Source: Flaviramulus multivorans
Lineage (GTDB): Bacteria; Bacteroidota; Bacteroidia; Flavobacteriales; Flavobacteriaceae
NCBI RefSeq assembly: GCF_021728415.1
Contig: NZ_JAKKDV010000005.1
Coordinates: 1 to 64,000, forward strand
Reading direction: 5' to 3'
Length of the DNA: 64,000 nt
The notes under the pieces are model-generated. The model was not told where the DNA came from. It did not search any database and was given only the letters and a program-made list of their open reading frames with translations. Position 1 is the first letter of the stretch. Each line of letters begins with the position of its first letter. A program made the position numbers and the translations under genes. Positions 1 to 64,000 of this stretch are shown piece by piece.

Positions 1-151
1 ACGTCATACAATGCACATTATAGATTGTGCTAAATTAGGTAGTGATGTTATGACAGGACCACTTTCAGCAATAAAAGGGTTATTAAAACACCCATTAACA
101 GATATTGGTTTGGCTAAATTTTTGGAAGACTATAAAAAAGGAAATCAATAG
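1..151 (+). CDS. fsa: Fructose-6-phosphate aldolase / small transaldolase, C-terminal fragment
   Basis: The 5' part lies outside the window; the frame that starts at base 2 runs to a TAG at 149-151 and gives about 49 residues. The visible stretch contains GPLSAIKGLLKHPLTD and GLAKFLEDY, which closely match the C-terminal helices of the FSA/TalC group of small decameric transaldolases (reversible aldol cleavage of fructose 6-phosphate, or transaldolase activity in the pentose phosphate pathway). The catalytic lysine is not in view, so aldolase and transaldolase cannot be told apart. No clear terminator follows directly. Confidence 0.75.
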   Translation, partial: RHTMHIIDCAKLGSDVMTGPLSAIKGLLKHPLTDIGLAKFLEDYKKGNQ

Positions 152-499
152 TTAATTTTTGTAAAACCGTTACTTTACTCAAATTATAACAATAATATAA
201 TTAAAACTATTAGAGGAAAGTACTAGGTAAATAAATTTAACGTTTTTTATAACCATTTAACATCAATTGTATTACTTTTATATTAGAAAGCTAAAGAACT
301 GTAAAAAGGTGTCTAAATAGGTGTCTAGTCATAAAAACAACAACATAACTTATTGAAATATAAATAGTTGTGTTTGTTGTTCTGAGGCTGTCATCCCGAC
401 AATCTAAAATGGAAGCCTTGTTTAGAAAGTTTACTCTCTTTAGCAAGGTTTTTACTTTAATTTGATATAAACGCGGCGTAAAGAGATGATAGCTCCATT
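152..499. other. Intergenic region without a gene
   Basis: These 348 bases separate the aldolase 3' end from the 3' end of the AraC gene. I see no coding region. There is a short direct repeat (GGTGTCTA twice near 309-325). A weak, interrupted hairpin lies at 416-448 (CCTTG/CAAGG and AAAG/CTTT) and is followed by TTTTT. It could be a plus-strand terminator, but the stem is poor and far from the aldolase stop. A GTCATCCCGA tract near 390 resembles dispersed flavobacterial intergenic repeats. Confidence 0.4.
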
Positions 500-1345
500 T
501 TACACACCAACTTTTCTGTATTTAGATGGCGAATGCTTTTTTATAAACTTAAACTGTCTGTTAAAATTCGAAATATTATTGAATCCAGATTGTTCTGCAA
601 TATAAGCTATCGATAAATCTTGGTTTTTAATTAAAAGTTTGCAAGCATTTTCAATGCGTAATTCGTTTAAAAATTGAAAATAGGTTTTATTAGTTCTTTT
701 TTTAAAGTACTTGCAAAATGCATTTTTGGTCATGTTTGCAACGTCGGCAATGGTTTGTAATGAGATATCTTTTTCAAAATGGTTCATAGTATATTCAAAT
801 ATATTTCGCATTCTTTCTCCTTCATTATCAGTATACTTTTTATTGTATTGAAAGGACGATAAATTTACGGACTTTGCGTAAGTACATATTTTTAAAATTT
901 CTAGAAGAATAATAAACCTCTCTAGCTTCGAAACTTTGTGGAGTTTTGAAAAATAGTCAGCAAGTAATTTATTTCTTGATAAAACTTTAAACCCGTGAAT
1001 GGCTTTTTTAAAAAGGGGTTTAATTTCCTTTAATTCTTCTAAATAAAAAAAATGATCTCCGAATGACGATTCAGTAAAAAAGAGAGAAAGCATATATGAT
1101 TGTTCAGAAGCATTTAAATCACTTTTAAATACATGAGGTAAATTACCTCCAATTACCAAAACATCACCTTTTTTATAGTAGTTAACGCGATCACCTACCA
1201 GCAAAGTACCTTCACCTTCCACAACAAAACTTATTTGAATTTCTTCATGTTGATGCAACTTATCGTAAAATTTAATGTCTTTGTCAACTTGAAAAATTAA
1301 AGAATCTGAATCTGGTTTTGGTATTTTAAATGGCAATACTTTCAT
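500..1345 (-). CDS. AraC-family transcriptional regulator of the hydroxyproline operon
   Basis: This 281-residue protein has a cupin-like N-terminal sensor at about residues 20-80 (HEEIQISFVV, GDVLVIGGNLPH). The C-terminal double helix-turn-helix lies at about residues 185-280; LQTIADVANM marks the first unit and IAEQSGFNNISNFNRQF the second. Both are standard for AraC/XylS proteins. It is divergent from the hydroxyproline catabolic operon that starts at 1480, with 134 bp between the two start codons. That gap holds a direct repeat pair suited to AraC binding. I infer that it activates the operon in response to hydroxyproline or a pathway intermediate; the ligand is not shown by the sequence. 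Confidence 0.9.
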   Translation of the reverse strand: MKVLPFKIPKPDSDSLIFQVDKDIKFYDKLHQHEEIQISFVVEGEGTLLVGDRVNYYKKGDVLVIGGNLPHVFKSDLNASEQSYMLSLFFTESSFGDHFFYLEELKEIKPLFKKAIHGFKVLSRNKLLADYFSKLHKVSKLERFIILLEILKICTYAKSVNLSSFQYNKKYTDNEGERMRNIFEYTMNHFEKDISLQTIADVANMTKNAFCKYFKKRTNKTYFQFLNELRIENACKLLIKNQDLSIAYIAEQSGFNNISNFNRQFKFIKKHSPSKYRKVGV

Positions 1346-1393
1346 TTATATTATGCATATAATATTCAAAAATTTGTTAAATATACTATTAAA

Positions 1394-1430
1394 GGATAAT
1401 ATTTCATAAATATTGGATAATCATTCATTA
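1394..1430 (+). promoter_or_regulatory. Candidate AraC-type operator: two direct half-sites 21 bp apart
   Basis: GGATAATATTTCATAA (1394-1409) and GGATAATCATTCATTA (1415-1430) match at 13 of 16 positions and start 21 bp apart, two helical turns. That is the usual geometry of AraC activator half-sites. The downstream copy ends 21 bp before a TAATTTTG box, so a bound activator would touch the polymerase. Assignment to the adjacent AraC protein is inference. Confidence 0.5.
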
Positions 1431-1451
1431 TTTCTGAAAGTTATTTACTTG

Positions 1452-1459
1452 TAATTTTG
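1452..1459 (+). promoter_or_regulatory. -7 promoter box of the hydroxyproline operon
   Basis: TAATTTTG matches the Bacteroidota -7 consensus TAnnTTTG at every fixed position. It lies 20 nt before the ATG at 1480. No good TTTG -33 element is present at the expected distance, which fits an activator-dependent promoter. Confidence 0.45.
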
Positions 1460-1479
1460 AAGAATTAAATTGCAAGACT

Positions 1480-2403
1480 ATGAGTATGATATGGAATGGC
1501 GTAATGCCTGCGGTTACAACACAATTTACAGCTAATGATGAATTGGACCTAGAAATGTTCAAAATCCATATTAAAGCACAATTAGATGCTGGAGTCCATG
1601 GTATAGTTTTAGGGGGTACACTTGGTGAAGCTAGTACATTAACCGACGAAGAAAGGCGTATTTTAACACGTGAAGCCGTTAAATTTGTAAATGGGAAAGT
1701 GCCTGTATTAATGAATATTGCAGAACAAACCACTAAAGCTGCAATTAATTTAGCTAAAGTTGCCCAAGAAGATGGTGCTAAAGGTTTAATGATGTTACCA
1801 CCTATGCGTTATAAGGCGAGCGACGAAGAAGTTGTTGAGTATTTTAAAGCTGTTGCAAATAGTACATCATTACCAATTATGATTTACAACAACCCTGTAG
1901 ATTATAAAATAGAGGTGACTTTAGATATGTTTGAGGAACTTATAGATGCCTGTCCAAACATACAAGCAGTAAAAGAATCTACCAGAGATACTACAAATAT
2001 CACCAGAATTAAAAACCGTTTTGGAAATAGGTTAGCCATTTTAACAGGTGTAGACACGCTGGCTCTAGAAAGTTTACTTATAGGTGCAGATGGTTGGGTA
2101 GCTGGTTTAGTGGATGCATTTCCCGCAGAAACCGTAGCTATTTACGAATTGCAAAAAGCCGGCAGAATAAAAGAAGCAATAGAAATTTATCGTTGGTTTA
2201 TGCCTTTGTTAGAGTTAGATATAAACCCTAAATTAGTACAGTACATAAAGTTAGCATCGGTTTACACCAAAATTGGTTCTGAATATGTAAGAGCACCACG
2301 ATTGGTTTTAAGAGGCAAGGAGCGCAAGAAAATTACTAAAATAATTGAAGACGCCATTGCGATAAGACCAACGTTACCAGAATATAAAAATTTAAATAAT
2401 TAG
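1480..2403 (+). CDS. DapA-family lyase, likely 1-pyrroline-4-hydroxy-2-carboxylate deaminase
   Basis: This 307-residue TIM-barrel protein belongs to the dihydrodipicolinate synthase/N-acetylneuraminate lyase family. The Schiff-base lysine is K165 in QAVKEST and the catalytic tyrosine is Y136 in IYNNP; GGTLGEASTL is the N-terminal substrate loop. A lysine-biosynthesis dapA is unlikely, because the gene heads an operon with a semialdehyde dehydrogenase, a hydroxyproline epimerase and an FAD oxidase. Those enzymes make its expected substrate, pyrroline-4-hydroxy-2-carboxylate, and use its product, 2,5-dioxopentanoate. It is cytoplasmic. The function rests mainly on gene context. Confidence 0.82.
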   Translation: MSMIWNGVMPAVTTQFTANDELDLEMFKIHIKAQLDAGVHGIVLGGTLGEASTLTDEERRILTREAVKFVNGKVPVLMNIAEQTTKAAINLAKVAQEDGAKGLMMLPPMRYKASDEEVVEYFKAVANSTSLPIMIYNNPVDYKIEVTLDMFEELIDACPNIQAVKESTRDTTNITRIKNRFGNRLAILTGVDTLALESLLIGADGWVAGLVDAFPAETVAIYELQKAGRIKEAIEIYRWFMPLLELDINPKLVQYIKLASVYTKIGSEYVRAPRLVLRGKERKKITKIIEDAIAIRPTLPEYKNLNN

Positions 2404-2452
2404 GGTGTTCCCACGCGTAGCGTGGTCTGGCTTTCGGCGCTCACTTCCCAAT
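2404..2452. repeat. Degenerate dispersed repeat (copy A) inside the hydroxyproline operon
   Basis: The gap between the first two operon genes is unusually GC-rich for this DNA. It holds a perfect small hairpin CCACGC-GTA-GCGTGG (2411-2425) followed by GGTCTGGCTTTCGGCGCTCA. The second part resembles the GGTCGGGCTTT core of the repeats at 11362, 22756, 23879 and 35890. The terminal GCGTTA is lost or decayed. It may affect the ratio of the two gene products. Confidence 0.4.
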
Positions 2453-2504
2453 AAATATTGTGAGAGCTCAAACAACTGCCTTAATCCCTAACACAAAAAA
2501 AACT

Positions 2505-4088
2505 ATGATTACAGGAAAAAACTATATAGGAAATCAACTATCTGCAAAAGGAAGCAAAACATATAAAACGTTTAATCCGCAATTAAATAGTGAAAATAAG
2601 CACGTTTTTACTGAAGCAACCACCGTAGAAATTCAAGAAGCACTCAGTTTAGCTACGTCAGCATATAAAAAGTTTAAAGATGTCTCAGGACAAGATAAAG
2701 CGGAGTTTCTAAATGCCATTGCCGACGAAATTTTAACTTTAGATGATGCGCTTATAAAAGCCTATTGCGAAGAATCAGGATTACCAGAAGGTCGTGCGAA
2801 GGGCGAACGTGGGCGTACCGTTTTTCAGTTGCATATGTTTGCTGACTTAGTAAAAGAGGGCTCTTGGGTTGAAGCATGTATAGATACTGCTGTTCAAAAT
2901 AGAGAACCAGCACCAAAACCCGATTTACGAAAAATGCTAATTCCTCTTGGTCCAGTAGTTGTTTTTGGAGCAAGTAATTTCCCTTTAGCTTATTCAACTG
3001 CAGGAGGCGATACAGCAGCAGCTTTAGCAGCGGGTTGCCCTGTTATTGTAAAATCACACCCTATGCATGCTGGAACTGGTGAGTTGGTAGCATCTGCAAT
3101 TATTAAAGCAGCAGAAAAAACTGGAATGCCCAACGGAGTATTTTCAAACTTGAACAGTAGCGGTATTGAAGTTGGGTCACAATTAGTAAAGCACCCGCAA
3201 GTTAAGGCGGTTGGCTTTACTGGTAGCATAAAAGGCGGTCGTGCATTATATGATTTAGCTTCACAGCGCAATGAACCTATTCCAGTATTTGCTGAAATGG
3301 GAAGTATAAATCCCGTTATTATTTTGCCCGAAGCTTTAAAAGTACGCTTGGAGTCTATTGCTAAAACCTATGCTAGCTCTATTACATTAGGTACAGGTCA
3401 GTTTTGTACAAACCCAGGACTTATATTGGGTATAAAAGGAGAATCCTTAGATAAATTTATTAAAAATTTATCCGATGAGATTTTAAAAATTGAACCTACT
3501 TGCATGTTGCATTCAAATATTGCTCATGCCTTCGAAAAAAATAAAAGTAAAGCCTTATCTGAAAGCAAGGTACAGGTTGCGGCGAATTATGATTCTGATG
3601 TACCAGCAAATTATGCTAAACAAACGATTGCAACGGTTAATGGTCAAGTGTTTTTAGAAAATCCAACATTGCATCATGAGGTTTTCGGACCTTATTCTAT
3701 AGTAGTTCAATGTGATAACGAAGTACAACTTAAAGATATAATTTCTAAACTTGAAGGCCAATTAACAGGTACTATGATTGCTGAAGAAAGTGAAACCTCT
3801 AAATATTCTGAAGTTATTTCAGCATTACAAAATAGAGTTGGACGACTTATATATAATGGTGTTCCAACAGGTGTGGAGGTGTGCCCTTCCATGACTCATG
3901 GAGGTCCATATCCAGCATCTACGGATAGTCGTTTTACAGCAGTCGGGATTCATTCTATAAAGCGTTGGGTACGACCGTTTAGTTATCAAGATTGGCCAAA
4001 TTCAATGTTACCAAATGCTCTTAAAAATGAGAACCCTTTAAAAATTACAAGACTGATAAACAATAAACAAACCAAAGGCAGTTTATGA
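2505..4088 (+). CDS. 2,5-dioxopentanoate (alpha-ketoglutarate semialdehyde) dehydrogenase
   Basis: This aldehyde dehydrogenase of 527 residues oxidises 2,5-dioxopentanoate to 2-oxoglutarate, the last step of hydroxyproline breakdown. Catalytic Cys301 is in GQFCTNPG and general-base Glu264 is in FAEMGSINP; GFTGSIKGG and the PLGPVVVFGASNFPLAYS-type cofactor region are also visible. The ATG at 2505 (MITGKNYIG) matches the family start. An in-frame GTG at 2460 would add 15 residues of no family character and would begin at the end of the repeat, so I reject it. The product feeds the TCA cycle. Confidence 0.88.
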   Translation: MITGKNYIGNQLSAKGSKTYKTFNPQLNSENKHVFTEATTVEIQEALSLATSAYKKFKDVSGQDKAEFLNAIADEILTLDDALIKAYCEESGLPEGRAKGERGRTVFQLHMFADLVKEGSWVEACIDTAVQNREPAPKPDLRKMLIPLGPVVVFGASNFPLAYSTAGGDTAAALAAGCPVIVKSHPMHAGTGELVASAIIKAAEKTGMPNGVFSNLNSSGIEVGSQLVKHPQVKAVGFTGSIKGGRALYDLASQRNEPIPVFAEMGSINPVIILPEALKVRLESIAKTYASSITLGTGQFCTNPGLILGIKGESLDKFIKNLSDEILKIEPTCMLHSNIAHAFEKNKSKALSESKVQVAANYDSDVPANYAKQTIATVNGQVFLENPTLHHEVFGPYSIVVQCDNEVQLKDIISKLEGQLTGTMIAEESETSKYSEVISALQNRVGRLIYNGVPTGVEVCPSMTHGGPYPASTDSRFTAVGIHSIKRWVRPFSYQDWPNSMLPNALKNENPLKITRLINNKQTKGSL

Positions 4089-4163
4089 AATATCTGTTAA
4101 TTAAGACCAATTAAAATAATGGTGATTAGAAATTATTATGACTTAAAAAATAAATATTTACAG

Positions 4164-5894
4164 ATGAAATTTATAAAATTTATTCCTTTATGCTGTTTAT
4201 GTTTAGTAATTAGCTGCGGAAAAGATAAACATAAAACTGAGTCATCTAGATTAGAAGCTATTATTGATAATTATCACGATCATAAAGGCTATGACGAAGA
4301 ATTATATCCCTTGGGTATTTTTACAAAAGAATATTACAAAGCAGAGGCTGAATATGCTCAAGAAACTTTAAGCAAACTATCGAAAATAAACTCTGATTAT
4401 CTAAGTGAAACACACCAAATTTCCGTTGAGCTTTTAAAATTTGTACTTCAGGACAAAATAGATTTTTATGAGTTTGAAAGGTATTTAAATCCCATTTTAT
4501 CCGATGCTGGATTTCATAGTAATTTAACATACCAAGTAAGACCACTTACGAATTATCAACAAGTTAAAGATTATATTAATACACTTAATGCAATTCCAGA
4601 GTTTGTAGATCAACACTTTTCAAATTTGCGAGAAGGTTTAGAAAAAGGGGGCTCGCAACCAGTAGTTATTTTTAAAGGATATGAGTCTACTTATGATAAT
4701 AATATCGTCGAAAATTATGAGGAAAGCTTTTATTATTCCCCATTTAAGGATTTGCCGAGTGATTTGTCTGAGTTTCAAAAGGATTCGGTGCTTGCAGTAG
4801 CTAAGGAGCTTATTGAACAAAAAGTAACGCCTCAGTTTAAGCGCATTAAAACATTCTTTGAAACCGAATATTTCCCAAAAACAAGACGAACTCTTGGTGT
4901 TTTTGAAACGCCTAATGGCAAAGCTTTTTACCAAAATAGGATTAATTTTTATACAACTAGCAGTGAATATACGGCTGAAGATATCCATCAAATAGGATTA
5001 AAAGAAGTGGCGCGTATAAAATCAGAAATGGAAAAAATTATAAAAGAATTAAATTTCGAAGGTAGTTTTGAAGATTTCTTTAAGTTTTTAAGAACGGATG
5101 CGCAATTCTTTGCAAAAACACCTGAAGAATTATTAATGATTGCGCGTGATATATCAAAACGTGCAGATGCGCAATTACCAAGATTTTTTAAAACGTTACC
5201 CAGAAAACCGTATGGAGTAGCACCTGTTCCCGATGCCATTGCACCTAAATATACTAGTGGACGATATATTGGAACTAAAAAAGAAAGCACAGATCCGGGG
5301 TATTATTGGGTAAACACTTACGATTTACCAAGTAGAACCTTATACACGTTACCAGCTTTAACGGTTCATGAAGCCGTTCCAGGACATCATTTACAAGGTA
5401 GCTTAAACAATGAGTTGGGTGATAGTATTCCAAAGTTTAGAAAAAACCTGTACTTATCCGCCTATGGAGAAGGCTGGGGTTTATATTCAGAATTTTTAGC
5501 CGATGAAATGGGTATGTATAGAACTCCTTATGAAAAATTTGGACAATTAACTTATGAGATGTGGCGTGCCTGTCGTTTAGTAGTTGATACGGGGATTCAT
5601 GCCAAAGGATGGACTAGAGAGCAAGTTGTAAACTATATGGCGTCCAATACGGCTTTGTCGTTGCATGAAATTAATACCGAAACAGATCGTTATATTTCAT
5701 GGCCAGGTCAAGCATTATCGTATAAAATGGGTGAGCTTAAAATTAGGGAATTACGAAAGCTTGCAGAAGCGAAATTAGGTTCAAAATTTGATATTAGAAC
5801 ATTCCACGAAGTTATTCTTGAACAAGGTACCGTGACATTGTCAATTCTAGAAAATCGAGTTCAAAATTATATTGAAAGAGTAAAAAATGAATAA
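4164..5894 (+). CDS. DUF885-family exported lipoprotein, probable metallopeptidase
   Basis: This 576-residue protein starts at the ATG at 4164, which gives a lipoprotein signal peptide ending in LVISC; a farther upstream start would spoil it. DUF885 proteins carry an HE-x4-HH motif, here H402-E403 and H408-H409 in VHEAVPGHHLQ, followed by YGEGWGLYSEFLADEMG. These are likely zinc ligands and catalytic residues. It overlaps the epimerase gene by 8 bp, so it is part of the operon. I infer that it releases hydroxyproline, or small hydroxyproline peptides such as those from collagen, in the periplasm or at the cell surface. The substrate specificity is not established by the sequence. Confidence 0.8.
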   Translation: MKFIKFIPLCCLCLVISCGKDKHKTESSRLEAIIDNYHDHKGYDEELYPLGIFTKEYYKAEAEYAQETLSKLSKINSDYLSETHQISVELLKFVLQDKIDFYEFERYLNPILSDAGFHSNLTYQVRPLTNYQQVKDYINTLNAIPEFVDQHFSNLREGLEKGGSQPVVIFKGYESTYDNNIVENYEESFYYSPFKDLPSDLSEFQKDSVLAVAKELIEQKVTPQFKRIKTFFETEYFPKTRRTLGVFETPNGKAFYQNRINFYTTSSEYTAEDIHQIGLKEVARIKSEMEKIIKELNFEGSFEDFFKFLRTDAQFFAKTPEELLMIARDISKRADAQLPRFFKTLPRKPYGVAPVPDAIAPKYTSGRYIGTKKESTDPGYYWVNTYDLPSRTLYTLPALTVHEAVPGHHLQGSLNNELGDSIPKFRKNLYLSAYGEGWGLYSEFLADEMGMYRTPYEKFGQLTYEMWRACRLVVDTGIHAKGWTREQVVNYMASNTALSLHEINTETDRYISWPGQALSYKMGELKIRELRKLAEAKLGSKFDIRTFHEVILEQGTVTLSILENRVQNYIERVKNE

Positions 5895-6894
5895 GAGTAC
5901 ATTTGTTTGTATTGATGCGCATACTTGCGGGAATCCAGTAAGGGTTATAACTGAAGGAGGTCCAAAGCTTTTCGGTAAGAATATGAGTGAAAAGCGTCAG
6001 CATTTTTTAAAAGAATATGATTGGATTCGGAAGGGCTTGATGTTTGAACCTCGTGGACATGATATGATGAGCGGTAGTATTTTATATCCACCTCATAATC
6101 CTGAAAACGACTTTGCTATTCTGTTTATTGAAACTTCTGGATGTTTACCTATGTGTGGACATGGAACTATTGGAACCATAACAATAGCGATTGAAGAGGG
6201 TTTGGTAACTCCGAAAATACCTGGAAAAATAAAGATGGAAGCTCCTGCTGGTTTAGTAAATATTGAATACCAACAAACAGGAAATAAAGTAGATTGGGTA
6301 AAACTAACTAACGTTAAAAGTTATTTGGCTGCTGAAGAATTAACGGTTGAATGCCCCGAATTAGGTGAGATATTTTTTGATGTTGCCTATGGCGGTAACT
6401 TTTATGCAATTATTGATCCACAGAAAAATTTTGAAGGCATTCATGCGTTTTCGGCTTCAAAAATTGTTCAGTATTCACAAGTTATTAGGGAACGAATTAA
6501 TGAGAAGTATTTAAATATGTTTGTACACCCAGAGAATGACTCTATCAGAGATGTAAGCCATTTGTTGTGGACAGGTAATACTATAGATCCAACATCATCA
6601 GGCAGGAACGCTGTTTTTTATGGTGATAAAGCTATTGACAGAAGTCCTTGCGGAACAGGAACTTCGGCACGTTTGGCTCAGTTATATTTTAAGGGTAAAT
6701 TAAAAAACGGAGAACCTTATATTCACGAAAGTTTTATTGGTAGTAAATTTATTGGTTGTGTAGAGGAGGTAACCGAATTAAATGGAAAACCAGCTATTAT
6801 TCCTAGTATTAAAGGTTGGGCAAAAATTTATGGACACAATACCATTACAATTGATGAAGATGATCCTTATGCTTACGGTTTTCAGGTAATTTAA
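5887..6894 (+). CDS. 4-hydroxyproline 2-epimerase (proline racemase family)
   Basis: This 335-residue protein has both catalytic cysteines of the proline racemase family: Cys90 in PMCGHGTIG and Cys255 in DRSPCGTGTSARLA. Having both supports a racemase/epimerase and argues against the trans-3-hydroxyproline dehydratase subgroup, where the second cysteine is replaced. It converts trans-4-hydroxy-L-proline to cis-4-hydroxy-D-proline without a cofactor, in the cytoplasm. It overlaps the DUF885 gene by 8 bp and the oxidase gene starts 1 bp after its stop. Proline racemase is the alternative, but the neighbouring enzymes fit hydroxyproline. Confidence 0.88.
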   Translation: MNKSTFVCIDAHTCGNPVRVITEGGPKLFGKNMSEKRQHFLKEYDWIRKGLMFEPRGHDMMSGSILYPPHNPENDFAILFIETSGCLPMCGHGTIGTITIAIEEGLVTPKIPGKIKMEAPAGLVNIEYQQTGNKVDWVKLTNVKSYLAAEELTVECPELGEIFFDVAYGGNFYAIIDPQKNFEGIHAFSASKIVQYSQVIRERINEKYLNMFVHPENDSIRDVSHLLWTGNTIDPTSSGRNAVFYGDKAIDRSPCGTGTSARLAQLYFKGKLKNGEPYIHESFIGSKFIGCVEEVTELNGKPAIIPSIKGWAKIYGHNTITIDEDDPYAYGFQVI

Positions 6895-6895
6895 T

Positions 6896-8143
6896 ATGAG
6901 TAAAAAAGTAATTGTTATAGGTGGCGGAATTATAGGATTATGTTCTGCATACTATCTTCAAAAAGAAGGACATCAAGTTATTATAGTTGACCAATCTAAT
7001 CTTGATTCAGGAGCTTCTTATGTTAATGCGGGCTATTTATCACCCAGTCATATTATTCCTTTATCGGCACCAGGAGTTATGAGGAAAGGATTTAAATGGA
7101 TGTTTAACCCTTCTAGTCCTCTCTATATAAAGCCTCGATTGAATATCGATTTTTTAAAATGGGTATGGGCTTTCAATAAATCTTGCTCCCAAAAGCACGT
7201 AAATAAAGCTATTCCGGTAATAAAAGATATTTCTGTATGGAGTCAAGATTTATATGACGATATAAAGCATAATGAACATTTTTCATTTCATTATGAGAAA
7301 AAGGGTTTGCTCATGTTGTGCCAAACGGATAAAATGCTTGAGGAAGAAATAAAAACGGCTCATTTGGCAAAACGGGAAGGCCTTGAGGCTACAGAAATAA
7401 GTTTATCTGAACTTAAAAAAATAGAACCTAAAGTTAATATAGATGTAAAAGGAGCTATTTATTTTAAATGTGATTCACACAGTACGCCACATGAATTTAT
7501 GAAAGAGATGAAAGCATATCTAAAAGATGCAGGTGTTATTTTTTATACAAATGAAAAAGTTGAAGATATAGAAGTGACTAATAAAGCTATTGCTTCAATA
7601 AAAACAAATAAACAAGTTTTAAAAGCGGATGAGTTTGTACTGGCAGCAGGTTCGTGGAGCCCTATTTTGAGTAAAAAACTAGGTTTGAATCTTTTATTAC
7701 AAGCAGGTAAGGGTTATCGAATAAATGTAGAAAGAGAAACGAATATTTCTATTCCAGCCATTTTATGCGAATCGAAAGTGGCAGTTACACCTATGAATGG
7801 ATTTACACGTTTTGCAGGTACTATGGAAATTGCGGGTATTAGCCATGAAATTAATAAAGTTAGAGTGGATGCCATCGCCAAAGCCGCATCAAAATACTAT
7901 CCTGAAATAAAAATAACTGATTCTGAAAAAGAACAGGCTCAATGTGGGTTACGACCTGTTTCACCAGATGGATTGCCATATATTGGCAAATCCTCAAAAT
8001 GTAAAAACCTAACAATAGCAACGGGTCACGCAATGATGGGGTGGAGTATGGCTACAGCAACAGGTAAATTAGTTTCAGAGGTCATTTCAGAGACTAAAAC
8101 TACACTAAACTTACAAACATTTAATCCAGACAGAAAGTTTTAA
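6896..8143 (+). CDS. FAD-dependent D-hydroxyproline dehydrogenase (DadA-like)
   Basis: This 415-residue flavoprotein has an N-terminal Rossmann motif GGGIIGLCSAYYLQ and a C-terminal DAO-family region (GLRPVSPDGLPYIG, ATGHAMMGWSMA). It should oxidise cis-4-hydroxy-D-proline to 1-pyrroline-4-hydroxy-2-carboxylate, which the DapA-like enzyme then deaminates. It is the last gene of the operon and is followed by a strong palindromic terminator. No signal peptide is visible, so it is cytoplasmic or attached to the inner side of the membrane. General D-amino acid dehydrogenase activity cannot be ruled out from sequence alone. Confidence 0.85.
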   Translation: MSKKVIVIGGGIIGLCSAYYLQKEGHQVIIVDQSNLDSGASYVNAGYLSPSHIIPLSAPGVMRKGFKWMFNPSSPLYIKPRLNIDFLKWVWAFNKSCSQKHVNKAIPVIKDISVWSQDLYDDIKHNEHFSFHYEKKGLLMLCQTDKMLEEEIKTAHLAKREGLEATEISLSELKKIEPKVNIDVKGAIYFKCDSHSTPHEFMKEMKAYLKDAGVIFYTNEKVEDIEVTNKAIASIKTNKQVLKADEFVLAAGSWSPILSKKLGLNLLLQAGKGYRINVERETNISIPAILCESKVAVTPMNGFTRFAGTMEIAGISHEINKVRVDAIAKAASKYYPEIKITDSEKEQAQCGLRPVSPDGLPYIGKSSKCKNLTIATGHAMMGWSMATATGKLVSEVISETKTTLNLQTFNPDRKF

Positions 8144-8201
8144 TTAGTTATAATAACTCTCATTGAATTATTCTAAAGAGTGTCTTAACAGGTAAAATTA
8201 T

Positions 8202-8238
8202 AAAAGGTTCAAATTAGTACTAATTTGAACCTTTTTTT
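8202..8238. terminator. Bidirectional terminator after the hydroxyproline operon and the GIN gene
   Basis: AAAAGGTTCAAATTAG (8202-8217) and its exact reverse complement (8220-8235) surround a 2-nt TA centre, so the whole 34 bp is a perfect palindrome, followed by further T. It lies between the convergent ends at 8143 and 8261 and can serve both strands. Confidence 0.85.
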
Positions 8239-8260
8239 GGTTGATTAATATGGTTGGTTT

Positions 8261-8989
8261 TTATTGTTGTCTTACACTACCTGACGAGCTATCACTCTTA
8301 TTAACCTTTTCAGGGTTTCCGTAATATCTAACATCGCCGCCACTTGTAGCTTTGGCAGTTAACTCTTTTGAGGTATTTACCGTAATATCAGCACCACTCG
8401 TAGCTGTAACTTCACTCGATTCTGCAATTAAATCAGCTGCTTTAATATCACTACCACTAGTAGCTGAAGCTATTAATTTAGTGGTTTTGCCCGATAATCG
8501 CATATCGCTTCCGCTAGTTGACTTGCAATTTAAAACAGATGTGTTTACATCTAATTTCATATCGCTACCGCTTGTAGAAGTTAATTGTAAATTTTCTACA
8601 CTTATAGTATTTGTAGAATAAACGTCGCTTCCACTGGTTGAAATGATACTTGAAATATCTTTAAAGCTTACCTTAACTTTTTTAGAAGAAGCTTTACCGA
8701 TGTTTTTTTTGGTGTGAATTTTTAAAACACCATTTTCTATTTCAGTAAGAATCAAATCATGTAGGTTTTCATCAGCTTCAACAGTTAAACTCTCACTATC
8801 ACTTTGCGTTAAGTAAACATCTAAACCTTCAGAAGCAGATATGGTACTAAAAGGCTCATTTAAGGTTCTGTTTTCTGTTATTACATCGCCGTTTCCTGTA
8901 ACTCCCGAGTTAAGGTTAATATCAAAATTGCATGAAAAAAGCGTTAAGCTTAATACTGCGGCTACAATGAATTTAATTAGTGTTGTCAT
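8261..8989 (-). CDS. Head GIN domain (DUF2807) lipoprotein with TSGSD repeats
   Basis: This 242-residue protein has a lipoprotein signal (LTLFSCN) and then a DUF2807 head GIN domain, a right-handed beta-helix fold. From about residue 115 the repeat T(S/A)TSGSD(M/I/V) recurs roughly every 20-24 residues, six or seven times, as expected for stacked coils. The likely place is the cell envelope. Such proteins often sit beside PspC genes, as here; their molecular role is unknown. Transcription appears separate from the upstream PspC gene, because a LytTR-like operator and -7-like box lie in the 104-bp gap. Confidence 0.85.
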   Translation of the reverse strand: MTTLIKFIVAAVLSLTLFSCNFDINLNSGVTGNGDVITENRTLNEPFSTISASEGLDVYLTQSDSESLTVEADENLHDLILTEIENGVLKIHTKKNIGKASSKKVKVSFKDISSIISTSGSDVYSTNTISVENLQLTSTSGSDMKLDVNTSVLNCKSTSGSDMRLSGKTTKLIASATSGSDIKAADLIAESSEVTATSGADITVNTSKELTAKATSGGDVRYYGNPEKVNKSDSSSGSVRQQ

Positions 8990-9023
8990 AATATTTTTGT
9001 TTTGATTGATTTTATTTGTAATT

Positions 9024-9095
9024 CAAATATCTTATAAATTGCGTTTGATGAATAACTTAAATATCTGAATTGTTGTTTTTTAATGATGAACTGTT
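9024..9095 (-). promoter_or_regulatory. LytTR-type operator and promoter of the GIN lipoprotein gene (site d)
   Basis: On the plus strand GAATTGT (9067-9073), 11 nt and GATGAACTGTT (9085-9095) form the bipartite operator; CAAATATC (9024-9031) is the reverse of a GATATTTG -7-like box. The gap from operator to box is exactly 35 nt (9032-9066), as in three other promoters in this window. The box is 34 nt from the start codon at 8989. The distal half-site touches the stop codon of the PspC gene. Confidence 0.6.
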
Positions 9096-10893
9096 AATTA
9101 TCTGATTTTATTTCAATGCCGTTAGAATCGATATTCACTTTTACATCTTCGGATTTTGCTTTTAGGCCTTTTCCGTCAATTTTTAAGCTACCATCTTCTG
9201 ACTTAACTTCAACACCTTCTTTATTGATTTTTAATCCAGGTGTATCAACGTTTACATTAAAGTCATCTTCAGGACAATCTAAACATTCGGCCTCATCAAA
9301 CAGAATTTTCATGTAATGATTAGTGTTTTCTCTCGAAATAATATTGCCTTCATAATTTCTGTAATAAAGAAATGGTTTTGTACTGCTATTAAAATAAACC
9401 ACACTGTTTTCAGGTAAATATAAAACCACGTCTACCTCTTGATCACTAAATTTATTTTCAGGGTTTGTTGTAAGATATGAATCCAATAATAACGTATTAT
9501 TCCTAAAATCGAAATTGTAATTTATATTTTTAGCACGTTCTCTAGCAATTTCATAACTCCTACCATCTGCGCTTTTTTCAATAGCGATAGTTGCGACAGA
9601 ATCTGTAGTAGATTTAACTCGGATATCTACATCTGATGAGTATATAGTTTTATTACCATCATCGTCATGCGCAAGTTTAAAACTATGATTGTTTCTGTAA
9701 AAGTTAGGGTTAAAATTGTCATTACCTACCATTCTAATGTTTAAGGTATCATTAGCCATAATAGGCAACTCTGTTTTTTCAATATAACTTTCATCAAAAG
9801 CATATTCACTAGCTTGTCTGATTCCTACTATAATTAATGATATAATTGATATTAACCATATACCTAATAAGGTAAACTTTGCAATATTGCCTATGGATTT
9901 TAGGTTGTTTATTAAAATTTTTAAGCCTAAATAGAATAGGAAAAAGAACGGAATTCCTACGACAAAAAACGCTAATAAAGATATTAACCAAATAGGTGTG
10001 TTGCCTGCATTAGCAATATCAACTAAGTCTAAACCTGGAACATGAATAATGTCCGCAACTCCTACTGAAAACAGACCAATAATCAACCCAATTAAAGCTG
10101 ATGCGCCAACGATGATAAGTATGATGCCAATAAATTTGGCAAATACTTTAAAGAAAAACATAATAATATCACCTATAGTATCAAAAAAAGTTCTTGAGGA
10201 TGATTTTATACTATTAGCTCCTTTTTTTACATCGATACTTTTAGCTGCACTTGATACTGATTCTGAAACATTTTTTGCTACATCGCTAACCGTTTCAGTA
10301 ACGTTTTCTAAGCTATCTTTTATTTTTTTTTCAATGTTACTAATGTTCACTGGCTCACCAGTCATCATTATTTTTTCGGCAGTGGTTTTGGCTTCGGGTA
10401 CTAATATCCAAAGCAAAATGTAAAGTAAAATACCTGTACCTGCTCCAAAAATTAAAAGAATCCAAGCTAAACGAATCCATATGGCGTCAATACCAAAATA
10501 ATGCGCTAAACCAGACGAAACACCACCTACATAAGAATTGTCGGTATCCCTAAAAAGTTTTCTGTTGGATGTAGATGAGGATGATTTTTTTGAATACGAT
10601 GCATTTGGCTCATCTTCAAATATTTCGTCATCAACTAAGTAGTCTTCGGGTTGTCCCATAATAGAGATAACTTCATCTACTTCCTTTATACGTATAACTT
10701 GTTTGTCGTTTTCTACACGCTCGCTAAAAAGTTCTGCAATACGAGCTTCTATATCTGCTATAATTTCAGATCGACCTTGAGAGTCAGTGAATGAACGTTT
10801 TATAGCCTCAAGATAGCGCTGCAATTTTAAGTATGCATCTTCATCTATATGAAAAAATATACCTGCTAAATTTATGTTGACTGTTTTATTCAT
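9094..10893 (-). CDS. PspC-domain membrane protein
   Basis: This 599-residue protein begins with a soluble region that contains IDEDAYLKLQRYLEAI and a MGQPEDY motif. A PspC domain follows at about residues 110-175 (GGVSSGLAHYFGIDAIWIRL, then a hydrophobic helix ending ILVPEAK). Three further membrane helices lie between about 240 and 360. The C-terminal half is a probable beta-rich extracytoplasmic region and ends in repeats such as EGVEVKSEDG and NGIEIKSDN. PspC proteins respond to envelope stress. The gene overlaps the upstream PadR gene by 4 bp (ATGA), so the two are translationally coupled. Confidence 0.88.
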   Translation of the reverse strand: MNKTVNINLAGIFFHIDEDAYLKLQRYLEAIKRSFTDSQGRSEIIADIEARIAELFSERVENDKQVIRIKEVDEVISIMGQPEDYLVDDEIFEDEPNASYSKKSSSSTSNRKLFRDTDNSYVGGVSSGLAHYFGIDAIWIRLAWILLIFGAGTGILLYILLWILVPEAKTTAEKIMMTGEPVNISNIEKKIKDSLENVTETVSDVAKNVSESVSSAAKSIDVKKGANSIKSSSRTFFDTIGDIIMFFFKVFAKFIGIILIIVGASALIGLIIGLFSVGVADIIHVPGLDLVDIANAGNTPIWLISLLAFFVVGIPFFFLFYLGLKILINNLKSIGNIAKFTLLGIWLISIISLIIVGIRQASEYAFDESYIEKTELPIMANDTLNIRMVGNDNFNPNFYRNNHSFKLAHDDDGNKTIYSSDVDIRVKSTTDSVATIAIEKSADGRSYEIARERAKNINYNFDFRNNTLLLDSYLTTNPENKFSDQEVDVVLYLPENSVVYFNSSTKPFLYYRNYEGNIISRENTNHYMKILFDEAECLDCPEDDFNVNVDTPGLKINKEGVEVKSEDGSLKIDGKGLKAKSEDVKVNIDSNGIEIKSDN

Positions 10894-11231
10894 TTTTTTG
10901 TTGTTTTTTGGCTTGTTACTATTGTTACTGCATTGTGTAATTCACTCCAAGTTGTATTCAATTCTTTTAAAAACAGCTTACCTGTTTCTGTTAAACCATA
11001 ATATTTTCTTGGAGGTCCCGAGGTCGATTCTTCCCATCGGTAATTTAAAAGACCTGCATTTTTAAGTCGTGTAAGTAGCGGATAAATGGTTCCTTCTACT
11101 ACTAGCAACTTAGCGTCTTTAAGTGTGTCTAAAATTTCTGCTACATACGCATCTTCATCTTTTAAGACCGAGAGTATGCAGAATTCTAAAACGCCTTTAC
11201 GCATTTGTGCTTTTGTGTTTTCTATCTTCAT
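10890..11231 (-). CDS. PadR-family transcriptional regulator
   Basis: This 113-residue protein is a short PadR protein: a winged helix with MRKGVLEFCILSVL, VVEGTIYPLLTRLKNAGL (recognition and wing) and the conserved GPPRKYYGLTETG, then a dimerisation helix. It is the first gene of a two-gene unit with the PspC protein, a pairing common in Bacteroidota. It probably autorepresses the pair and is released by an unknown signal. Regulators of this length lack a separate ligand domain. No operator stands out in the upstream 130 bp. Confidence 0.88.
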   Translation of the reverse strand: MKIENTKAQMRKGVLEFCILSVLKDEDAYVAEILDTLKDAKLLVVEGTIYPLLTRLKNAGLLNYRWEESTSGPPRKYYGLTETGKLFLKELNTTWSELHNAVTIVTSQKTTKK

Positions 11232-11315
11232 AGTGTCATTCGTTTAATGTGGTGAAACTGTTCATTTTTTGATTGATTTGATTGATGATTATTGATGAAA
11301 TTCTTATTGTCTTGT

Positions 11316-11360
11316 CATTTCGAGTGATTCTGATTTTTATCAGAATTGTATCAAGAAATG
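11316..11360. repeat. Two-tier intergenic hairpin upstream of the PadR gene
   Basis: An inner perfect 8-bp stem ATTCTGAT-TTTT-ATCAGAAT (11327-11346) is nested inside an outer stem CATTTC/GAAATG (11316-11321 and 11355-11360). It abuts repeat copy B. It is not followed by a T-run that would make it an obvious terminator for either neighbour. Confidence 0.5.
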
Positions 11361-11361
11361 G

Positions 11362-11490
11362 GCGTTACACTATCGGGTCGGGCTTTTATTCATGCTTTAT
11401 TATTTTATATTTTTGAATTCATGAACATAAATGTTACGCTATATCTTTTTCTTGTTCCTTAAAAAAGGATGTCGCTTCAATCCCTAACGC
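11362..11490 (+). repeat. Dispersed repeat copy B with GCGTTA/TAACGC ends and an AT-rich insert
   Basis: The element begins GCGTTACAC, carries GGGTCGGGCTTT and ends GTCGCTTCAATCCCTAACGC (right end at 11490). About 75 bp of AT-rich sequence sits in its middle, which the shorter copies lack. It lies between the PadR promoter region and the end of the DUF4870 gene, and has no coding capacity. See copies C, D and E. Confidence 0.6.
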
Positions 11491-11508
11491 ATATTTTAAA
11501 CATTACTA

Positions 11509-11955
11509 TTATTTTAAAAAATTAATGGTTAATGGGTATTTATAAACTTCACCATCCCTCGCTTTTAAACTGGCTATTACAATTAAAACCAATTCAATAA
11601 TAAAGGCTAAAATGGCAAAAGCACCAAGTATACCACCTATATATAGTAATGGTGATGGCTTGCCAATATTTATGCTAAAATTTTCAAAACCATGAAAATC
11701 TATAAAGTCAATACCGTTAAAAATTTTAAAAATGAAAACCGGAATAGTTAAGGTTCCAATAATAATGGCGTAGAGCAAAATACTCATTTGAAAATTTATT
11801 ACCTGCTTTCCATTAGCATCTATAAACTCCGATTTGTCTTTATTTGCAACCCATAATATAATAGGACCTATAAAGTTTCCAAACGGAATAAAAAACCTAC
11901 TAAATGTAGAAAGGTGAATAAAAGTGGCAATGTTTTTTTGATGATTGTCTAACAT
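11509..11955 (-). CDS. DUF4870 small membrane protein
   Basis: The chosen start at 11955 gives 148 residues beginning MLDNHQKNIATFIHLSTF; a start 45 bp upstream is possible but adds no family sequence. DUF4870 (Tic20-like) features are present: an N-terminal helix over FGNFIGPIILWV, the conserved FIDANGKQVINFQ segment, and two or three more membrane helices at about 55-75 and 105-130. It ends YKYPLTINFLK, a usual family terminus. The function is unknown. It stands alone, with the divergent DUF4442 gene upstream. Confidence 0.85.
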   Translation of the reverse strand: MLDNHQKNIATFIHLSTFSRFFIPFGNFIGPIILWVANKDKSEFIDANGKQVINFQMSILLYAIIIGTLTIPVFIFKIFNGIDFIDFHGFENFSINIGKPSPLLYIGGILGAFAILAFIIELVLIVIASLKARDGEVYKYPLTINFLK

Positions 11956-12114
11956 GATTTTTTTCGATTGATTTAAAACATATAATAGTTTCTTATACAA
12001 ATATATGTCTAAAAACAGGTACTTTGTTACACATAGTACTAAAAATTAACATATATTTAACATTTTAAGATGAAAGATTATTTCATAACTTAGTCAAAAA
12101 ATTAACCAGTAACA

Positions 12115-12570
12115 ATGAAAATAACTCCCAGAAAACTTAACACTTTTACTATTTTTAAATTACCATCAGCTTATTTCTGTGGTGTAAGAACTAAACATAT
12201 TGATGATAGCAAATGTATTGTTACAGTAAAGCATAAATGGATAAACCAAAATCCATTTAAATCTATGTTTTGGGCAGTTCAAGGTATGGCTGCGGAGTTT
12301 TCAACAGGCGCTTTAATGATGAGCAAAATTAAAGAATCAGGAAAACGTATATCAATGTTGGTAACTACTAACAACGCAACATTTACAAAAAAGGCAACAG
12401 GCAGAATTACTTTTACGTGTAATGACGGACACTTAATTGACGAAGCCATAAAAAAAACCATAGAAACTGGTGAAGGACAAACTTTGTGGATGCAATCTGT
12501 AGGAGTAAACGAAGAAGGTGTTGTGGTTTCTACCTTTAATTTTGAATGGAGTATAAAGAAGAAAAGTTAG
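12115..12570 (+). CDS. DUF4442 hot-dog-fold protein (PaaI-thioesterase-like)
   Basis: This 151-residue protein matches DUF4442, a hot-dog-fold family related to acyl-CoA thioesterases. The central helix region is NPFKSMFWAVQGMAAEFSTG, and the strands MLVTTNNATFTKKATGRITF and VVVSTFNFEWSI follow. No catalytic residue can be named with confidence. It is cytoplasmic and precedes the AIM24-like gene by 66 bp on the same strand, so the two may be co-transcribed. The substrate is unknown. Confidence 0.75.
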   Translation: MKITPRKLNTFTIFKLPSAYFCGVRTKHIDDSKCIVTVKHKWINQNPFKSMFWAVQGMAAEFSTGALMMSKIKESGKRISMLVTTNNATFTKKATGRITFTCNDGHLIDEAIKKTIETGEGQTLWMQSVGVNEEGVVVSTFNFEWSIKKKS

Positions 12571-12636
12571 CTTTATTTTTTGTAACAAAATTTAAAATAA
12601 TTCAACATATAAAAGAATCAACAAAAAACATATAAA

Positions 12637-13437
12637 ATGACAGCACACGAAATAGATTATAGAATCTACGGCGAAGAAATGCAATACGTAGAAATAGAAT
12701 TAGACCCTAACGAAGGCGTTGTAGCCGAAGCAGGAAGTTTTATGATGATGGACGATGGTATTAAAATGGAAACTATTTTTGGAGATGGTTCTCAAAAGGA
12801 TTCCGGGTTTCTTGGTAAAATATTGGGGGCTGGAAAAAGAATCTTAACAGGGGAAAGTTTGTTTATGACAGCCTTTTATAACACCGTAGTTGGTAAACGC
12901 AACGTGTCATTTGCCTCACCGTATCCTGGAAAAATTATACCCATTGATTTAACGGAATTTGGTGGTAAATTCATTTGTCAAAAAGACGCCTTTTTATGTG
13001 CCGCAAAAGGAGTAAGCGTTGGCATCGAATTTTCAAAAAAACTGGGACGTGGACTTTTTGGTGGCGAAGGGTTTATTATGCAAAAATTAGAAGGTGATGG
13101 TATGGCCTTTGTTCATGCTGGTGGTACCATGGCAAGAAAGGAATTAGCAGTTGGCGAAACGCTTCGAGTTGATACTGGATGTATCGTCGGGTTTGATCAA
13201 ACAGTGGATTACGATATTGAATTTGTCGGTGGTATTAAGAACACGGTGTTTGGTGGCGAAGGCTTATTTTTCGCAAAACTACAAGGCCCAGGGACTGTTT
13301 ATGTGCAATCTTTACCATTTAGTAGGCTTGCTGGTCGTGTATTAGCATCGGCTCCTAGAGGTGGAGGAAAAGATAAAGGAGAAGGTAGTATATTAGGTGG
13401 TTTAGGAGACTTATTAGATGGAGATAATCGATTTTAA
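12637..13437 (+). CDS. TIGR00266/AIM24-family protein
   Basis: This 266-residue protein is glycine-rich and made of short repeated beta strands, for example [23 protein letters not shown] and [19 protein letters not shown]. It belongs to the TIGR00266 family, related to mitochondrial AIM24 and to TRAP-like trimeric beta barrels. The ending [20 protein letters not shown] is a typical low-complexity tail. It has no signal peptide. The function is not established in bacteria. An unassigned 65-residue gene follows. Confidence 0.85.
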
Positions 13438-13559
13438 ATGTTAAATATCCCATAATTTAAAGGTGGCAAACAATTTTTTATTAAATTTAACAGTTAAATA
13501 AAAAAAGGAGCCTATACCAAATTCTACTTTTACATTACAAACCTAAACCTTAAAATAAC

Positions 13560-13757
13560 ATGGCTAGAGCAATGCTTGAGTATACCAAAACTGTACTTAA
13601 TAAAGTTAGTTTTGACGCTACGTTGTTTTGCAAAGAAGTACAAAAGGCCTTAACCCGTTTATTGCCTTATGAGATTGAAGAGCTTAAAATATTTATTCGT
13701 TCTCTTGTACAGCAAAACCCAGAATTAAATCAATGTTTAATTTATTTAAAACCATAA
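13560..13757 (+). CDS. Small conserved helical protein, function unknown
   Basis: This 65-residue protein starts at ATG 13560. I do not recognise a named family, but it looks like a real gene: it has a regular mixed composition, predicted amphipathic helices (VSFDATLFCKEVQKALTRLL, YEIEELKIFIRSLV) and a strong palindromic terminator that begins 1 bp after its stop. Such short proteins of about 65 residues are common in Flavobacteriaceae. No membrane helix or metal motif is visible. Confidence 0.65.
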   Translation: MARAMLEYTKTVLNKVSFDATLFCKEVQKALTRLLPYEIEELKIFIRSLVQQNPELNQCLIYLKP

Positions 13758-13785
13758 AAAAAAGCGACCAATTGGTCGCTTTTTT
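13758..13785. terminator. Bidirectional terminator between the small ORF and oxyR
   Basis: AAAAAAGCGACCAA and its exact reverse complement form a 28-bp perfect palindrome with T-runs on both strands. It ends the plus-strand genes (13757) and overlaps the stop codon of the minus-strand oxyR (13784). Confidence 0.9.
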
Positions 13786-14725
13786 ATTTTGTTGGTAATG
13801 GACTAATAATTTTTACATCCTGAAACGCAATAGCACCTCTAATAATACCAGATATTACATCTTGTAATGATTCTATAATTTGCATTTTTAACTCGCTTTT
13901 ATGGTATATAATACTTACCTCTCTGGCGGGAGCAGGATCGTTGAAATAATGCAAGTTCTCTTTTTCTTCATCATTAATATCTAAAGTATGTAAATAGGGA
14001 AGAAGTGTCATACCTAATCCTTCGTTTGATAACTTTACTAAGGTTTCAATGCTACCACTCTCTAGTTGAAACTTGTCATCTAAATGGTTTTTAAAAACCT
14101 TACAAATATTTAGTACACCATCACGAAAACAGTGCCCGTCTTCAAGCAATAGCATATCATCAACATCTAAATCATCTACATTTATTTTTTTGTTTGTATA
14201 AAGTCTATGCCCTTTAGGTATGTAACTAACAAATGGTTCAAAATATAGAACCCGTTCTTTAATTGATTCATCTTCCAAAGGCGTTGCTGCAATGGCAGCA
14301 TCTAAATGACCTTCTTTTATCCTTGCTATAATTTCTTCGGTAGTTAACTCCTCTATTTTTAGTTTTACCTTCGGGTGTTTTTTAATAAAAGTTTTTAAAA
14401 ACATAGGCAATAGAGTAGGCATTACTGTGGGTATAATACCTAATTTAAATTCACCACCAATAAACCCCTTTTGCTGGTCTACAATATCTTGAATTCTATA
14501 CGATTCATTAACTATATTTCTTGCTTGGTTTACAATTTTTTTTCCAACATCTGTAAGCTCAATGGGTTTTTTACTTCTATCAAAAATTTGCACATCCAAC
14601 TCGTCTTCTAGTTTCTGAATTTGCATACTTAATGTAGGTTGCGTAACAAAACATTTTTCAGCGGCTTTAGTAAAGTTTTGATTTTCAGCAACTGCTAAAA
14701 CATAGTATAGTTGAGTAATAGTCAT
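13784..14725 (-). CDS. oxyR: LysR-family hydrogen-peroxide sensor OxyR
   Basis: This LysR protein of 313 residues has an N-terminal winged helix (MTITQLYYVLAV, FVTQPTLSMQIQKLEDEL). Its peroxidatic pair is Cys199 and Cys208 in EDGHCFRDGVLNIC, the same numbers as in E. coli OxyR. H2O2 oxidises them to a disulfide, and the protein then activates catalase and peroxiredoxin genes. I chose the ATG at 14725; a TTG three codons upstream adds nothing. No catalase gene is in the window, so its targets lie elsewhere. Confidence 0.93.
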   Translation of the reverse strand: MTITQLYYVLAVAENQNFTKAAEKCFVTQPTLSMQIQKLEDELDVQIFDRSKKPIELTDVGKKIVNQARNIVNESYRIQDIVDQQKGFIGGEFKLGIIPTVMPTLLPMFLKTFIKKHPKVKLKIEELTTEEIIARIKEGHLDAAIAATPLEDESIKERVLYFEPFVSYIPKGHRLYTNKKINVDDLDVDDMLLLEDGHCFRDGVLNICKVFKNHLDDKFQLESGSIETLVKLSNEGLGMTLLPYLHTLDINDEEKENLHYFNDPAPAREVSIIYHKSELKMQIIESLQDVISGIIRGAIAFQDVKIISPLPTK

Positions 14726-14828
14726 ATGTATCAATTTAGGTTATAAAATTACAAAAACTATCAATAATACTTATGGAAACAGATGTTAATAATAAATTAA
14801 ACTTACTCACTTTGTTGGTAATCGAGCA

Positions 14829-14866
14829 TAAAAAAAGCGACTCTCAAAGTCGCTTTTTTTTTTTTT
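14829..14866 (-). terminator. Terminator of the DUF2141 gene
   Basis: The hairpin AAGCGACT-CTCAA-AGTCGCTT with long A and T flanks lies just after the stop at 14883, read on the minus strand. The T-tail on that strand is seven bases; the plus strand carries a still longer T-run. Confidence 0.8.
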
Positions 14867-14882
14867 AATGCTGTTTAAAGGC

Positions 14883-15305
14883 TTAGAAAACAATTTTCAT
14901 TTCCAAATCTTCATTTTTTAAATCAAATTTCGCTTGAGCATATTGCGGTGGACCATAGCTTATTGGATTGTTCGACATGCCATATGACTCTTTAGGCATA
15001 CCGTTTTCTTCAAAATCCATACGTCTATTTTCATTAACGTCATGTAATGCCATAATCGCATAAGTTCTAGGTTCTACATTATCAAAAGTGATAGAAATTT
15101 TGCCATCAACAATTTTGCTTTCTAAGTTTTGAATTCCCGGACCTTTCATAAAGGTTTCTTCAGTGTGTAACGATAGCAATACGTTGCCATTGTTGTTAGT
15201 AATGTTTTCGATAGTGACAGTGATGGATTGTCCCGTTTTTTCTTCTTGCGAAAAACTAAAAGTTACTGATAATAATAGTGTGATGATTAATGATAGTGCT
15301 TTCAT
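14883..15305 (-). CDS. DUF2141 secreted protein
   Basis: This 140-residue protein has a signal peptide (MKALSLIITLLLSVTFSFSQ) and then a DUF2141 domain with TVTIENITNNNGNVLLSL, YAIMALHDVNENRRMDF and the family motif GMPKESYGMSNNP. It is periplasmic or on the cell surface and probably beta-sandwich shaped. The function is unknown. It is monocistronic: a terminator follows it and the promoter region carries LytTR-like site b. Confidence 0.87.
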   Translation of the reverse strand: MKALSLIITLLLSVTFSFSQEEKTGQSITVTIENITNNNGNVLLSLHTEETFMKGPGIQNLESKIVDGKISITFDNVEPRTYAIMALHDVNENRRMDFEENGMPKESYGMSNNPISYGPPQYAQAKFDLKNEDLEMKIVF

Positions 15306-15333
15306 GATATATGGTTTATTTTGTTTAACAATT

Positions 15334-15405
15334 CAAATATCTAACACTAAACTTAAGTTCAATAATTGTTATTACTGAACTGTAGATTTAGTATGATGAA
15401 ATGTT
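15334..15405 (-). promoter_or_regulatory. LytTR-type operator and promoter of the DUF2141 gene (site b)
   Basis: Plus-strand GAACTGT (15377-15383), 11 nt and GATGAAATGTT (15395-15405) form the bipartite operator. CAAATATC (15334-15341) is the reverse of a GATATTTG box. The gap between them is exactly 35 nt. The box lies 28 nt from the start codon at 15305. Confidence 0.6.
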
Positions 15406-15436
15406 GTTTAAAGATGAAAGTAAATGCAAATAACTA

Positions 15437-16768
15437 CTAAAGAAGCCCTCGAGCCTTAATTTCCAGATATTTATTAATGGTATCAATAGTTAAATTCTCT
15501 GGTGTTGTTAAGATAGAATAGATGCCATATTTTTTTAGCTCATTCACAATAAGGCGTTTTTCAAAAGCGAATTTTTCTGCAATTACCTTATCGTAAACTT
15601 GTTGTAAGGTTTCTGCTTTATTTTTAATTAAATCATTCAGCTCGGTATTTTTAAAGAAAATAACGACCAATAAATGGCTTTTTGCAATAGCTTTTAAATA
15701 GGGTAGTTGTCGTTCTAAACCATCTAAAGTCTCAAAATTAGTGTACATTAAAATAAGGCTACGGTGTGTAATATGCCTTTTAATATTGCTATATAATCTA
15801 CTGAAATCGCTTTCAAAAAAATCGGTTTTAACATTGTAAAGCGATTCCAAAATAAGTTGCATTTGCGAGCTCCGTCTTTCTGCAACCACAACATTTTCAA
15901 TACGTTTAGAAAATGAAAACATACCAGCTTTATCATGCTTTTTTAAAACCACATTACTGATAACTAAGGCGGAATTTATGGCATAATCTAAAAGACTTAA
16001 TCCATTAAAAGGCATTTTCATGATGCGTCCTTTATCAATTATAGAATAGACAGGTTGCGATTTTTCGTCCTGAAACTGATTTACCATTAGTTGGTTTTTT
16101 TTGGCTGTGGCCTTCCAATTTATCGTGCGTAAATCATCACCTAAAACATAATCTTTAATTTGTTCAAACTCCATAGAATGTCCCAAACGGCGCACCTTTT
16201 TAAGTCCGTATTCCAAAGAATTTTGATTAATATTTAATAGTTCAAACTTTTTCAATTGCTTAAAACTAGGGTAGGTTGGTACCATAGCACCATTTTCAAA
16301 AGTGAAACGTTTTGCTACTATATTTAGAACAGACGAGGCATACACATTTAAATTGCCAAAGTAATATTCGCCACGTTCAGTTGGTTTTAGGCTGTAGCTT
16401 ATTGACTTTGATTTTCTAGAAGAAATGGTGTCTTTTAACTTGAAATCTCGAACCTGAAATTGCTCAGGTATTTCATCAATGATTTCTAAATGAATAGTAA
16501 TTGGGTAATTGTTATTGAGATGTAATTTTACCAAATTATTATCACCATTAGAAAATTTATCTGGTAATATTCTGCTGGCTTCAATTTTGTTCTTACCAAC
16601 AAATATTATAAGGAAATCTAAAACAAAAAGAAGTCCTAAAACTAAAATTGAAAGTTGTGCAATATTAAATAACACTGGGATGAAATAACTTAAAGCAAAC
16701 AATACCACAATGCCAATACCAGCATAAAAAAAACGGGGTTGTATGTAAAAGGGTTTAAAAAATTTCAT
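15437..16768 (-). CDS. DUF58 von Willebrand-like membrane protein of the MoxR cluster
   Basis: This 443-residue protein has two N-terminal membrane helices (about residues 10-60) and then a DUF58 domain. The family hallmark is clear: LGHSMEFEQIKDYVLGDDLR followed by TINWKATAKKNQLMVNQF. DUF58 proteins have a degenerate von Willebrand A fold and are usual partners of MoxR ATPases. It is the last gene of the minus-strand cluster, with a 44-bp gap after DUF805. The precise client is unknown. Confidence 0.88.
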   Translation of the reverse strand: MKFFKPFYIQPRFFYAGIGIVVLFALSYFIPVLFNIAQLSILVLGLLFVLDFLIIFVGKNKIEASRILPDKFSNGDNNLVKLHLNNNYPITIHLEIIDEIPEQFQVRDFKLKDTISSRKSKSISYSLKPTERGEYYFGNLNVYASSVLNIVAKRFTFENGAMVPTYPSFKQLKKFELLNINQNSLEYGLKKVRRLGHSMEFEQIKDYVLGDDLRTINWKATAKKNQLMVNQFQDEKSQPVYSIIDKGRIMKMPFNGLSLLDYAINSALVISNVVLKKHDKAGMFSFSKRIENVVVAERRSSQMQLILESLYNVKTDFFESDFSRLYSNIKRHITHRSLILMYTNFETLDGLERQLPYLKAIAKSHLLVVIFFKNTELNDLIKNKAETLQQVYDKVIAEKFAFEKRLIVNELKKYGIYSILTTPENLTIDTINKYLEIKARGLL

Positions 16769-16812
16769 TCTAGTTGTTATTGCTTTTTCTTGTTTAAAAC
16801 GGAATAGTTTTA

Positions 16813-17169
16813 TTAGTTTTCAATAGGTTTTCCAATCTCGTCTATATCTTCATGATTTCCGTGACCTTTTGGATTAGCCCCGTATTCATTAGCGCCATAG
16901 TCACTATCTCCAAAAAGCATCCAAAGTCCATAAAATGGTATGATTTGAAACCATCCACTGTTACCTCTATCATGACATCGTTTCGCTCCTTGCGCCAAAA
17001 GGAACCATAATAATGGTATCCATATAAAAAAGATTAATATGGAAAAGGAATCATCTAAATTAGCAATGATTGATCCTCCTCCTATGTAAATTAACAAGTA
17101 AATTAAATAACTTAATCCGTATTCTGTTCTTCTTATTCTTCCGGTAAATGAAAATGGGTTTTTAAACAT
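16813..17169 (-). CDS. DUF805 membrane protein
   Basis: This 118-residue membrane protein matches DUF805: MFKNPFSFTGRIRRTEYGLS at the start, three or four hydrophobic helices, the motif AQGAKRCHDRGNSGWFQIIP, and a hydrophilic tail with GANEYGANPKG. It is inserted between moxR (26 bp) and the DUF58 gene (44 bp), which is not the most common arrangement of this cluster. Role unknown. Confidence 0.88.
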   Translation of the reverse strand: MFKNPFSFTGRIRRTEYGLSYLIYLLIYIGGGSIIANLDDSFSILIFFIWIPLLWFLLAQGAKRCHDRGNSGWFQIIPFYGLWMLFGDSDYGANEYGANPKGHGNHEDIDEIGKPIEN

Positions 17170-17195
17170 GGTTTTTGGTTTTCTTTGGTTAGTAT

Positions 17196-18263
17196 CTATC
17201 GTGGTATCTCAACCGTTTCAATAATTTGTTTTATAATTTGTTTGCTAGTTACACCTTCCATTTCACGCTCTGGTGTAACTATAACTCTATGATGTAACAC
17301 AGGAATAGCCGCTCGTTTTATGTCTTCTGGAGTTACAAAATCACGACCAGACATGGCTGCAAATGCTTTACTAGCTTTTAAAATGGCAATAGATGCTCTT
17401 GGTGAAGCGCCTAAGTATAAAAAAGGATTGCTTCTTGTGGCAACAATAAGTTGTGCAATATATTTAAGCAAATGCTCCTCAACCAAAATTTGAGCCACTA
17501 AGTGTTGATATTCCGAAATTTGTTTTGCTGTTAAAAACGAGGTGATTTCATCCGTTTTAACTTTGTCTTTCAATTGATGTTCTCTTGTAATAATCTCAAT
17601 TTCATCATCTAAATTAGGGTAGTCCACATCTATTTTAAACAAAAAACGGTCTAACTGCGCTTCAGGTAATCTGTAAGTTCCCTCTTGTTCTATAGGGTTT
17701 TGTGTTGCTAACACCATAAAAGGTGAGTCTAACATAAACTTGTTACCATCAATAGTAATTTGTTGTTCTTCCATAACTTCAAATAAGGCTGCTTGCGTTT
17801 TCGCCGGCGCTCTATTAATTTCATCAATCAAAATCATATTGGAGAAAATAGGACCTTTTTTAAACTCAAATTCCGAGTCTTTTAAATTGAAAACCGAAGT
17901 TCCTAAAATATCGCTAGGCATTAAATCTGGTGTGAATTGGATACGACTAAATCCTACGCTTAACGATTTTGCCAACAATTTCGCGGTAATGGTTTTTGCA
18001 ACTCCTGGAACACCTTCAATAAGCGAATGCCCTTTAGCTAAAAGCGATGCGATAAGCATATCCACCATATCTTTTTGCCCAACAATAACTTTTCCTACCT
18101 CTTGTTTTATGTTGTTGACACTTTGTTGAAGTTCGGATAAATCCAATCGGTTTTTAAATTGTAAATCCGCATTGTCATCTAAAGCACTGCTATCGATAGA
18201 TGAAAGCAACTCAGATTCTGGTTTTGTGTCTTTCGGGTCCTGTGATTCTTTATTTTCGTCCAT
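17196..18263 (-). CDS. MoxR-family AAA+ ATPase
   Basis: This 355-residue ATPase has a Walker A motif GVPGVAKT, a Walker B/sensor region [40 protein letters not shown], and the C-terminal lid with [12 protein letters not shown]. MoxR proteins are chaperone-like AAA+ enzymes that act on von Willebrand-type partners. The partner here is probably the DUF58 protein encoded two genes downstream. The first 50 residues are a polar extension rich in D/E/S. It starts 2 bp after the DUF4350 stop, so it is in the same operon. Confidence 0.92.
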
Positions 18264-18265
18264 AA

Positions 18266-19471
18266 TTATTTTGAATAAAATGCTTCAATATGTCTGTTTA
18301 ATTTTACTAAGTTTTCTTCAAAAAACTCGTTTTTAGATTTCAACCAATTTATAAAATCCACAAGCTTTTTAACATCCTCGTGTTTCTTTCCTGTTTTTAA
18401 AGTGAGTTTTTCTGTAAATACATCGTCTAAAACGGAAGTGTCTAAATTATAATCGTTTCTTATTTTTTCTAAAAAGTACGTTATTTTTTTATCTATTAGG
18501 TTTTTGTGATCTTGAGTTTCGAAGTAAAGATTTGATACCGTTTTAACAAAAGCCACCGTCGTATTTTGTAAAGGTTTAATGATTTTTATGATACGTTGTC
18601 GGCGCTTCGCATTAAAAATCATGAAAAGGATTCCGAAAACAAGGGCTGTATACCAAGCCCATTTGAAAGATAATTGCTCTAAAAACCAACTCAGGTTTGA
18701 TTCTTTTTCAACGTCACCATCATATCCAGTTTGTATCTTAGTATAAGAATCAAAATACACATCGTTTGCGGGTAAATAAGACATTACACCTTCTACATAT
18801 TTATATCTATCTTCTTTTAAAAGGTTGTAATTAGTAAAGACTTTTGGTTCTAAATGCAGATAAATATTACCATTACCAAAAGGAACTTGTAAAAAATTTG
18901 GATGTAAATAATCTATTTTGGAATACCCTAGAATACTATAATTAATTGAATCAAAACTAGAGAAATACATATCACCTTCATTTCTATCAATCAAAATATC
19001 ATCTATGTTCACATATTTTAAAGATAAATGAGAGATGCTATCTTTCTCGTTTTCTATAAAATCGGTACTTATATAAAGCGTGTCATGCAATTTTTGAGAG
19101 AAGCTATAATCTGAAATGAACAAAGTATTACCAGCATCAACAAAATTTAATAACTCGTCAACCGAGTCATCTTCTAAATAATCGGAATTTCCTATAATAA
19201 TAAAACTCCCTTCGGCAACATGCTCACCATAACCATCTTCCGAATTGGCGATTAAATAACTAGCGGGTTGGTGGTAAACGGTTCTTACTTTATAATCTTT
19301 AAAAAGTTTCGGTAATTCCTTGTAAAAAACGCTCACACCATAAGGTTTGTTACTTTTTTCATCATAGGATTCTTCCCAATCAACCGTTTTTGTCCGTTTA
19401 ATACTAATGGCTAATGACGCCGTAACTATTAAAGCAACTATTATGATAAGTATAGGCAAAACTTTTTTCAT
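18266..19471 (-). CDS. DUF4350-domain membrane protein
   Basis: This 401-residue protein has a membrane helix at residues 5-23. A DUF4350 extracytoplasmic domain follows at about 40-240 (GSFIIIGNSDYLEDD, DAGNTLFISDYSFS), with a glutamine-amidotransferase-like fold. A second helix lies at about 270-290, then a helical cytoplasmic tail. It overlaps the DUF4129 gene by 1 bp. These proteins always go with MoxR/DUF58 clusters in Bacteroidota and their function is unknown. Confidence 0.82.
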   Translation of the reverse strand: MKKVLPILIIIVALIVTASLAISIKRTKTVDWEESYDEKSNKPYGVSVFYKELPKLFKDYKVRTVYHQPASYLIANSEDGYGEHVAEGSFIIIGNSDYLEDDSVDELLNFVDAGNTLFISDYSFSQKLHDTLYISTDFIENEKDSISHLSLKYVNIDDILIDRNEGDMYFSSFDSINYSILGYSKIDYLHPNFLQVPFGNGNIYLHLEPKVFTNYNLLKEDRYKYVEGVMSYLPANDVYFDSYTKIQTGYDGDVEKESNLSWFLEQLSFKWAWYTALVFGILFMIFNAKRRQRIIKIIKPLQNTTVAFVKTVSNLYFETQDHKNLIDKKITYFLEKIRNDYNLDTSVLDDVFTEKLTLKTGKKHEDVKKLVDFINWLKSKNEFFEENLVKLNRHIEAFYSK

Positions 19472-20196
19472 TATTTCACCTGATTTAAAAGGGTTATAAA
19501 ATTGCTTTTCGCTTTATTATACTGCTCTAAATTAACCGAAAATTCACCATACCAAATATAATTGTAGAGGTATGACGTATAAACAAACTTATCATTAAAA
19601 GGCGTTGTGCTTACTTCATTTAGATATTCACTATTGGTCTTGTCGTCTTCAAATTTTATGTAGCTTTTTAAACTTAAATTTTTTAAAACCAGTAAGTAAT
19701 AGTATCTAATGGCTAGCCTGAAGTTATTATTGGTTTCCGCATCTTTTATTAAAGCATCGATATCGGCATTCTCAATATTTTCAGCGGTTATTTCCTCAAA
19801 ACCATTTACTTTTTTGTGTTGTTTTGATGAAAATAAGCCAGAACCACCTTCATTAAATAATATGTATGCCAAATAAATAACGGCTAATGCTATGGCTAAA
19901 TAAAACAACCAACTTAACGGACCAAGATTTATTGAAAAATCATCTTGATTATTACGCTCTTTTCTTCGGTCTTCAGCAGTTTTATAGGCTTCATATTTAC
20001 CAGAACCGGATGGTGTATTGGTTACAATGGCATCACCCTCATAATTATATTTTTCACCTGAATAACGTTCTTTGAAGTCGTTTTCAAACTGTCTAATTTG
20101 CTGAGGTTCTTGCGATGTGTTTGCACAGAACAAGCTTTGATAATGACAAAGCATTAAAACCCAAAACCATACTATATGTAACGTTTTTATCTTCAA
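19471..20196 (-). CDS. DUF4129-domain membrane protein
   Basis: This 241-residue protein has an N-terminal signal or anchor (IVWFWVLMLCHYQSLFC), a polar region, one membrane helix at about 93-112, and the C-terminal DUF4129 domain (RLAIRYYYLLVLKNLSLK, YIWYGEFSVNLEQYNKAKS). It overlaps the SpoIIM-like gene by 4 bp and DUF4350 by 1 bp, so the three are likely made together. The function is unknown; the family accompanies MoxR/DUF58 systems. Confidence 0.82.
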   Translation of the reverse strand: MKIKTLHIVWFWVLMLCHYQSLFCANTSQEPQQIRQFENDFKERYSGEKYNYEGDAIVTNTPSGSGKYEAYKTAEDRRKERNNQDDFSINLGPLSWLFYLAIALAVIYLAYILFNEGGSGLFSSKQHKKVNGFEEITAENIENADIDALIKDAETNNNFRLAIRYYYLLVLKNLSLKSYIKFEDDKTNSEYLNEVSTTPFNDKFVYTSYLYNYIWYGEFSVNLEQYNKAKSNFITLLNQVK

Positions 20197-21182
20197 GAAT
20201 TAGACAAGATTAGGTGCGGATTTTGAGTAATTTCTTTTTGAACTTTAAAAGGATATATAAGGTAGTAATAACTAATAATGCTTAATGTAATGAGGATAAT
20301 TCCAACCGATAACCAATGTGGCATAATGTTAGAATAACGTGTAACAAAGCCTTCTAAAAAGCCAGCGAAAAAGGTAAACGGAAAGGTGCTTATTAAAATT
20401 TTAATGCCAGTTTTTGCACCCATTTTAAACGATGTATACCTTGAATGTGTTGCTGGAAATAAGATACTTGCGCCCAAAATTAAGCCCGCTGCGGCTTCAA
20501 TAACAATAGCAAATATTTCCATGGAACCATGAATCCAAATTCCACGAACACTTTCCCAAAACACTTCTTTTTCATAGAAGAAATATTGAAAAGAGCCTAA
20601 CATAATACAGTTTTTAAACATAATGTATAAGGTGCCAATTCCTAAAAAAACACCAAAAACAAAGGCTATAATGCCAACCCGTAAATTGTTTATGGTAATA
20701 CCAATAAAGCTGCCCCAATTACTACCGCTTTTATAGACCGCAACGGGGTCGCCTTTTTCAATATTTTCTAAAGACATATTAACATAGTTGTCTCCTAAAA
20801 CCGAACGTACAAACTCACCATCGTTGGCTGCCGAAATAACACCAATAAACGTAAAGGAAAAAAAGATTATAAACGCTATATAAATAAATTTTCGGTATTG
20901 GTAGCAAATTAAAGGCACTTCAGTTTTCCAGAAACCAACAATTCTATTGGTGTCTTCCCGTTTAGTTTTATAAATTTTTTGAAACGCTTTAGCTGCTAAC
21001 TGGTTAAGGTAAACTATTACTTTGCTTTTAGGATAGTAGGTTTGTGCGTAAGCTAAATCGTTTATTAAATGAATGTATTGCGAAGCCAATTCATCGGGGT
21101 CTTTAAAATCATTATTAAAGACAGCTTTTTCAAAGCTTAACCATTTTTCCTTATTTTGTTTGATGAATGAAACTTCCCTCAT
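20193..21182 (-). CDS. SpoIIM-family (stage II sporulation M-like) membrane protein
   Basis: This 329-residue protein starts with MREVSFIKQNKEKW, common to the Bacteroidota SpoIIM-like proteins. About six membrane helices follow between residues 100 and 315, with GIWIHGSMEIFAIVIEAAAG in the middle. It does not imply sporulation in this phylum. It heads the minus-strand MoxR operon and is divergent from the RDD gene with 158 bp between starts. The two families are often adjacent and may act as a membrane pair. Confidence 0.87.
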   Translation of the reverse strand: MREVSFIKQNKEKWLSFEKAVFNNDFKDPDELASQYIHLINDLAYAQTYYPKSKVIVYLNQLAAKAFQKIYKTKREDTNRIVGFWKTEVPLICYQYRKFIYIAFIIFFSFTFIGVISAANDGEFVRSVLGDNYVNMSLENIEKGDPVAVYKSGSNWGSFIGITINNLRVGIIAFVFGVFLGIGTLYIMFKNCIMLGSFQYFFYEKEVFWESVRGIWIHGSMEIFAIVIEAAAGLILGASILFPATHSRYTSFKMGAKTGIKILISTFPFTFFAGFLEGFVTRYSNIMPHWLSVGIILITLSIISYYYLIYPFKVQKEITQNPHLILSNS

Positions 21183-21269
21183 ATATTTCTTCTGTAAAAA
21201 ACTGAATTTTGCATCTAAAAAACTACAAAATTTAGTTTCACTTCAGCAACCACTTCGTTAATCTATGCA

Positions 21270-21323
21270 ATTTATTCATGCATTCTTTTTAAATTTCCAA
21301 ATGAATAAATTCATGTATTTTTG
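21270..21323 (+). promoter_or_regulatory. RDD gene promoter with an upstream inverted repeat
   Basis: ATTTATTCAT (21270-21279) and ATGAATAAAT (21301-21310) are exact inverted repeats separated by 21 nt. They are followed by TATTTTTG (21316-21323), a perfect TAnnTTTG -7 box, 17 nt before the ATG at 21341. The distal arm overlaps where a -33 contact would be, so a regulator could act here on either divergent gene. Confidence 0.4.
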
Positions 21324-21340
21324 ATAAATTAAAATATAAA

Positions 21341-22060
21341 ATGTCAGAGTTACAAATTAACACGACCCAAAATGTAAAAATAATGTTCAATGCCGCAGGA
21401 GCAGGTGAACGTTTGTTGGCATTCCTAATTGATACCGCTATAAAAATAGGGTATATGCTGGTTTTAAACTGGACGGTTGGCGCTTTTGATAATATGGATG
21501 AATGGTCTCAAATTGGCATTAATACCATATTAAGTTTCCCGGTAATGTTTTATACTTTGGCGTTGGAATCCTTATTACAAGGACAAACCATTGGCAAGCG
21601 CGTTATGAAAATTAAAGTGGTGAAGATTGATGGCTATCAAGCCTCTTTGGCCGATTATGTAGTAAGGTGGTTTTTTAGAATTGTAGATATATATATATTT
21701 GGATTGGGCTTTTTCGTGATGCTTTTCAATAAAAAAACACAACGATTGGGCGATATGGCAGCAGGAACAGCCGTTATCGGATTAAAAGATAGCGTAAATA
21801 TTAGTCATACCATTCTTGAAAACTTGAAAGAGGACTATAAACCTACCTATCCTAATGTTATAAAATTATCCGATAACGATGCACGTATTATTAAAGAAAC
21901 GTTTACGGTGGCAAAAGCCTCTAAAGACTACCAAACCCTCATAAAACTCCGGTCTAAGATTATGGAAGTAGTTGGTATAAAAACCATTAAACATAAAACG
22001 GATATGGAGTTTATAGATGTAATTTTAAAAGACTATAATTTTTATACCCAAGATATGTAA
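21341..22060 (+). CDS. RDD-family membrane protein
   Basis: This 239-residue protein has an RDD domain with the signature GAGERLLAFLIDTAIKIG near the N terminus, three membrane helices, GQTIGKRVMKIKVVKIDG and RLGDMAAGTAVIG. The C-terminal 80 residues are soluble and helical. The RDD family includes transporters and unknown envelope proteins. It is divergent from the SpoIIM-DUF4129-DUF4350-MoxR-DUF58 operon, a linkage that recurs in Bacteroidota. It probably belongs to that envelope system. Confidence 0.9.
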   Translation: MSELQINTTQNVKIMFNAAGAGERLLAFLIDTAIKIGYMLVLNWTVGAFDNMDEWSQIGINTILSFPVMFYTLALESLLQGQTIGKRVMKIKVVKIDGYQASLADYVVRWFFRIVDIYIFGLGFFVMLFNKKTQRLGDMAAGTAVIGLKDSVNISHTILENLKEDYKPTYPNVIKLSDNDARIIKETFTVAKASKDYQTLIKLRSKIMEVVGIKTIKHKTDMEFIDVILKDYNFYTQDM

Positions 22061-22102
22061 GCAGAGATCCAATTTTATTAAGCAAAATTGTGTGAATCGC
22101 TT

Positions 22103-22124
22103 ATCCTGAACTTTGTCTCAGGAT
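22103..22124. repeat. TCCTGAA...TCAGGA-type intergenic hairpin
   Basis: ATCCTGA (22103-22109) and TCAGGAT (22118-22124) pair around an 8-nt loop. The same module is inside repeat copy E (35942-35960) and, decayed, at the left edge of copy D (near 23880). There is no T-run, so it is not a standard terminator for the RDD gene. Confidence 0.5.
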
Positions 22125-22142
22125 CTTATTAATTAAAAAACT

Positions 22143-22745
22143 ATGTTTTATACTATTGATATTTTAGGAACCATTGCTTTTGCAATTTCAGGTGTTTTAG
22201 TAGCTATTCATAAAAAAATGGACTTGTTTGGAATACTCATCATTGCCTTTGTTACTGCCGTTGGGGGTGGAACACTTCGAGATTTATTAATAGGCAATAC
22301 ACCAGTAGGTTGGATGCAAGATATAACGTTTACCTATGTTATTTTAGCATCAGCCATATTCGCTATCCTATTCCGTAGCAAAATTAATTACCTACGCACC
22401 TCATTATTTTTGTTCGATACTATTGGTATTGGGCTGTACACTTTAATAGGTATCGAAAAAGGTATCAATGCCGGTTTGCATCCTATAATTTGTATTGCTT
22501 TAGGAACCATGACAGCTAGTTTTGGCGGTGTTATTCGCGATATTTTATGTAACGAAATTCCTGTCATTTTTAGAAAAGAAATCTACGCAACCGCCTGTAT
22601 CTTGGGTGGTATCACCTATTTTTTATTAAGCAAATCACCTATAGAAAACAATATCGTTTTTATAATCGCGGGCGTTGTAGTTATCGTAACCAGAATACTA
22701 GCTGTAAAATTTAAAATAGCCTTACCAACTATTTATAAAGAGTAA
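22143..22745 (+). CDS. TRIC-type trimeric cation channel family protein
   Basis: This 200-residue protein has seven predicted membrane helices in two repeated halves. Each carries the glycine-rich signature of the family: VTAVGGGTLRDLLIGN and MTASFGGVIRDILCNE. Prokaryotic TRIC proteins (formerly UPF0126/YadS) form potassium-permeable trimers in the inner membrane. It stands alone after the RDD gene, with a hairpin repeat in the 82-bp gap. Confidence 0.9.
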   Translation: MFYTIDILGTIAFAISGVLVAIHKKMDLFGILIIAFVTAVGGGTLRDLLIGNTPVGWMQDITFTYVILASAIFAILFRSKINYLRTSLFLFDTIGIGLYTLIGIEKGINAGLHPIICIALGTMTASFGGVIRDILCNEIPVIFRKEIYATACILGGITYFLLSKSPIENNIVFIIAGVVVIVTRILAVKFKIALPTIYKE

Positions 22746-22755
22746 AATTATTTTG

Positions 22756-22814
22756 GCGTTACCTAAAGGTCGGGCTTTTTGCGTTCCGCGGTAACTTGCT
22801 TCAATCCCTAACGC
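22756..22814 (+). repeat. Dispersed repeat copy C (compact, complete)
   Basis: This 59-bp element starts GCGTTACC, holds GGTCGGGCTTTTTGCGTT, and ends GCTTCAATCCCTAACGC. Its ends GCGTTA and TAACGC are inverted. It lies between the TRIC gene and the VOC gene and has no coding capacity. It is the shortest complete copy in the window. Confidence 0.65.
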
Positions 22815-22881
22815 AAACACATAGAAACTTTTGTTTTATTATAAAGCGTAATTAAATATATACCGCGTTGCCTCTTGGATT

Positions 22882-23394
22882 TTATTTTGAATAGGCACCT
22901 GAAGAATATGTCAGTTCGTAACTATGAGTGTAGATTTCAAAAACAATTCCAAAGGGGTCTTCAACATAGCACATTTTAAAAGGCTTTTCATTCGGATAAT
23001 ATTCTCTGATTGGCATCCTTTGTTTTCCTCTATAAGACAAAATTTTATCAATGAGTTCTTCAATATTTGGGTCTTGTACACAAAAATGAAAGAGACCAGT
23101 ATTGAAAGGATTAAATTCAGGTGCTTCTTTAATTCCGTTCGGGAAGGAAAATAATTCAATTCCAATACCGTCCGAAGTTGCTAAATGAGCAATTTCAAAT
23201 TCATCCCAATCGTTGCCAAAAACGTCAATACACATTTGACCAATAGCAGTTTCCTTTTCTTTTTTAACTTTTGAAGGTTGCATAATTATATACCAACCCA
23301 TTACTTCTGAGTAGAATTTTACTGCTTCTTCGATGTTAGGAACTGTTATCCCTATATGTGAAAATGATTTCGGATAATTTTTATTAATTGTCAT
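22882..23394 (-). CDS. VOC-superfamily (glyoxalase/dioxygenase-like) protein
   Basis: This 170-residue protein has two beta-alpha-beta-beta-beta modules. SHIGITVPNIEEAVKFYSEV starts the first; GLFHFCVQDPNIEELIDKIL and CYVEDPFGIVFEIY form the second, giving likely metal ligands (His near the N terminus, the Glu in FEIY). The reaction cannot be read from sequence; lactoylglutathione lyase or an aromatic dioxygenase are options. It is divergent from an HxlR regulator, with a promoter and a YodB-like operator between them, which suggests induction by electrophiles. Confidence 0.83.
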   Translation of the reverse strand: MTINKNYPKSFSHIGITVPNIEEAVKFYSEVMGWYIIMQPSKVKKEKETAIGQMCIDVFGNDWDEFEIAHLATSDGIGIELFSFPNGIKEAPEFNPFNTGLFHFCVQDPNIEELIDKILSYRGKQRMPIREYYPNEKPFKMCYVEDPFGIVFEIYTHSYELTYSSGAYSK

Positions 23395-23412
23395 AAGTTA
23401 TATTTTAGATTG

Positions 23413-23445
23413 CAAAAATAATCTATATTTGTCTAATTGGCAATA
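23413..23445 (-). promoter_or_regulatory. Promoter of the VOC gene
   Basis: On the minus strand, TATTG (plus 23441-23445) is followed by 20 nt and TATTTTTG (plus 23413-23420), a perfect TAnnTTTG box. The start codon at 23394 lies 18 nt further on. This matches the Bacteroidota -33/-7 layout. Confidence 0.55.
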
Positions 23446-23448
23446 ACT

Positions 23449-23463
23449 TACTAAAAAGTAGTA
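23449..23463. promoter_or_regulatory. Candidate HxlR-type operator (TACT-N7-AGTA)
   Basis: TACTAAAAAGTAGTA fits the TACT-N7-AGTA form of the Bacillus YodB box (recalled from the literature). It lies 3 bp upstream of the -33 element of the VOC promoter and 52 bp before the HxlR start codon. Confidence 0.45.
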
Positions 23464-23514
23464 TAGTTACCTAAACGAGTAAAATGCAGATAATCAATAA
23501 TATATAGTTTAATT

Positions 23515-23820
23515 TTGAATAAAGATAATAGCTGTCCATTAAATTATACGATGAATTTAATAGGAACAAAATGGAAACCTTTAATTTTATTTCATTTATT
23601 AGAAGGCGGTTTACGTTCAGGAATATTACAGAAAAAAATTCCAGGGATTTCAAATAAAATGTTTACACAAACAGTAAGAGATTTAGAAAAGGATGGACTT
23701 ATTTCCAGAAAAGTTTTTCCAGTAGTGCCTCCTAAAGTGGAATATAGATTAACTAATAGAGGAAAATCTCTTGAGGATATTTTAAGACGTTTAGATAAAT
23801 GGGGTTCTGATGACTATTAG
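23515..23820 (+). CDS. HxlR-family regulator, possible cysteine-based electrophile sensor
   Basis: This 101-residue winged-helix protein is compact HxlR/YodB type: CPLNYTMNLIGTKWKPLILF, KKIPGISNKMFTQTVRDLEKD and the wing PPKVEYRLTNRG. The start is a TTG at 23515; the next in-frame ATG (23551) would remove the conserved Cys7 in NSCPL, so I prefer TTG. YodB and its relatives use an N-terminal cysteine to sense quinones. The TAATTTTG at 23510 overlaps this start and is probably not its promoter. It likely controls the divergent VOC gene. Confidence 0.83.
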   Translation: MNKDNSCPLNYTMNLIGTKWKPLILFHLLEGGLRSGILQKKIPGISNKMFTQTVRDLEKDGLISRKVFPVVPPKVEYRLTNRGKSLEDILRRLDKWGSDDY

Positions 23821-23878
23821 AATTAATTGAGTAGTCTCGATTTCAAATATGTTAACTACATAATATAACTTTTTTCAA

Positions 23879-23950
23879 TCTGAAATAAGTTCAAGATAAA
23901 CGGGGTCGGGCTTTCTGCGTTACACGGTAACTCGCTTCAACCCCTAACGC
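23879..23950 (+). repeat. Dispersed repeat copy D
   Basis: The right end (TAACTCGCTTCAACCCCTAACGC is spread over 23928-23950) and the core GGGTCGGGCTTTCTGCGTTA match copy C. The left side reads CTGAAATAAGTTCAAGATAAAC, matching the hairpin-bearing left side of copy E read on its other strand. The left GCGTTA end is missing. Confidence 0.6.
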
Positions 23951-23985
23951 GATGCAATCATGTAATCGTATAATTTGGAATATTC

Positions 23986-24070
23986 GTTTAACGGTCTCGG
24001 CTAGAAGTAGTTGCGAGGATTTTTGGAAGTAGGCGATAACAAGCAATTACTTATAGCCATTGTTGGCAAC
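23986..24070. repeat. attC-like imperfect inverted repeat next to a lone gene
   Basis: GGCTAGAAGTAGTTGC (23999-24014) pairs with GCAATTACTTATAGCC (24043-24058) at 14 of 16 positions around a 28-nt spacer. The outer ends are GTTTAAC (23986-23992) and GTTGGCAAC (24062-24070). Read on the minus strand the far end is GTTAAAC, which fits the integron GTTRRRY core. No integrase is in the window. Confidence 0.4.
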
Positions 24071-24079
24071 TGGTTTTTT

Positions 24080-24592
24080 TTAGTCCATTTCAAATCCGTA
24101 AATAGTGGTTTGCATTCCAGCAATTTTCCATTCTCCATTTATTTTCTCCATAAGTCTAGTTTCACGTTTTAGTCCTCGAATCGAGTCCTGCTGCTCATAA
24201 GTAACCCAAGCTCCATTTCCGTATAGACGTACATTGATTTTGTTCAATAGTTTAGGGACTGGTTCGGGTTCGGGATGTTCCTCTATGAATGTTTTCACGA
24301 ATTGACTTATCTCTTTCCATCCGATTGATTCCGAAAAAGTGCTGTCCACAAAATTCATATAGACTTTAGAGATGCTTGGGTCGTGTACCCAGTTTTTAGT
24401 CCAAGCCTCATAATCTCTTTTGAAGGCATCTTTTGTTTCGTTATTCAGTCTATCCAAAATCGCTTGTTTTTCCAATTCAGGATTTATTTGCTCACCAACA
24501 GCCCTATTAGTTTCGGAGTTTTTCTTTTCATTACAACTTGCGAAGATGAAAAGTGTCAATAGTGAGAATGGTAATATATTTCTGATTTTCAT
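24080..24592 (-). CDS. NTF2-like (SnoaL/DUF4440-type) lipoprotein
   Basis: The start at 24592 gives 170 residues with a lipoprotein signal (FSLLTLFIFASC). Longer readings begin upstream of any signal and are rejected. After a polar linker, residues about 45-170 look like an NTF2-like fold: YEAWTKNWVHDP, a central GWKEISQFVKTFIEE, and strands VRLYGNGAWVTYEQQDS and TRLMEKINGEWKIAGMQ. This resembles DUF4440 or SnoaL-like proteins. No catalytic residues can be assigned. The gene is bounded by an attC-like repeat downstream and GTTGCCAA-type sequence upstream, so it may be a mobile cassette. Confidence 0.7.
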   Translation of the reverse strand: MKIRNILPFSLLTLFIFASCNEKKNSETNRAVGEQINPELEKQAILDRLNNETKDAFKRDYEAWTKNWVHDPSISKVYMNFVDSTFSESIGWKEISQFVKTFIEEHPEPEPVPKLLNKINVRLYGNGAWVTYEQQDSIRGLKRETRLMEKINGEWKIAGMQTTIYGFEMD

Positions 24593-24751
24593 TTCCTTGG
24601 TTTTAACTTGTTGCCAATGTAATGATATGGACTTTTTTAATACTGAAACAAGTTCAGCACAAGTAAACGAAGCTATAATTTTTTTCTGACAAAACCAAGT
24701 GTGTTTTAAGTTTAACAACACAATCTTTTTAGGTTTTGGTGTAAATCCTAT

Positions 24752-25456
24752 TTAATTAATAATTTCAACCTTTCTAATATAAATATTTCGCAAAGGCCAA
24801 TCGCCATCTTCCGTTTCTACAGCAGCAATTTTATCAACTACATCCATACCATTTATAACGCGTCCAAAAATAGTATAGTCGCCATCTAAAAAATGCGCAC
24901 CACCTTTTTGGCAAACAATAAAAAACTCATAAGGTGATGCCAATTTATGAGGGTTATCAATTTCACTACTAGGCATCGAAATAACACCTCTGTCGTGTTT
25001 AAAACCACGTTTTGTATCTGGTGGCAACAGGTATTTACCTATTTTTCCTCGTTTTCTGGCAGTTTTTCTATCATCACTATTACCACCTTGGATAATAAAA
25101 TTATCAATTACCCTGTAAAACTGCGTGCCTTCAAAATACTTTTGTTTGGTTAAAAAAATAAAATTAGAACGGTGAAATTTGGTTTCATTAAAAAGTAAGA
25201 TATCTATGTTCCCAAAATCGGTAACAATGCGTACTTTGTTCTCTTTGTGCTTTTTATCGTATTCTAAAAAAAACTCCATCGCATTTTTTGAGTTCAGTTT
25301 AGGAAAGTCACTTTCTTTAGCCTTAACCACTTTTTTGGGAAGCTCTTTTTCAACCGTTTTAGTTGTGTCAATTTGTTGTATTGTTTTCTTTTTAGTTTGT
25401 TTATCTTCACAATTCATAAACAATAAAAAAACACTTAATAGCAATATATATTTCAT
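24752..25456 (-). CDS. Cyclophilin-type peptidyl-prolyl isomerase lipoprotein
   Basis: This 234-residue protein has a lipoprotein signal (LLSVFLLFMNC), a lysine-rich linker, and a cyclophilin domain from about residue 75 on. Recognisable parts are FGNIDILLFNETKFHRSNF, QFYRVIDNFIIQGGNSDD, GVISMPSS, YEFFIVCQKGGAHFLDGDYT and FGRVINGMDVVDKI. It catalyses proline cis-trans isomerisation to help envelope proteins fold, probably while anchored in a membrane facing the periplasm. The divergent Nudix gene starts 3 bp away, so the two promoters must overlap the opposite coding regions. Confidence 0.9.
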   Translation of the reverse strand: MKYILLLSVFLLFMNCEDKQTKKKTIQQIDTTKTVEKELPKKVVKAKESDFPKLNSKNAMEFFLEYDKKHKENKVRIVTDFGNIDILLFNETKFHRSNFIFLTKQKYFEGTQFYRVIDNFIIQGGNSDDRKTARKRGKIGKYLLPPDTKRGFKHDRGVISMPSSEIDNPHKLASPYEFFIVCQKGGAHFLDGDYTIFGRVINGMDVVDKIAAVETEDGDWPLRNIYIRKVEIIN

Positions 25457-25459
25457 ATA

Positions 25460-26101
25460 ATGGATTTCGATATTTTTCTACAATCGCTATCAAAAATAAA
25501 AAATATAGAACTACCAGCCGAAACATCTCACTTTAAAATGGTGCCTCCGTTTCGGCAAGAGTTATTAAAGCAGCAATCGTTAGCTATTAAAAAAGCTAAA
25601 TATGCAGGGGTTTTAGCATTGTTTTATCCCGATTTTAATAAAAAAACAAACTTTGTTTTAATATTAAGAAAAGCTTACAATGGCGTGCATTCTGCACAAG
25701 TAGCATTTCCGGGTGGTAAATTGGATAAAGAAGATAAGTCTCTTAAAATAACCGCATTGCGAGAAACTTATGAAGAAGTTGGTGTGCCCATGGAAGCTGT
25801 TAGCGTGGTTAGAGAACTATCACAAGTTTATATTCCACCAAGTAATTTTTACGTGCAACCTTATATTGGTTTTACTAATAACACACCCAATTTTATTAAG
25901 CAAGATGATGAGGTTGAAGCGGTTTTAGAAATTGCTTTAGAGCATTTTTTAGATGATGCATCTATGATAACGAAAAGAGTGTCAACTTCATATAGTGTTG
26001 AGGTCGAGGTGCCTGCATTTAAGTTAAACGGACATGTAGTTTGGGGTGCCACAGCAATGATGTTAAGCGAAATTAAAGACCTATTAAAACAACTTATTTA
26101 G
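25460..26101 (+). CDS. CoA pyrophosphatase-like Nudix hydrolase
   Basis: This 213-residue protein has the Nudix box in the CoA-hydrolase (NudL/YeaB) form: AQVAFPGGKLDKEDKSLK and TALRETYEEVGV. The upstream VLILRKAYNGVHSAQ region matches UPF0035-type CoA pyrophosphatases. It probably cleaves CoA to 4'-phosphopantetheine and 3',5'-ADP, and needs Mg2+ or Mn2+. It is cytoplasmic and precedes an acyltransferase gene by 50 bp on the same strand. Confidence 0.85.
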   Translation: MDFDIFLQSLSKIKNIELPAETSHFKMVPPFRQELLKQQSLAIKKAKYAGVLALFYPDFNKKTNFVLILRKAYNGVHSAQVAFPGGKLDKEDKSLKITALRETYEEVGVPMEAVSVVRELSQVYIPPSNFYVQPYIGFTNNTPNFIKQDDEVEAVLEIALEHFLDDASMITKRVSTSYSVEVEVPAFKLNGHVVWGATAMMLSEIKDLLKQLI

Positions 26102-26151
26102 TTTTAAGATTTATTACATTTGTAGCAACTAACCAATTTGAAGTGTGATTT

Positions 26152-26955
26152 ATGGGATTATTTAAACGAAATCCATTCGGACATATATTATTTGTAAAAA
26201 AGTGGCTCATCAGAATTTTAGGTGTCATGACACACCGACGTTTTAGAGGGTTTAACGAATTGCAAATAGAAGGCTCGGAAATCATAAAAGATTTGCCCGA
26301 TACCAATGTTCTTTTTATATCAAATCACCAAACCTATTTTGCCGATGTTGTATCGATGTTTCACGTGTTTAATGCGAGTTTAAGTGGGCGTGTAGATTCT
26401 ATTAAAAATGTAGGTTATCTTTGGAATCCTAAGCTTAATATTTATTATGTAGCGGCTAAAGAAACTATGAAAGCAGGCTTGTTGCCAAAAATATTAGCGT
26501 ATGTAGGTTCTATAAGTATTGAGCGCACGTGGAGGGCAGAAGGTAAGGATGTAAACCGACAAGTGAAGATGAGTGATATTTCGAACATAGGAAAAGCACT
26601 AGATGATGGTTGGGTTATTACATTTCCGCAAGGAACCACAACGCCTTTTAAACCTATTAGAAAAGGAACAGCGCACATAATTAAACGCTATAAACCTATT
26701 GTAGTGCCCATTGTTATTGATGGCTTTCGTCGTTCGTTTGATAAAAAAGGACTTCGTATAAAAAAGAAAAACATCCTTCAATCGATGGAAATTAAAGCAC
26801 CATTGGAGATTGATTATGACAACGAAACTACAGAAGAGATTGTTAAAAAAATAGAGTACGCCATAGAGCAACATCCTTCCTTCCTAAAAGTGATTCCACA
26901 ACATGAAATAGAAGCTTTGGAAGAGTTGAACAAACTTCGAAGATGGAAGAATTAG
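26152..26955 (+). CDS. 1-acyl-sn-glycerol-3-phosphate acyltransferase family protein
   Basis: This 267-residue PlsC-type protein has the acyltransferase motif I NHQTYFADV (NHx4D form), a middle GSISIERTWR and motif III FPQGTTTP. Motif III normally reads FPEG, so the glutamate is a glutamine here. It should transfer an acyl chain to lysophosphatidate or a related lysolipid at the inner membrane. The tail is helical and charged. It follows the Nudix gene and may share its transcript. Substrate specificity is open. Confidence 0.82.
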   Translation: MGLFKRNPFGHILFVKKWLIRILGVMTHRRFRGFNELQIEGSEIIKDLPDTNVLFISNHQTYFADVVSMFHVFNASLSGRVDSIKNVGYLWNPKLNIYYVAAKETMKAGLLPKILAYVGSISIERTWRAEGKDVNRQVKMSDISNIGKALDDGWVITFPQGTTTPFKPIRKGTAHIIKRYKPIVVPIVIDGFRRSFDKKGLRIKKKNILQSMEIKAPLEIDYDNETTEEIVKKIEYAIEQHPSFLKVIPQHEIEALEELNKLRRWKN

Positions 26956-26970
26956 TAATAAAATAGAAAA

Positions 26971-26998
26971 CACTTGATTATATTGCTATAACCAAGTG
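26971..26998 (+). terminator. Hairpin after the acyltransferase gene
   Basis: CACTTG-A-TTATA (26971-26982) pairs with TATAA-C-CAAGTG (26987-26998) with one mismatch and a 4-nt loop. The tail CTTTC is short, so this is a moderate plus-strand terminator. It is directly followed by the minus-strand terminator of the TonB receptor gene. Confidence 0.5.
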
Positions 26999-27010
26999 CT
27001 TTCACCTAAC

Positions 27011-27046
27011 AAAAAACCTAAAAATCAAACACTTCACTTAGGTTTC
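27011..27046 (-). terminator. Terminator of the DUF4331/TPR/TonB-receptor operon
   Basis: AAACCTAA (27014-27021) and TTAGGTTT (27038-27045) form an 8-bp stem. On the minus strand it is followed by TTTTTT, 34 nt after the receptor's stop at 27080. Confidence 0.7.
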
Positions 27047-27079
27047 AAAAAAATATTATTAACTAATCAAATACTTCCT

Positions 27080-29323
27080 TTAAAATTTATATGACAGCAT
27101 TCCTTTAATGTAAAATGGTGTGCCTGGTGTAAAATGAATTTCTTCAACAGGTTGTGTTTCATTTTGTAAACGAGATTCCGTTGCAAATTGCGTTTCATTC
27201 CACGCTACATCAAATAAATTTTCAACAACCATCCCTAATGTTACGTTACCTATACTGTAATTAAGGTTAATGTCTGTTACAAAATAACCCTCAGCTACAA
27301 TACTATTATCTTCATTTGCAGGTCTATCATCAATATATCTATACCTTAAGCCTCCAGAAAAGTTATTCAGATTGTTAACCGATAAACCACCAGCAATAGT
27401 AAAATCTGGAGCCAAAGGAATGTAATTTTGTCCATCTAAATCGTCAACGCTTCTTGCCTTTGTTAATGTTGCATCACTATCAAAAAACAACCAATTGTTA
27501 AACTGATATCGCAATCCTAAATCTAATCCATAGCGCTCTGTTTTTCCACTTGGTTCAACAATTCCAGCATCTCCTACATACACAAATTCTTGTTCTAAAA
27601 ATAAATACCACACTGCGGAATTAATCACCAATTTTGAACTGGGTTTCCAAATATTACCAAAGTCTAAACCGTAGGCTTTTGGTAAAATATCTTTTCCTTG
27701 ATTACTCAACACAACTCTCGTATCGTTTGAATGAAACCCAACACCAGATTTTAAATAGAGTTGCAAGTTATCTTTCGCGTTAAAAAAGAAATTAAGTTTA
27801 GGGCTTACAATACTTTTACTTTCCGATAATAGCGTGTAGTTTGTTTGTAATTTATCGTTGTACAAAAACTTAAAATAATCTAAGCGTAAGCTAGGAGATA
27901 TGGTAAGTTTTCCAAATTCAAATTCAGCATTAACGTAGGCATTAACATTAGTTTGGTTAATATCTCCTAATTGAATATTTTCCAGAGTTGTTTTTCTATT
28001 CAGCGTTTTTGATAATTCCGTATCCTTCGTAATATCATGTCTAAAACCCAAACCTGAATTTAATGTAACAGCTGTATTACCTAAATAAGTGTTATATGTT
28101 AGGTTGCTATTTAACCCAAAAATATCTCTATTTTCTTTTTGTTTTATCTGGTCGCCATTAATAGGGTCTTCTAAAAAAAACGTGAAATTTGAATACAGCT
28201 CAAACTCATAATGTGAATAAAATGCATTGGTTTTTAAGGTTGTATTATTTGAAACATATTTACTGTACTCCACGTTAAAATTTGTACGCTGTGTTGTACC
28301 ACCTTCGGTATCATCAATTGCTCCAAAGCGTGATATATTTCCATTATCTACTTCGCGTTGTGGTATTTGACCTGAGGCATCCCATCTACTTGTAAAATGC
28401 GATGCGGATAAAGAAAGTTTATCGTTCTCTGGTGAAAACATAACATATTTACCAAACAGATTTAATCTGTTAAAATTTTGAGGTGACTCAAAAGGTCCAT
28501 CATTTGATAAATACTCAACTGCCATATAAGCATTCTGGTTTTTCGTTTTTTCGAGCAAATCAAACATCCCTAAAGTTCTTAAAGAATTAAATTGCCCTAC
28601 AGAAAACAAGACCTGACTTTCCTTTAAATAATCCTTAGTTGAAAAATCTACATACCCTGCTGTATTAAAATCACCTTGTTTAGCGTAGTATGGTCCTTTT
28701 CCAAAATCAATTTTATTGACCGTTTCTGGTATTAAAAAATGTAAATCGCTATAACCTTGTCCATGCGCGTGGGATACCATATTTACTGGCATACCATCAA
28801 CAGAAATAGAAACATCGGTACCATGATCAATATCGAACCCTCTTAAAAAAAGCTGTTCTGCTTTTCCGCCTCCTGCATGCTGTCCGATAATTAATCCAGG
28901 AACTTTTCGTAAAACTTCTTGCGATGAGTTAACAGGACTTGTTTGTAAATCGAGTCTTGTTATAGTGCTTAAAGCATTTAGCTCTTCTCTTATTACCATT
29001 TCATCTAACTGGAATAATTTTTCTTCTAGGATAACAATCAATTTTGAATTGATATGTTGCTCATCAAGAAGGATGGTTTTGTTTTTATAACCCAACAATC
29101 CTATTCTTATAGAATCACCTATTTTAGTGTTATCTATAATAAACACGCCATTTTCAGAGGAATGCGCATGACTTTTAGAGTTTAAATTATAAATATAAGC
29201 AGCATCAAGAGGTTGCTCTAATTCATTTTTAACAATACCTTTAATCTGTTGCGAAAAGGAAAAACTGTTATTGAAAAAAGCTATTACCAAAAGAAATAGT
29301 GCAAATTTTGAATTTTTCATCAT
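27080..29323 (-). CDS. TonB-dependent receptor of the DUF4331 operon
   Basis: This outer-membrane receptor of 747 residues starts at the ATG at 29323 (signal peptide ending NSFSFSQ); an upstream start would overlap the TPR gene. It has a CarboxypepD-like N-terminal domain (QIKGIVKNELEQPLDAAYIY), a plug (EVLRKVPGLIIGQHAGGGKA, DIDHGTDVSISVDGMPVNM, HAHGQGYSD) and a 22-strand barrel ending FYIKGMLSYKF. The histidine-containing HAHGQGY loop is characteristic of this receptor subgroup. No SusD partner is present. The ligand is unknown; it is the last gene of an operon with a TPR lipoprotein and split DUF4331 proteins. Confidence 0.9.
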   Translation of the reverse strand: MMKNSKFALFLLVIAFFNNSFSFSQQIKGIVKNELEQPLDAAYIYNLNSKSHAHSSENGVFIIDNTKIGDSIRIGLLGYKNKTILLDEQHINSKLIVILEEKLFQLDEMVIREELNALSTITRLDLQTSPVNSSQEVLRKVPGLIIGQHAGGGKAEQLFLRGFDIDHGTDVSISVDGMPVNMVSHAHGQGYSDLHFLIPETVNKIDFGKGPYYAKQGDFNTAGYVDFSTKDYLKESQVLFSVGQFNSLRTLGMFDLLEKTKNQNAYMAVEYLSNDGPFESPQNFNRLNLFGKYVMFSPENDKLSLSASHFTSRWDASGQIPQREVDNGNISRFGAIDDTEGGTTQRTNFNVEYSKYVSNNTTLKTNAFYSHYEFELYSNFTFFLEDPINGDQIKQKENRDIFGLNSNLTYNTYLGNTAVTLNSGLGFRHDITKDTELSKTLNRKTTLENIQLGDINQTNVNAYVNAEFEFGKLTISPSLRLDYFKFLYNDKLQTNYTLLSESKSIVSPKLNFFFNAKDNLQLYLKSGVGFHSNDTRVVLSNQGKDILPKAYGLDFGNIWKPSSKLVINSAVWYLFLEQEFVYVGDAGIVEPSGKTERYGLDLGLRYQFNNWLFFDSDATLTKARSVDDLDGQNYIPLAPDFTIAGGLSVNNLNNFSGGLRYRYIDDRPANEDNSIVAEGYFVTDINLNYSIGNVTLGMVVENLFDVAWNETQFATESRLQNETQPVEEIHFTPGTPFYIKGMLSYKF

Positions 29324-29330
29324 GATTTTT

Positions 29331-30623
29331 TTAGATATCATTGACTTTTTTCGCCATTAATGGACCAAGTTCAAAAATACTTTCTTGCAATTCCTTTTTT
29401 AGATTTTTAACCTCTTTAAGTTTCCCGTTAGCCTTGTATATGTGAGCTAAATGAAACAATACTTCAGGTTCAAAAGTTTTTCCAACCACGTGTTTTTCTA
29501 CAACTTCTAAAGCTTCTTTTGTATCGCCATGATTGTAGTAAGTCCATGCCAATAAATCATAGGATTGTGGAGTAGGTCTGTTTTCAATTTCCGTATTTGC
29601 AATTCTTAAAGCTTTTGCAGATTCTTTCGGATTATCAACAAATAAAAGTAGGTTGTATTTGTTATACATAGCACCATACAATGGGTTGTTAACCGCACCG
29701 TTATACAGATTTAATTCCGTTTCTTTTAAGGTTTCATCACCTTTAAATTCTGCTATTTCAGCTTTTAAAAGATGGTAGTCTGGGGCATTATACGTTTTAG
29801 TAATAGTGTTTAAAATACGAAGTGCTTCATCAGGATTTTTTTCATAGGAATATACTATCCAAGCAATCCCTTTTTTAGCGTATGCATCATTGGGGTCAAG
29901 TTCTAAAGCTTTTAAATAGTGATTGTAGGAGGCTTCTATATTTCCAGCATGTCCATAATAATCAGCAAGATTGGTATAAACCCATTGTTTTGTTGAAGGT
30001 ATATTTGATGCTTCAGCAATATCTCTGGCTTGCTGCATATATTTAATAGCAGCATCCAAGTTTCCTCTATGATCAGACCATTTTGATAAGCGAATTAAGT
30101 AATCGAAATCTGATTCTTTTCTAACTTTTTCAAGATAGGCTTTAGCTAAATCAAAGTTCCCAAGCTCTAAATGCACATCAAATAACATTTTTTCTGTGCT
30201 TTTTAAGTTTTCACCATTAACTTCAGCTTTTTCAAGAAGTTCTAAGGCTTCTTTAAATCGGTGTTGTGAGATATAATTTCTGGCTAAACCTCTTAAATAA
30301 GCTGGCTTATTATAAGACGTTCTTTCATTAGCTTTAATTAAGTTTTTCTCAGCTTCAATTAGTGCTTTAATATTTCCAGTTTTACCGAATATTTGAGATT
30401 GAGATGCTGCAATTTTAGCATAATACGGAAATTGATTTGGTTCTTTTTCTAGCTTTTTTTCCCAAAATTGTAGGTCTTCCGTAACTAAATGCAACATCTC
30501 GTTCTCGCTAGCCACTAAATAAGTATTGTAATCGTCAGCGCTTGTTATATTTTTATTTGAATTGTTACAACTTACTATAAGCAGTAAGAGTAACATATAT
30601 GTTAATTGTTTTATAGGTTTCAT
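29331..30623 (-). CDS. TPR-repeat lipoprotein
   Basis: This 430-residue protein has a lipoprotein signal (MLLLLLIVSC) and about ten helix pairs that read as tetratricopeptide repeats, for example YLRGLARNYISQHRFKEALE, YTNLADYYGHAGNIEASYNH and LDPNDAYAKKGIAWIVYSYE. It is exported and anchored in the membrane. TPR arrays bind proteins; the likely partners are the DUF4331 proteins or the TonB receptor, whose gene starts 7 bp downstream. A strong hairpin lies upstream, in the gap to the DUF4331 genes. Confidence 0.87.
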   Translation of the reverse strand: MKPIKQLTYMLLLLLIVSCNNSNKNITSADDYNTYLVASENEMLHLVTEDLQFWEKKLEKEPNQFPYYAKIAASQSQIFGKTGNIKALIEAEKNLIKANERTSYNKPAYLRGLARNYISQHRFKEALELLEKAEVNGENLKSTEKMLFDVHLELGNFDLAKAYLEKVRKESDFDYLIRLSKWSDHRGNLDAAIKYMQQARDIAEASNIPSTKQWVYTNLADYYGHAGNIEASYNHYLKALELDPNDAYAKKGIAWIVYSYEKNPDEALRILNTITKTYNAPDYHLLKAEIAEFKGDETLKETELNLYNGAVNNPLYGAMYNKYNLLLFVDNPKESAKALRIANTEIENRPTPQSYDLLAWTYYNHGDTKEALEVVEKHVVGKTFEPEVLFHLAHIYKANGKLKEVKNLKKELQESIFELGPLMAKKVNDI

Positions 30624-30667
30624 TGTGTTTGTGTTTTATTTTTTTGTGTAGGTACTATATTTTAATA

Positions 30668-30700
30668 CTCTAAAACAGAAGTTAAACTCCTGTTTTAGAG
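30668..30700 (-). other. Intercistronic hairpin in the DUF4331/TPR operon
   Basis: CTCTAAAACAG (30668-30678) and CTGTTTTAGAG (30690-30700) form a perfect 11-bp stem with an 11-nt loop. It lies 10 bp after the second DUF4331 stop on the minus strand. The sequence after it is A/T mixed, not a T-run. It may be an attenuator or an mRNA-stabilising end that keeps DUF4331 levels above those of the receptor. Confidence 0.6.
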
Positions 30701-30710
30701 GTTGTAAATT

Positions 30711-31268
30711 CTACCAAGGCGATGCTAGGTAAGGAAATGAGGTCAAAAAGGGTTTATCATTGCCATCTACATTATCATTAGATAATCCAGGGTTTTCAGA
30801 GAAATCTTCACCTCCAAAAATCAATAATAGTTCAACCGTAATAACGTCATCGGCTAAGGCTCTACCTGTTAAAACATTAGTGCCATCATAAAATGTTGTT
30901 GTTCCGTCTAAGGATACATTTAAAACATCAGTAGCTAAAAGTCCTGTAAAAGTTGCTGCATCTAAACCAAGAGCATTAGTATCTCCAGGATTTGCATAAG
31001 CTGGACTTAAGGCTGTTAAATTAGCTTCAAACATACTTTGAAATGCTGCGTTTTGTCCTGAAGGTACAGTTGTGTTAAACATATCTTTACTTCCAGAAGA
31101 CACAAATACTGTATTTACAGCTGGTCTACCCATTTGATCTTCCTGAGTATATGTTCCAGAAAAATCTGGTGCTTCAGGGAATGTTGGTTGATTGTCATCA
31201 TTATTCGAACAGTTGAACGTGAATAATGAAAGTGCGCATGCTACGCTTAATATTTTTATAGTTTTCAT
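30711..31268 (-). CDS. DUF4331 C-terminal-half lipoprotein
   Basis: This 185-residue protein has a lipoprotein signal ending in LFTFNC. It then matches only the second half of DUF4331: EDQMGRPAVNTVFV, KDMFNTTVPSGQN, GRALADDVITVELLLIFGG and the terminal PFLTSFPYLASPW. The first half is in the adjacent upstream gene, and each half has its own export signal. So this is not a frameshifted single gene. Most likely the two halves meet in the envelope. The function of DUF4331 is unknown; conserved His/Asp residues suggest ligand or metal binding. Confidence 0.82.
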   Translation of the reverse strand: MKTIKILSVACALSLFTFNCSNNDDNQPTFPEAPDFSGTYTQEDQMGRPAVNTVFVSSGSKDMFNTTVPSGQNAAFQSMFEANLTALSPAYANPGDTNALGLDAATFTGLLATDVLNVSLDGTTTFYDGTNVLTGRALADDVITVELLLIFGGEDFSENPGLSNDNVDGNDKPFLTSFPYLASPW

Positions 31269-31293
31269 CTTTATTATCTTTAAAGGTTAATTA

Positions 31294-31944
31294 TTATTTT
31301 CTTTTTGATTCTACCCACGTATTAATGGTTCCTGAACCACCAATCATAGATTTAGGTACTTCTACTACAATAGACATTACGTTACTTCCAGCAAAGGTGT
31401 CTGCTCCAGGCATATTAAAACTTGTTGCATTTCCAGCAATAATTTCTGAATACTGAGCAAAGTCCATAAAGAATGGGTCATCACGTGGTCCAGCAAAAAA
31501 GCTCATACCACCATTACTAGATACATTTGCACTTGATCCGTAAGCTGTGATATCAACGATACCACCTACTAAAGCCGATGTTTCTACGACACTATTAAGA
31601 CCTGTTTGTGAAGGCGCTATAGGTCCGAAGAAATACATTCTACCATCTCTTGGAATAGCTTGAATGACTAAATCTTCAACGTTGTCACCAGTGTTATCAA
31701 TATTAAATTCAATTAATACGTTTTCATCAAACGTAGCTGAACCTGTTGCGGCGGGACTTAATAGTCCTTGAATATTTGCAACAAATACTAAGTTGCTTGA
31801 ATTTTGCCCTTGAAAGGCATAAAAATCAGTAATATCACTATTACCACCTTGTACTGCAGGAGCATCAATATGATCTGCTGCTAAAATGAAGAATGCTGCT
31901 GCTGCAACAACTCCAATTCCTAAAACTTTCTTTAAATTTTTCAT
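31294..31944 (-). CDS. DUF4331 N-terminal-half exported protein
   Basis: This 216-residue protein has a cleavable signal peptide (KVLGIGVVAAAAFFILAA) and then the N-terminal signature of DUF4331: DHIDAP, SDITDFYAFQ, the GPRDDPFFMDFAQYSE segment and VVEVPKSMIGG near its end. It stops where a full-length DUF4331 protein would continue into the part encoded by the next gene, 25 bp away. It heads a four-gene operon with the C-terminal half, a TPR lipoprotein and a TonB receptor. The protein is periplasmic or secreted. Function unknown. Confidence 0.82.
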   Translation of the reverse strand: MKNLKKVLGIGVVAAAAFFILAADHIDAPAVQGGNSDITDFYAFQGQNSSNLVFVANIQGLLSPAATGSATFDENVLIEFNIDNTGDNVEDLVIQAIPRDGRMYFFGPIAPSQTGLNSVVETSALVGGIVDITAYGSSANVSSNGGMSFFAGPRDDPFFMDFAQYSEIIAGNATSFNMPGADTFAGSNVMSIVVEVPKSMIGGSGTINTWVESKRK

Positions 31945-32100
31945 GATTTTTGAGATTTTTGTTATTTATTAAATTTTTACTCTCAACCATACCTACGCAA
32001 AAAAGGAAATAGCGGTTTTGTTAAAATTTTGTTAAAGAAAAAAATATCGATTAAATTTTTAAATGCATTACTTTTATACCCGCATAACTAATGACGAACA

Positions 32101-33273
32101 ATGAACCCATCAGCCGCAGGTTGGATTAAAAAATTTCTTAAGGAGTTAGGAGATAAAAAGACCTTCTTTAATTTTGAAGAAGAACAGTTTTATGATGCCT
32201 TGAGGCATTGTGGTTTTATATATGGTAGTAATATTGAGGTTGCATCGAATATTATCGGCAAAAATGATTTAACCGAAGAGGAGCTAAGTAAACTTAATTT
32301 AACCCTAGCTTTTTTATACATACATAAAAATTCAGCTTCTGAAATTCCTTTTATTGATTCAGTAACACAGTTTTATACGGATATTAATGAGCATAAAACA
32401 ACGTTTTTAGATGGACTTTTAAGTGGTAAAAAATCAACTGATCAGTTTGAGAAAATAATACACAAGCGTATTCAAATTGACGCTAATATCATTACGAAAA
32501 ACTTTAACTATTTTATAATTAATGCCCTTTTGTTTGTTGATGTTCTGGCTTTTAAGAAGTTTTTAGATGACCATACTATATCCATCGATTATTTAAAAAA
32601 CATGGAAGCCTCAATAGCATCCATTTCTTTAGATGTATTAAATTCTAAAACTGAAAAAAATCAATATGACGAAAGTTTAATTAAGTTATTTGAATCGTCC
32701 TTGCGTTATTTTGAAAACATAGATGTAGATTATAAAACAGCCATTGGTTTTATTGAAAATAAGCTAGAACAGTATTATGTTTTAGACCTAGCTTGTATGG
32801 CTACTTGGAGCGATAGGTTTATTGATGTGGAAGAACAAAAATTTTTAAAGAAACTAGGAAACGATTTAAAATTAAGCACCAACAGGATACAGCAATCTAT
32901 AAAAGCCGTTAACCAATTTTATACCGATAATAAGGATAACATTGCTTTATTAAGCTCCAAAAACATTGTACAGAGTTTTTATAATAACTCGAGTAAAATG
33001 GTTACAAAACTTATTTCTAGAAATAAAAAACGCCTCTATAGAGAACTTCTTGATAGCAAGGAGCTTATGGTATTGTTAACCCAGTCCACTGTTAGAGATT
33101 TAAATAAAGAAGAACAAAAAAAAGTACAAGAACAACTATTAGATATTTTTAAATCTATACCAAGCTTAGCTATTTTTATGTTACCCGGTGGCGCATTATT
33201 GTTACCATTAGTAGTTAAATTTATACCTAAATTATTGCCTTCTGCCTTTGATGAAAATAGGATTGAGGATTAA
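32101..33273 (+). CDS. LETM1-related biofilm-associated protein
   Basis: This 390-residue soluble protein is all helical. Its C terminus, IPSLAIFMLPGGALLLPLVV then KFIPKLLPSAF, is the LETM1-like segment found in flavobacterial LETM1-related proteins that have been linked to biofilm formation. The middle region resembles TerB-like helices (DLACMATWSDRFIDVEEQKF). There is no signal peptide. It lies 60 bp upstream of lpxD on the same strand. The biofilm label comes from family knowledge, not from this sequence. Confidence 0.75.
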   Translation: MNPSAAGWIKKFLKELGDKKTFFNFEEEQFYDALRHCGFIYGSNIEVASNIIGKNDLTEEELSKLNLTLAFLYIHKNSASEIPFIDSVTQFYTDINEHKTTFLDGLLSGKKSTDQFEKIIHKRIQIDANIITKNFNYFIINALLFVDVLAFKKFLDDHTISIDYLKNMEASIASISLDVLNSKTEKNQYDESLIKLFESSLRYFENIDVDYKTAIGFIENKLEQYYVLDLACMATWSDRFIDVEEQKFLKKLGNDLKLSTNRIQQSIKAVNQFYTDNKDNIALLSSKNIVQSFYNNSSKMVTKLISRNKKRLYRELLDSKELMVLLTQSTVRDLNKEEQKKVQEQLLDIFKSIPSLAIFMLPGGALLLPLVVKFIPKLLPSAFDENRIED

Positions 33274-33333
33274 AAAAACTGTTTTTTATTTTATTTCAGT
33301 TAGCTTTACGAACACTAACTAAATAAACTGAAA

Positions 33334-34326
33334 ATGGCATCTTACACAATTGGTGAAATAAACAATATTTTAAAAGGCGAATTAATTGGGAACACAACCC
33401 AACAAATTGAAGGTCCGGAACAATTACAAAACGCCAAAAGCAATCATATTACTTTTATTGGAAGCGTAAAATATGTTAAGTATTGGGCAGACTCCAAAGC
33501 TTGTGCAGCCATTGTAAATGATAATTTAACGGTTGAGCCTGGAGAAAATCGTGCTTTAATCAAAGTGAAGAATGCCGATTTAGCCATGGCTAAAATTTTA
33601 GAGCTTTTTCAACCCTCGACACCAGAATTTGAAACGGATATTCATCCAACAGCGGTTATTCATAAAACGGCTACTATTGGTAAAGGTTGTAAAATTGGTG
33701 CCAATTGTTATGTTGGTAAAAACGTAGAATTAGGAGATGGCGTTATTCTGTATCCTAATGTTTGCGTGTTTGATGAAACCACCATTGGAAATCATACTAC
33801 TATATGGTCTGGAACGGTAATACGCGAACATTGTATTATTGGGAGTCACTGTATTTTTCATACTAATGTAAGTATTGGAGCCGATGGATTTGGATACCGA
33901 CCTAGTGATGATGGTAGAGGACTTGTAAAAATACCGCAAATAGGTAATGTTATTATTGGGCATTATGTTGAAATTGGTGCTAACTCTTGTGTTGATAGAG
34001 CCAAATTTAGCTCTACTATTGTGGGTGATGGTTGTAAAATAGATAACCTGGTACAAATAGCGCATAATAGTGTTATGGGTCGTTTTTGCATTATGGCAGG
34101 ACATAGCGGACTTGCAGGTTCTGTGACTTTAGGCGATGGTGTTATTATTGGAGGAAGCGCTTCTATAAAGGATCATACTACCATACATTCTGGTGCTACC
34201 GTAGGAGCAGGCTCGGGTGTTATGAATGATGTTAAAGCAGGCGAAACCGTTTTGGGGTATCCAGCACAAGATGCCAGAGATATGTTAAAACAATGGGTAG
34301 CAATGCGCAGGTTGGCTAAAAAGTAA
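33334..34326 (+). CDS. lpxD: UDP-3-O-acylglucosamine N-acyltransferase LpxD
   Basis: This 330-residue enzyme has an N-terminal uridine-binding domain (about residues 1-95) and a left-handed beta-helix of hexapeptide repeats (IHKTATIGKGCKIGANCYVG and similar). Catalytic His244 is in VQIAHNSVMG, and DGFGYRP is conserved. It adds the N-linked 3-hydroxyacyl chain during lipid A synthesis. No lpxC, fabZ or lpxA lies nearby, so this may be a stand-alone copy; many Flavobacteriaceae also have lpxD genes elsewhere. Confidence 0.9.
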   Translation: MASYTIGEINNILKGELIGNTTQQIEGPEQLQNAKSNHITFIGSVKYVKYWADSKACAAIVNDNLTVEPGENRALIKVKNADLAMAKILELFQPSTPEFETDIHPTAVIHKTATIGKGCKIGANCYVGKNVELGDGVILYPNVCVFDETTIGNHTTIWSGTVIREHCIIGSHCIFHTNVSIGADGFGYRPSDDGRGLVKIPQIGNVIIGHYVEIGANSCVDRAKFSSTIVGDGCKIDNLVQIAHNSVMGRFCIMAGHSGLAGSVTLGDGVIIGGSASIKDHTTIHSGATVGAGSGVMNDVKAGETVLGYPAQDARDMLKQWVAMRRLAKK

Positions 34327-34419
34327 TGCTTTATCTAAAAAAACATATTTAGTTTGTAGGTTTTAAACTTGTTTTATAATTTAATCTTGTAGAATTCGCT
34401 TAAATTAATAAAGAATAAT

Positions 34420-35052
34420 ATGAAAGTAAAAATTGAAGTATTGGGGCTAATCATGGGTTGGTTTGCCATTATCACTCAATTTATTTTAATGATTGAAAAT
34501 AGGCAGACAGATATTTTAGAAACAGTTTTTCGTTTTTTTAGCTTTTTTACCATTCTCACCAATATTTTAGTAGTATTATTTTTTACTGCGACTGCATTAA
34601 AGTTATCAGGGTCTATTTTTAAAATATTTTCTGCAAAAGGAACCATTACAGCTATTACGGCTTTCATTCTAATTGTAGGATTAGTTTATCAATTTGTACT
34701 AAGAAAGATATGGACGCCAACTGGTTTACAATTTGTTGCCGATGAACTTTTACATTCTGTTATTCCATTATTTATGCTTGGGTATTGGTTCTTTTATTTT
34801 AAGGCCAACGACCTATTGATAAAGCCATTGATTGCTTGGTTAATTTATCCATTTACATATGTTACATTAATAATTATTAGGGGTTATTTTTCTGGATATT
34901 ACCCCTATCCGTTTTTAAATATTGAAGACTTAGGATTTACTAAAGTTTTGTTTAACGTAATAGTTATTTTCGCTCTTATAATTGCTATATTAAGTTTGCT
35001 AACTATTTTTGGAAAATATTTTATTAAAACAGCATCTGCTAATCGTAATTAG
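34420..35052 (+). CDS. Pr6Pr-family six-helix membrane protein
   Basis: This 210-residue protein has six predicted membrane helices. The Pr6Pr features are GLIMGWFAIITQFILMI, VFRFFSFFTILTNILVVLF, the loop LRKIWTPTGLQFVADELLHS and a final long helix. FAR-17a/AIG1-like proteins are distant relatives. The function in bacteria is unknown. It has its own transcription unit and converges on the LytTR gene. Confidence 0.82.
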   Translation: MKVKIEVLGLIMGWFAIITQFILMIENRQTDILETVFRFFSFFTILTNILVVLFFTATALKLSGSIFKIFSAKGTITAITAFILIVGLVYQFVLRKIWTPTGLQFVADELLHSVIPLFMLGYWFFYFKANDLLIKPLIAWLIYPFTYVTLIIIRGYFSGYYPYPFLNIEDLGFTKVLFNVIVIFALIIAILSLLTIFGKYFIKTASANRN

Positions 35053-35110
35053 CTTTAGGTATATTTCTTTAAACTATAATTTATAGACTCAGGAAACAAA
35101 ATTCTAAAAA

Positions 35111-35866
35111 CTACTCCAACCAAGCTTTAAAATCTTTTACACGCTCTCGGGCTACAATAACCTCGTCGTCATTATAGGTTTTTAGTTTTATTTGTAAACG
35201 CGAGTTGGTATAGCTTACCATATCTTTTATGGCATTAATATTGACAAAAAATTTGCGGTTTATGCGGAAAAAGGTGTGAGGTTCTAGCTCATCTTCAAGT
35301 TGCTCTAAAGTCGTGTCTAGTAAATAGTTTCTGCCTTCGTTAGTGTATAAATAGGTGCCCTTGTTTTCGCTGTAAAAACATTCAATGTCGTCAATATTTA
35401 TAAGTTTTAAATGTTGTCCTACTTTTACCGAAAAGCGTTTTTTGTACTCACGATCGATAGGATTTACTAGGAGTTTTTTAATATCATTAAAGTCTAAAGT
35501 AACAGCTTGCTTTTTTGGTGTACGCTCTTGATATTTTTTTACGGCTTTGGCCAAATCGTCTTCGTCAATTGGTTTTAATAGATAGTCGATACTATTTAGC
35601 TTAAAAGCTTGTAGTGCATACTCATCAAAAGCGGTGGTAAAAATAACGGCGCTTTTAATATTTATGGTTTCAAAAATTTCGAAAGACAACCCATCACTTA
35701 GTTGAATATCTAAAAATATTAAATCGGGATGTTCATTATTTTGAAACCATTGGATGGATTCTTCAACTGAATGAAGCATAGTTTCAGTTTCAATATTTAA
35801 ATGACTTAGCATACGCTGTAAGCGGCGTGCTGATGGTTTTTCGTCTTCTATAATAATTACTTTCAT
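35111..35866 (-). CDS. LytTR-family response regulator
   Basis: This 251-residue protein has a CheY-like receiver (acidic pocket E7-D8-E9, phospho-acceptor D53 in IFLDIQ, lysine in YLLKPIDEDD) and a C-terminal LytTR DNA-binding domain (RFSVKVGQHLKLINIDDIEC, FFRINRKFFVNINAIKDM). It is the likely phosphorylation target of the 2TM-fused LytS-like kinase upstream. LytTR domains bind pairs of direct half-sites about 21 bp apart, exactly the spacing found in four promoters here, including that of its own operon. The gap of 116 bp before it contains repeat E. Confidence 0.93.
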   Translation of the reverse strand: MKVIIIEDEKPSARRLQRMLSHLNIETETMLHSVEESIQWFQNNEHPDLIFLDIQLSDGLSFEIFETINIKSAVIFTTAFDEYALQAFKLNSIDYLLKPIDEDDLAKAVKKYQERTPKKQAVTLDFNDIKKLLVNPIDREYKKRFSVKVGQHLKLINIDDIECFYSENKGTYLYTNEGRNYLLDTTLEQLEDELEPHTFFRINRKFFVNINAIKDMVSYTNSRLQIKLKTYNDDEVIVARERVKDFKAWLE

Positions 35867-35889
35867 TGTTGATTGGTTGATGTTTTTTG

Positions 35890-35973
35890 CGTTAGCGATT
35901 GGAGCTAGCTACCATGTAGCGCGTAAAGCGCGACCCGTTTATCCTGAACTTGTTTCAGGAACGAGGGTAACGC
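35890..35973 (-). repeat. Dispersed repeat copy E in the LytTR operon
   Basis: In the opposite orientation to C and D, this 84-bp copy begins GCGTTAGCGATTGGAGC and ends GTAACGC. It includes GCGC-GTAAA-GCGC and, near its end, the hairpin TCCTGAA-CTTGT-TTCAGGA (35942-35960). It sits in the gap between the 2TM gene and the LytTR gene of one operon, where folded RNA could alter expression of the regulator. Confidence 0.6.
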
Positions 35974-35982
35974 CCAAATAAT

Positions 35983-36306
35983 TTATTCCCAGCGTTTGGT
36001 GTCTTCTTTATTTATAAACTCTTTCATTTTACGTTCTTCCCATGATTTTTTGAATACAATTCTGCCTTTAAATACATGCCAACCGTGGACAAAAATAAAA
36101 ACAGACCATGCTGCAAGTATGATAATATCGAACCAAAAGAAAAACTCTTTGTGTGGACCTGCCATTATATACAAATTATATAACAATAGTGCGACTACTA
36201 TTGAATACCCGACTAAATGAATATAGAAAACCTTGATGTTATAGACCTTTTTCTTAGCTTTTAAAAATTGCTCTTGAGTGTCTTTTTCTTTACTCATCTT
36301 ACTCAA
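35983..36306 (-). CDS. 2TM-domain protein (stand-alone copy 2)
   Basis: This 107-residue protein has two membrane helices (IHLVGYSIVVALLLYNLYIM and FWFDIIILAAWSVFIFVHGW) and the C-terminal signature WEERKMKEFINKEDTKRWE. The same signature ends the 115-residue neighbour and the kinase. It overlaps the 115-residue gene by 8 bp. Homologous 2TM modules probably pair with one another in the membrane and modulate the kinase; this is inference. Confidence 0.85.
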   Translation of the reverse strand: MSKMSKEKDTQEQFLKAKKKVYNIKVFYIHLVGYSIVVALLLYNLYIMAGPHKEFFFWFDIIILAAWSVFIFVHGWHVFKGRIVFKKSWEERKMKEFINKEDTKRWE

Positions 36307-36646
36307 ATTTACGGGTGTTTTGTTCTTTATCCATATACTCTTTTATTTTACGTTGTTCCCAGTTTTTACCAAACATAAAGTCTGGACCAAAAACACCTAA
36401 AAAATGAAAGAATAAACCAATACCCCAAAATAATGCTGTGGCAAACGTGCCAAAACTGAATAACTTACCGCCATTTGAAACTATAAGAATAATTATAAAT
36501 AGGTTTACTACTACGTAACTAGCTAGATGCCAATAAAAACCTATTAATTTTTTTACTTTTTCTTTGGCTCGCAGGTACGCTTTTTCTCTGAAATAGTCTT
36601 CTTCAGGAGTGTCGTTATTATAAGGTTCAATGTTGTAATTTTCCAT
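36299..36646 (-). CDS. 2TM-domain protein (stand-alone copy 1)
   Basis: This 115-residue protein has an acidic N terminus (EPYNNDTPEEDYFREKAYLR), two membrane helices at about 35-55 and 65-85, and the shared C-terminal motif FGKNWEQRKIKEYMDKEQ. It is a paralogue of the kinase's C-terminal module, so a duplication within the operon is likely. It follows the kinase by 12 bp. Confidence 0.87.
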   Translation of the reverse strand: MENYNIEPYNNDTPEEDYFREKAYLRAKEKVKKLIGFYWHLASYVVVNLFIIILIVSNGGKLFSFGTFATALFWGIGLFFHFLGVFGPDFMFGKNWEQRKIKEYMDKEQNTRKFE

Positions 36647-36658
36647 GATACTTTAATT

Positions 36659-38005
36659 TTATCTCCAACGGTTTTTTTCCTCTTCGCGCATAAATTCCTC
36701 TATTTTACGTTTTTCCCAATTTCTACCAAAAGCTCCTTGGTTTACAAATACTCGGAAAGCTTGAATTGCCAACCCAATACCCCAACCAAACATTGGGAAC
36801 CAGAACCACTGAAAATGCCATGAGGTTTTATAGTTTATAAAGATTAGAAAAGGGATTACTAAAAAATATGATGCTAGGCTATAATAAAAGCCTTTAAGTT
36901 CTTCTACATAGTTGCGTGCGCGCACGTAACTATCGTCAAATTTTGATTTTGATTCTATCGGTTTCATAACTGATATTTGTTTTGTAAGCATTGGTATTGC
37001 GACTGCAAAACGGGTTGCTTCTTTATTTATGTTTACTTTTTTGTTGGTTAATAATTGGTAGCGCTGTTTTATATTATCTAACCCAACACCACTACTCTTT
37101 TTTACTATTTGTTTGGGTTGTAAATTGTTTTCTACCACCAAATTGTCTTGGTCTTCATAAATTTTAATATGAAGTGGATTATTTGTTGTTACCATATTAT
37201 GCTTAACAGCATTTTCCAGAAGTAACTGTAAGGATAGCGGTACCACTTTACTTTCTGGGTTTATTGCTTTTTCTGGCATGGTAAAAACAATACTATCTTC
37301 AAAGCGCATTTTTAGCAAAGACATGTAGGTTTTTGCAAACTCTAACTCTTCATCAACCGTAACCAACTCTTTATTTTTTTGTTCTAGAACATAGCGATAT
37401 ACTTTTGATAACGATGTGGTGAATTTTTGAGCGCTTTGTGGGTTTTCTTCAATTAAACTCGTTAATACATTTAAGCTATTGAATAGAAAATGGGGGTCTA
37501 ATTGGTTTTTTAAGGCATCAAATTTAGCACTTGCTGTACCAGCAATTACCTTTTGTTCTTTTACTCTGTTTTGTTGGTATTTATTATAAAAATAAATAAT
37601 ATGAAATACACTAACAATGGTTAAGGTTATCCACAACCCGAATTTGTAATATTTAAACTTTTCGTTAGCTAGAAACTCGTAAAAAGTTTTATCGGTGTAT
37701 ATAAAAGTTGTGAAAGCCCTAAGAATAAACAGACCAATTAATGTAACAATAGTGGCGCCTAAGATGCCAATAACAATGCGCTTTACGGTATCATTTTTTT
37801 TCCAATTACGACGTTCCATATAAGCGAAAAAATACATATTAGAATACCCCAAGACAAAAGAATAGAGTTGATAGAATGCAAAATCGACTAAAGCATCATT
37901 GAAATTTTCATAGGTTCCAAAACCACCAGACAGCATTGTTCCAACAACAAATACAATACAACCTATTATAAACGTGATGATGATATCTTTAACCGACTTT
38001 GTCAT
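36659..38005 (-). CDS. LytS-like sensor histidine kinase with a C-terminal 2TM domain
   Basis: This 448-residue protein has four N-terminal membrane helices (about residues 7-140). A His_kinase domain of the LytS type follows, with phospho-acceptor H172 in NQLDPHFLFNSLN, an N-box LQLLLENAVKHN and a G-box GVGLDNIKQRYQLL. The last 80 residues are a 2TM domain that ends FGRNWEKRKIEEFMREEE. No extracellular sensing domain is visible, so the signal may be membrane state or a small protein such as its 2TM neighbours. It should phosphorylate the LytTR regulator at D53. Confidence 0.92.
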   Translation of the reverse strand: MTKSVKDIIITFIIGCIVFVVGTMLSGGFGTYENFNDALVDFAFYQLYSFVLGYSNMYFFAYMERRNWKKNDTVKRIVIGILGATIVTLIGLFILRAFTTFIYTDKTFYEFLANEKFKYYKFGLWITLTIVSVFHIIYFYNKYQQNRVKEQKVIAGTASAKFDALKNQLDPHFLFNSLNVLTSLIEENPQSAQKFTTSLSKVYRYVLEQKNKELVTVDEELEFAKTYMSLLKMRFEDSIVFTMPEKAINPESKVVPLSLQLLLENAVKHNMVTTNNPLHIKIYEDQDNLVVENNLQPKQIVKKSSGVGLDNIKQRYQLLTNKKVNINKEATRFAVAIPMLTKQISVMKPIESKSKFDDSYVRARNYVEELKGFYYSLASYFLVIPFLIFINYKTSWHFQWFWFPMFGWGIGLAIQAFRVFVNQGAFGRNWEKRKIEEFMREEEKNRWR

Positions 38006-38019
38006 AATTATTACTTAAT

Positions 38020-38643
38020 TTATTTGCCACAAGTTTCTAAAACCTGTACTACACGATCTTTACCCCAATTTGGATGAAATGGTGTTTCAGGTTTAAAGTT
38101 AGCAAAAAGTTCTAATGCCCTTTCTAAATCTTTACAAAATGGTGCGGTATCTTGTCCAAAATACTTTGCACCACCTATATTCCATTCTGCTTTGCAGTAA
38201 ACAACTCTTGGGTTTTCAGGTGCTATCTGTTCTGCTTTAGTGTATAATTCTACCACTTTTCCCGATAAAGTCATGCCGTATGTTGCTCCATCAAAAGCTA
38301 CCCAAGCAGTATGTAATAAGGCTTGAAGGACTAAAATTTCTGGATTGTTTTTGGAAATTGCAGTAGCATCATTAATTAAATCTTGTGCCTTTTTAAGTTT
38401 GGCACTCAATTTTTCTTCGTCTTTCTCACCAAAACTGTGCATAATATTTACTTGTGCAGCATAATAGGGTGGAAGCCAATTGTCTGGTTCTGCCGTGGCA
38501 ATACGTTCAAACAAGTTGGAAGCTTCAGTAGGATTGTTTTGTCCCCAAAGTTCAAAGGCTTTTTGCATACCTTTTTCATAGTTAGTTTGTGCATTTGTTA
38601 ATGCCGAAACTAATAGTGTTGCGATGATGATTAAATGTTTCAT
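38020..38643 (-). CDS. Secreted TPR-like protein, first gene of the LytTR operon
   Basis: This 207-residue protein has a signal peptide (HLIIIATLLVSALTNAQ) and then TPR-like helices: EKGMQKAFELWGQNNPTEA, EPDNWLPPYYAAQVNIM, NPEILVLQALLHTAWVAFDG. It is periplasmic. It may be the signal or output protein of the system, since its gene starts the operon that also encodes the kinase (14 bp downstream) and regulator. Its own promoter carries LytTR-like site a, an arrangement that allows autoregulation. I do not recognise a named family. Confidence 0.78.
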   Translation of the reverse strand: MKHLIIIATLLVSALTNAQTNYEKGMQKAFELWGQNNPTEASNLFERIATAEPDNWLPPYYAAQVNIMHSFGEKDEEKLSAKLKKAQDLINDATAISKNNPEILVLQALLHTAWVAFDGATYGMTLSGKVVELYTKAEQIAPENPRVVYCKAEWNIGGAKYFGQDTAPFCKDLERALELFANFKPETPFHPNWGKDRVVQVLETCGK

Positions 38644-38667
38644 AAGTGTTCGTTTTTAATTACATAG

Positions 38668-38739
38668 CAAATATCAATAGGAATATTAAGGTTTTAAAAA
38701 GAGGATTACCGAACTGTTATTTTTTGTAGATGAAATGTT
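38668..38739 (-). promoter_or_regulatory. LytTR-type operator and promoter of the LytTR operon (site a)
   Basis: Plus-strand GAACTGT (38711-38717), 11 nt and GATGAAATGTT (38729-38739) form the operator. CAAATATC (38668-38675) is the reverse of a GATATTTG box. The gap is exactly 35 nt (38676-38710). The box lies 24 nt from the start codon at 38643. Confidence 0.65.
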
Positions 38740-38797
38740 AAACCTGTATTATTTAGCAATTAAAATGATTAATTTGGGTGTAATAAAATTTTATAAA

Positions 38798-39196
38798 ATG
38801 AAAAAGTGTGTGTTTATTCTGCTAGTTTTTACGTCCTTAATAAGTTTTGGTCAAACAGAAAAAGTTTCAATGATAGATTATGTAGAAGTGCTAAATGGAA
38901 ATAAAGAGGAAGCTCTTTTTTATTATCAAAATAATTGGGAGCAACTAAGAAAAAAAGCTATTGCAAAAGGGTATATAGACTCGCATCAACTATTAGAAAC
39001 TGTGCCAACAGCAGAAACACCTTTCACGTTTATTCTAATAACCACTTATAAAAACAAGCGGCAGTATGATAACAGTGAAACACATTTTCAAGAACTAATT
39101 GAAGAACGTGGAGAATTAAAGCTATTGAACTCAAAAAAACCTCCTGAATTCCGAAAAGTTATTTTGCATAATGATTCAGTTTTGCATTGGAATTAA
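38798..39196 (+). CDS. Small secreted protein of unknown function
   Basis: With the start at 38798 this is 132 residues with a signal peptide (CVFILLVFTSLISFGQ). The farther ATG at 38735 would put 21 residues before the signal and is rejected. After the signal, MIDYVEVLNGNKEEALFYYQ and TFILITTYKNKRQYDNSETH suggest an alpha+beta fold, perhaps a dimeric ferredoxin-like barrel. I do not recognise a family. It is divergent from the LytTR operon; no LytTR site faces it in the correct orientation. Confidence 0.65.
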   Translation: MKKCVFILLVFTSLISFGQTEKVSMIDYVEVLNGNKEEALFYYQNNWEQLRKKAIAKGYIDSHQLLETVPTAETPFTFILITTYKNKRQYDNSETHFQELIEERGELKLLNSKKPPEFRKVILHNDSVLHWN

Positions 39197-39210
39197 CGAC
39201 CGTATAAATA

Positions 39211-39246
39211 AAAGGCAGTTTAAATATTATTTAAACTGCCTATATA
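39211..39246 (-). terminator. Terminator of tonB
   Basis: GGCAGTTTAAA (39214-39224) and TTTAAACTGCC (39230-39240) form an 11-bp stem with a 5-nt loop. Read on the minus strand it is followed by TTTTATTTA, after the stop at 39271. On the plus strand its tail is weaker. Confidence 0.8.
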
Positions 39247-39270
39247 CATTGATAAAAAACCTATTTTAAA

Positions 39271-40005
39271 CTATGATCCTCCTTCAAACTTGAAAAAAAT
39301 AGGTACAGCATAAGAAACCTTAACGGGTTTACCACGTTGTTTACCAGGTTCCATTTTTGGTAATAAACTAATAATACGTTCTGCTTCTTTTTCTAAAATT
39401 TTATCTGGACCTCGAGATCGAATACTTGTGGTGTTTCCTTTAGAATCTATAACGAAAATTACAGATACACGACCTTGGAGGCCTAGTTCTAAAGCGGTTT
39501 GAGGATAATTAAAGTTTTTTAATATATGCTCTTGTATTTTTTGTTGAAAACACGCTTTAGACTTAGCTTTATTTAACCCTTCGCAACCGGGAAACACAGG
39601 AACATTTTCAATAATTGCAAAAGCAACTTCTACTTCTTCTTCAACCTCCTCAACAGTAACTTCGCTCACTTCAACAACGCGTTCTTCAATAGCATCATCT
39701 TGACCAGTTTCGGTACTTTCAATAATGGTTTCTTGAATTTCTTCAACATCTTCTACTATTTGAATCGTTTCTTGAATTGCGACAGGAGGTGGTGGTGGCG
39801 GTGGCGTGTTTGTATTTATTATAGGTATTTCTTCTTCTATGTTTTGTTCTACGTCAACAATCTCCATAACAAAATCACTTTTTTCATAAGTCTTAAATTC
39901 TAAGGCACGCCATGATAAAAATAACATCAAGTTTAAACCAATAGCAAAATAAATACTGCTATTACGGCCTACTTCAACTTTTGGGTTTTTTTTAGCTTTC
40001 ATCAC
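39271..40005 (-). CDS. tonB: TonB-type energy transducer
   Basis: This 244-residue protein has an N-terminal membrane anchor (about residues 17-33), a proline stretch NTPPPPPPPVAIQET, and a long acidic region rich in E and V. The C-terminal TonB domain contains NVPVFPGCEGL, FNYPQTALELGLQGRVSVIF and PKMEPGKQRGKPVKVSYAVP. It couples the proton-motive force to outer-membrane receptors such as those at 27080 and 42750. The highly acidic central part is usual for Bacteroidota TonB. No exbB or exbD is adjacent. A palindrome sits in its promoter region. Confidence 0.92.
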   Translation of the reverse strand: MMKAKKNPKVEVGRNSSIYFAIGLNLMLFLSWRALEFKTYEKSDFVMEIVDVEQNIEEEIPIINTNTPPPPPPPVAIQETIQIVEDVEEIQETIIESTETGQDDAIEERVVEVSEVTVEEVEEEVEVAFAIIENVPVFPGCEGLNKAKSKACFQQKIQEHILKNFNYPQTALELGLQGRVSVIFVIDSKGNTTSIRSRGPDKILEKEAERIISLLPKMEPGKQRGKPVKVSYAVPIFFKFEGGS

Positions 40006-40051
40006 AAATGATTTAATAACTTAAATTTATTACAATCATTTATAAATAAGA

Positions 40052-40065
40052 ATGACATTTGTCAT
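40052..40065. promoter_or_regulatory. Palindromic operator candidate upstream of tonB
   Basis: ATGACA-TT-TGTCAT is a perfect 14-bp palindrome, 47-60 bp before the tonB start codon. On the minus strand it lies between a TTG and a TATTTATA that could serve as -33 and -7 elements, a position typical of a repressor site. The regulator is unknown. Confidence 0.35.
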
Positions 40066-40108
40066 GTTACAACAAAAGGGTTATTTACTATCAAACAATA
40101 AATAAAAA

Positions 40109-40136
40109 AAGCTGTCTATAAAAGAGACAGCTTTAC
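40109..40136 (-). terminator. Terminator of the hsp20 gene
   Basis: AAGCTGTCT and AGACAGCTT pair around TATAAAAG. The minus-strand tail is TTTTTTTATTTATTG, 31 bp or so after the hsp20 stop at 40167. Confidence 0.8.
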
Positions 40137-40166
40137 ATTAAACTTAACTTAAATTAATTCAATCTA

Positions 40167-40643
40167 TCATGAAATTTTAATTGCTCTAGGAGGTTTTTGT
40201 TTTGCTTCTTCTTTTTTAGGAAGATGCACGGTTAATATACCCTCATTATAAGTTGCATTTATTTTACTGTCATTTACCGTTTCTGGTAATGTAAAGGTTC
40301 GCTTAAATGAAGAATAGCCAAACTCTTTTCGAGTGTAATCATCATTTTTTTCTTCATTGTTCTCTCTTAATTCTGCTGAAATAGATAAAGCATTGTTTTC
40401 TAGGTTAATATTAAAATCAGATTTCTTTAATCCTGGGACTGCCATTTCCACTACAAAAGCATCAGCAACTTCCTTAATATTTACTTTAGGAAGCGACATG
40501 CCAGTGTTAAAATTTGAAGAGAATAATGCTGGAAAATCGTTTAATGAAAAATCATCAAACCAAGTTGAAAATGATGGGAAATTTGAGACTCTATTTGGTT
40601 TTGCTAAATTTCCATTTTTCGGTAATGTTGCTAAATTGCTCAT
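40167..40643 (-). CDS. Hsp20/alpha-crystallin small heat-shock protein
   Basis: This 158-residue chaperone has an alpha-crystallin domain at about residues 50-140 (LPKVNIKEVADAFVVEMAVPG, TRKEFGYSSFKRTFTLPETV) and the conserved AxxxxGxL-type element in NATYNEGILTVHLPK. The C-terminal tail is KQKPPRAIKIS, with an I-x-I anchor for oligomers. It holds unfolded proteins in the cytoplasm without ATP. It has its own terminator. No CIRCE-like inverted repeat was found upstream. Confidence 0.93.
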   Translation of the reverse strand: MSNLATLPKNGNLAKPNRVSNFPSFSTWFDDFSLNDFPALFSSNFNTGMSLPKVNIKEVADAFVVEMAVPGLKKSDFNINLENNALSISAELRENNEEKNDDYTRKEFGYSSFKRTFTLPETVNDSKINATYNEGILTVHLPKKEEAKQKPPRAIKIS

Positions 40644-40822
40644 TGTTAAAAAATTTTAAATTAGACATTTATTTTATTGTTATTCAACTTATTAAATGCA
40701 ATTAAAATGCCAAATCAGGTATTGTGATAAGGTGTCCTATTCTTTAATAATTCTTTAACATATTTCTGTCATTTTTTCATTTTTTTGCTCATAAAAAGTG
40801 TCAATTTTTCGGTTAGACTGCA

Positions 40823-40854
40823 TTTGAATTTATATAAAAATTACTCTACCTTCG
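40823..40854 (+). promoter_or_regulatory. Promoter of the GH2 gene
   Basis: TTTG (40823-40826), 20 nt and TACCTTCG (40847-40854) match the Bacteroidota -33/-7 layout with one mismatch in the -7 box. The ATG is at 40917, leaving an untranslated leader of about 55 nt. Confidence 0.5.
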
Positions 40855-40916
40855 TTAGAAGGTTTTCGTTATTTAAAAAACTATTTAAAATTTAATTTAT
40901 TAAAAACAAATCAGTT

Positions 40917-42746
40917 ATGAAGTTTAGTTGTTTTTGGGTTGTATGTCTTTTTTTAGTTACCGGAGGTTTAGTTGCACAAGAAAATTTACTTATTAATATA
41001 TACAATAGAGAGACCAAATCGTTAAATGGTTCATGGAAGTATATTGTTGATCCCTATGAAAATGGTTATTATAATTACAGGTATGAACCACTTGAAAACT
41101 TTGAAAACCTTTGGAAGTTGGCGTTTTTTACAAATGCAAAGCCTGAAAACAAATCCGATTTGGTAGAATATGATTTCGATAAAAGTGATTCTATATTAGT
41201 GCCAAGTGATTGGAATACACAAAAGGAAAAACTGTTTTATTATGAAGGAACGGTTTGGTATAAAAAATCATTTGATTATCTGGTTAAAAAGAAATCAAAC
41301 CGTGTTTTTGTTTATTTTGAAGCTTCAAATTATCAAACGGATGTTTACTTAAATGGTAAAAAGCTAGGAACTCATTTAGGGGGATTTACCCCGTTTAACT
41401 TTGAAATTACGTCGTTACTAAAAGAAAAACATAATTTTTTAATTATTAAGGTAGATAACAAGCGCAAAAAAGAAGGTGTGCCTACACTTAATACCGATTG
41501 GTGGAATTACGGTGGTTTAACAAGGGATGTGAAGATTGTTGAAACTAGTGCTAATTTTATTCAAGATTACTTTATTCAATTAAATCAAGAAAACAACAAG
41601 AAAATTAAAGGAACAATAAAACTTAATGGACAAAATCTTAATAGCAAAAAAGTACAGCTTAGTATTCCTGAATTAGGAATAAAAAAGGAGTTTGTAAGCA
41701 ATGACATTGGTGAGGTTTCTTTTGAAATAGAATCTGAGACTATTCAATATTGGTCGATTAACAATCCGAAACTGTATGAGGTAATTATTCAATCAGATGA
41801 AGATAAAACAATAGATCAAATAGGTTTCCGTACCATAAAAACGGAGGGTTCTAAAATTCTTTTAAATGAGGAAGAAGTGTTTCTTAAGGGGATTTCAATA
41901 CATGAAGAGAGCCCCATTCGTGAAGGACGAGGGTATTCCCTGAAAGATGCAGAGCAATTGTTACTATGGGCTAAAGAATTAGGGTGCAATTATGTAAGGT
42001 TAGCCCATTATCCACATAACGAACATATGGTTCGACTCGCTGATAAAATGGGTATTATGGTTTGGGAAGAAAACCCTGTTTATTGGACTATTTCATGGGA
42101 AAACGAATCTACTTTTTTAAATGCAAAAAATCAATTAACGGAATTAATTCAAAGAGATAAAAACAGAGCATCAGTAATTATTTGGTCTATGGCTAATGAA
42201 ACGCCCGCAACAGTAGCTCGAAATAGTTTTTTAACCAGGCTTGCAAAACATACAAGAGCACTTGATAATACACGATTAATTAGTGCCGCATTAGAGCAGA
42301 GTAGTGTTGAAGGCAATTCAAATATTAGAACTATTGATGACCCATTTGCAGAAGTAGTAGATGTATTAAGTTTCAACCAGTATATTGGTTGGTATGAGGG
42401 GCTGCCTGAAAAATGCCGAAGTATAAGTTGGAACATTGAGCATAACAAACCGGTACTGATTTCCGAGTTTGGAGCTGGTGCTAAAAAAGGATATTATGGC
42501 GATAAGGATACCAGATGGACTGAGGAGTTTCAAGAAAATTTATATACAGAAACACTGAATATGATTGATGGTATAGAGCAGTTAAAAGGCTTTTCTCCTT
42601 GGATTTTAGTCGATTTCAGATCGCCGAGGCGAGTTTTACCAAATATTCAAGATGGGTGGAACCGTAAAGGGCTTATCTCTGAAGATGGCCAAAAAAAGAA
42701 AGCCTTTTTTGTTTTACAAAATTATTATAATAACAAAGCAAATTAA
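40917..42746 (+). CDS. Glycoside hydrolase family 2 enzyme (beta-glucuronidase/galactosidase-like)
   Basis: This 609-residue protein has a signal peptide (VVCLFLVTGGLVAQ), a sugar-binding jelly roll (SLNGSWKYIVDPYENG, NGKKLGTHLGGFTPFNFEI), an immunoglobulin-like domain and a TIM barrel. Acid/base Glu428 is in IIWSMANETP and nucleophile Glu517 is in VLISEFGAGAKKG. The size and domain set match beta-glucuronidase-like GH2. It acts in the periplasm. No SusC/SusD pair or sulfatase lies nearby, so it is not in a typical polysaccharide utilisation locus. Exact substrate uncertain. Confidence 0.88.
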   Translation: MKFSCFWVVCLFLVTGGLVAQENLLINIYNRETKSLNGSWKYIVDPYENGYYNYRYEPLENFENLWKLAFFTNAKPENKSDLVEYDFDKSDSILVPSDWNTQKEKLFYYEGTVWYKKSFDYLVKKKSNRVFVYFEASNYQTDVYLNGKKLGTHLGGFTPFNFEITSLLKEKHNFLIIKVDNKRKKEGVPTLNTDWWNYGGLTRDVKIVETSANFIQDYFIQLNQENNKKIKGTIKLNGQNLNSKKVQLSIPELGIKKEFVSNDIGEVSFEIESETIQYWSINNPKLYEVIIQSDEDKTIDQIGFRTIKTEGSKILLNEEEVFLKGISIHEESPIREGRGYSLKDAEQLLLWAKELGCNYVRLAHYPHNEHMVRLADKMGIMVWEENPVYWTISWENESTFLNAKNQLTELIQRDKNRASVIIWSMANETPATVARNSFLTRLAKHTRALDNTRLISAALEQSSVEGNSNIRTIDDPFAEVVDVLSFNQYIGWYEGLPEKCRSISWNIEHNKPVLISEFGAGAKKGYYGDKDTRWTEEFQENLYTETLNMIDGIEQLKGFSPWILVDFRSPRRVLPNIQDGWNRKGLISEDGQKKKAFFVLQNYYNNKAN

Positions 42747-42749
42747 CCA

Positions 42750-44903
42750 TTATAAATTATCCAACTGATTGCTGGTTTTGTCTTCGCTAATTGTCCAAAA
42801 GAAACCTATAAAAAAGAATTGATCGGTGGCGGGTAACAAGGCTTGTCTGTTAAAACTGCCATTCATGTCTGGAGTGTTGGCGTATTGGTATCCATTAATA
42901 TTTTTAAATCCTAAAACATTATTAACAGATGCATAAAGTATTTTTTGTGGACTTATTAAATATGCCCAATTTATACTTAAGCTATTGTAAGCTTTTGTTT
43001 TGTCATTTAAAAAACCTGTTTTATTGGGATTTGTATATGTTCTACCTGATGCGAAAGCATAACTAAAACCTACTTGACTTCTCCAATCGTCAATCCAATA
43101 TTTACCAACTAAAGATACATTATGGGTATTTGCAAAATTTGGTTGTGCTTTTGTTGGATAGTTTTTATAATCACGTTCAGCATCTAACAATGAATAGCTT
43201 ATCCAATAATCAACATTTTTAATGGTTTTGCTATCGCGCCAAAAGAAATCTATTCCTTTCGCAAAGCCTGATCCATTACTATTAAAATTACTATCAAAAC
43301 TGGCAAATTCAGTATCGTACTTTATTAAACTGTTGTATTTTTTGTAATAAGCTTCTGCTCTAAAAATTTTTCTATCAGCATTGTACTGATAATTTAAAAT
43401 ATAATGTGTTGTATTTTGTGCTTTTAAGCTTTGATTAAATTTTAAAACATCACTTGTAGGGTTTTGGTAAAAATTACCATAAGCTAACGACATTTGGCTT
43501 TTGCCTGAAGTTTTATAAGCTAAGGATAATCTTGGAGCCAACGTGAATTCACTAAACAATGCGCTATACTCACCTCGTAAACCCGTTTTGAACGCTAAGT
43601 TTTTTGAGATAAAAATATCGGCTTCGGCAAATGCTGCAGCAAGGTTATTATTAAAGCCATAATTGGCATTGGTAATAGTTTCATCATTATAAACTTCATC
43701 ATAAGCTGTAGCGAAATATTCTGCACCAAAATAAAGCTTAAAACGATTACTGATACGGTTTTTAAATTTCAACTTAGTGTGTATGGAGTTCTCAGTTCCA
43801 TTGATTGCGCTCTCCATAATATTGAATTTATTGTTGGCATGTGTATAGCTAAATCCACCTTGTATGGTCCAAGTATCGCTTAAAACACCTTGATACGACC
43901 CGTTGAAGTATAGGTTTTTGTTGTTTAGTTTAAAATAAACACCTTCGTCATAATTAATATCTTCTTGGGTAAGCTCAAAATTTGTAGCGTCAAAAGCACC
44001 ATAGAGTTTCAATAAGCCTGAATTCGTTTTTTTTCTAAAAACTGTTTCTCCTGAAATGGTTTCAAAAGGTTTAATCCAATTATTTCTGTTTTTAAATATG
44101 ACATTGTAGGGAGCTAAATTGATGTAGGACGCATTAACACTAATAGAACTTTCTTTCCATTTTTGCGTATTTCCCAAGGTAGCGCCTACACTCATAATAC
44201 CAATATCAGTTTTCTCTTGGTCAGGTTCGTCAATCGTGTTTAGTAATAGCACGCTAGATAATGCTTGTCCGAATTCAGCAGAATAACCGCCTGTTGAAAA
44301 TGTGATGCCATCAAACAAAAATGGTGAATATCGACCGCGGGTAGGGGCATTATTGGTTGTTGGCGAATACGGCGTAAATACACGTATACCGTCTATGAAA
44401 ATTTGAGTTTCTTCAGCATCACCACCTCTAACAAATAAGCGTCCATCTTCTGCAACCGTTGTGGTTCCTGGTAGGGTTTGTAAAGCACCTACAAAATCGC
44501 CTAAAGCACTTGCAGTGGTAACTACATCAAGTGGTTTTAAAACATTTACTTTGCTATTGTCACCTGCTTGAAATGTGCCAGCTGAAAGCACAACAGCATC
44601 TAAAGTGTTAACATCTTCACGCAACTTAATTGCTAAATCTGTCATATACGAAGTGTCACCCAACATGATAAATGTTTCATATGATAAATAAGAAATTATT
44701 AAAGTAACACTTCCAGATTCCGAAGTGGTGAACGAAAAATTTCCGTTATCATCTGAAGTGGTTCCATCGTAAGTGCCTTCTAAATAAATGTTGGCTCCAG
44801 CAATGGGTTCATTTCTCGTATTATAAACCTTTCCGTTAATTGTAGTTTGTGCATGAAGTTGAATATAAATAAGTGCAATTATAAAACTGATTAGTTTTTT
44901 CAT
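42750..44903 (-). CDS. TonB-dependent receptor under LytTR-like control
   Basis: This 717-residue outer-membrane receptor has a signal peptide (ISFIIALIYIQLHAQ), a CarboxypepD-like domain (TINGKVYNTRNEPIAGANIY), and a plug with GALQTLPGTTTVAEDGRLFV and RGGDAEETQIFIDGI. The beta barrel ends ATDQFFFIGFFWTISED and a short tail. It lacks a SusD partner and converges on the GH2 gene (3 bp apart). Its promoter contains LytTR-like site c with the same 35-nt spacing as three others. The ligand is unknown. Confidence 0.9.
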   Translation of the reverse strand: MKKLISFIIALIYIQLHAQTTINGKVYNTRNEPIAGANIYLEGTYDGTTSDDNGNFSFTTSESGSVTLIISYLSYETFIMLGDTSYMTDLAIKLREDVNTLDAVVLSAGTFQAGDNSKVNVLKPLDVVTTASALGDFVGALQTLPGTTTVAEDGRLFVRGGDAEETQIFIDGIRVFTPYSPTTNNAPTRGRYSPFLFDGITFSTGGYSAEFGQALSSVLLLNTIDEPDQEKTDIGIMSVGATLGNTQKWKESSISVNASYINLAPYNVIFKNRNNWIKPFETISGETVFRKKTNSGLLKLYGAFDATNFELTQEDINYDEGVYFKLNNKNLYFNGSYQGVLSDTWTIQGGFSYTHANNKFNIMESAINGTENSIHTKLKFKNRISNRFKLYFGAEYFATAYDEVYNDETITNANYGFNNNLAAAFAEADIFISKNLAFKTGLRGEYSALFSEFTLAPRLSLAYKTSGKSQMSLAYGNFYQNPTSDVLKFNQSLKAQNTTHYILNYQYNADRKIFRAEAYYKKYNSLIKYDTEFASFDSNFNSNGSGFAKGIDFFWRDSKTIKNVDYWISYSLLDAERDYKNYPTKAQPNFANTHNVSLVGKYWIDDWRSQVGFSYAFASGRTYTNPNKTGFLNDKTKAYNSLSINWAYLISPQKILYASVNNVLGFKNINGYQYANTPDMNGSFNRQALLPATDQFFFIGFFWTISEDKTSNQLDNL

Positions 44904-45376
44904 GGTTAGTATTTTTTACTGTTCGTTTTTTTTGATAAAGCAAATTTGCGATAGAGAAAAGGAAGATTAAATTTTAAATAACCGAACTGTAAAATTTATA
45001 TGATGAATTGAAAATTAACACTAGAACGAAAAAAATAAAGGCTAAGTTTTTTCAATAAAATAGTGTTGGAGCTAAAAATTTTAAGGCTAAATTTTAATTA
45101 ATAATTTTTTATATCTTCGCTAAAACATTGGTTAAAAACACTAGAGTTTTAACTCAAAAACACCTTATAGATTTTATTTATAGTGGTTATTTAATTACCT
45201 CATAATCAGGTGTAAATAGAAGTTGTTTAAACAATAAATTTAAATCTGTAATTATCCTTTTTAAACTTTTGCTTGTTATTGATTTTTTAAGCAAAAACTA
45301 TAATAATGAAATTAATTTTCAGTCTTTGTAACGTTTTCATTAATAAAGCTACTTACATGGTAACTAAACCATCAAT
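44904..45376. other. Intergenic region with a promoter and a small ORF
   Basis: This 473-bp region separates the TonB receptor gene from the sigma factor gene. It holds LytTR-like site c (44941-45012). It also has a GTTAAAA/TTTTAAC inverted repeat near 45131-45153, a weak TATCTTCG box (45112-45119), and the start of a 24-codon ORF at 45306. I see no other gene. Confidence 0.5.
44941..45012 (-). promoter_or_regulatory. LytTR-type operator and promoter of the TonB receptor gene (site c)
   Basis: Plus-strand GAACTGT (44984-44990), 11 nt and GATGAATTGAA (45002-45012) form the operator; the last bases differ from the other copies. CAAATTTG (44941-44948) takes the place of the -7-like box. The gap is exactly 35 nt. 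The box is 37 nt from the start codon at 44903. Confidence 0.55.
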
Positions 45377-45380
45377 TTGA
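45306..45380 (+). CDS. Possible 24-residue leader ORF overlapping the sigma-factor start
   Basis: An ATG at 45306 opens a 24-codon frame with a hydrophobic start (MKLIFSLCNVFI) whose TGA stop (45378-45380) overlaps the TTG start of the sigma factor gene as TTGA. This layout would allow translational coupling. No direct evidence for translation exists; a chance ORF is equally possible. Confidence 0.3.
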   Translation: MKLIFSLCNVFINKATYMVTKPSI

Positions 45381-45871
45381 AGAAAGAACTAGAACATAGT
45401 TTTATTGAATTGCTAGAAAAGCATCAAAATATAGTGCACAAAGTTTGTCGCTTGTACACCAATAATTATGATGCTCATAACGATTTATTTCAAGAAATAA
45501 CTATCCAACTTTGGAAAGCATATCCAAAATTTAGAGGCGATTCAAAGTTCAGCACTTGGATGTATCGTGTGGGATTAAATACAGCCATAACACTTTATAG
45601 AAAATCGAAGAGAAGGATTTCAACACAAGATTTTGAAGGTGTTGAATTTAAAATTAAAGCTGAAAATTATGATGATACCGAAGAGCAACAATTGAAGATA
45701 CTCTACGAAGCAGTACACCAACTAAACGATATTGAAAAGGCACTTGTTTTCTTGTATTTAGAAGATAAGGACTATAGAGAAATTAGTGAAACTTTAGGTA
45801 TAAGCGAGGTTAATGCCAGAGTGAAGATGAATAGAATAAAAACCAAACTTAAAACCATTTTAAATCCGTAA
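45377..45871 (+). CDS. ECF-type RNA polymerase sigma factor
   Basis: This 164-residue protein has a region 2 (LFQEITIQLWKAYPKFRGDS, KFSTWMYRVGLNTAITLYRK) and a region 4 helix-turn-helix (EKALVFLYLEDKDYREISET, LGISEVNARVKMNRIKTKL). The start is a TTG at 45377; an in-frame stop (45365) rules out any longer form. It precedes a four-helix membrane protein by 4 bp, which may act as a regulator. It lacks the extra C-terminal domains of larger ECF groups. Confidence 0.9.
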   Translation: MKKELEHSFIELLEKHQNIVHKVCRLYTNNYDAHNDLFQEITIQLWKAYPKFRGDSKFSTWMYRVGLNTAITLYRKSKRRISTQDFEGVEFKIKAENYDDTEEQQLKILYEAVHQLNDIEKALVFLYLEDKDYREISETLGISEVNARVKMNRIKTKLKTILNP

Positions 45872-45875
45872 GAAC

Positions 45876-46520
45876 ATGATGGATGAATTAGATTTATTAA
45901 AAAAGGATTGGAATAAGGATGACAACAAGTATCCGAAGCTAACATACAATGAAATTTATAAAATGATTTTGAACAAATCATCTTCCATAGTCAAATGGAT
46001 TTTCATTATTAGCTTATTGGAATTTGCTTTTTGGACGGTTATATCGTTTCTATTAAAAGATACGGAAAGTATGAAGCGTTTTGAACAATATGACGCAGAT
46101 GCTGTATTTATACCATTGATGATTTTTGGGTATATTATTTTGGCGTATTTCTTTTACTTATTTTTCAAGAATTATAAAACCATTTCAGTTACGGATAATG
46201 CTAAAGTGCTGATGGAGAATATTCTTAAAACCAGAAAAACGGTAAAGCAATATGTGGCATTTAATTTAATATACTTAGTAATTTCGACTGTAGCGGTTTT
46301 GTATTTAGAGTTTGAAAAGGATCAGCAAATAATAAATCAAGTACAACAAGCTACTGCCAATGGAGAAGTTTTTAAATTTTATGCAACAATTATAATTACT
46401 ACAGTTTTATTATTAGCAGTAGCAATAGGCATTTTGTTGTTATTTTATTGGCTGGTTTATGGTATCTTACTCAAACGTCTTAACAGTAATTATAGAGAGC
46501 TTAAAAAGTTAGATAGCTAA
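45876..46520 (+). CDS. Four-helix membrane protein encoded with the ECF sigma factor
   Basis: This 214-residue protein has a soluble N terminus (MMDELDLLKKDWNKDDNKYP, about 35 residues) and four membrane helices at about 40-60, 82-105, 127-145 and 165-195. The layout suggests an anti-sigma or co-regulator whose short cytoplasmic part binds the sigma factor; it has no zinc-binding ZAS motif. The family is unnamed to me. Its stop overlaps the convergent pseudouridine synthase stop by 4 bp. Confidence 0.65.
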   Translation: MMDELDLLKKDWNKDDNKYPKLTYNEIYKMILNKSSSIVKWIFIISLLEFAFWTVISFLLKDTESMKRFEQYDADAVFIPLMIFGYIILAYFFYLFFKNYKTISVTDNAKVLMENILKTRKTVKQYVAFNLIYLVISTVAVLYLEFEKDQQIINQVQQATANGEVFKFYATIIITTVLLLAVAIGILLLFYWLVYGILLKRLNSNYRELKKLDS

Positions 46521-47101
46521 AAGAAACTGTTTTTAACTTCAATAACATCGCCTATCTGCATGCTATTTAATTGAATGTTGCCAATGCGTACACGAACCAA
46601 TCGTAATGTAGGAAACCCAACGGCAGATGTCATTTTTCGTACTTGTCGAAATTTACCCTCGTTTAATGTGATTGACACCCACGATGTAGGCCCATGTCTA
46701 TCATCTCTAATTTTTTTTGAACGCTGAGGCAAATTCGGCAGAGTATTCAATTTAAAAACTTTACAGGATTTTGTTTGGTATTTTTTGCCTTCAAAACCAA
46801 TTTCAACACCTTCCGAAAGTTGTTTAATAGCTTCTTGAGAAATATCGCCATCAACGAGTGCGTAATATTCTTTTTCGACTTTTTGACTGTTTATATAATC
46901 ACTCAGTTTACCATCAGTAGTAAGAAATAATAAACCTTCTGATTTTTCATCTAATCGACCGATAGACATTGTGTCTTTTGGAAAGTTATGCAATTCCCCT
47001 AAAAACCTTTTATTTTTCTGTTGCGTTGAATTACTTTGAAACTGACTTAAATACCCGTAAGGTTTGTAAATCATAAAATGCTTATGATCACTTTTAAACA
47101 T
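46517..47101 (-). CDS. RsuA/RluE-family pseudouridine synthase
   Basis: This 194-residue enzyme has the RsuA/RluE signature with catalytic Asp in MSIGRLDEKSEGLLFLTTDG and the conserved KEYYALVDG; EGKFRQVRKMTSAVGFPTLR is the C-terminal motif. The N-terminal S4 domain is absent, as in RluE (23S rRNA position 2457 in E. coli). Target assignment is by similarity only. The gene overlaps topB by 8 bp. Confidence 0.87.
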   Translation of the reverse strand: MFKSDHKHFMIYKPYGYLSQFQSNSTQQKNKRFLGELHNFPKDTMSIGRLDEKSEGLLFLTTDGKLSDYINSQKVEKEYYALVDGDISQEAIKQLSEGVEIGFEGKKYQTKSCKVFKLNTLPNLPQRSKKIRDDRHGPTSWVSITLNEGKFRQVRKMTSAVGFPTLRLVRVRIGNIQLNSMQIGDVIEVKNSFF

Positions 47102-49385
47102 TTCCGTTCAAAATATTATACACTAATTCCTTAGTAGGGTTTTGCCCATTTATTTTAATTTTAATAGCATCAAATGTCATGATAAAATCACAACCAGATT
47201 TATAATCACTACAACCATAAGCAGTTTTTCCTCTTAGTATGTTTCCTTTTTTACACTTCGGGCAAAGTAATGTATCTTTTTTTGCTTTTGGAGGAGTTTT
47301 TTTAATTTCTAATTTTAGTTTAAAATTTTCATCAAACCTAAGTAAACCTTCGATGGTTCCGAATTGGGTTTTAAAGCCTTTTAAATTCACCGTAGAGCCT
47401 TTTTTAAGCAAACGAATATATTGTTTTTCTGATATTTTTTTACCCATGTAAGAGAAGGGTAGAACAAGGTCACACCCCGATTTAAAGTCACTACAGCCAT
47501 ATGCTTTTTTCCCTTTAATAAGGTGTCCTTTTTTACATTTTGGGCAATTTTCAGCGGTTATTCCTTTTGTCTTTTTATGATTTTCTTTTTGCTTGCGGTT
47601 TTGTAAAACGGCAGTCTGAGAGATGTTTGCGCGTATAGTTTCGCTTCGCACTTCATAAACCAAAGCGTCAACCATGTGCTTCATGTTTTTTATAAAAGAG
47701 GAAGCACTAAACGTTCCTTTTTCTATATCTTTTAGTTGCTTTTCCCAATAACCCGTTAATTCAGCAGATTTCAACAAATCGTTTTGAATTATATCAATTA
47801 ACTGAATCCCTGTAACCGTTGGTAGTATTTGCTTCTTGTTACGTTTTATATATTGACGTTTAAAAAGTGTTTCAATAATATTGGCACGGGTAGATGGACG
47901 ACCAATGCCGTTTTCTTTCATTAAGTCACGCAATTCATCATCATCTACTTGTTTTCCAGCAGTTTCCATGGCCCGTAATAGCGACGCTTCGGTAAACTGA
48001 TTAGGGGGTTTAGTTTCCTTTTCTAAAAAAGTGGGTTCGTGCGGTCCTTTTTCGCCTTTTACAAAAGTTGGTAAAACATCTAATTCTTTTTCTTTAGAAT
48101 TCGGGTTTTCGAAAACTACTCGCCAACCTTTATTCAAAATTTCTTTACCAGTGGTTTTAAACGATACTTCAGCTGCCTGACCAACAACGGTTGTATTGGC
48201 AACCAAACAATCGTCATAAAAAACAGCAATAAATCGTTTTGCTATAATATCATATACTTGCTGTTGATTATGTTGTAAACTAATTTGAATTCCAGTAGGT
48301 ATAATAGCATGATGATCAGTAACTTTTTTATCATTAAAAACCTTATTTGATTTTTTTATCTTTTTGCCTAAAAGGGGTTGTGTTAAATTAGAATAATTAG
48401 TCAATTTTTGAAGAATACCCGATACTTTAGGATATATGTCGTTAGGTAAAAAAGTAGTATCTACTCTTGGGTAAGTCACTACTTTTTGTTCGTATAGCTT
48501 TTGAACAATTTTCAATGTATCATCAGCCGAAAAACCAAATCTGTTATTACAATACACCTGAAGCCCAGTTAAATCAAATAGTTTGGGGGCATATTCTTTC
48601 CCTTTCTTTTTAGTGATAGCTTCAATTTCAAAATCACTTTCCTTTACTTTTTTAGCTAAAGTTTCTCCGTCTTCTTTTTTAAGAAAACGACCGTCTTCAT
48701 AACTAAAAAGTACATCTCTGTATAAGGTTTGCAACTCCCAATAAGGTTGTGGTTTAAAATTCTCTATTTCTTTAAAACGATTAACCACCATTGCTAGAGT
48801 AGGGGTTTGCACTCTTCCAATGGATAAAACTTGTTTATAGCCACCATGCTTTACAGTATATAGCCTTGTTGCGTTAATGCCTAATAACCAATCACCAATG
48901 GCTCTTGAGAATCCTGCATAATACAAATTATCATAATCAATGGATGGTTTTAGATTATCAAATCCTTCTTTGATGGCTTCAGTTGTTAAGGATGAAATCC
49001 ATAAACGTTTTACTTCGCCTTTGTAATTTGCTTCATTCAATACCCAACGTTGAATGAGTTCTCCTTCTTGTCCGGCATCCCCACAGTTTATAACTACTTC
49101 GGCTTTATCAAACAAATTTTTGATAATTTTGAATTGCTTTTTAATCCCAGAATTTGGAACCACTTTAGTTTCGAATTTTTCAGGAAGCATGGGTAAATTG
49201 TTTAGATCCCAACTTTTCCAGTATGGTTTATAATCGTTAGGTTCTTTTAAAGTGCATAGATGCCCAAAAGTATATGTTACAGCATAACCATTCCCCTCGT
49301 AATAACCATCACGTTTAGTGTTTGCGCCTAAAACAGACGCAATTTCTCTTGCAACACTTGGTTTTTCAGCTATACAAACTTTCAC
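47094..49385 (-). CDS. topB: DNA topoisomerase III (type IA)
   Basis: This 763-residue enzyme has an N-terminal TOPRIM domain (KVCIAEKPSVAREIASVLGA, INCGDAGQEGELIQRWVL) and the active-site tyrosine in VVTYPRVDTTF. Two C-terminal repeats carry four cysteines each (CPKCKKGHLIKGKKAYGCSD and CPKCKKGNILRGKTAYGCSD), consistent with zinc-ribbon topoisomerase modules. It relaxes and decatenates DNA. Its 3' end overlaps the pseudouridine synthase gene. Confidence 0.93.
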   Translation of the reverse strand: MKVCIAEKPSVAREIASVLGANTKRDGYYEGNGYAVTYTFGHLCTLKEPNDYKPYWKSWDLNNLPMLPEKFETKVVPNSGIKKQFKIIKNLFDKAEVVINCGDAGQEGELIQRWVLNEANYKGEVKRLWISSLTTEAIKEGFDNLKPSIDYDNLYYAGFSRAIGDWLLGINATRLYTVKHGGYKQVLSIGRVQTPTLAMVVNRFKEIENFKPQPYWELQTLYRDVLFSYEDGRFLKKEDGETLAKKVKESDFEIEAITKKKGKEYAPKLFDLTGLQVYCNNRFGFSADDTLKIVQKLYEQKVVTYPRVDTTFLPNDIYPKVSGILQKLTNYSNLTQPLLGKKIKKSNKVFNDKKVTDHHAIIPTGIQISLQHNQQQVYDIIAKRFIAVFYDDCLVANTTVVGQAAEVSFKTTGKEILNKGWRVVFENPNSKEKELDVLPTFVKGEKGPHEPTFLEKETKPPNQFTEASLLRAMETAGKQVDDDELRDLMKENGIGRPSTRANIIETLFKRQYIKRNKKQILPTVTGIQLIDIIQNDLLKSAELTGYWEKQLKDIEKGTFSASSFIKNMKHMVDALVYEVRSETIRANISQTAVLQNRKQKENHKKTKGITAENCPKCKKGHLIKGKKAYGCSDFKSGCDLVLPFSYMGKKISEKQYIRLLKKGSTVNLKGFKTQFGTIEGLLRFDENFKLKLEIKKTPPKAKKDTLLCPKCKKGNILRGKTAYGCSDYKSGCDFIMTFDAIKIKINGQNPTKELVYNILNGNV

Positions 49386-49471
49386 TTATAAATAGAAATA
49401 AAGGTTTGCAAAATAAAAATTTTAGCATGTTTTTTAAAAAGGAATTGTTAGTAGTTATTAACCAATAATAT

Positions 49472-49738
49472 CTACATTCTATATAAAAAGTAATTTTTCA
49501 CTAAATCAATATACATACGCTTTGCCTCGTCTTCACTAACGTTTTTTGCTTGAAAGAGAGCGTTCGTTTTAAAAGCGTTTATTATAGGCTTTTTACTACT
49601 AGGTTTGCTGTAATTATTAGTGGCTTTCTTATAATATGCATAAAGCTTTAAAAGGGTGTCGGCAGGAAAAGGCTCGGTGTGCGCATTTACCCTTGCCACA
49701 GCTTCTTCAAACGCTTTATTTAAATCGTTATCCTTCAT
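49472..49738 (-). CDS. Acyl-CoA-binding protein
   Basis: This 88-residue protein is an acyl-CoA-binding protein: LNKAFEEAVARVNAHTEPFP, DTLLKLYAYYKKATNN and the final EDEAKRMYIDLVKNYFLYRM show the four-helix bundle. It binds long-chain acyl-CoA in the cytoplasm. It overlaps the psd gene by 11 bp, so it belongs to a phospholipid operon. Confidence 0.88.
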   Translation of the reverse strand: MKDNDLNKAFEEAVARVNAHTEPFPADTLLKLYAYYKKATNNYSKPSSKKPIINAFKTNALFQAKNVSEDEAKRMYIDLVKNYFLYRM

Positions 49739-50387
49739 TCATCTCTGCAATGATACTTACTCCACCAATGACTTTTTGATTAAGTTTTACTTTTACCTGA
49801 GTGTCTAAAGGTAAAAACAAATCTACTCGAGAACCAAATTTTATAAAACCAGATTCGCCGCCTTGCACTACTTTATCGTTAAGTTTAGCATAGTTTACAA
49901 TACGTTTTGCAAGTGCTCCTGCTATTTGTCTGTGTAAAACTTTACCGTAAATTTCGTTTTCAACTACCACTGTTGTGCGTTCGTTCTCTTCACTAGCCTT
50001 TGGGTGCCATGCAACTAAATATTTTCCTGGATGATATTTGCTAAAAATAACATTTCCACCTACTGGGTAACGTGTAACATGTACGTTTATAGGCGACATA
50101 AATACACTTATTTGAAGTCGTTTTTCTTTAAAATACTCTTTCTCATAAACCTCCTCGATAACCACAACCTTGCCATCTACAGGAGATAAAACCTGTCTGT
50201 CATTTAAAGACGAAAGGCGTTTGGGGTTTCTGAAAAATTGCAGGATTAATAATAGAAAAACTCCCAAGGCAATCATAATTAAGATTTTTAGCCATGAGAT
50301 GTTAATGAAATTGTCGGCTAATATAAAACCTGCAATAACAATTATGAATGTTATGATAATTATTTTATGACCTTCTTTATGAAACAT
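49728..50387 (-). CDS. psd: Phosphatidylserine decarboxylase family protein
   Basis: This 219-residue protein has membrane helices near residues 10-50 and the decarboxylase region with PVDGKVVVIEEVYEKEYFK, FMSPINVHVTRYPVGG, PGKYLVAWHPKASEENER and the cleavage-site motif GFIKFGSRVD, where the serine gives the pyruvoyl cofactor after self-cleavage. Psd normally has a GST motif; the GSR form belongs to the short, archaetidylserine-type group. It overlaps cdsA by 11 bp. Confidence 0.88.
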   Translation of the reverse strand: MFHKEGHKIIIITFIIVIAGFILADNFINISWLKILIMIALGVFLLLILQFFRNPKRLSSLNDRQVLSPVDGKVVVIEEVYEKEYFKEKRLQISVFMSPINVHVTRYPVGGNVIFSKYHPGKYLVAWHPKASEENERTTVVVENEIYGKVLHRQIAGALAKRIVNYAKLNDKVVQGGESGFIKFGSRVDLFLPLDTQVKVKLNQKVIGGVSIIAEMNEG

Positions 50388-51198
50388 AATTTAAAACTCT
50401 TAAAAACAAATATATAAAAGGTGCTGCAAAAATAATGCTGTCTAACCTATCTAATAAACCACCGTGTCCGGGCATAATTACACCACTGTCCTTTACGTTT
50501 GCTTGTCTTTTAAACTTAGACTCTATTAAATCTCCTAAGGTGCCAAAAACGCTAATAATAATACTTAAGATAAGCCAACTTGTGAAATCTAAAGTATTTG
50601 TAAAGGTAGCAATAAAATAGCTTCCTAAGCATGAGAAAAACAATCCTCCAAGAAAACCTTCAACTGTTTTTTTTGGAGAAATTTTTTCAAACAATTTTTG
50701 TTTACCAAAATTTTTTCCGACCAAATATGCGAAAGAATCATTTACCCAAACTAAAATAAAAGAACCTAATAATATATTTGCATTATAAGGCTCATGATGG
50801 CTTGTAATTAAAATTAAAAACACAAAAGCGCTGGATAAATAAAACGTTGTTAAAATAAAGCGTTTGGTTGCAAAAAGCGGAATGGTCTTTTCTGAAAATA
50901 AATCTTTTATCAAGAATAAATTAACAAATATTGATAATACCATCAGGATTTGAATAATTTCACTTAATCCTTGATCAGTGTTTAATATTTTTTCCCAATA
51001 AACAAAAACCGCATATAATAAAATAAAGATTAAATACGGAATATAACTTTTAAGCTGAATTAGTTTTTTAAACTCACCCATACAAATCAATCCAAATACA
51101 AAAAATAGAACAATTAATGCGTGTTCAAAATTTAAGCATATAATTAATAGAGAAACGTATAATAATCCTGAGAGTGATCTGATGAGTATATCTTTCAT
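50377..51198 (-). CDS. cdsA: Phosphatidate cytidylyltransferase
   Basis: This 273-residue membrane enzyme has about seven helices and the CDS signature SPKKTVEGFLGGLFFSCLGS, followed by LGDLIESKFKRQANVKDSG and MPGHGGLLDRLDSIIFAAPF. It makes CDP-diacylglycerol from phosphatidate and CTP. Its neighbour psd uses a downstream phospholipid, which fits. It starts 1 bp after the LUD gene stop. Confidence 0.92.
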   Translation of the reverse strand: MKDILIRSLSGLLYVSLLIICLNFEHALIVLFFVFGLICMGEFKKLIQLKSYIPYLIFILLYAVFVYWEKILNTDQGLSEIIQILMVLSIFVNLFLIKDLFSEKTIPLFATKRFILTTFYLSSAFVFLILITSHHEPYNANILLGSFILVWVNDSFAYLVGKNFGKQKLFEKISPKKTVEGFLGGLFFSCLGSYFIATFTNTLDFTSWLILSIIISVFGTLGDLIESKFKRQANVKDSGVIMPGHGGLLDRLDSIIFAAPFIYLFLRVLNYVS

Positions 51199-51199
51199 A

Positions 51200-51808
51200 C
51201 TATAAATCTTCTAGAAGCAGCAGATATAAGTTTTTAGCACTACTACCATAACTTAAGAAATCTTTTTCATCACCCGATTTAAAATGTTTTATAGTTGTAA
51301 TATTAGTTGGAATTTTTTGTCTGTTTTTAGATTTTATGCCTCTTAAACCTTCACCTATGTTTTCAACAATTTGACTAGTTGTCGCGAAAACCACAAAGTT
51401 TACAGGTAGTTCGGGAAGTTTTTTTTCAAAAATTTGTTTAGATGAAATAAGCAAAGACCCATCATTTGCTATTAAATTTTCGCATGTTGTTAAGAAAAAA
51501 GTAGATTCGCTAATCTTTCTTGTGGGCAATAAGCCCGAACTATTAAACTTATTTTCTAAATTTTCATCAAGCACTAAGGCCTTCTTTTCTTCCCAGCTAT
51601 TTTCAGTAATAATAAGCTCTAAGTTTTTTAAAATTTCGTCTAAGTTTTCGCAATACAAGAACTTTCCACCATTTGCTTTAAAGTTTATTGTAAACCTCTC
51701 GTCTATTGGCAGTTTAATTTCAGGCATATATTTGCCTCTATCGCTAGATTTTAATTCCTCGCCTGAACGGTCAGATTTAGAACCAAAAATTTTTCTAAAA
51801 AGACTCAT
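51200..51808 (-). CDS. LUD-domain protein (LutC-like)
   Basis: This 202-residue protein is a LUD (DUF162) protein: the N-terminal 40 residues are variable, and NGSLLISSKQIFEKKLPELP-like context (here DGSLLISSKQIFEKKLPELP), VVFATTSQIVENIGEGLRGI and a LLLLEDL end fit the family. In LutC, such proteins take part in lactate utilisation. No lutA or lutB is nearby, so the role here is unclear. It is followed at 1 bp by cdsA. Confidence 0.78.
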   Translation of the reverse strand: MSLFRKIFGSKSDRSGEELKSSDRGKYMPEIKLPIDERFTINFKANGGKFLYCENLDEILKNLELIITENSWEEKKALVLDENLENKFNSSGLLPTRKISESTFFLTTCENLIANDGSLLISSKQIFEKKLPELPVNFVVFATTSQIVENIGEGLRGIKSKNRQKIPTNITTIKHFKSGDEKDFLSYGSSAKNLYLLLLEDL

Positions 51809-51855
51809 TTAATTTATTGCTATTATCAGAATTCTTTTGAGGGTTATCAAATATA

Positions 51856-51895
51856 AAAAATCTTAAATTAACCGTACGGTTAATTTAAGATTTTT
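51856..51895 (-). terminator. Terminator of the rsfS-ftsH operon
   Basis: This is a 40-bp perfect palindrome with centre ACCGTACGGT and ends AAAAATC/GATTTTT. It lies 34 nt after the ftsH stop at 51929, read on the minus strand, and separates ftsH from the LUD-cdsA-psd genes. Confidence 0.85.
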
Positions 51896-51928
51896 ACTAA
51901 AAGCTTAACAAATATTCACTTTTTCGAA

Positions 51929-53908
51929 TTATTCTTCCAAAGTTTTATTTTCTACTGTTTCGCTTTTTTCTTTTTTAGTTTCGGGTTCTTCCTTTTCGAA
52001 AGCTCGTTTTCCAAATATTTTTTCAAGATTATCTTTAAAAATTACTTCTTTTTCTAGAAGAACTTCGGCAAGTTCTATTAGCTTGTCTTTATGCTCTTCA
52101 AGTAACTTAATAGCTCTTTTATATTGCGTTTCAATAATATTTGATATTTCCTTATCAATAATTTCAGCTGTTTGTTCGCTATATGGTTTTGTAAAACCGT
52201 ATTCATTTTGCCCTGACGAATCATAGTAAGTTAAGTTACCAACTTTATCGCTCAAGCCGTAAACAGTAACCATTGCTCTGGCTTGTTTAGTGACTTTTTC
52301 TAAATCACTTAAAGCACCAGTAGATATTTTATCAAAAATCACTTTTTCAGCTGCTCGACCACCCAATGCAGCACACATTTCGTCTAACATTTGCTCAGGA
52401 CGAACAATTAAACGTTCTTCAGGTAAATACCATGCTGCACCTAATGAGCGCCCGCGTGGTACAATAGTAACTTTTACTAAAGGCGCTGCGTGTTCTAGCA
52501 TCCAACTTGTTACTGCATGACCAGCCTCATGGAATGCTACCGCTCTTTTTTCGCTTGGTGTAATAATTTTATTCTTCTTTTCTAAACCTCCAATAATCCT
52601 ATCTACGGCATCAAGAAAATCTTGTTTATCTACTGCTTTTTTACCTTGTCGAGCTGCAATTAAAGCGGCTTCATTACAAACATTTGCAATATCAGCTCCT
52701 GAGAAACCAGGCGTTTGTTTTGATAAAAAATCTAAATCTAAATCTTTTGCTTTTTTAAGCGGGCGTAGGTGAACCTCAAAAATTTCTTTACGCTCACGAA
52801 CATCGGGTAAATCCACAAAAATTTGTCTATCAAAACGACCTGCACGCATTAAAGCTTTATCTAAAATATCAGCCCTATTGGTTGCTGCAATTACAATGAC
52901 GTTTGTATTGGTACCAAAACCATCCATTTCAGTTAATAACTGATTTAATGTGTTTTCGCGCTCATCATTACTACCAGACATTGCATTTTTACCTCTGGCG
53001 CGACCAATGGCATCAATTTCGTCAATAAAAATGATAGAAGGTGATTTTTCTTTTGCTTGTTTAAATAAGTCTCTAACTCGAGAGGCACCAACTCCAACAA
53101 ACATTTCAACGAAATCTGACCCAGACAACGAAAAGAAAGGAACCTTTGCTTCACCTGCAACAGCTTTTGCCAGTAAGGTTTTACCAGTTCCTGGAGGTCC
53201 TACAAGTAATGCTCCTTTAGGGATTTTTCCACCTAATGTGGTATACTTTTCAGGGAATTTTAGAAAGTCTACAATTTCTTGTACTTCTTCTTTAGCACCT
53301 TCTAAACCGGCTACATCTTTAAAGGTTGTTTTTACTTCAGTATTCTGATCGAAAAGTTTAGCCTTTGATTTTCCAATATTGAAAATTTGACCACCAGCAC
53401 CTCCGCCAGCACCACCAGACATACGACGCATGATAAATATCCAAACACCAATAAGTAAAATAAAAGGTAAAATACCCATTAAAAGATTACCCCAATCGTT
53501 CGTTTCAGTATCAAATTTTACTATGGGTTTTACAGTTAAATCTTCCGTTGTCTCATTTAACCTATTTTCAAAGTTTTGGAGATCACCAAATTCAAATTTA
53601 TAATTTGGAAGTTTTGTCGCACTCGGAATAAAGGATTGTGGGATAGATTTTTTATGTACCTCTTTGGCTTCAGCATCTTTGGTTAGGTATACTTTTGCAA
53701 CACGGGTGTTTTTTATAATATCTACCCTTTCAACATCACCAGCTTCTAAATATTTAAAAAAGTCTGCTGGAGTTGTTAGATTACCATCTTGATAGCTTCC
53801 GTTGTTAAATAACTGAAAGCCTAAAAAAATGGCTATTAGTATACCATAAATCCAATACGGACTAAATTTTGGTTTCTTTTCTTTTATATTTTTATTATCG
53901 TTTGCCAT
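51929..53908 (-). CDS. ftsH: ATP-dependent zinc metalloprotease FtsH
   Basis: This 659-residue AAA+ protease has two N-terminal membrane helices (about residues 17-35 and 140-160), a glycine-rich linker, Walker [18 protein letters not shown], Walker [13 protein letters not shown], the second region [12 protein letters not shown], and the zinc site HEAGH in [15 protein letters not shown]. It degrades membrane and regulatory proteins. It lies 9 bp after rsfS and is followed by a strong terminator. Confidence 0.96.
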
Positions 53909-53917
53909 TATAATTTT

Positions 53918-54289
53918 TTAGTAACTCGTTTCAATAACTGTTGTTTTTGCATCTCCCCAAAGACTTTCAATATCATAATACTCTCTGATGTGTTTTTGAA
54001 ATACGTGCACCACAACATTTACATAATCAATTAAAACCCATTCAGCATTATCTAAACCTTCAGTATGCCAAGGGTTATCCTTAAGTTCTTTACTTACTTT
54101 TTTTTGTACGGAATTAACGATGGCATTTACTTGCGTATTTGAAGTTCCTTCGCAAATTATAAAGTAGTCACAAACAGTGTTTTCAATATCTCTTAAATCT
54201 AGAATATTTATTTCTTTACCCTTAACATCTTCGATGCCATTTATTATAACTGATATTAATTGATCTGCGCTTGTATTTTCTTTCGCCAT
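53918..54289 (-). CDS. rsfS: Ribosome silencing factor RsfS
   Basis: This 123-residue protein is RsfS/Iojap: INILDLRDIENTVCDYFIIC, GTSNTQVNAIVNSVQKKV, DNPWHTEGLDNAEWVLIDYV and the end VVHVFQKHIREYYDIESLWG are all conserved. It binds ribosomal protein uL14 and keeps subunits apart in stationary phase. It is cotranscribed with ftsH and divergent from birA. Confidence 0.94.
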   Translation of the reverse strand: MAKENTSADQLISVIINGIEDVKGKEINILDLRDIENTVCDYFIICEGTSNTQVNAIVNSVQKKVSKELKDNPWHTEGLDNAEWVLIDYVNVVVHVFQKHIREYYDIESLWGDAKTTVIETSY

Positions 54290-54382
54290 TAATTTTATTT
54301 AATTTGTGCAAAGTTATTATTTTTTTAGTTCTTTATACTTTAAAATAATCATAAGATTTTTAAGTGTTTTAATAACTTCTAT

Positions 54383-55111
54383 ATGCCTATAATCAAACTT
54401 AATGCCATTGACTCTACAAATTCATTTTTAAAAGAAATGGTTTATAACGAGGTGGTTGAAGATTATACCGTTGTTATTGCAGATTACCAAACAAAGGGAC
54501 GTGGGCAAATGGGTACTACTTGGGATTCTGAAAGCGGTAAAAACCTTATGTTTAGCTTGTTTAAAGATTTAAGTATACATGATGTTGAATTTCCATTCTA
54601 TATAAGTATGGCGATTTCTTTGGCAATTCTTAAGGCATTAAAAGCACTAAATATTCCTGATTTACGTATCAAATGGCCTAACGACATTTTGTCAGCAGAT
54701 AAAAAGGTTTGCGGTATTTTAATTGAAAATGTCATAAAAAACAGACTTACCTCTACGATTATTGGTGTGGGAGTAAACGTTAATCAAACAGATTTTGACA
54801 ACCTACCTAAGGCCTCATCCCTAAAAAATATTACGGGTATACAGTATGATTTAGATGAGATATTGACTAGCATTATAAATTATACAAAAGAATACTCTAC
54901 AATTTTACAACAGGGAGACTACGACGCAGTCAAAAATGAGTATGAGGACAATTTGTTTAGAAAAAACAAACCTTCAACATTTGAGACCGTTGAAGGTGAA
55001 TTATTTTCAGGGTTTATAAAAGGCGTTACAAAGTATGGTAAGCTTTTAGTGCTCTTAGAAGATGAAATTGTTAAGAAATTTGATCTTAAAGAGGTCAATC
55101 TATTATATTAA
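54383..55111 (+). CDS. birA: Biotin--[acetyl-CoA-carboxylase] ligase
   Basis: This 242-residue enzyme has the biotin ligase motif KGRGQMGTTWDSESGKNLMF, with LRIKWPNDILSADKKVCGIL and VGVGVNVNQTDF as further signatures. The N-terminal DNA-binding domain of E. coli BirA is missing, so it is a ligase only. It activates biotin with ATP and transfers it to carboxyl carrier proteins. Its 3' end overlaps the convergent SRPBCC gene by 4 bp. Confidence 0.93.
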   Translation: MPIIKLNAIDSTNSFLKEMVYNEVVEDYTVVIADYQTKGRGQMGTTWDSESGKNLMFSLFKDLSIHDVEFPFYISMAISLAILKALKALNIPDLRIKWPNDILSADKKVCGILIENVIKNRLTSTIIGVGVNVNQTDFDNLPKASSLKNITGIQYDLDEILTSIINYTKEYSTILQQGDYDAVKNEYEDNLFRKNKPSTFETVEGELFSGFIKGVTKYGKLLVLLEDEIVKKFDLKEVNLLY

Positions 55112-55503
55112 ATAGCTTTCGGAATACTGGTAGCCAGAGTTTCAATAAATTTGGTGATAGGACCTTTTATCATCATTGCCATCATAGGATTAAAATCACC
55201 TGTAAATTCTAACTGTACTTCACTTGAATTATCATCAACTTTTACAATATTCCCTATTAATGAAAAGTCTATTTTTCCACCAGCAGCTCCTAAAACAATC
55301 TTGTTAGGTGGTATAACTTCCTTCTTTTTTAAAATTATTTCTGGCATACCCTTAAGTGCAAATAAAAACTTATCTTCTTCTAACACTTCAAATTTACTAA
55401 TGTTTTCAGGCATTAAAGATTCGAAGTTTTTAACATCTGATAAAAAATCAAACACTTCTTGAGGAGATTTACTAACACTTATTTTTGGAGATTCTAAATT
55501 CAT
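55108..55503 (-). CDS. SRPBCC-family (START/Bet v1-like) protein
   Basis: This 131-residue protein has an SRPBCC fold: ISVSKSPQEVFDFLSDVKNF at the start, a central GMPEIILKKKEVIPPNKIVL, the strand SEVQLEFTGDFNPMMAMMI and the long terminal helix ITKFIETLATSIPKAI. It should bind a hydrophobic ligand, perhaps a polyketide or lipid. The ligand is not evident. It is alone and convergent with birA. Confidence 0.82.
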   Translation of the reverse strand: MNLESPKISVSKSPQEVFDFLSDVKNFESLMPENISKFEVLEEDKFLFALKGMPEIILKKKEVIPPNKIVLGAAGGKIDFSLIGNIVKVDDNSSEVQLEFTGDFNPMMAMMIKGPITKFIETLATSIPKAI

Positions 55504-55583
55504 AATATTGTTAAGTTGTTATTCGTTAAGGTGTTTAGTCGTGCGTCTTAACAGCTTTATAACTAAACTACATACTTTTGTTA

Positions 55584-56228
55584 TCAATTAGCGTTCCATT
55601 CACTTGGATTGCTGTTCCATTCGGATAGGGTTTGTAATTCTTTCTTAGAAATGTATTTAGTATCTAAAGCCTCTTCTAACAAACTTTGGTAATCACTTAA
55701 GGTATGCAAGGTTACGTTTTCCTTTTCAAAATTATCAGTAGCAACATCAAACCCATAGGTAAAAATAGCAACCATTCCTTTTACATTTATTCCCGCTTCT
55801 TTTAAAGCTTTTACGGCATTTAAACTGCTTTTTCCTGTGCTAATCAAATCTTCTACTACTACCACATTTTGTCCACTTTCAACAAATCCTTCAATTTGGT
55901 TTTTACGTCCATGACCTTTAGCATCAGGTCTCACATAAATAAATGGTAATCCTAAATATTCAGCAACCAATATGCCAATACCAATGGCTCCGGTAGCCAC
56001 ACCTGCAATAACATCTGGTTTTCCGTAGTGTTTTTCAATGTGTTTTCCCATAATTTCTCGAATGTAATTTCGAATGGGCGGGAAAGATAAAATAATACGA
56101 TTGTCACAATAAATAGGTGATTTCCATCCTGACGCCCAAGTAAAAGGCTCTTTTGGGCTAAGTTTTATGGCATTTACTTGCAATAAAACTTCGGCTGTTT
56201 TTTTTGCGGTCTCTTTGTTAAAAATCAT
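55584..56228 (-). CDS. pyrE: Orotate phosphoribosyltransferase
   Basis: The ATG at 56228 gives 214 residues starting MIFNKETAKKTAEVLLQV. Conserved parts are FTWASGWKSPIYCDNRIIL, GVATGAIGIGILVAEYLGLP and the PRPP-binding VVVVEDLISTGKSSLNAVKA. It makes OMP from orotate and PRPP in pyrimidine synthesis. A further upstream start adds six residues and is rejected. It is divergent from the Nudix gene. Confidence 0.94.
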   Translation of the reverse strand: MIFNKETAKKTAEVLLQVNAIKLSPKEPFTWASGWKSPIYCDNRIILSFPPIRNYIREIMGKHIEKHYGKPDVIAGVATGAIGIGILVAEYLGLPFIYVRPDAKGHGRKNQIEGFVESGQNVVVVEDLISTGKSSLNAVKALKEAGINVKGMVAIFTYGFDVATDNFEKENVTLHTLSDYQSLLEEALDTKYISKKELQTLSEWNSNPSEWNAN

Positions 56229-56359
56229 GAATGCAAAATTACACATTAATTTAATTTTACATAAGACTCACAGATGAATTAAAATATTTTTTTCAACAAT
56301 GGTAAGTTTGAAAGTAAAAATGATATTTTTACGACATTGAAAATGATAATATACAAGAT

Positions 56360-56941
56360 ATGTATAAAGTTTTTGTTGGCGACAAACCAATAATTTTAAC
56401 TACGGTAGTAGAAAAAGAAACCAACTTTAAAAATTATTTGCTTAATACAGCGAATGTTAGGAAAGTTATACGAAAACTTAATACAACATCCTTACAAGAG
56501 GCTAGGTTAATTCATAAAAATAAAGACAAACTTTTAAAAAAGTTTTTAAAAAAGCTTCCTAATGTAATAGCTGGTGGGGGTAAAGTTTATAATGAACAAG
56601 GTGATGTGTTATTTATTTACCGTAATGATAAATGGGACTTACCAAAGGGTAAAGTTGACGGAAGAGAAACCATCGAATATACAGCTTTACGAGAAGTAGC
56701 TGAAGAGACTGGTGTTGCAGGACTACAAATTACAAAGCCCTTAGAAACTACCTACCATATTTTTAAGCGTAACGGACGCTATAAAATTAAAATTACCTAT
56801 TGGTTTGAAATGAAAACTAGTTTTAATGGTAATTTATACCCACAAATTGAGGAAGGCATAACAAAGGTGGAATGGTTAAATAAAAACCAGATTAAAGAGG
56901 CACTTGAAAATTCTTATGCTAATATAAAGATGTTGGTTTAA
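56360..56941 (+). CDS. Nudix hydrolase
   Basis: This 193-residue protein has an N-terminal helical extension (about 65 residues) and the Nudix box KGKVDGRETIEYTALREVAE followed by EETG (GX5EX7REUXEEXGU form). The upstream DVLFIYRNDKWDLPKGK fits nucleoside-diphosphate hydrolases of the ADP-ribose or Ap4A type. The substrate is not evident. Confidence 0.87.
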   Translation: MYKVFVGDKPIILTTVVEKETNFKNYLLNTANVRKVIRKLNTTSLQEARLIHKNKDKLLKKFLKKLPNVIAGGGKVYNEQGDVLFIYRNDKWDLPKGKVDGRETIEYTALREVAEETGVAGLQITKPLETTYHIFKRNGRYKIKITYWFEMKTSFNGNLYPQIEEGITKVEWLNKNQIKEALENSYANIKMLV

Positions 56942-57012
56942 TGTTGTTACTTATTCCAAATTTTAAAGAGCCAATTTTTAGAATAGATTATTAGTTGAAA
57001 GACTTGTTTTTT

Positions 57013-58749
57013 TTAGTCTAAAACCCTATATATTGGATATTGCAAATGAGATTTTTCATAAAACTCGGTTTGTTTATGCAACCAGTCTAACTGTTCGTAC
57101 CAATTGTCCGCAAATGTTTTATCATAAGACTTTTTTACATTAAAGGCAATTTGTAATCTTGGGTTAGCAAATAGTAATTCGGCTATTTTATCTTCCCAAA
57201 CATAGGGTGAAAATTCTTCTTTTTGTTGTAAAATAGTGTCAAAAAAATTCCAATTAAAAAATGAATCAGGAGCTTGAGGTTCTAATGTTTCTAGCAAATA
57301 TCGTAAAGCGTTTTGGTTGGTACTAATTAGGAAGTCACCCTTTAAAAACTGTATCGGTTTCTTTGTTGTTTCAACGGTTGTATTATAATGTTGATAATGC
57401 CCTTCGTAAGGCATTTGTCTTGTTTTGTAATCTGCTATTTTACAAGACTCAACAGTGATGGTTGTGTCCTTCTTAAAACGTGTCATTTCCACTTGATTCA
57501 GTTTTAATAAGTCAATTACATTAAACCAACCCTGAGGTATTATATAAGCTTTAGGGATTTCAACTTCTATAATAGGTGTAAAATAATTTTGATAAGCAAC
57601 TTCTTTCTCAAACGGTTTTGCTCTATCGTATTTCAATCTGTCAAATCCTGTAACACTACTTTTTACAATAGTACCTTCAAATCCTTTGAAATTTAAAGCA
57701 GTAGTTCTATTAGTATCCACCGTCCAATCTAAAGAATAGGTTTCTTTATTTCGAATTTCAGACATAGCATTTTTTCTCAATCTCGAAATTTCTTCACCAT
57801 GTTCTTCAGTAATTTCAATCATGCTTTTCATAAGCTCATAGGTGCCTTCAACACGTTGTTTATAGGGTTTTAGCATATGAGTTTCAACCATCATTCCAAG
57901 GGTATTGAATAATGTGGTATAACCCGTAGAGTACCTTGGGTAATCCATAAATTGTGAAAATCCTTTTTCTGGAACTTGATTAAAAACATTTACATAAGGA
58001 GTGATATCCCAGTTTTTATCTGCTAATTTTTTTTCTAATTGAGGCATCATTTTAGAATGCATAAATGATCCCAAACTGCCACCCATTTTATTGTGTTGCG
58101 TAAACAAATGCGTAAGCGTGTATTGGTAATCAGCACCGTTGCTTACATGATTATCAATAAAAACATCGGGTTTTATTAAATGAAAAATTTCAGTAAATGT
58201 TTTGGCATTTTTTGTGTCGCACTTTATAAAATCGCGGTTTAAATCATAATTTCTTGCATTACCTCTAAAACCATAATTCTTTGGACCGTTTTGGTTGGTG
58301 CGCGTCGTTGAATTTCTATTTAAACTACCACCCACATTATATATAGGAATAGTCACTAAAACCGTGTTTTTTGGAACTTCAATGTTGCCTTGTGCAATAT
58401 CTCTAAACAGCATCATGGTGGCATCAATACCTTCCGATTCTCCAGGGTGAATGCCATTATTTATGAAAAGAATACGTTTGTTTTTTCTGATTTCTGAAAA
58501 ATTAAATTCACTATCTGGATTTAAAATAACAAGGTGTAAAGGTTTCCCAGAATCAGTTTCGCCAATTGAATCTATTGAAATTTGAGAGTACGTTTCGGCT
58601 AAATTCTTATAGAATTGAATTGTTTGTTGGTAGGTAGCTGTTTCTAAACCATTCGTTTTTTCAAAATGAGTTTCAAAATCGTAAAAAGGTTTTTTATTCG
58701 AGGTGTTACAAGCAACCACAAAAACGAACAGATAAAGAATTCTTTTCAT
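57013..58749 (-). CDS. M14-family zinc carboxypeptidase lipoprotein
   Basis: With the start at 58749 this is 578 residues with a probable lipoprotein signal (LYLFVFVVACN). The M14 zinc site is visible in GIHPGESEGIDATMML and the downstream metal histidine in FIDNHVSNGADYQ; GNARNYDLNRDFIKCD is the substrate-binding region. Two C-terminal regions without clear assignment follow. It probably trims C-terminal residues from exported peptides in the periplasm. It is monocistronic. Confidence 0.86.
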   Translation of the reverse strand: MKRILYLFVFVVACNTSNKKPFYDFETHFEKTNGLETATYQQTIQFYKNLAETYSQISIDSIGETDSGKPLHLVILNPDSEFNFSEIRKNKRILFINNGIHPGESEGIDATMMLFRDIAQGNIEVPKNTVLVTIPIYNVGGSLNRNSTTRTNQNGPKNYGFRGNARNYDLNRDFIKCDTKNAKTFTEIFHLIKPDVFIDNHVSNGADYQYTLTHLFTQHNKMGGSLGSFMHSKMMPQLEKKLADKNWDITPYVNVFNQVPEKGFSQFMDYPRYSTGYTTLFNTLGMMVETHMLKPYKQRVEGTYELMKSMIEITEEHGEEISRLRKNAMSEIRNKETYSLDWTVDTNRTTALNFKGFEGTIVKSSVTGFDRLKYDRAKPFEKEVAYQNYFTPIIEVEIPKAYIIPQGWFNVIDLLKLNQVEMTRFKKDTTITVESCKIADYKTRQMPYEGHYQHYNTTVETTKKPIQFLKGDFLISTNQNALRYLLETLEPQAPDSFFNWNFFDTILQQKEEFSPYVWEDKIAELLFANPRLQIAFNVKKSYDKTFADNWYEQLDWLHKQTEFYEKSHLQYPIYRVLD

Positions 58750-58916
58750 GAGTATAAAATATTTGATAAATCTACAATTTCTCAAGAAATTATCATTTGT
58801 CTAGGCTCAACTTAAATAAAATCATTAATTTTAGAGTTGAAGCTTAAATTGCTGTTTCGGGTTAATATCTTTGAAGTTGTTTATAATTAGTTGAATCTCT
58901 CTCAAAAAGATTTTAT

Positions 58917-59306
58917 ATGAAAAGTTATAAACTGTCATTCGCTACTGTTTTAATTTTAAAAAATAACTTAGCTGAAGTTATTGTTGATGATGGTATAGAA
59001 ATGAATACAACCCACGCTAAAGAATACCTTAATTTCTTATCTAACAATCTTGAAGCTCCTTATTCTTTAATCATAAATAGAAAGCATTCTTACACTTATA
59101 CATTTGAAGCACAAAAGTTAATTGTAAACAATCCTAAAGTTAGAAATTTGGCGGTTGTTGTTGCTAGTAGTAGCGGATTGATGGCTTCAAAATCCATATT
59201 AAACTTAAATAAAGATAACGGTTGGAATACAAAATTTTTTAGAACCAGAGAGGATGCCGTGTCTTGGATGAATAAAAAAGGACACAATCATTCTCAAACG
59301 ATTTAG
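58917..59306 (+). CDS. STAS/SpoIIAA-like protein upstream of SulP
   Basis: This 129-residue soluble protein has an alternating alpha/beta pattern (ATVLILKNNLAEVIVDDGIE, NLAVVVASSSGLMASKSIL, TKFFRTREDAVSWMNKKGH) like SpoIIAA/STAS-type proteins of Bacteroidota. No phosphorylatable serine can be assigned with confidence. It precedes the SulP transporter by 81 bp on the same strand, so a link is possible but not proven. Confidence 0.6.
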   Translation: MKSYKLSFATVLILKNNLAEVIVDDGIEMNTTHAKEYLNFLSNNLEAPYSLIINRKHSYTYTFEAQKLIVNNPKVRNLAVVVASSSGLMASKSILNLNKDNGWNTKFFRTREDAVSWMNKKGHNHSQTI

Positions 59307-59387
59307 TATTATTAAGAGCATTTATATTTTATACTTCTTGTACATCTGTTTATTAACCGTAAATTTGCACCTTCAAAAAAGCTTATC

Positions 59388-61001
59388 ATGACCGAATTTA
59401 TAAGAAAGCGTGCAGCCAATGCTAAAGATGATATTTTAAGTGGAATTACCGTAGCTTTAGCTTTGGTTCCCGAAGCAGTAGCTTTTGCTTTTGTAGCTGG
59501 GGTAGATCCTTTAGTGGGCTTGTATGCAGCTTTCATGATTGGGTTGATAACCTCTATTTTTGGTGGTCGTCCAGGAATGATTAGCGGAGCTACCGGCGCG
59601 TTAGCTGTAGTGATGGTTAGCTTGGTGGCCGAAGGTAATGCCATGGGTACGGTAGGAGAGCAACTAGGGCTGTATTATTTATTTGCCACTGTAATTTTAA
59701 TGGGAATTATACAAATGTTAGCGGGTGTTTTAAAACTTGGTAAGTTTGTTAGACTGATTCCGCATCCGGTAATGATGGGGTTTGTAAACGGGTTGGCCAT
59801 TGTAATTTTTCTATCGCAATTAGGAATGTTTAAAAATGCAGATGGTGATTGGTTTACAGGAACACAACTATGGATAATGCTTGGCTTGGTAGTATTAACC
59901 ATGGCAATTATGTTTGGGTTGCCAAAACTTACAAAAAAGTTACCCGAAGCTTTAATAGCTATTTTAGTGGTTTCTGCAATAGTTATCTTTGGAAACTTAG
60001 ATGTTGCAACCGTTGGAAGTTTTATTCGTGATGGCGGTGGAGAAGGTTTAAAAGGTGGGTTGCCACAATTTCAAACCGATATTTTTAGTAAAGTGCCTTT
60101 TAATTTTGAAACTTTAAAGTTCATTGGTCCATATGCATTAATATTGGCCGCTATTGGTTTGATTGAGTCGTTAATGACACTTAATTTAATTGACGAATTA
60201 ACCGAAACACGTGGAAACACCAACAAAGAATGTATGGCTCAAGGTGGTGCAAACATTGTTACAGGACTCTTTGGAGGTATGGGTGGTTGCGCCATGATTG
60301 GACAATCATTAATTAATATAAAATCTGGTGGTCGCACACGTTTATCGGGTATTGTGGCAGCAGTTTTATTATTAATTTTTATTCTTTTCGCATCATCTTA
60401 TATTGAACAAATTCCTATTGCAGCCTTAGTCGGTGTAATGTTTATGGTTGTTATCGGAACCTTTGCATGGAGTAGTTTCAGGATTTTAAATAAAATACCC
60501 CTTAGTGATGTTATAGTTTTAGTATCGGTGTCCGCACTAACTGTTATTTTCGATTTGGCAATTGCTGTTGTTGCAGGTGTTATTATAAGTGCCTTGGTAT
60601 TCTCTTGGGAAAATGCAAAGCGGATCCGTGCGCGTAAACGTATGAGAGAAGATGGCACTAAAGTTTACGAAATTTGGGGACCTCTATTTTTTGGGTCCAT
60701 AATTGCTTTTAACGATAAATTTGATGTAAAAAATGACCCAGATAAGGTTGAAATAGATTTTATCGAGTCTCGAATAAGCGATCATTCTGCTCTAGAAGCT
60801 ATTTTTAATTTAGTGAATAAATACGAAGAAGCTGGTAAACAAATTAGACTAAAGCATTTAAGTGAAGATTGTAAAATACTCCTTTATAAAGCAAGCCCTA
60901 AATTTAGGGAAGTGATTGTTGAAGATATTGACGATCCACGCTATCATTTAGCCGAAAACCCTGAGGCATTCACTAAAGGGCTTTCAGAGTATAAATTTTA
61001 A
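59388..61001 (+). CDS. SulP-family inorganic anion transporter
   Basis: This 537-residue transporter has ten or more membrane helices. SulP features are LSGITVALALVPEAVAFAFV, GRPGMISGATGALAVVMVSL, GFVNGLAIVIFLSQL and GLFGGMGGCAMIGQSLINIK. The C-terminal STAS domain covers about residues 440-537 (VEIDFIESRISDHSALEAIF). It likely moves sulfate, bicarbonate or another anion; the C-terminal domain is regulatory. Substrate not determined. Confidence 0.92.
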   Translation: MTEFIRKRAANAKDDILSGITVALALVPEAVAFAFVAGVDPLVGLYAAFMIGLITSIFGGRPGMISGATGALAVVMVSLVAEGNAMGTVGEQLGLYYLFATVILMGIIQMLAGVLKLGKFVRLIPHPVMMGFVNGLAIVIFLSQLGMFKNADGDWFTGTQLWIMLGLVVLTMAIMFGLPKLTKKLPEALIAILVVSAIVIFGNLDVATVGSFIRDGGGEGLKGGLPQFQTDIFSKVPFNFETLKFIGPYALILAAIGLIESLMTLNLIDELTETRGNTNKECMAQGGANIVTGLFGGMGGCAMIGQSLINIKSGGRTRLSGIVAAVLLLIFILFASSYIEQIPIAALVGVMFMVVIGTFAWSSFRILNKIPLSDVIVLVSVSALTVIFDLAIAVVAGVIISALVFSWENAKRIRARKRMREDGTKVYEIWGPLFFGSIIAFNDKFDVKNDPDKVEIDFIESRISDHSALEAIFNLVNKYEEAGKQIRLKHLSEDCKILLYKASPKFREVIVEDIDDPRYHLAENPEAFTKGLSEYKF

Positions 61002-61036
61002 TTTTGTTAAAGTTGGATAGGTTTTTTTAAATTGAG

Positions 61037-61492
61037 TTATTTAACTCTAACACTATCAGGAACCAGTTTCGTATAATCACCACTATTTCTAATCACATCA
61101 CGCACAATAGAGGATGCAATATAGGACGTGCGAGCGGAGGTTAGCAGAAAAACGGTTTCAATAGGAGCAAGGTCTCTGTTGGTATGTGCAATGGCTTTTT
61201 CAAACTCAAAATCTGCAGGATTCCTTAGGCCTCTTAAAATAAAACCAACATCAATTTTTTTGCAAAAATCTACGGTTAAGCCTTTATATGTTACTACTTT
61301 TATTTTGGGCTCATCTGCAAAAGCTTCTTCAATAAACTTCTTGCGCTCTTCAAGCGAGAACATGTATTTTTTATCGGCATTAACCCCAATAGCAACAATA
61401 ACTTCATCAAAAAGAGTGACCCCGCGTTTTATAATATCGTAGTGACCAAGTGTTAAGGGATCAAAAGACCCTGGAAATAATGCACGTTTCAT
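61037..61492 (-). CDS. coaD: Pantetheine-phosphate adenylyltransferase
   Basis: This 151-residue enzyme has the nucleotidyl-transferase motif FPGSFDPLTLGHYDII (T/HxGH), FILRGLRNPADFEFE and TSARTSYIASSIVRDV near the C terminus. It makes dephospho-CoA from 4'-phosphopantetheine and ATP in CoA synthesis. It lies 18 bp after ddl on the same strand. Confidence 0.95.
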   Translation of the reverse strand: MKRALFPGSFDPLTLGHYDIIKRGVTLFDEVIVAIGVNADKKYMFSLEERKKFIEEAFADEPKIKVVTYKGLTVDFCKKIDVGFILRGLRNPADFEFEKAIAHTNRDLAPIETVFLLTSARTSYIASSIVRDVIRNSGDYTKLVPDSVRVK

Positions 61493-61510
61493 AATTTAAA
61501 ATTACAATAT

Positions 61511-62485
61511 TTATTTCAAAGCCTCATCAATGGCGCTATCAAATAATTCACTTAGGGTTAAACCTGCAGCAGCAGCTTGTTGGGGTAATATACTTTCTCT
61601 GGTTAATCCAGGTACAGTGTTTACTTCAAGTAAATGTGGTTCACCATCTTTAAAAATGTATTCACTTCGACTGAACCCAGTCATTTTTAAAACGTTGTAA
61701 ACTTGTTTTGCCAATATGTTAACTTTATTCTCTTGATCTTTGGTTAATCGAGCTGGTGTTATCTCTTGTGACTTTCCTAAATATTTGGCTTCGTAATCAA
61801 AAAAATCATTTTCACTTACAATTTCTGTAATTGGCAATACTTTGGTTTTACTTTTATAAGTAATAACACCCACTGAAACTTCAGTACCATCTAAAAATGA
61901 TTCTATTATAATTTCATCATCTTCTTTAAAAGCCACATCTATGGCATTTTGTAAATCTTCTTTTTTATGCACTTTGGTTACACCAAAACTGCTACCAGCT
62001 TTATTGGCCTTAACAAAACAGGGCAGTCCTACTTTGTTTATAATAGCATCTTTATCAACCGTATCACCTAAATTTAAGTAATAGGATTCAGCAGTTTTTA
62101 TGCCATAGGGTTTCAACACGCTTAAACAATCTCTCTTATTAAAGGTTAAACTTGCTTGGTACATGTTACAGCTAGTGTGCGGTATGTTAAGTAACTCAAA
62201 ATACCCTTGCATAAAACCATCTTCTCCAGGCGACCCATGTATAGCGTTAAATACACAATCAAATGTAATTTTCGAATTATTTACTGTTGCCGAGAAATCA
62301 TTTTTATCAATTGGGAATTCTTTATCATTAGCATCTACATAAACCCATTTATTTTTGAAAATATGAATACGATATGCGTTATATTTTGAGGCATCAAGCG
62401 TTTCGTAAACAACGTTTCCGCTCTTTAAAGAAATTTGATATTCGCTGGAATATCCTCCCATAATTATGGCTATATTTTTTTTCAT
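61511..62485 (-). CDS. ddl: D-alanine--D-alanine ligase
   Basis: This 324-residue ATP-grasp enzyme has GGYSSEYQISLKSG at the start, AIHGSPGEDGFMQGYFELL, the ATP-binding PCFVKANKAGSSFGVTKVHK, and the metal/substrate region GEPHLLEVNTVPGLTRESIL. It supplies the D-Ala-D-Ala dipeptide for peptidoglycan. It is cotranscribed with coaD and divergent from the PASTA protein. Confidence 0.95.
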   Translation of the reverse strand: MKKNIAIIMGGYSSEYQISLKSGNVVYETLDASKYNAYRIHIFKNKWVYVDANDKEFPIDKNDFSATVNNSKITFDCVFNAIHGSPGEDGFMQGYFELLNIPHTSCNMYQASLTFNKRDCLSVLKPYGIKTAESYYLNLGDTVDKDAIINKVGLPCFVKANKAGSSFGVTKVHKKEDLQNAIDVAFKEDDEIIIESFLDGTEVSVGVITYKSKTKVLPITEIVSENDFFDYEAKYLGKSQEITPARLTKDQENKVNILAKQVYNVLKMTGFSRSEYIFKDGEPHLLEVNTVPGLTRESILPQQAAAAGLTLSELFDSAIDEALK

Positions 62486-62623
62486 TAAAAATGAATTAAG
62501 TAAATATCAATCTAAAACCAACAATAAAACGTATCTATAATTAGTTAAGCTAAAATATCATATAAATTGCAAAAGAAAAAACAGTTCTGTTTTTATATAT
62601 TTGCCTAATTGAAAATTCTTTAC

Positions 62624-63181
62624 ATGAGCATTATTAAATTTCTATCCAGTAAAACCTTTTTAAAACAAATTTTATTGGCAATTGCGGCAATAGTTGTGCT
62701 ATGTTTTATCTTTTTAAGGTGGTTAAACATGACCACTAATCACGGAGATTTTGAAACCGTTCCTGATTTAAAAGGGAAATCTATTAATGTTGCTCAAGTA
62801 GAATTGGAGGATAATAATTTAGTGATGCAAATTCAAGATTCGGCTAATTACAATCCAGATTATCCCAAGTTTTCAGTTATCGAGCAAGACCCTGTTGCTG
62901 GGGCAAAAGTTAAAGAAGACCGAAAAATATACATTACTTTAAATCCCTCAGGTTATAGAAAAATAAGGGTTCCCGATGGATTGATTGATAAAACCTACCG
63001 TCAAGTAAAACCAACGCTTGAAGCTTTAGGTTTTAAAGTAGGGAAAATAACCTATGTTGATAATATTGGAAAAGACATGGTTTTAAAGTTATCACATCAA
63101 GGAACTACAATAGAATCTGGCGACAAATTACCTAAAACGTCTGTAATAGACTTGGTTCTAGGAAATGGTAACAGACCCTAA
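62624..63181 (+). CDS. PASTA-domain membrane protein (no kinase)
   Basis: The ATG at 62624 gives 185 residues: a short cytoplasmic start, one membrane helix (LLAIAAIVVLCFIFLRWLNM) and two PASTA domains (FETVPDLKGKSINVAQVELE and IRVPDGLIDKTYRQVKPTL). A TTG five codons earlier is possible but weaker. PASTA domains bind peptidoglycan; here there is no Ser/Thr kinase or penicillin-binding part. The rluD-type gene starts 2 bp after its stop, so the two share an operon. Confidence 0.88.
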   Translation: MSIIKFLSSKTFLKQILLAIAAIVVLCFIFLRWLNMTTNHGDFETVPDLKGKSINVAQVELEDNNLVMQIQDSANYNPDYPKFSVIEQDPVAGAKVKEDRKIYITLNPSGYRKIRVPDGLIDKTYRQVKPTLEALGFKVGKITYVDNIGKDMVLKLSHQGTTIESGDKLPKTSVIDLVLGNGNRP

Positions 63182-63183
63182 CA

Positions 63184-64000
63184 ATGGAAGACAATACACA
63201 GCAATTTCCAGATGAAGAAAGCGACCTTTATGAACATTATGCGTTTACAGTAGAGAAAGGCCAAACACCACTTCGAATAGATAAATATTTGATGAATTTT
63301 GTTGAAAATGCTACTCGAAACAAAATTCAGGCAGCTGCGAAAAACGGAAGTATTTTTGTTAATGGTGTTACCGTTAAATCAAATTACAAAGTAAAACCTC
63401 TTGATAATATTCGTGTACTTTTTACGCATCCTCCATATGAAAACTTATTAATTGGAGAGGATATTGATATAGATGTAGTGTATGAAGATGACACGCTTTT
63501 AGTGGTGAATAAACCTGCCGGTATGGTGGTACACCCTGGTCATGGAAACTATTCAGGAACTTTAATAAATGCATTAATTCATCGGTTTGATAATTTACCG
63601 AACAACTCCAGTGAACGACCTGGTTTGGTACACAGAATTGATAAGGATACAAGCGGACTTTTAGTGATTGCAAAAACCGAACATGCTATGGCAGAGTTAT
63701 CATTACAATTTGCCGAAAAAACCAGTGAACGCGAGTATGTAGCTTTAGTTTGGGGAAATATAGAAGAGGACGAAGGCACTATTGAAGGTAATATTGGGCG
63801 TCATCCAAAAAACCGATTGCAAAACACGGTGTTTCTAGATGATGATGCAGAAAAAGGCAAACCAGCTGTTACCCATTATAAAGTTTTAGAACGTTTGGGT
63901 TATGTAACGCTAGTTTCATGTAAATTAGAAACTGGGCGTACACACCAAATTCGAGTACATATGAAACATATTGGGCATACATTGTTTAATGATGAGCGCT
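63184..64000 (+). CDS. RluA/RluD-family pseudouridine synthase, 3' truncated by the window
   Basis: From the ATG at 63184 the frame stays open to the window end, giving 272 codons. An S4-like N-terminal domain (TPLRIDKYLMNFVENATRNK) precedes the catalytic domain with RPGLVHRIDKDTSGLLVIAK, whose Asp is the catalytic residue, then GRHPKNRLQNTVF and ETGRTHQIRVHMKHIGH. It should modify 23S rRNA, probably at the RluD positions of helix 69. The last 50 or so residues are missing. Confidence 0.93.
   Translation, partial: MEDNTQQFPDEESDLYEHYAFTVEKGQTPLRIDKYLMNFVENATRNKIQAAAKNGSIFVNGVTVKSNYKVKPLDNIRVLFTHPPYENLLIGEDIDIDVVYEDDTLLVVNKPAGMVVHPGHGNYSGTLINALIHRFDNLPNNSSERPGLVHRIDKDTSGLLVIAKTEHAMAELSLQFAEKTSEREYVALVWGNIEEDEGTIEGNIGRHPKNRLQNTVFLDDDAEKGKPAVTHYKVLERLGYVTLVSCKLETGRTHQIRVHMKHIGHTLFNDER

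Follow-up and report, generated by a model that had tools for sequence, protein, structure and literature searches.

Gene organization of the operon

We analyzed positions 1 to 64,000 of contig NZ_JAKKDV010000005.1 from the marine flavobacterium Flaviramulus multivorans, a 64-kb stretch referred to here as the window. The original prediction, made from the DNA letters, had proposed a signaling operon with five co-directional genes in a set order. Gene coordinates and Pfam domains bear out this arrangement, and the claim that the genes form a single operon is supported. The features are as follows.

38643 to 35111, minus strand: five-gene operon, in the order TPR, kinase, 2TMa, 2TMb, regulator
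38020 to 38643, minus strand: predicted secreted HusA-family TPR-fold protein (207 aa), from a match to PDB 6bqs and a fold match of the model
36659 to 38005, minus strand: LytS-type histidine kinase with H172 and a C-terminal 2TM domain (448 aa), from Pfam, ortholog alignment, and model
36299 to 36646, minus strand: free 2TM protein a (115 aa), PF13239, of a class present in nearly all related operons
35983 to 36297, minus strand: free 2TM protein b, divergent class (104 aa from ATG), from PF13239 and tree
35867 to 35982, minus strand: 116-bp interspersed repeat in the gap between 2TMb and the regulator gene, from genome matches
35111 to 35866, minus strand: REC-LytTR response regulator (251 aa), from Pfam and the invariant D53

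The coordinates agree with the gaps first described, 14 bp between the TPR and kinase genes and 12 bp between the kinase gene and 2TMa. An 8-bp overlap of 2TMa and 2TMb had also been described, but it rests on a TTG start at 36306, which would give a 2TMb protein of 107 aa. The ATG at 36297 is more likely to be the start and leaves a 1-bp gap. The 116 bp preceding the regulator gene are indeed a repeat, interspersed and with 11 matches in the genome. We rejected a regulatory role for this element, as it is interspersed and the corresponding gaps in relatives are short or different.

Kinase and response regulator

The kinase matches PF06580 (E = 5e-26) and carries PF13239 at its C-terminus, and the regulator combines PF00072 with PF04397. 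H172 of the kinase is invariant among 50 orthologs; in the regulator, D53 is invariant among 40 orthologs, as are D8/E9 and K98. In a single genome collection, relatives of the kinase were detected at 498 locations. The predicted structure of the kinase, of moderate confidence (pTM 0.43), has four N-terminal helices followed by a long helix that runs into the phosphorylation domain, and it ends in two helices plus one more. By model comparison, its catalytic part resembles the kinase domain of GanS. All extramembrane loops are short in the predicted structure, in keeping with the earlier proposal that the kinase has no extracellular sensor domain. Judged by all features examined (the kinase, a receiver joined to LytTR, and the direct-repeat sites described below), the system is predicted to be a two-component system.

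Operator and promoter geometry

Upstream regions of orthologous operons yielded an operator consensus of two direct repeats, ACAnTTCATC-N11-ACARTTCRGT. The original prediction had placed an operator in the promoter of the first gene and had taken three further promoters to be under the same regulator. A pattern search found an operator at all four (38738, 45011, 15404, and 9094).

38708 to 38738, minus strand: operon operator, ACATTTCATC-N11-ACAGTTCGGT, a pair of 9-bp direct repeats spaced 12 bp apart, from the pattern search
38668 to 38699, minus strand: predicted operon promoter, with TTTT as the -33 region (38699 to 38696) and GATATTTG as the -7 element (38675 to 38668), from the column profile
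44981 to 45011, minus strand: operator before the TonB-dependent receptor gene, TTTG at +36 (44941 to 44944), from the pattern search
42750 to 44903, minus strand: TonB-dependent receptor (717 aa), predicted target downstream of the operator
15374 to 15404, minus strand: operator before the DUF2141 gene, TTTG at +36 (15334 to 15337), from the pattern search
14883 to 15305, minus strand: DUF2141 protein (140 aa), predicted target downstream of the operator
9064 to 9094, minus strand: operator before the DUF2807 gene, TTTG at +36 (9024 to 9027), from the pattern search
8261 to 8989, minus strand: DUF2807 (head GIN domain) protein (242 aa), predicted target downstream of the operator

A fifth site lies beyond the window (C5:75431) and precedes a predicted target encoding a beta-lactamase-like hydrolase. 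The genome thus holds five sites that depart from the pattern at no more than one position, compared with about 0.23 expected from base composition, and at five of five the tetranucleotide TTTG lies exactly 36 nt downstream of the operator. Looser searches, allowing up to three mismatches, gave counts close to those of the reversed-pattern control (53 versus 38 and 77 versus 56 in the control), so the analysis of this genome was limited to sites with one mismatch or none.

The same geometry holds across related genomes. When up to two mismatches are allowed, an operator precedes the first gene at 79 of 80 related GTDB loci, and TTTG stands at +36 in all 79, with no other offset reached by more than four. 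In a column profile of these loci, an invariant TTT(T) stands 10 bp past the second repeat, and positions 63-70 read GATATTTG. The promoter is therefore predicted to be of the Bacteroidetes type, with a 19-bp spacer and a putative activator site just upstream. The operator is retained whether the operon begins with the HusA-like gene, with DUF2141 (the first gene in many species), or with the kinase gene, a pattern suggesting that the genes moved and the operator stayed put. Genes that follow the sites in relatives encode TPR proteins (14), receptors (12), DUF2141 proteins (10), the kinase as first gene (6), DUF2807 proteins (6), free 2TM proteins (3), or the hydrolase (2).

The operator tracks the operon across genomes

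Operator sites were found in 20 of 20 tested genomes with the operon, where the reversed control pattern yields few, and in 1 of 24 relatives without the kinase (Fisher exact P about 1e-11, a value that overstates independence given shared ancestry). The lone exception carries a remnant locus with DUF2141 and a truncated TPR gene, and the kinase is absent from the 8.7 kb read there. We also examined 20 distant loci belonging to other families. Of the 7 with a kinase and regulator, 3 have sites with TTT at +36, as do 0 of the 13 that lack them. At L259, a locus with a kinase and regulator but no 2TM part, a weaker operator was recognized by eye (ACGGTTCATC-N11-ACAATCCATC, with TTTA at +36).

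These comparisons support the earlier claim of autoregulation. That the regulator of the operon binds the predicted operator and controls its own operon is strongly supported by the genome comparisons, and the whole statement, activation included, is highly probable. Activation is favored over repression because the operator lies 10 bp upstream of the -33 region. The genome contains four further LytTR loci whose products could share the operator, and one of these, or several LytTR proteins acting together, might bind it in place of the operon's regulator as main activator. This is very unlikely, given that the presence of the operator follows the presence of the operon from genome to genome.

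The first gene encodes a HusA-family protein that pairs with a receptor

At the sequence level, the TPR protein is similar to Porphyromonas gingivalis HusA (PDB 6bqs, E = 1.9e-9). Its model is confident (pLDDT 91.6) and aligns with HusA at a Z score of 21.9 over 190 residues; the next TPR protein scored 16.6. From sequence and model, we assign the TPR protein to the HusA family, a membership newly recognized here. RhuH, a haemophore of Flavobacteriales, was ruled out as a relative, as its fold is different.

HusA is a porphyrin-binding haemophore that passes its ligand to the receptor HusB (PMC6173696). The system described here likewise couples a predicted secreted TPR-fold protein of the HusA family to a TonB-dependent receptor; it differs from HusA/HusB in that key porphyrin-contact residues are altered and that a dedicated kinase and LytTR regulator lie alongside. 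In the window, the receptor gene is about 4 kb upstream of the operon, and its operator matches that of the operon. In distant families, the gene immediately upstream of the HusA-like gene encodes a relative of this receptor at 18 of 20 loci, and a receptor gene holds that position at L259 as well. HusA-family membership and the upstream receptor in these families lead us to propose that the circuit is built around an uptake pair served by a two-component system of its own.

Does the circuit govern haem or porphyrin acquisition, as in HusA/HusB, with the ligand or its lack as the signal? HusA is the best match by both sequence and fold, the receptor pairing is the same, and the position equivalent to HusA F80 keeps an aromatic residue (F or W in 48 of 50). 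However, the equivalents of W130 and Y164 are glycine, and a different set of aromatics (W114, Y122, W154, and F162) is nearly invariant. Because two contact residues are lost and other aromatics are conserved, the ligand may differ from that of HusA, and we regard control of haem or porphyrin acquisition as a lead that is less likely than not.

The predicted targets also raise the possibility that the circuit is mainly an envelope-stress response, in which the kinase would sense membrane disturbance, the regulon would repair or guard the envelope, and uptake would be secondary. The DUF2807 operator sits at the stop codon of a PspC/Toastrack gene, and this target adjoins a PadR-PspC/Toastrack gene pair of the PSP-type envelope-stress set; DUF2807 itself has been classed as Toastrack within such sets (PMC11237479). 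The predicted hydrolase target and the short extramembrane loops of the kinase would fit as well. In contrast, the receptor and the HusA-like protein are the oldest and most constant partners of the system, and a PspA-type gene is absent from the operon. Envelope stress as the main function is thus a possibility worth keeping in mind, though less than probable.

2TM proteins and the kinase tail

Nearly every flavobacterial operon encodes the kinase tail and one to four free 2TM proteins. In a tree of 2TM domains, whose deep support is weak, kinase tails cluster with their own recent copies; among the free proteins, one class occurs nearly everywhere, and 2TMb falls into a divergent class. Distant versions with the kinase and regulator (L259, L282, L291, and L293) have no 2TM parts, which indicates that the basic circuit needs none and that the 2TM parts are, by this comparison, a later addition to the circuit in Flavobacteriales. 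They plausibly act as a sensing or feedback module. Our open-licence literature search found no papers on PF13239.

Some distant receptor/HusA-like loci have a free 2TM gene next to genes for a 4TM protein and a small winged-helix-like protein, a pair (both members named by eye) that replaces the kinase and regulator. The 2TM domain is thus found either with a LytS kinase or beside a putative winged-helix regulator, and the uptake core may therefore be under two unrelated transcription controls. Only tentatively, we suggest that 2TM domains serve HusA-like/receptor pairs under both controls as a general membrane module that can be plugged in for sensing or feedback.

A more specific role would be that of dedicated kinase inhibitors, with the free 2TM proteins exerting negative feedback in the manner of the membrane inhibitors of LytTR Regulatory Systems (LRS), which provide a precedent (PMC6193735). 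Free 2TM genes are part of the operon at nearly all loci, and in one clade (L056-L060) an extra operator precedes them (it is weaker in L062 and L063), so their products should rise with the signal. The free 2TM proteins could equally well be activators or chaperones, and we therefore consider inhibition a serious candidate that falls somewhat short of an even chance.

Comparison with known systems

The PF06580 kinase, the REC-LytTR regulator, and the direct-repeat sites are shared with LytS/LytTR systems such as BtsSR, YpdAB, and LytSR. Unlike in those systems, the kinase here has a C-terminal 2TM domain, free 2TM proteins are encoded in the operon, and the predicted targets are receptor, HusA-like, DUF2141, and DUF2807 proteins. 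Against the equivalog models for BtsR and LytR, the matches scored far under the cut-off.

The promoter geometry recalls the LRS (HdrRM and BrsRM), in which two 9-bp repeats 12 bp apart lie about 10 bp upstream of the promoter (PMC6193735). That class consists of a LytTR regulator and a membrane inhibitor with no kinase partner and is set apart from two-component systems (PMC6193735). Repeat length, spacing, promoter distance, a small membrane protein gene beside the regulator gene, and probably positive feedback on the own operon are common to both. However, the regulator described here carries a receiver domain and is accompanied by a predicted cognate kinase, and the membrane proteins are of the 2TM type (PF13239). 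Because of the receiver domain and the kinase, we do not assign the system to the LRS despite its LRS-like promoter geometry. In LRS-like operons of Bacteroides, too, direct repeats precede a Bacteroidetes promoter, at a distance of about 11 bp, and the promoter has 19-bp spacing and a TATCTTTG box, but these operons differ in having a membrane-bound LytTR protein, an NfeD/DUF2154 partner, no kinase, and another repeat sequence (PMC6193735).

In Flavobacterium johnsoniae, FJOH_RS09520/09515 encode a kinase and a LytTR protein that were mutated in coevolved lines (PMC10197871). Their locus tags are adjacent, with no 2TM gene between them, which argues against their being the same system. A search of open-licence papers for HusA together with LytTR returned unrelated papers only, and a description of the whole system was not found in the open-licence literature.

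Proposed model

An autoregulated two-component system with a small regulon is the best explanation of these data and, in our view, a probable one. The LytS-type kinase would sense the state of the inner membrane or of a partner protein through its membrane helices and transfer a phosphate group from its H172 to D53 in the LytTR protein. A regulator dimer would then occupy the two 9-bp repeats, 10 bp upstream of the -33 region, and recruit RNA polymerase, switching on its own operon and the four promoters of the TonB-dependent receptor, DUF2141, DUF2807, and beta-lactamase-like hydrolase genes. At its core would be an old outer-membrane uptake pair under a dedicated regulator, made up of the receptor and a secreted binding protein related to HusA. 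The 2TM tail of the kinase and the one to four free 2TM proteins would have been acquired in Flavobacteriales, the free proteins as membrane partners that may tune the kinase as feedback.

For the Flavobacteriaceae, whose signaling is little studied, this predicted circuit provides a defined regulon, a readable operator, and a fixed promoter geometry. It joins four poorly known families (2TM, DUF2141, DUF2807, and environmental HusA-like proteins) and opens the role of the 2TM domain to direct testing. If the ligand is a porphyrin, free-living marine bacteria would possess a two-component regulon linked to haem.

Neighbors of the operon and a repeat within it

A TonB-like gene (39271-40005 in the window) adjoins the operon, and this neighborhood is retained in several relatives. 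The operator that precedes the operon is absent from the TonB-like gene. At the other side, a gene encoding a Pr6Pr family membrane protein (NF038065; 34420-35052) is convergent with the end of the operon. The operon also contains a repeat found elsewhere in the genome:

35867-35982, interspersed repeat of approximately 100 bp, 11 matches in the genome

Operon variants and other settings of the 2TM domain

In two genera, the operon includes an additional gene, which we named by eye as amidohydrolase-like (positions 1910-3067 of locus L052, with a counterpart in locus L059). In both loci, this gene is inserted after the 2TM genes and before the regulator. Tamlana nanhaiensis carries the operon in duplicate on one contig (loci L163 and L164), with the same operator at both copies.

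The 2TM domain (PF13239) was also found outside the operon. Elsewhere in the same genome, it is fused to a dihydrofolate reductase-like protein (L008:1444-2355), the reductase portion of which was recognized by eye. In loci from other families (L284:5860-7204, L286, and L299), the genes that follow the pair encoding the TonB-dependent receptor and the HusA-like protein occupy the place of the kinase and regulator genes. In order, their products are a 4TM protein, a winged-helix-like protein of 95 aa, and a 2TM protein.

When Flavobacterium johnsoniae was coevolved with Burkholderia thailandensis, each of the five lines bore a mutation in a histidine kinase/LytTR pair encoded by the adjacent genes FJOH_RS09520/09515 (PMC10197871, Table 2). 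This is probably a different kinase/LytTR pair from that of the operon.

Surroundings of the operator-bearing targets

An ECF-type sigma factor gene (45377-45871) lies close upstream of the TonB-dependent receptor target, and a gene similar to it likewise flanks L158, the remnant locus with a truncated TPR gene. Immediately upstream of the DUF2807 target is a gene pair encoding a PadR-like regulator and a PspC/Toastrack protein (9094-11231); this pair is a PSP-type envelope-stress set.
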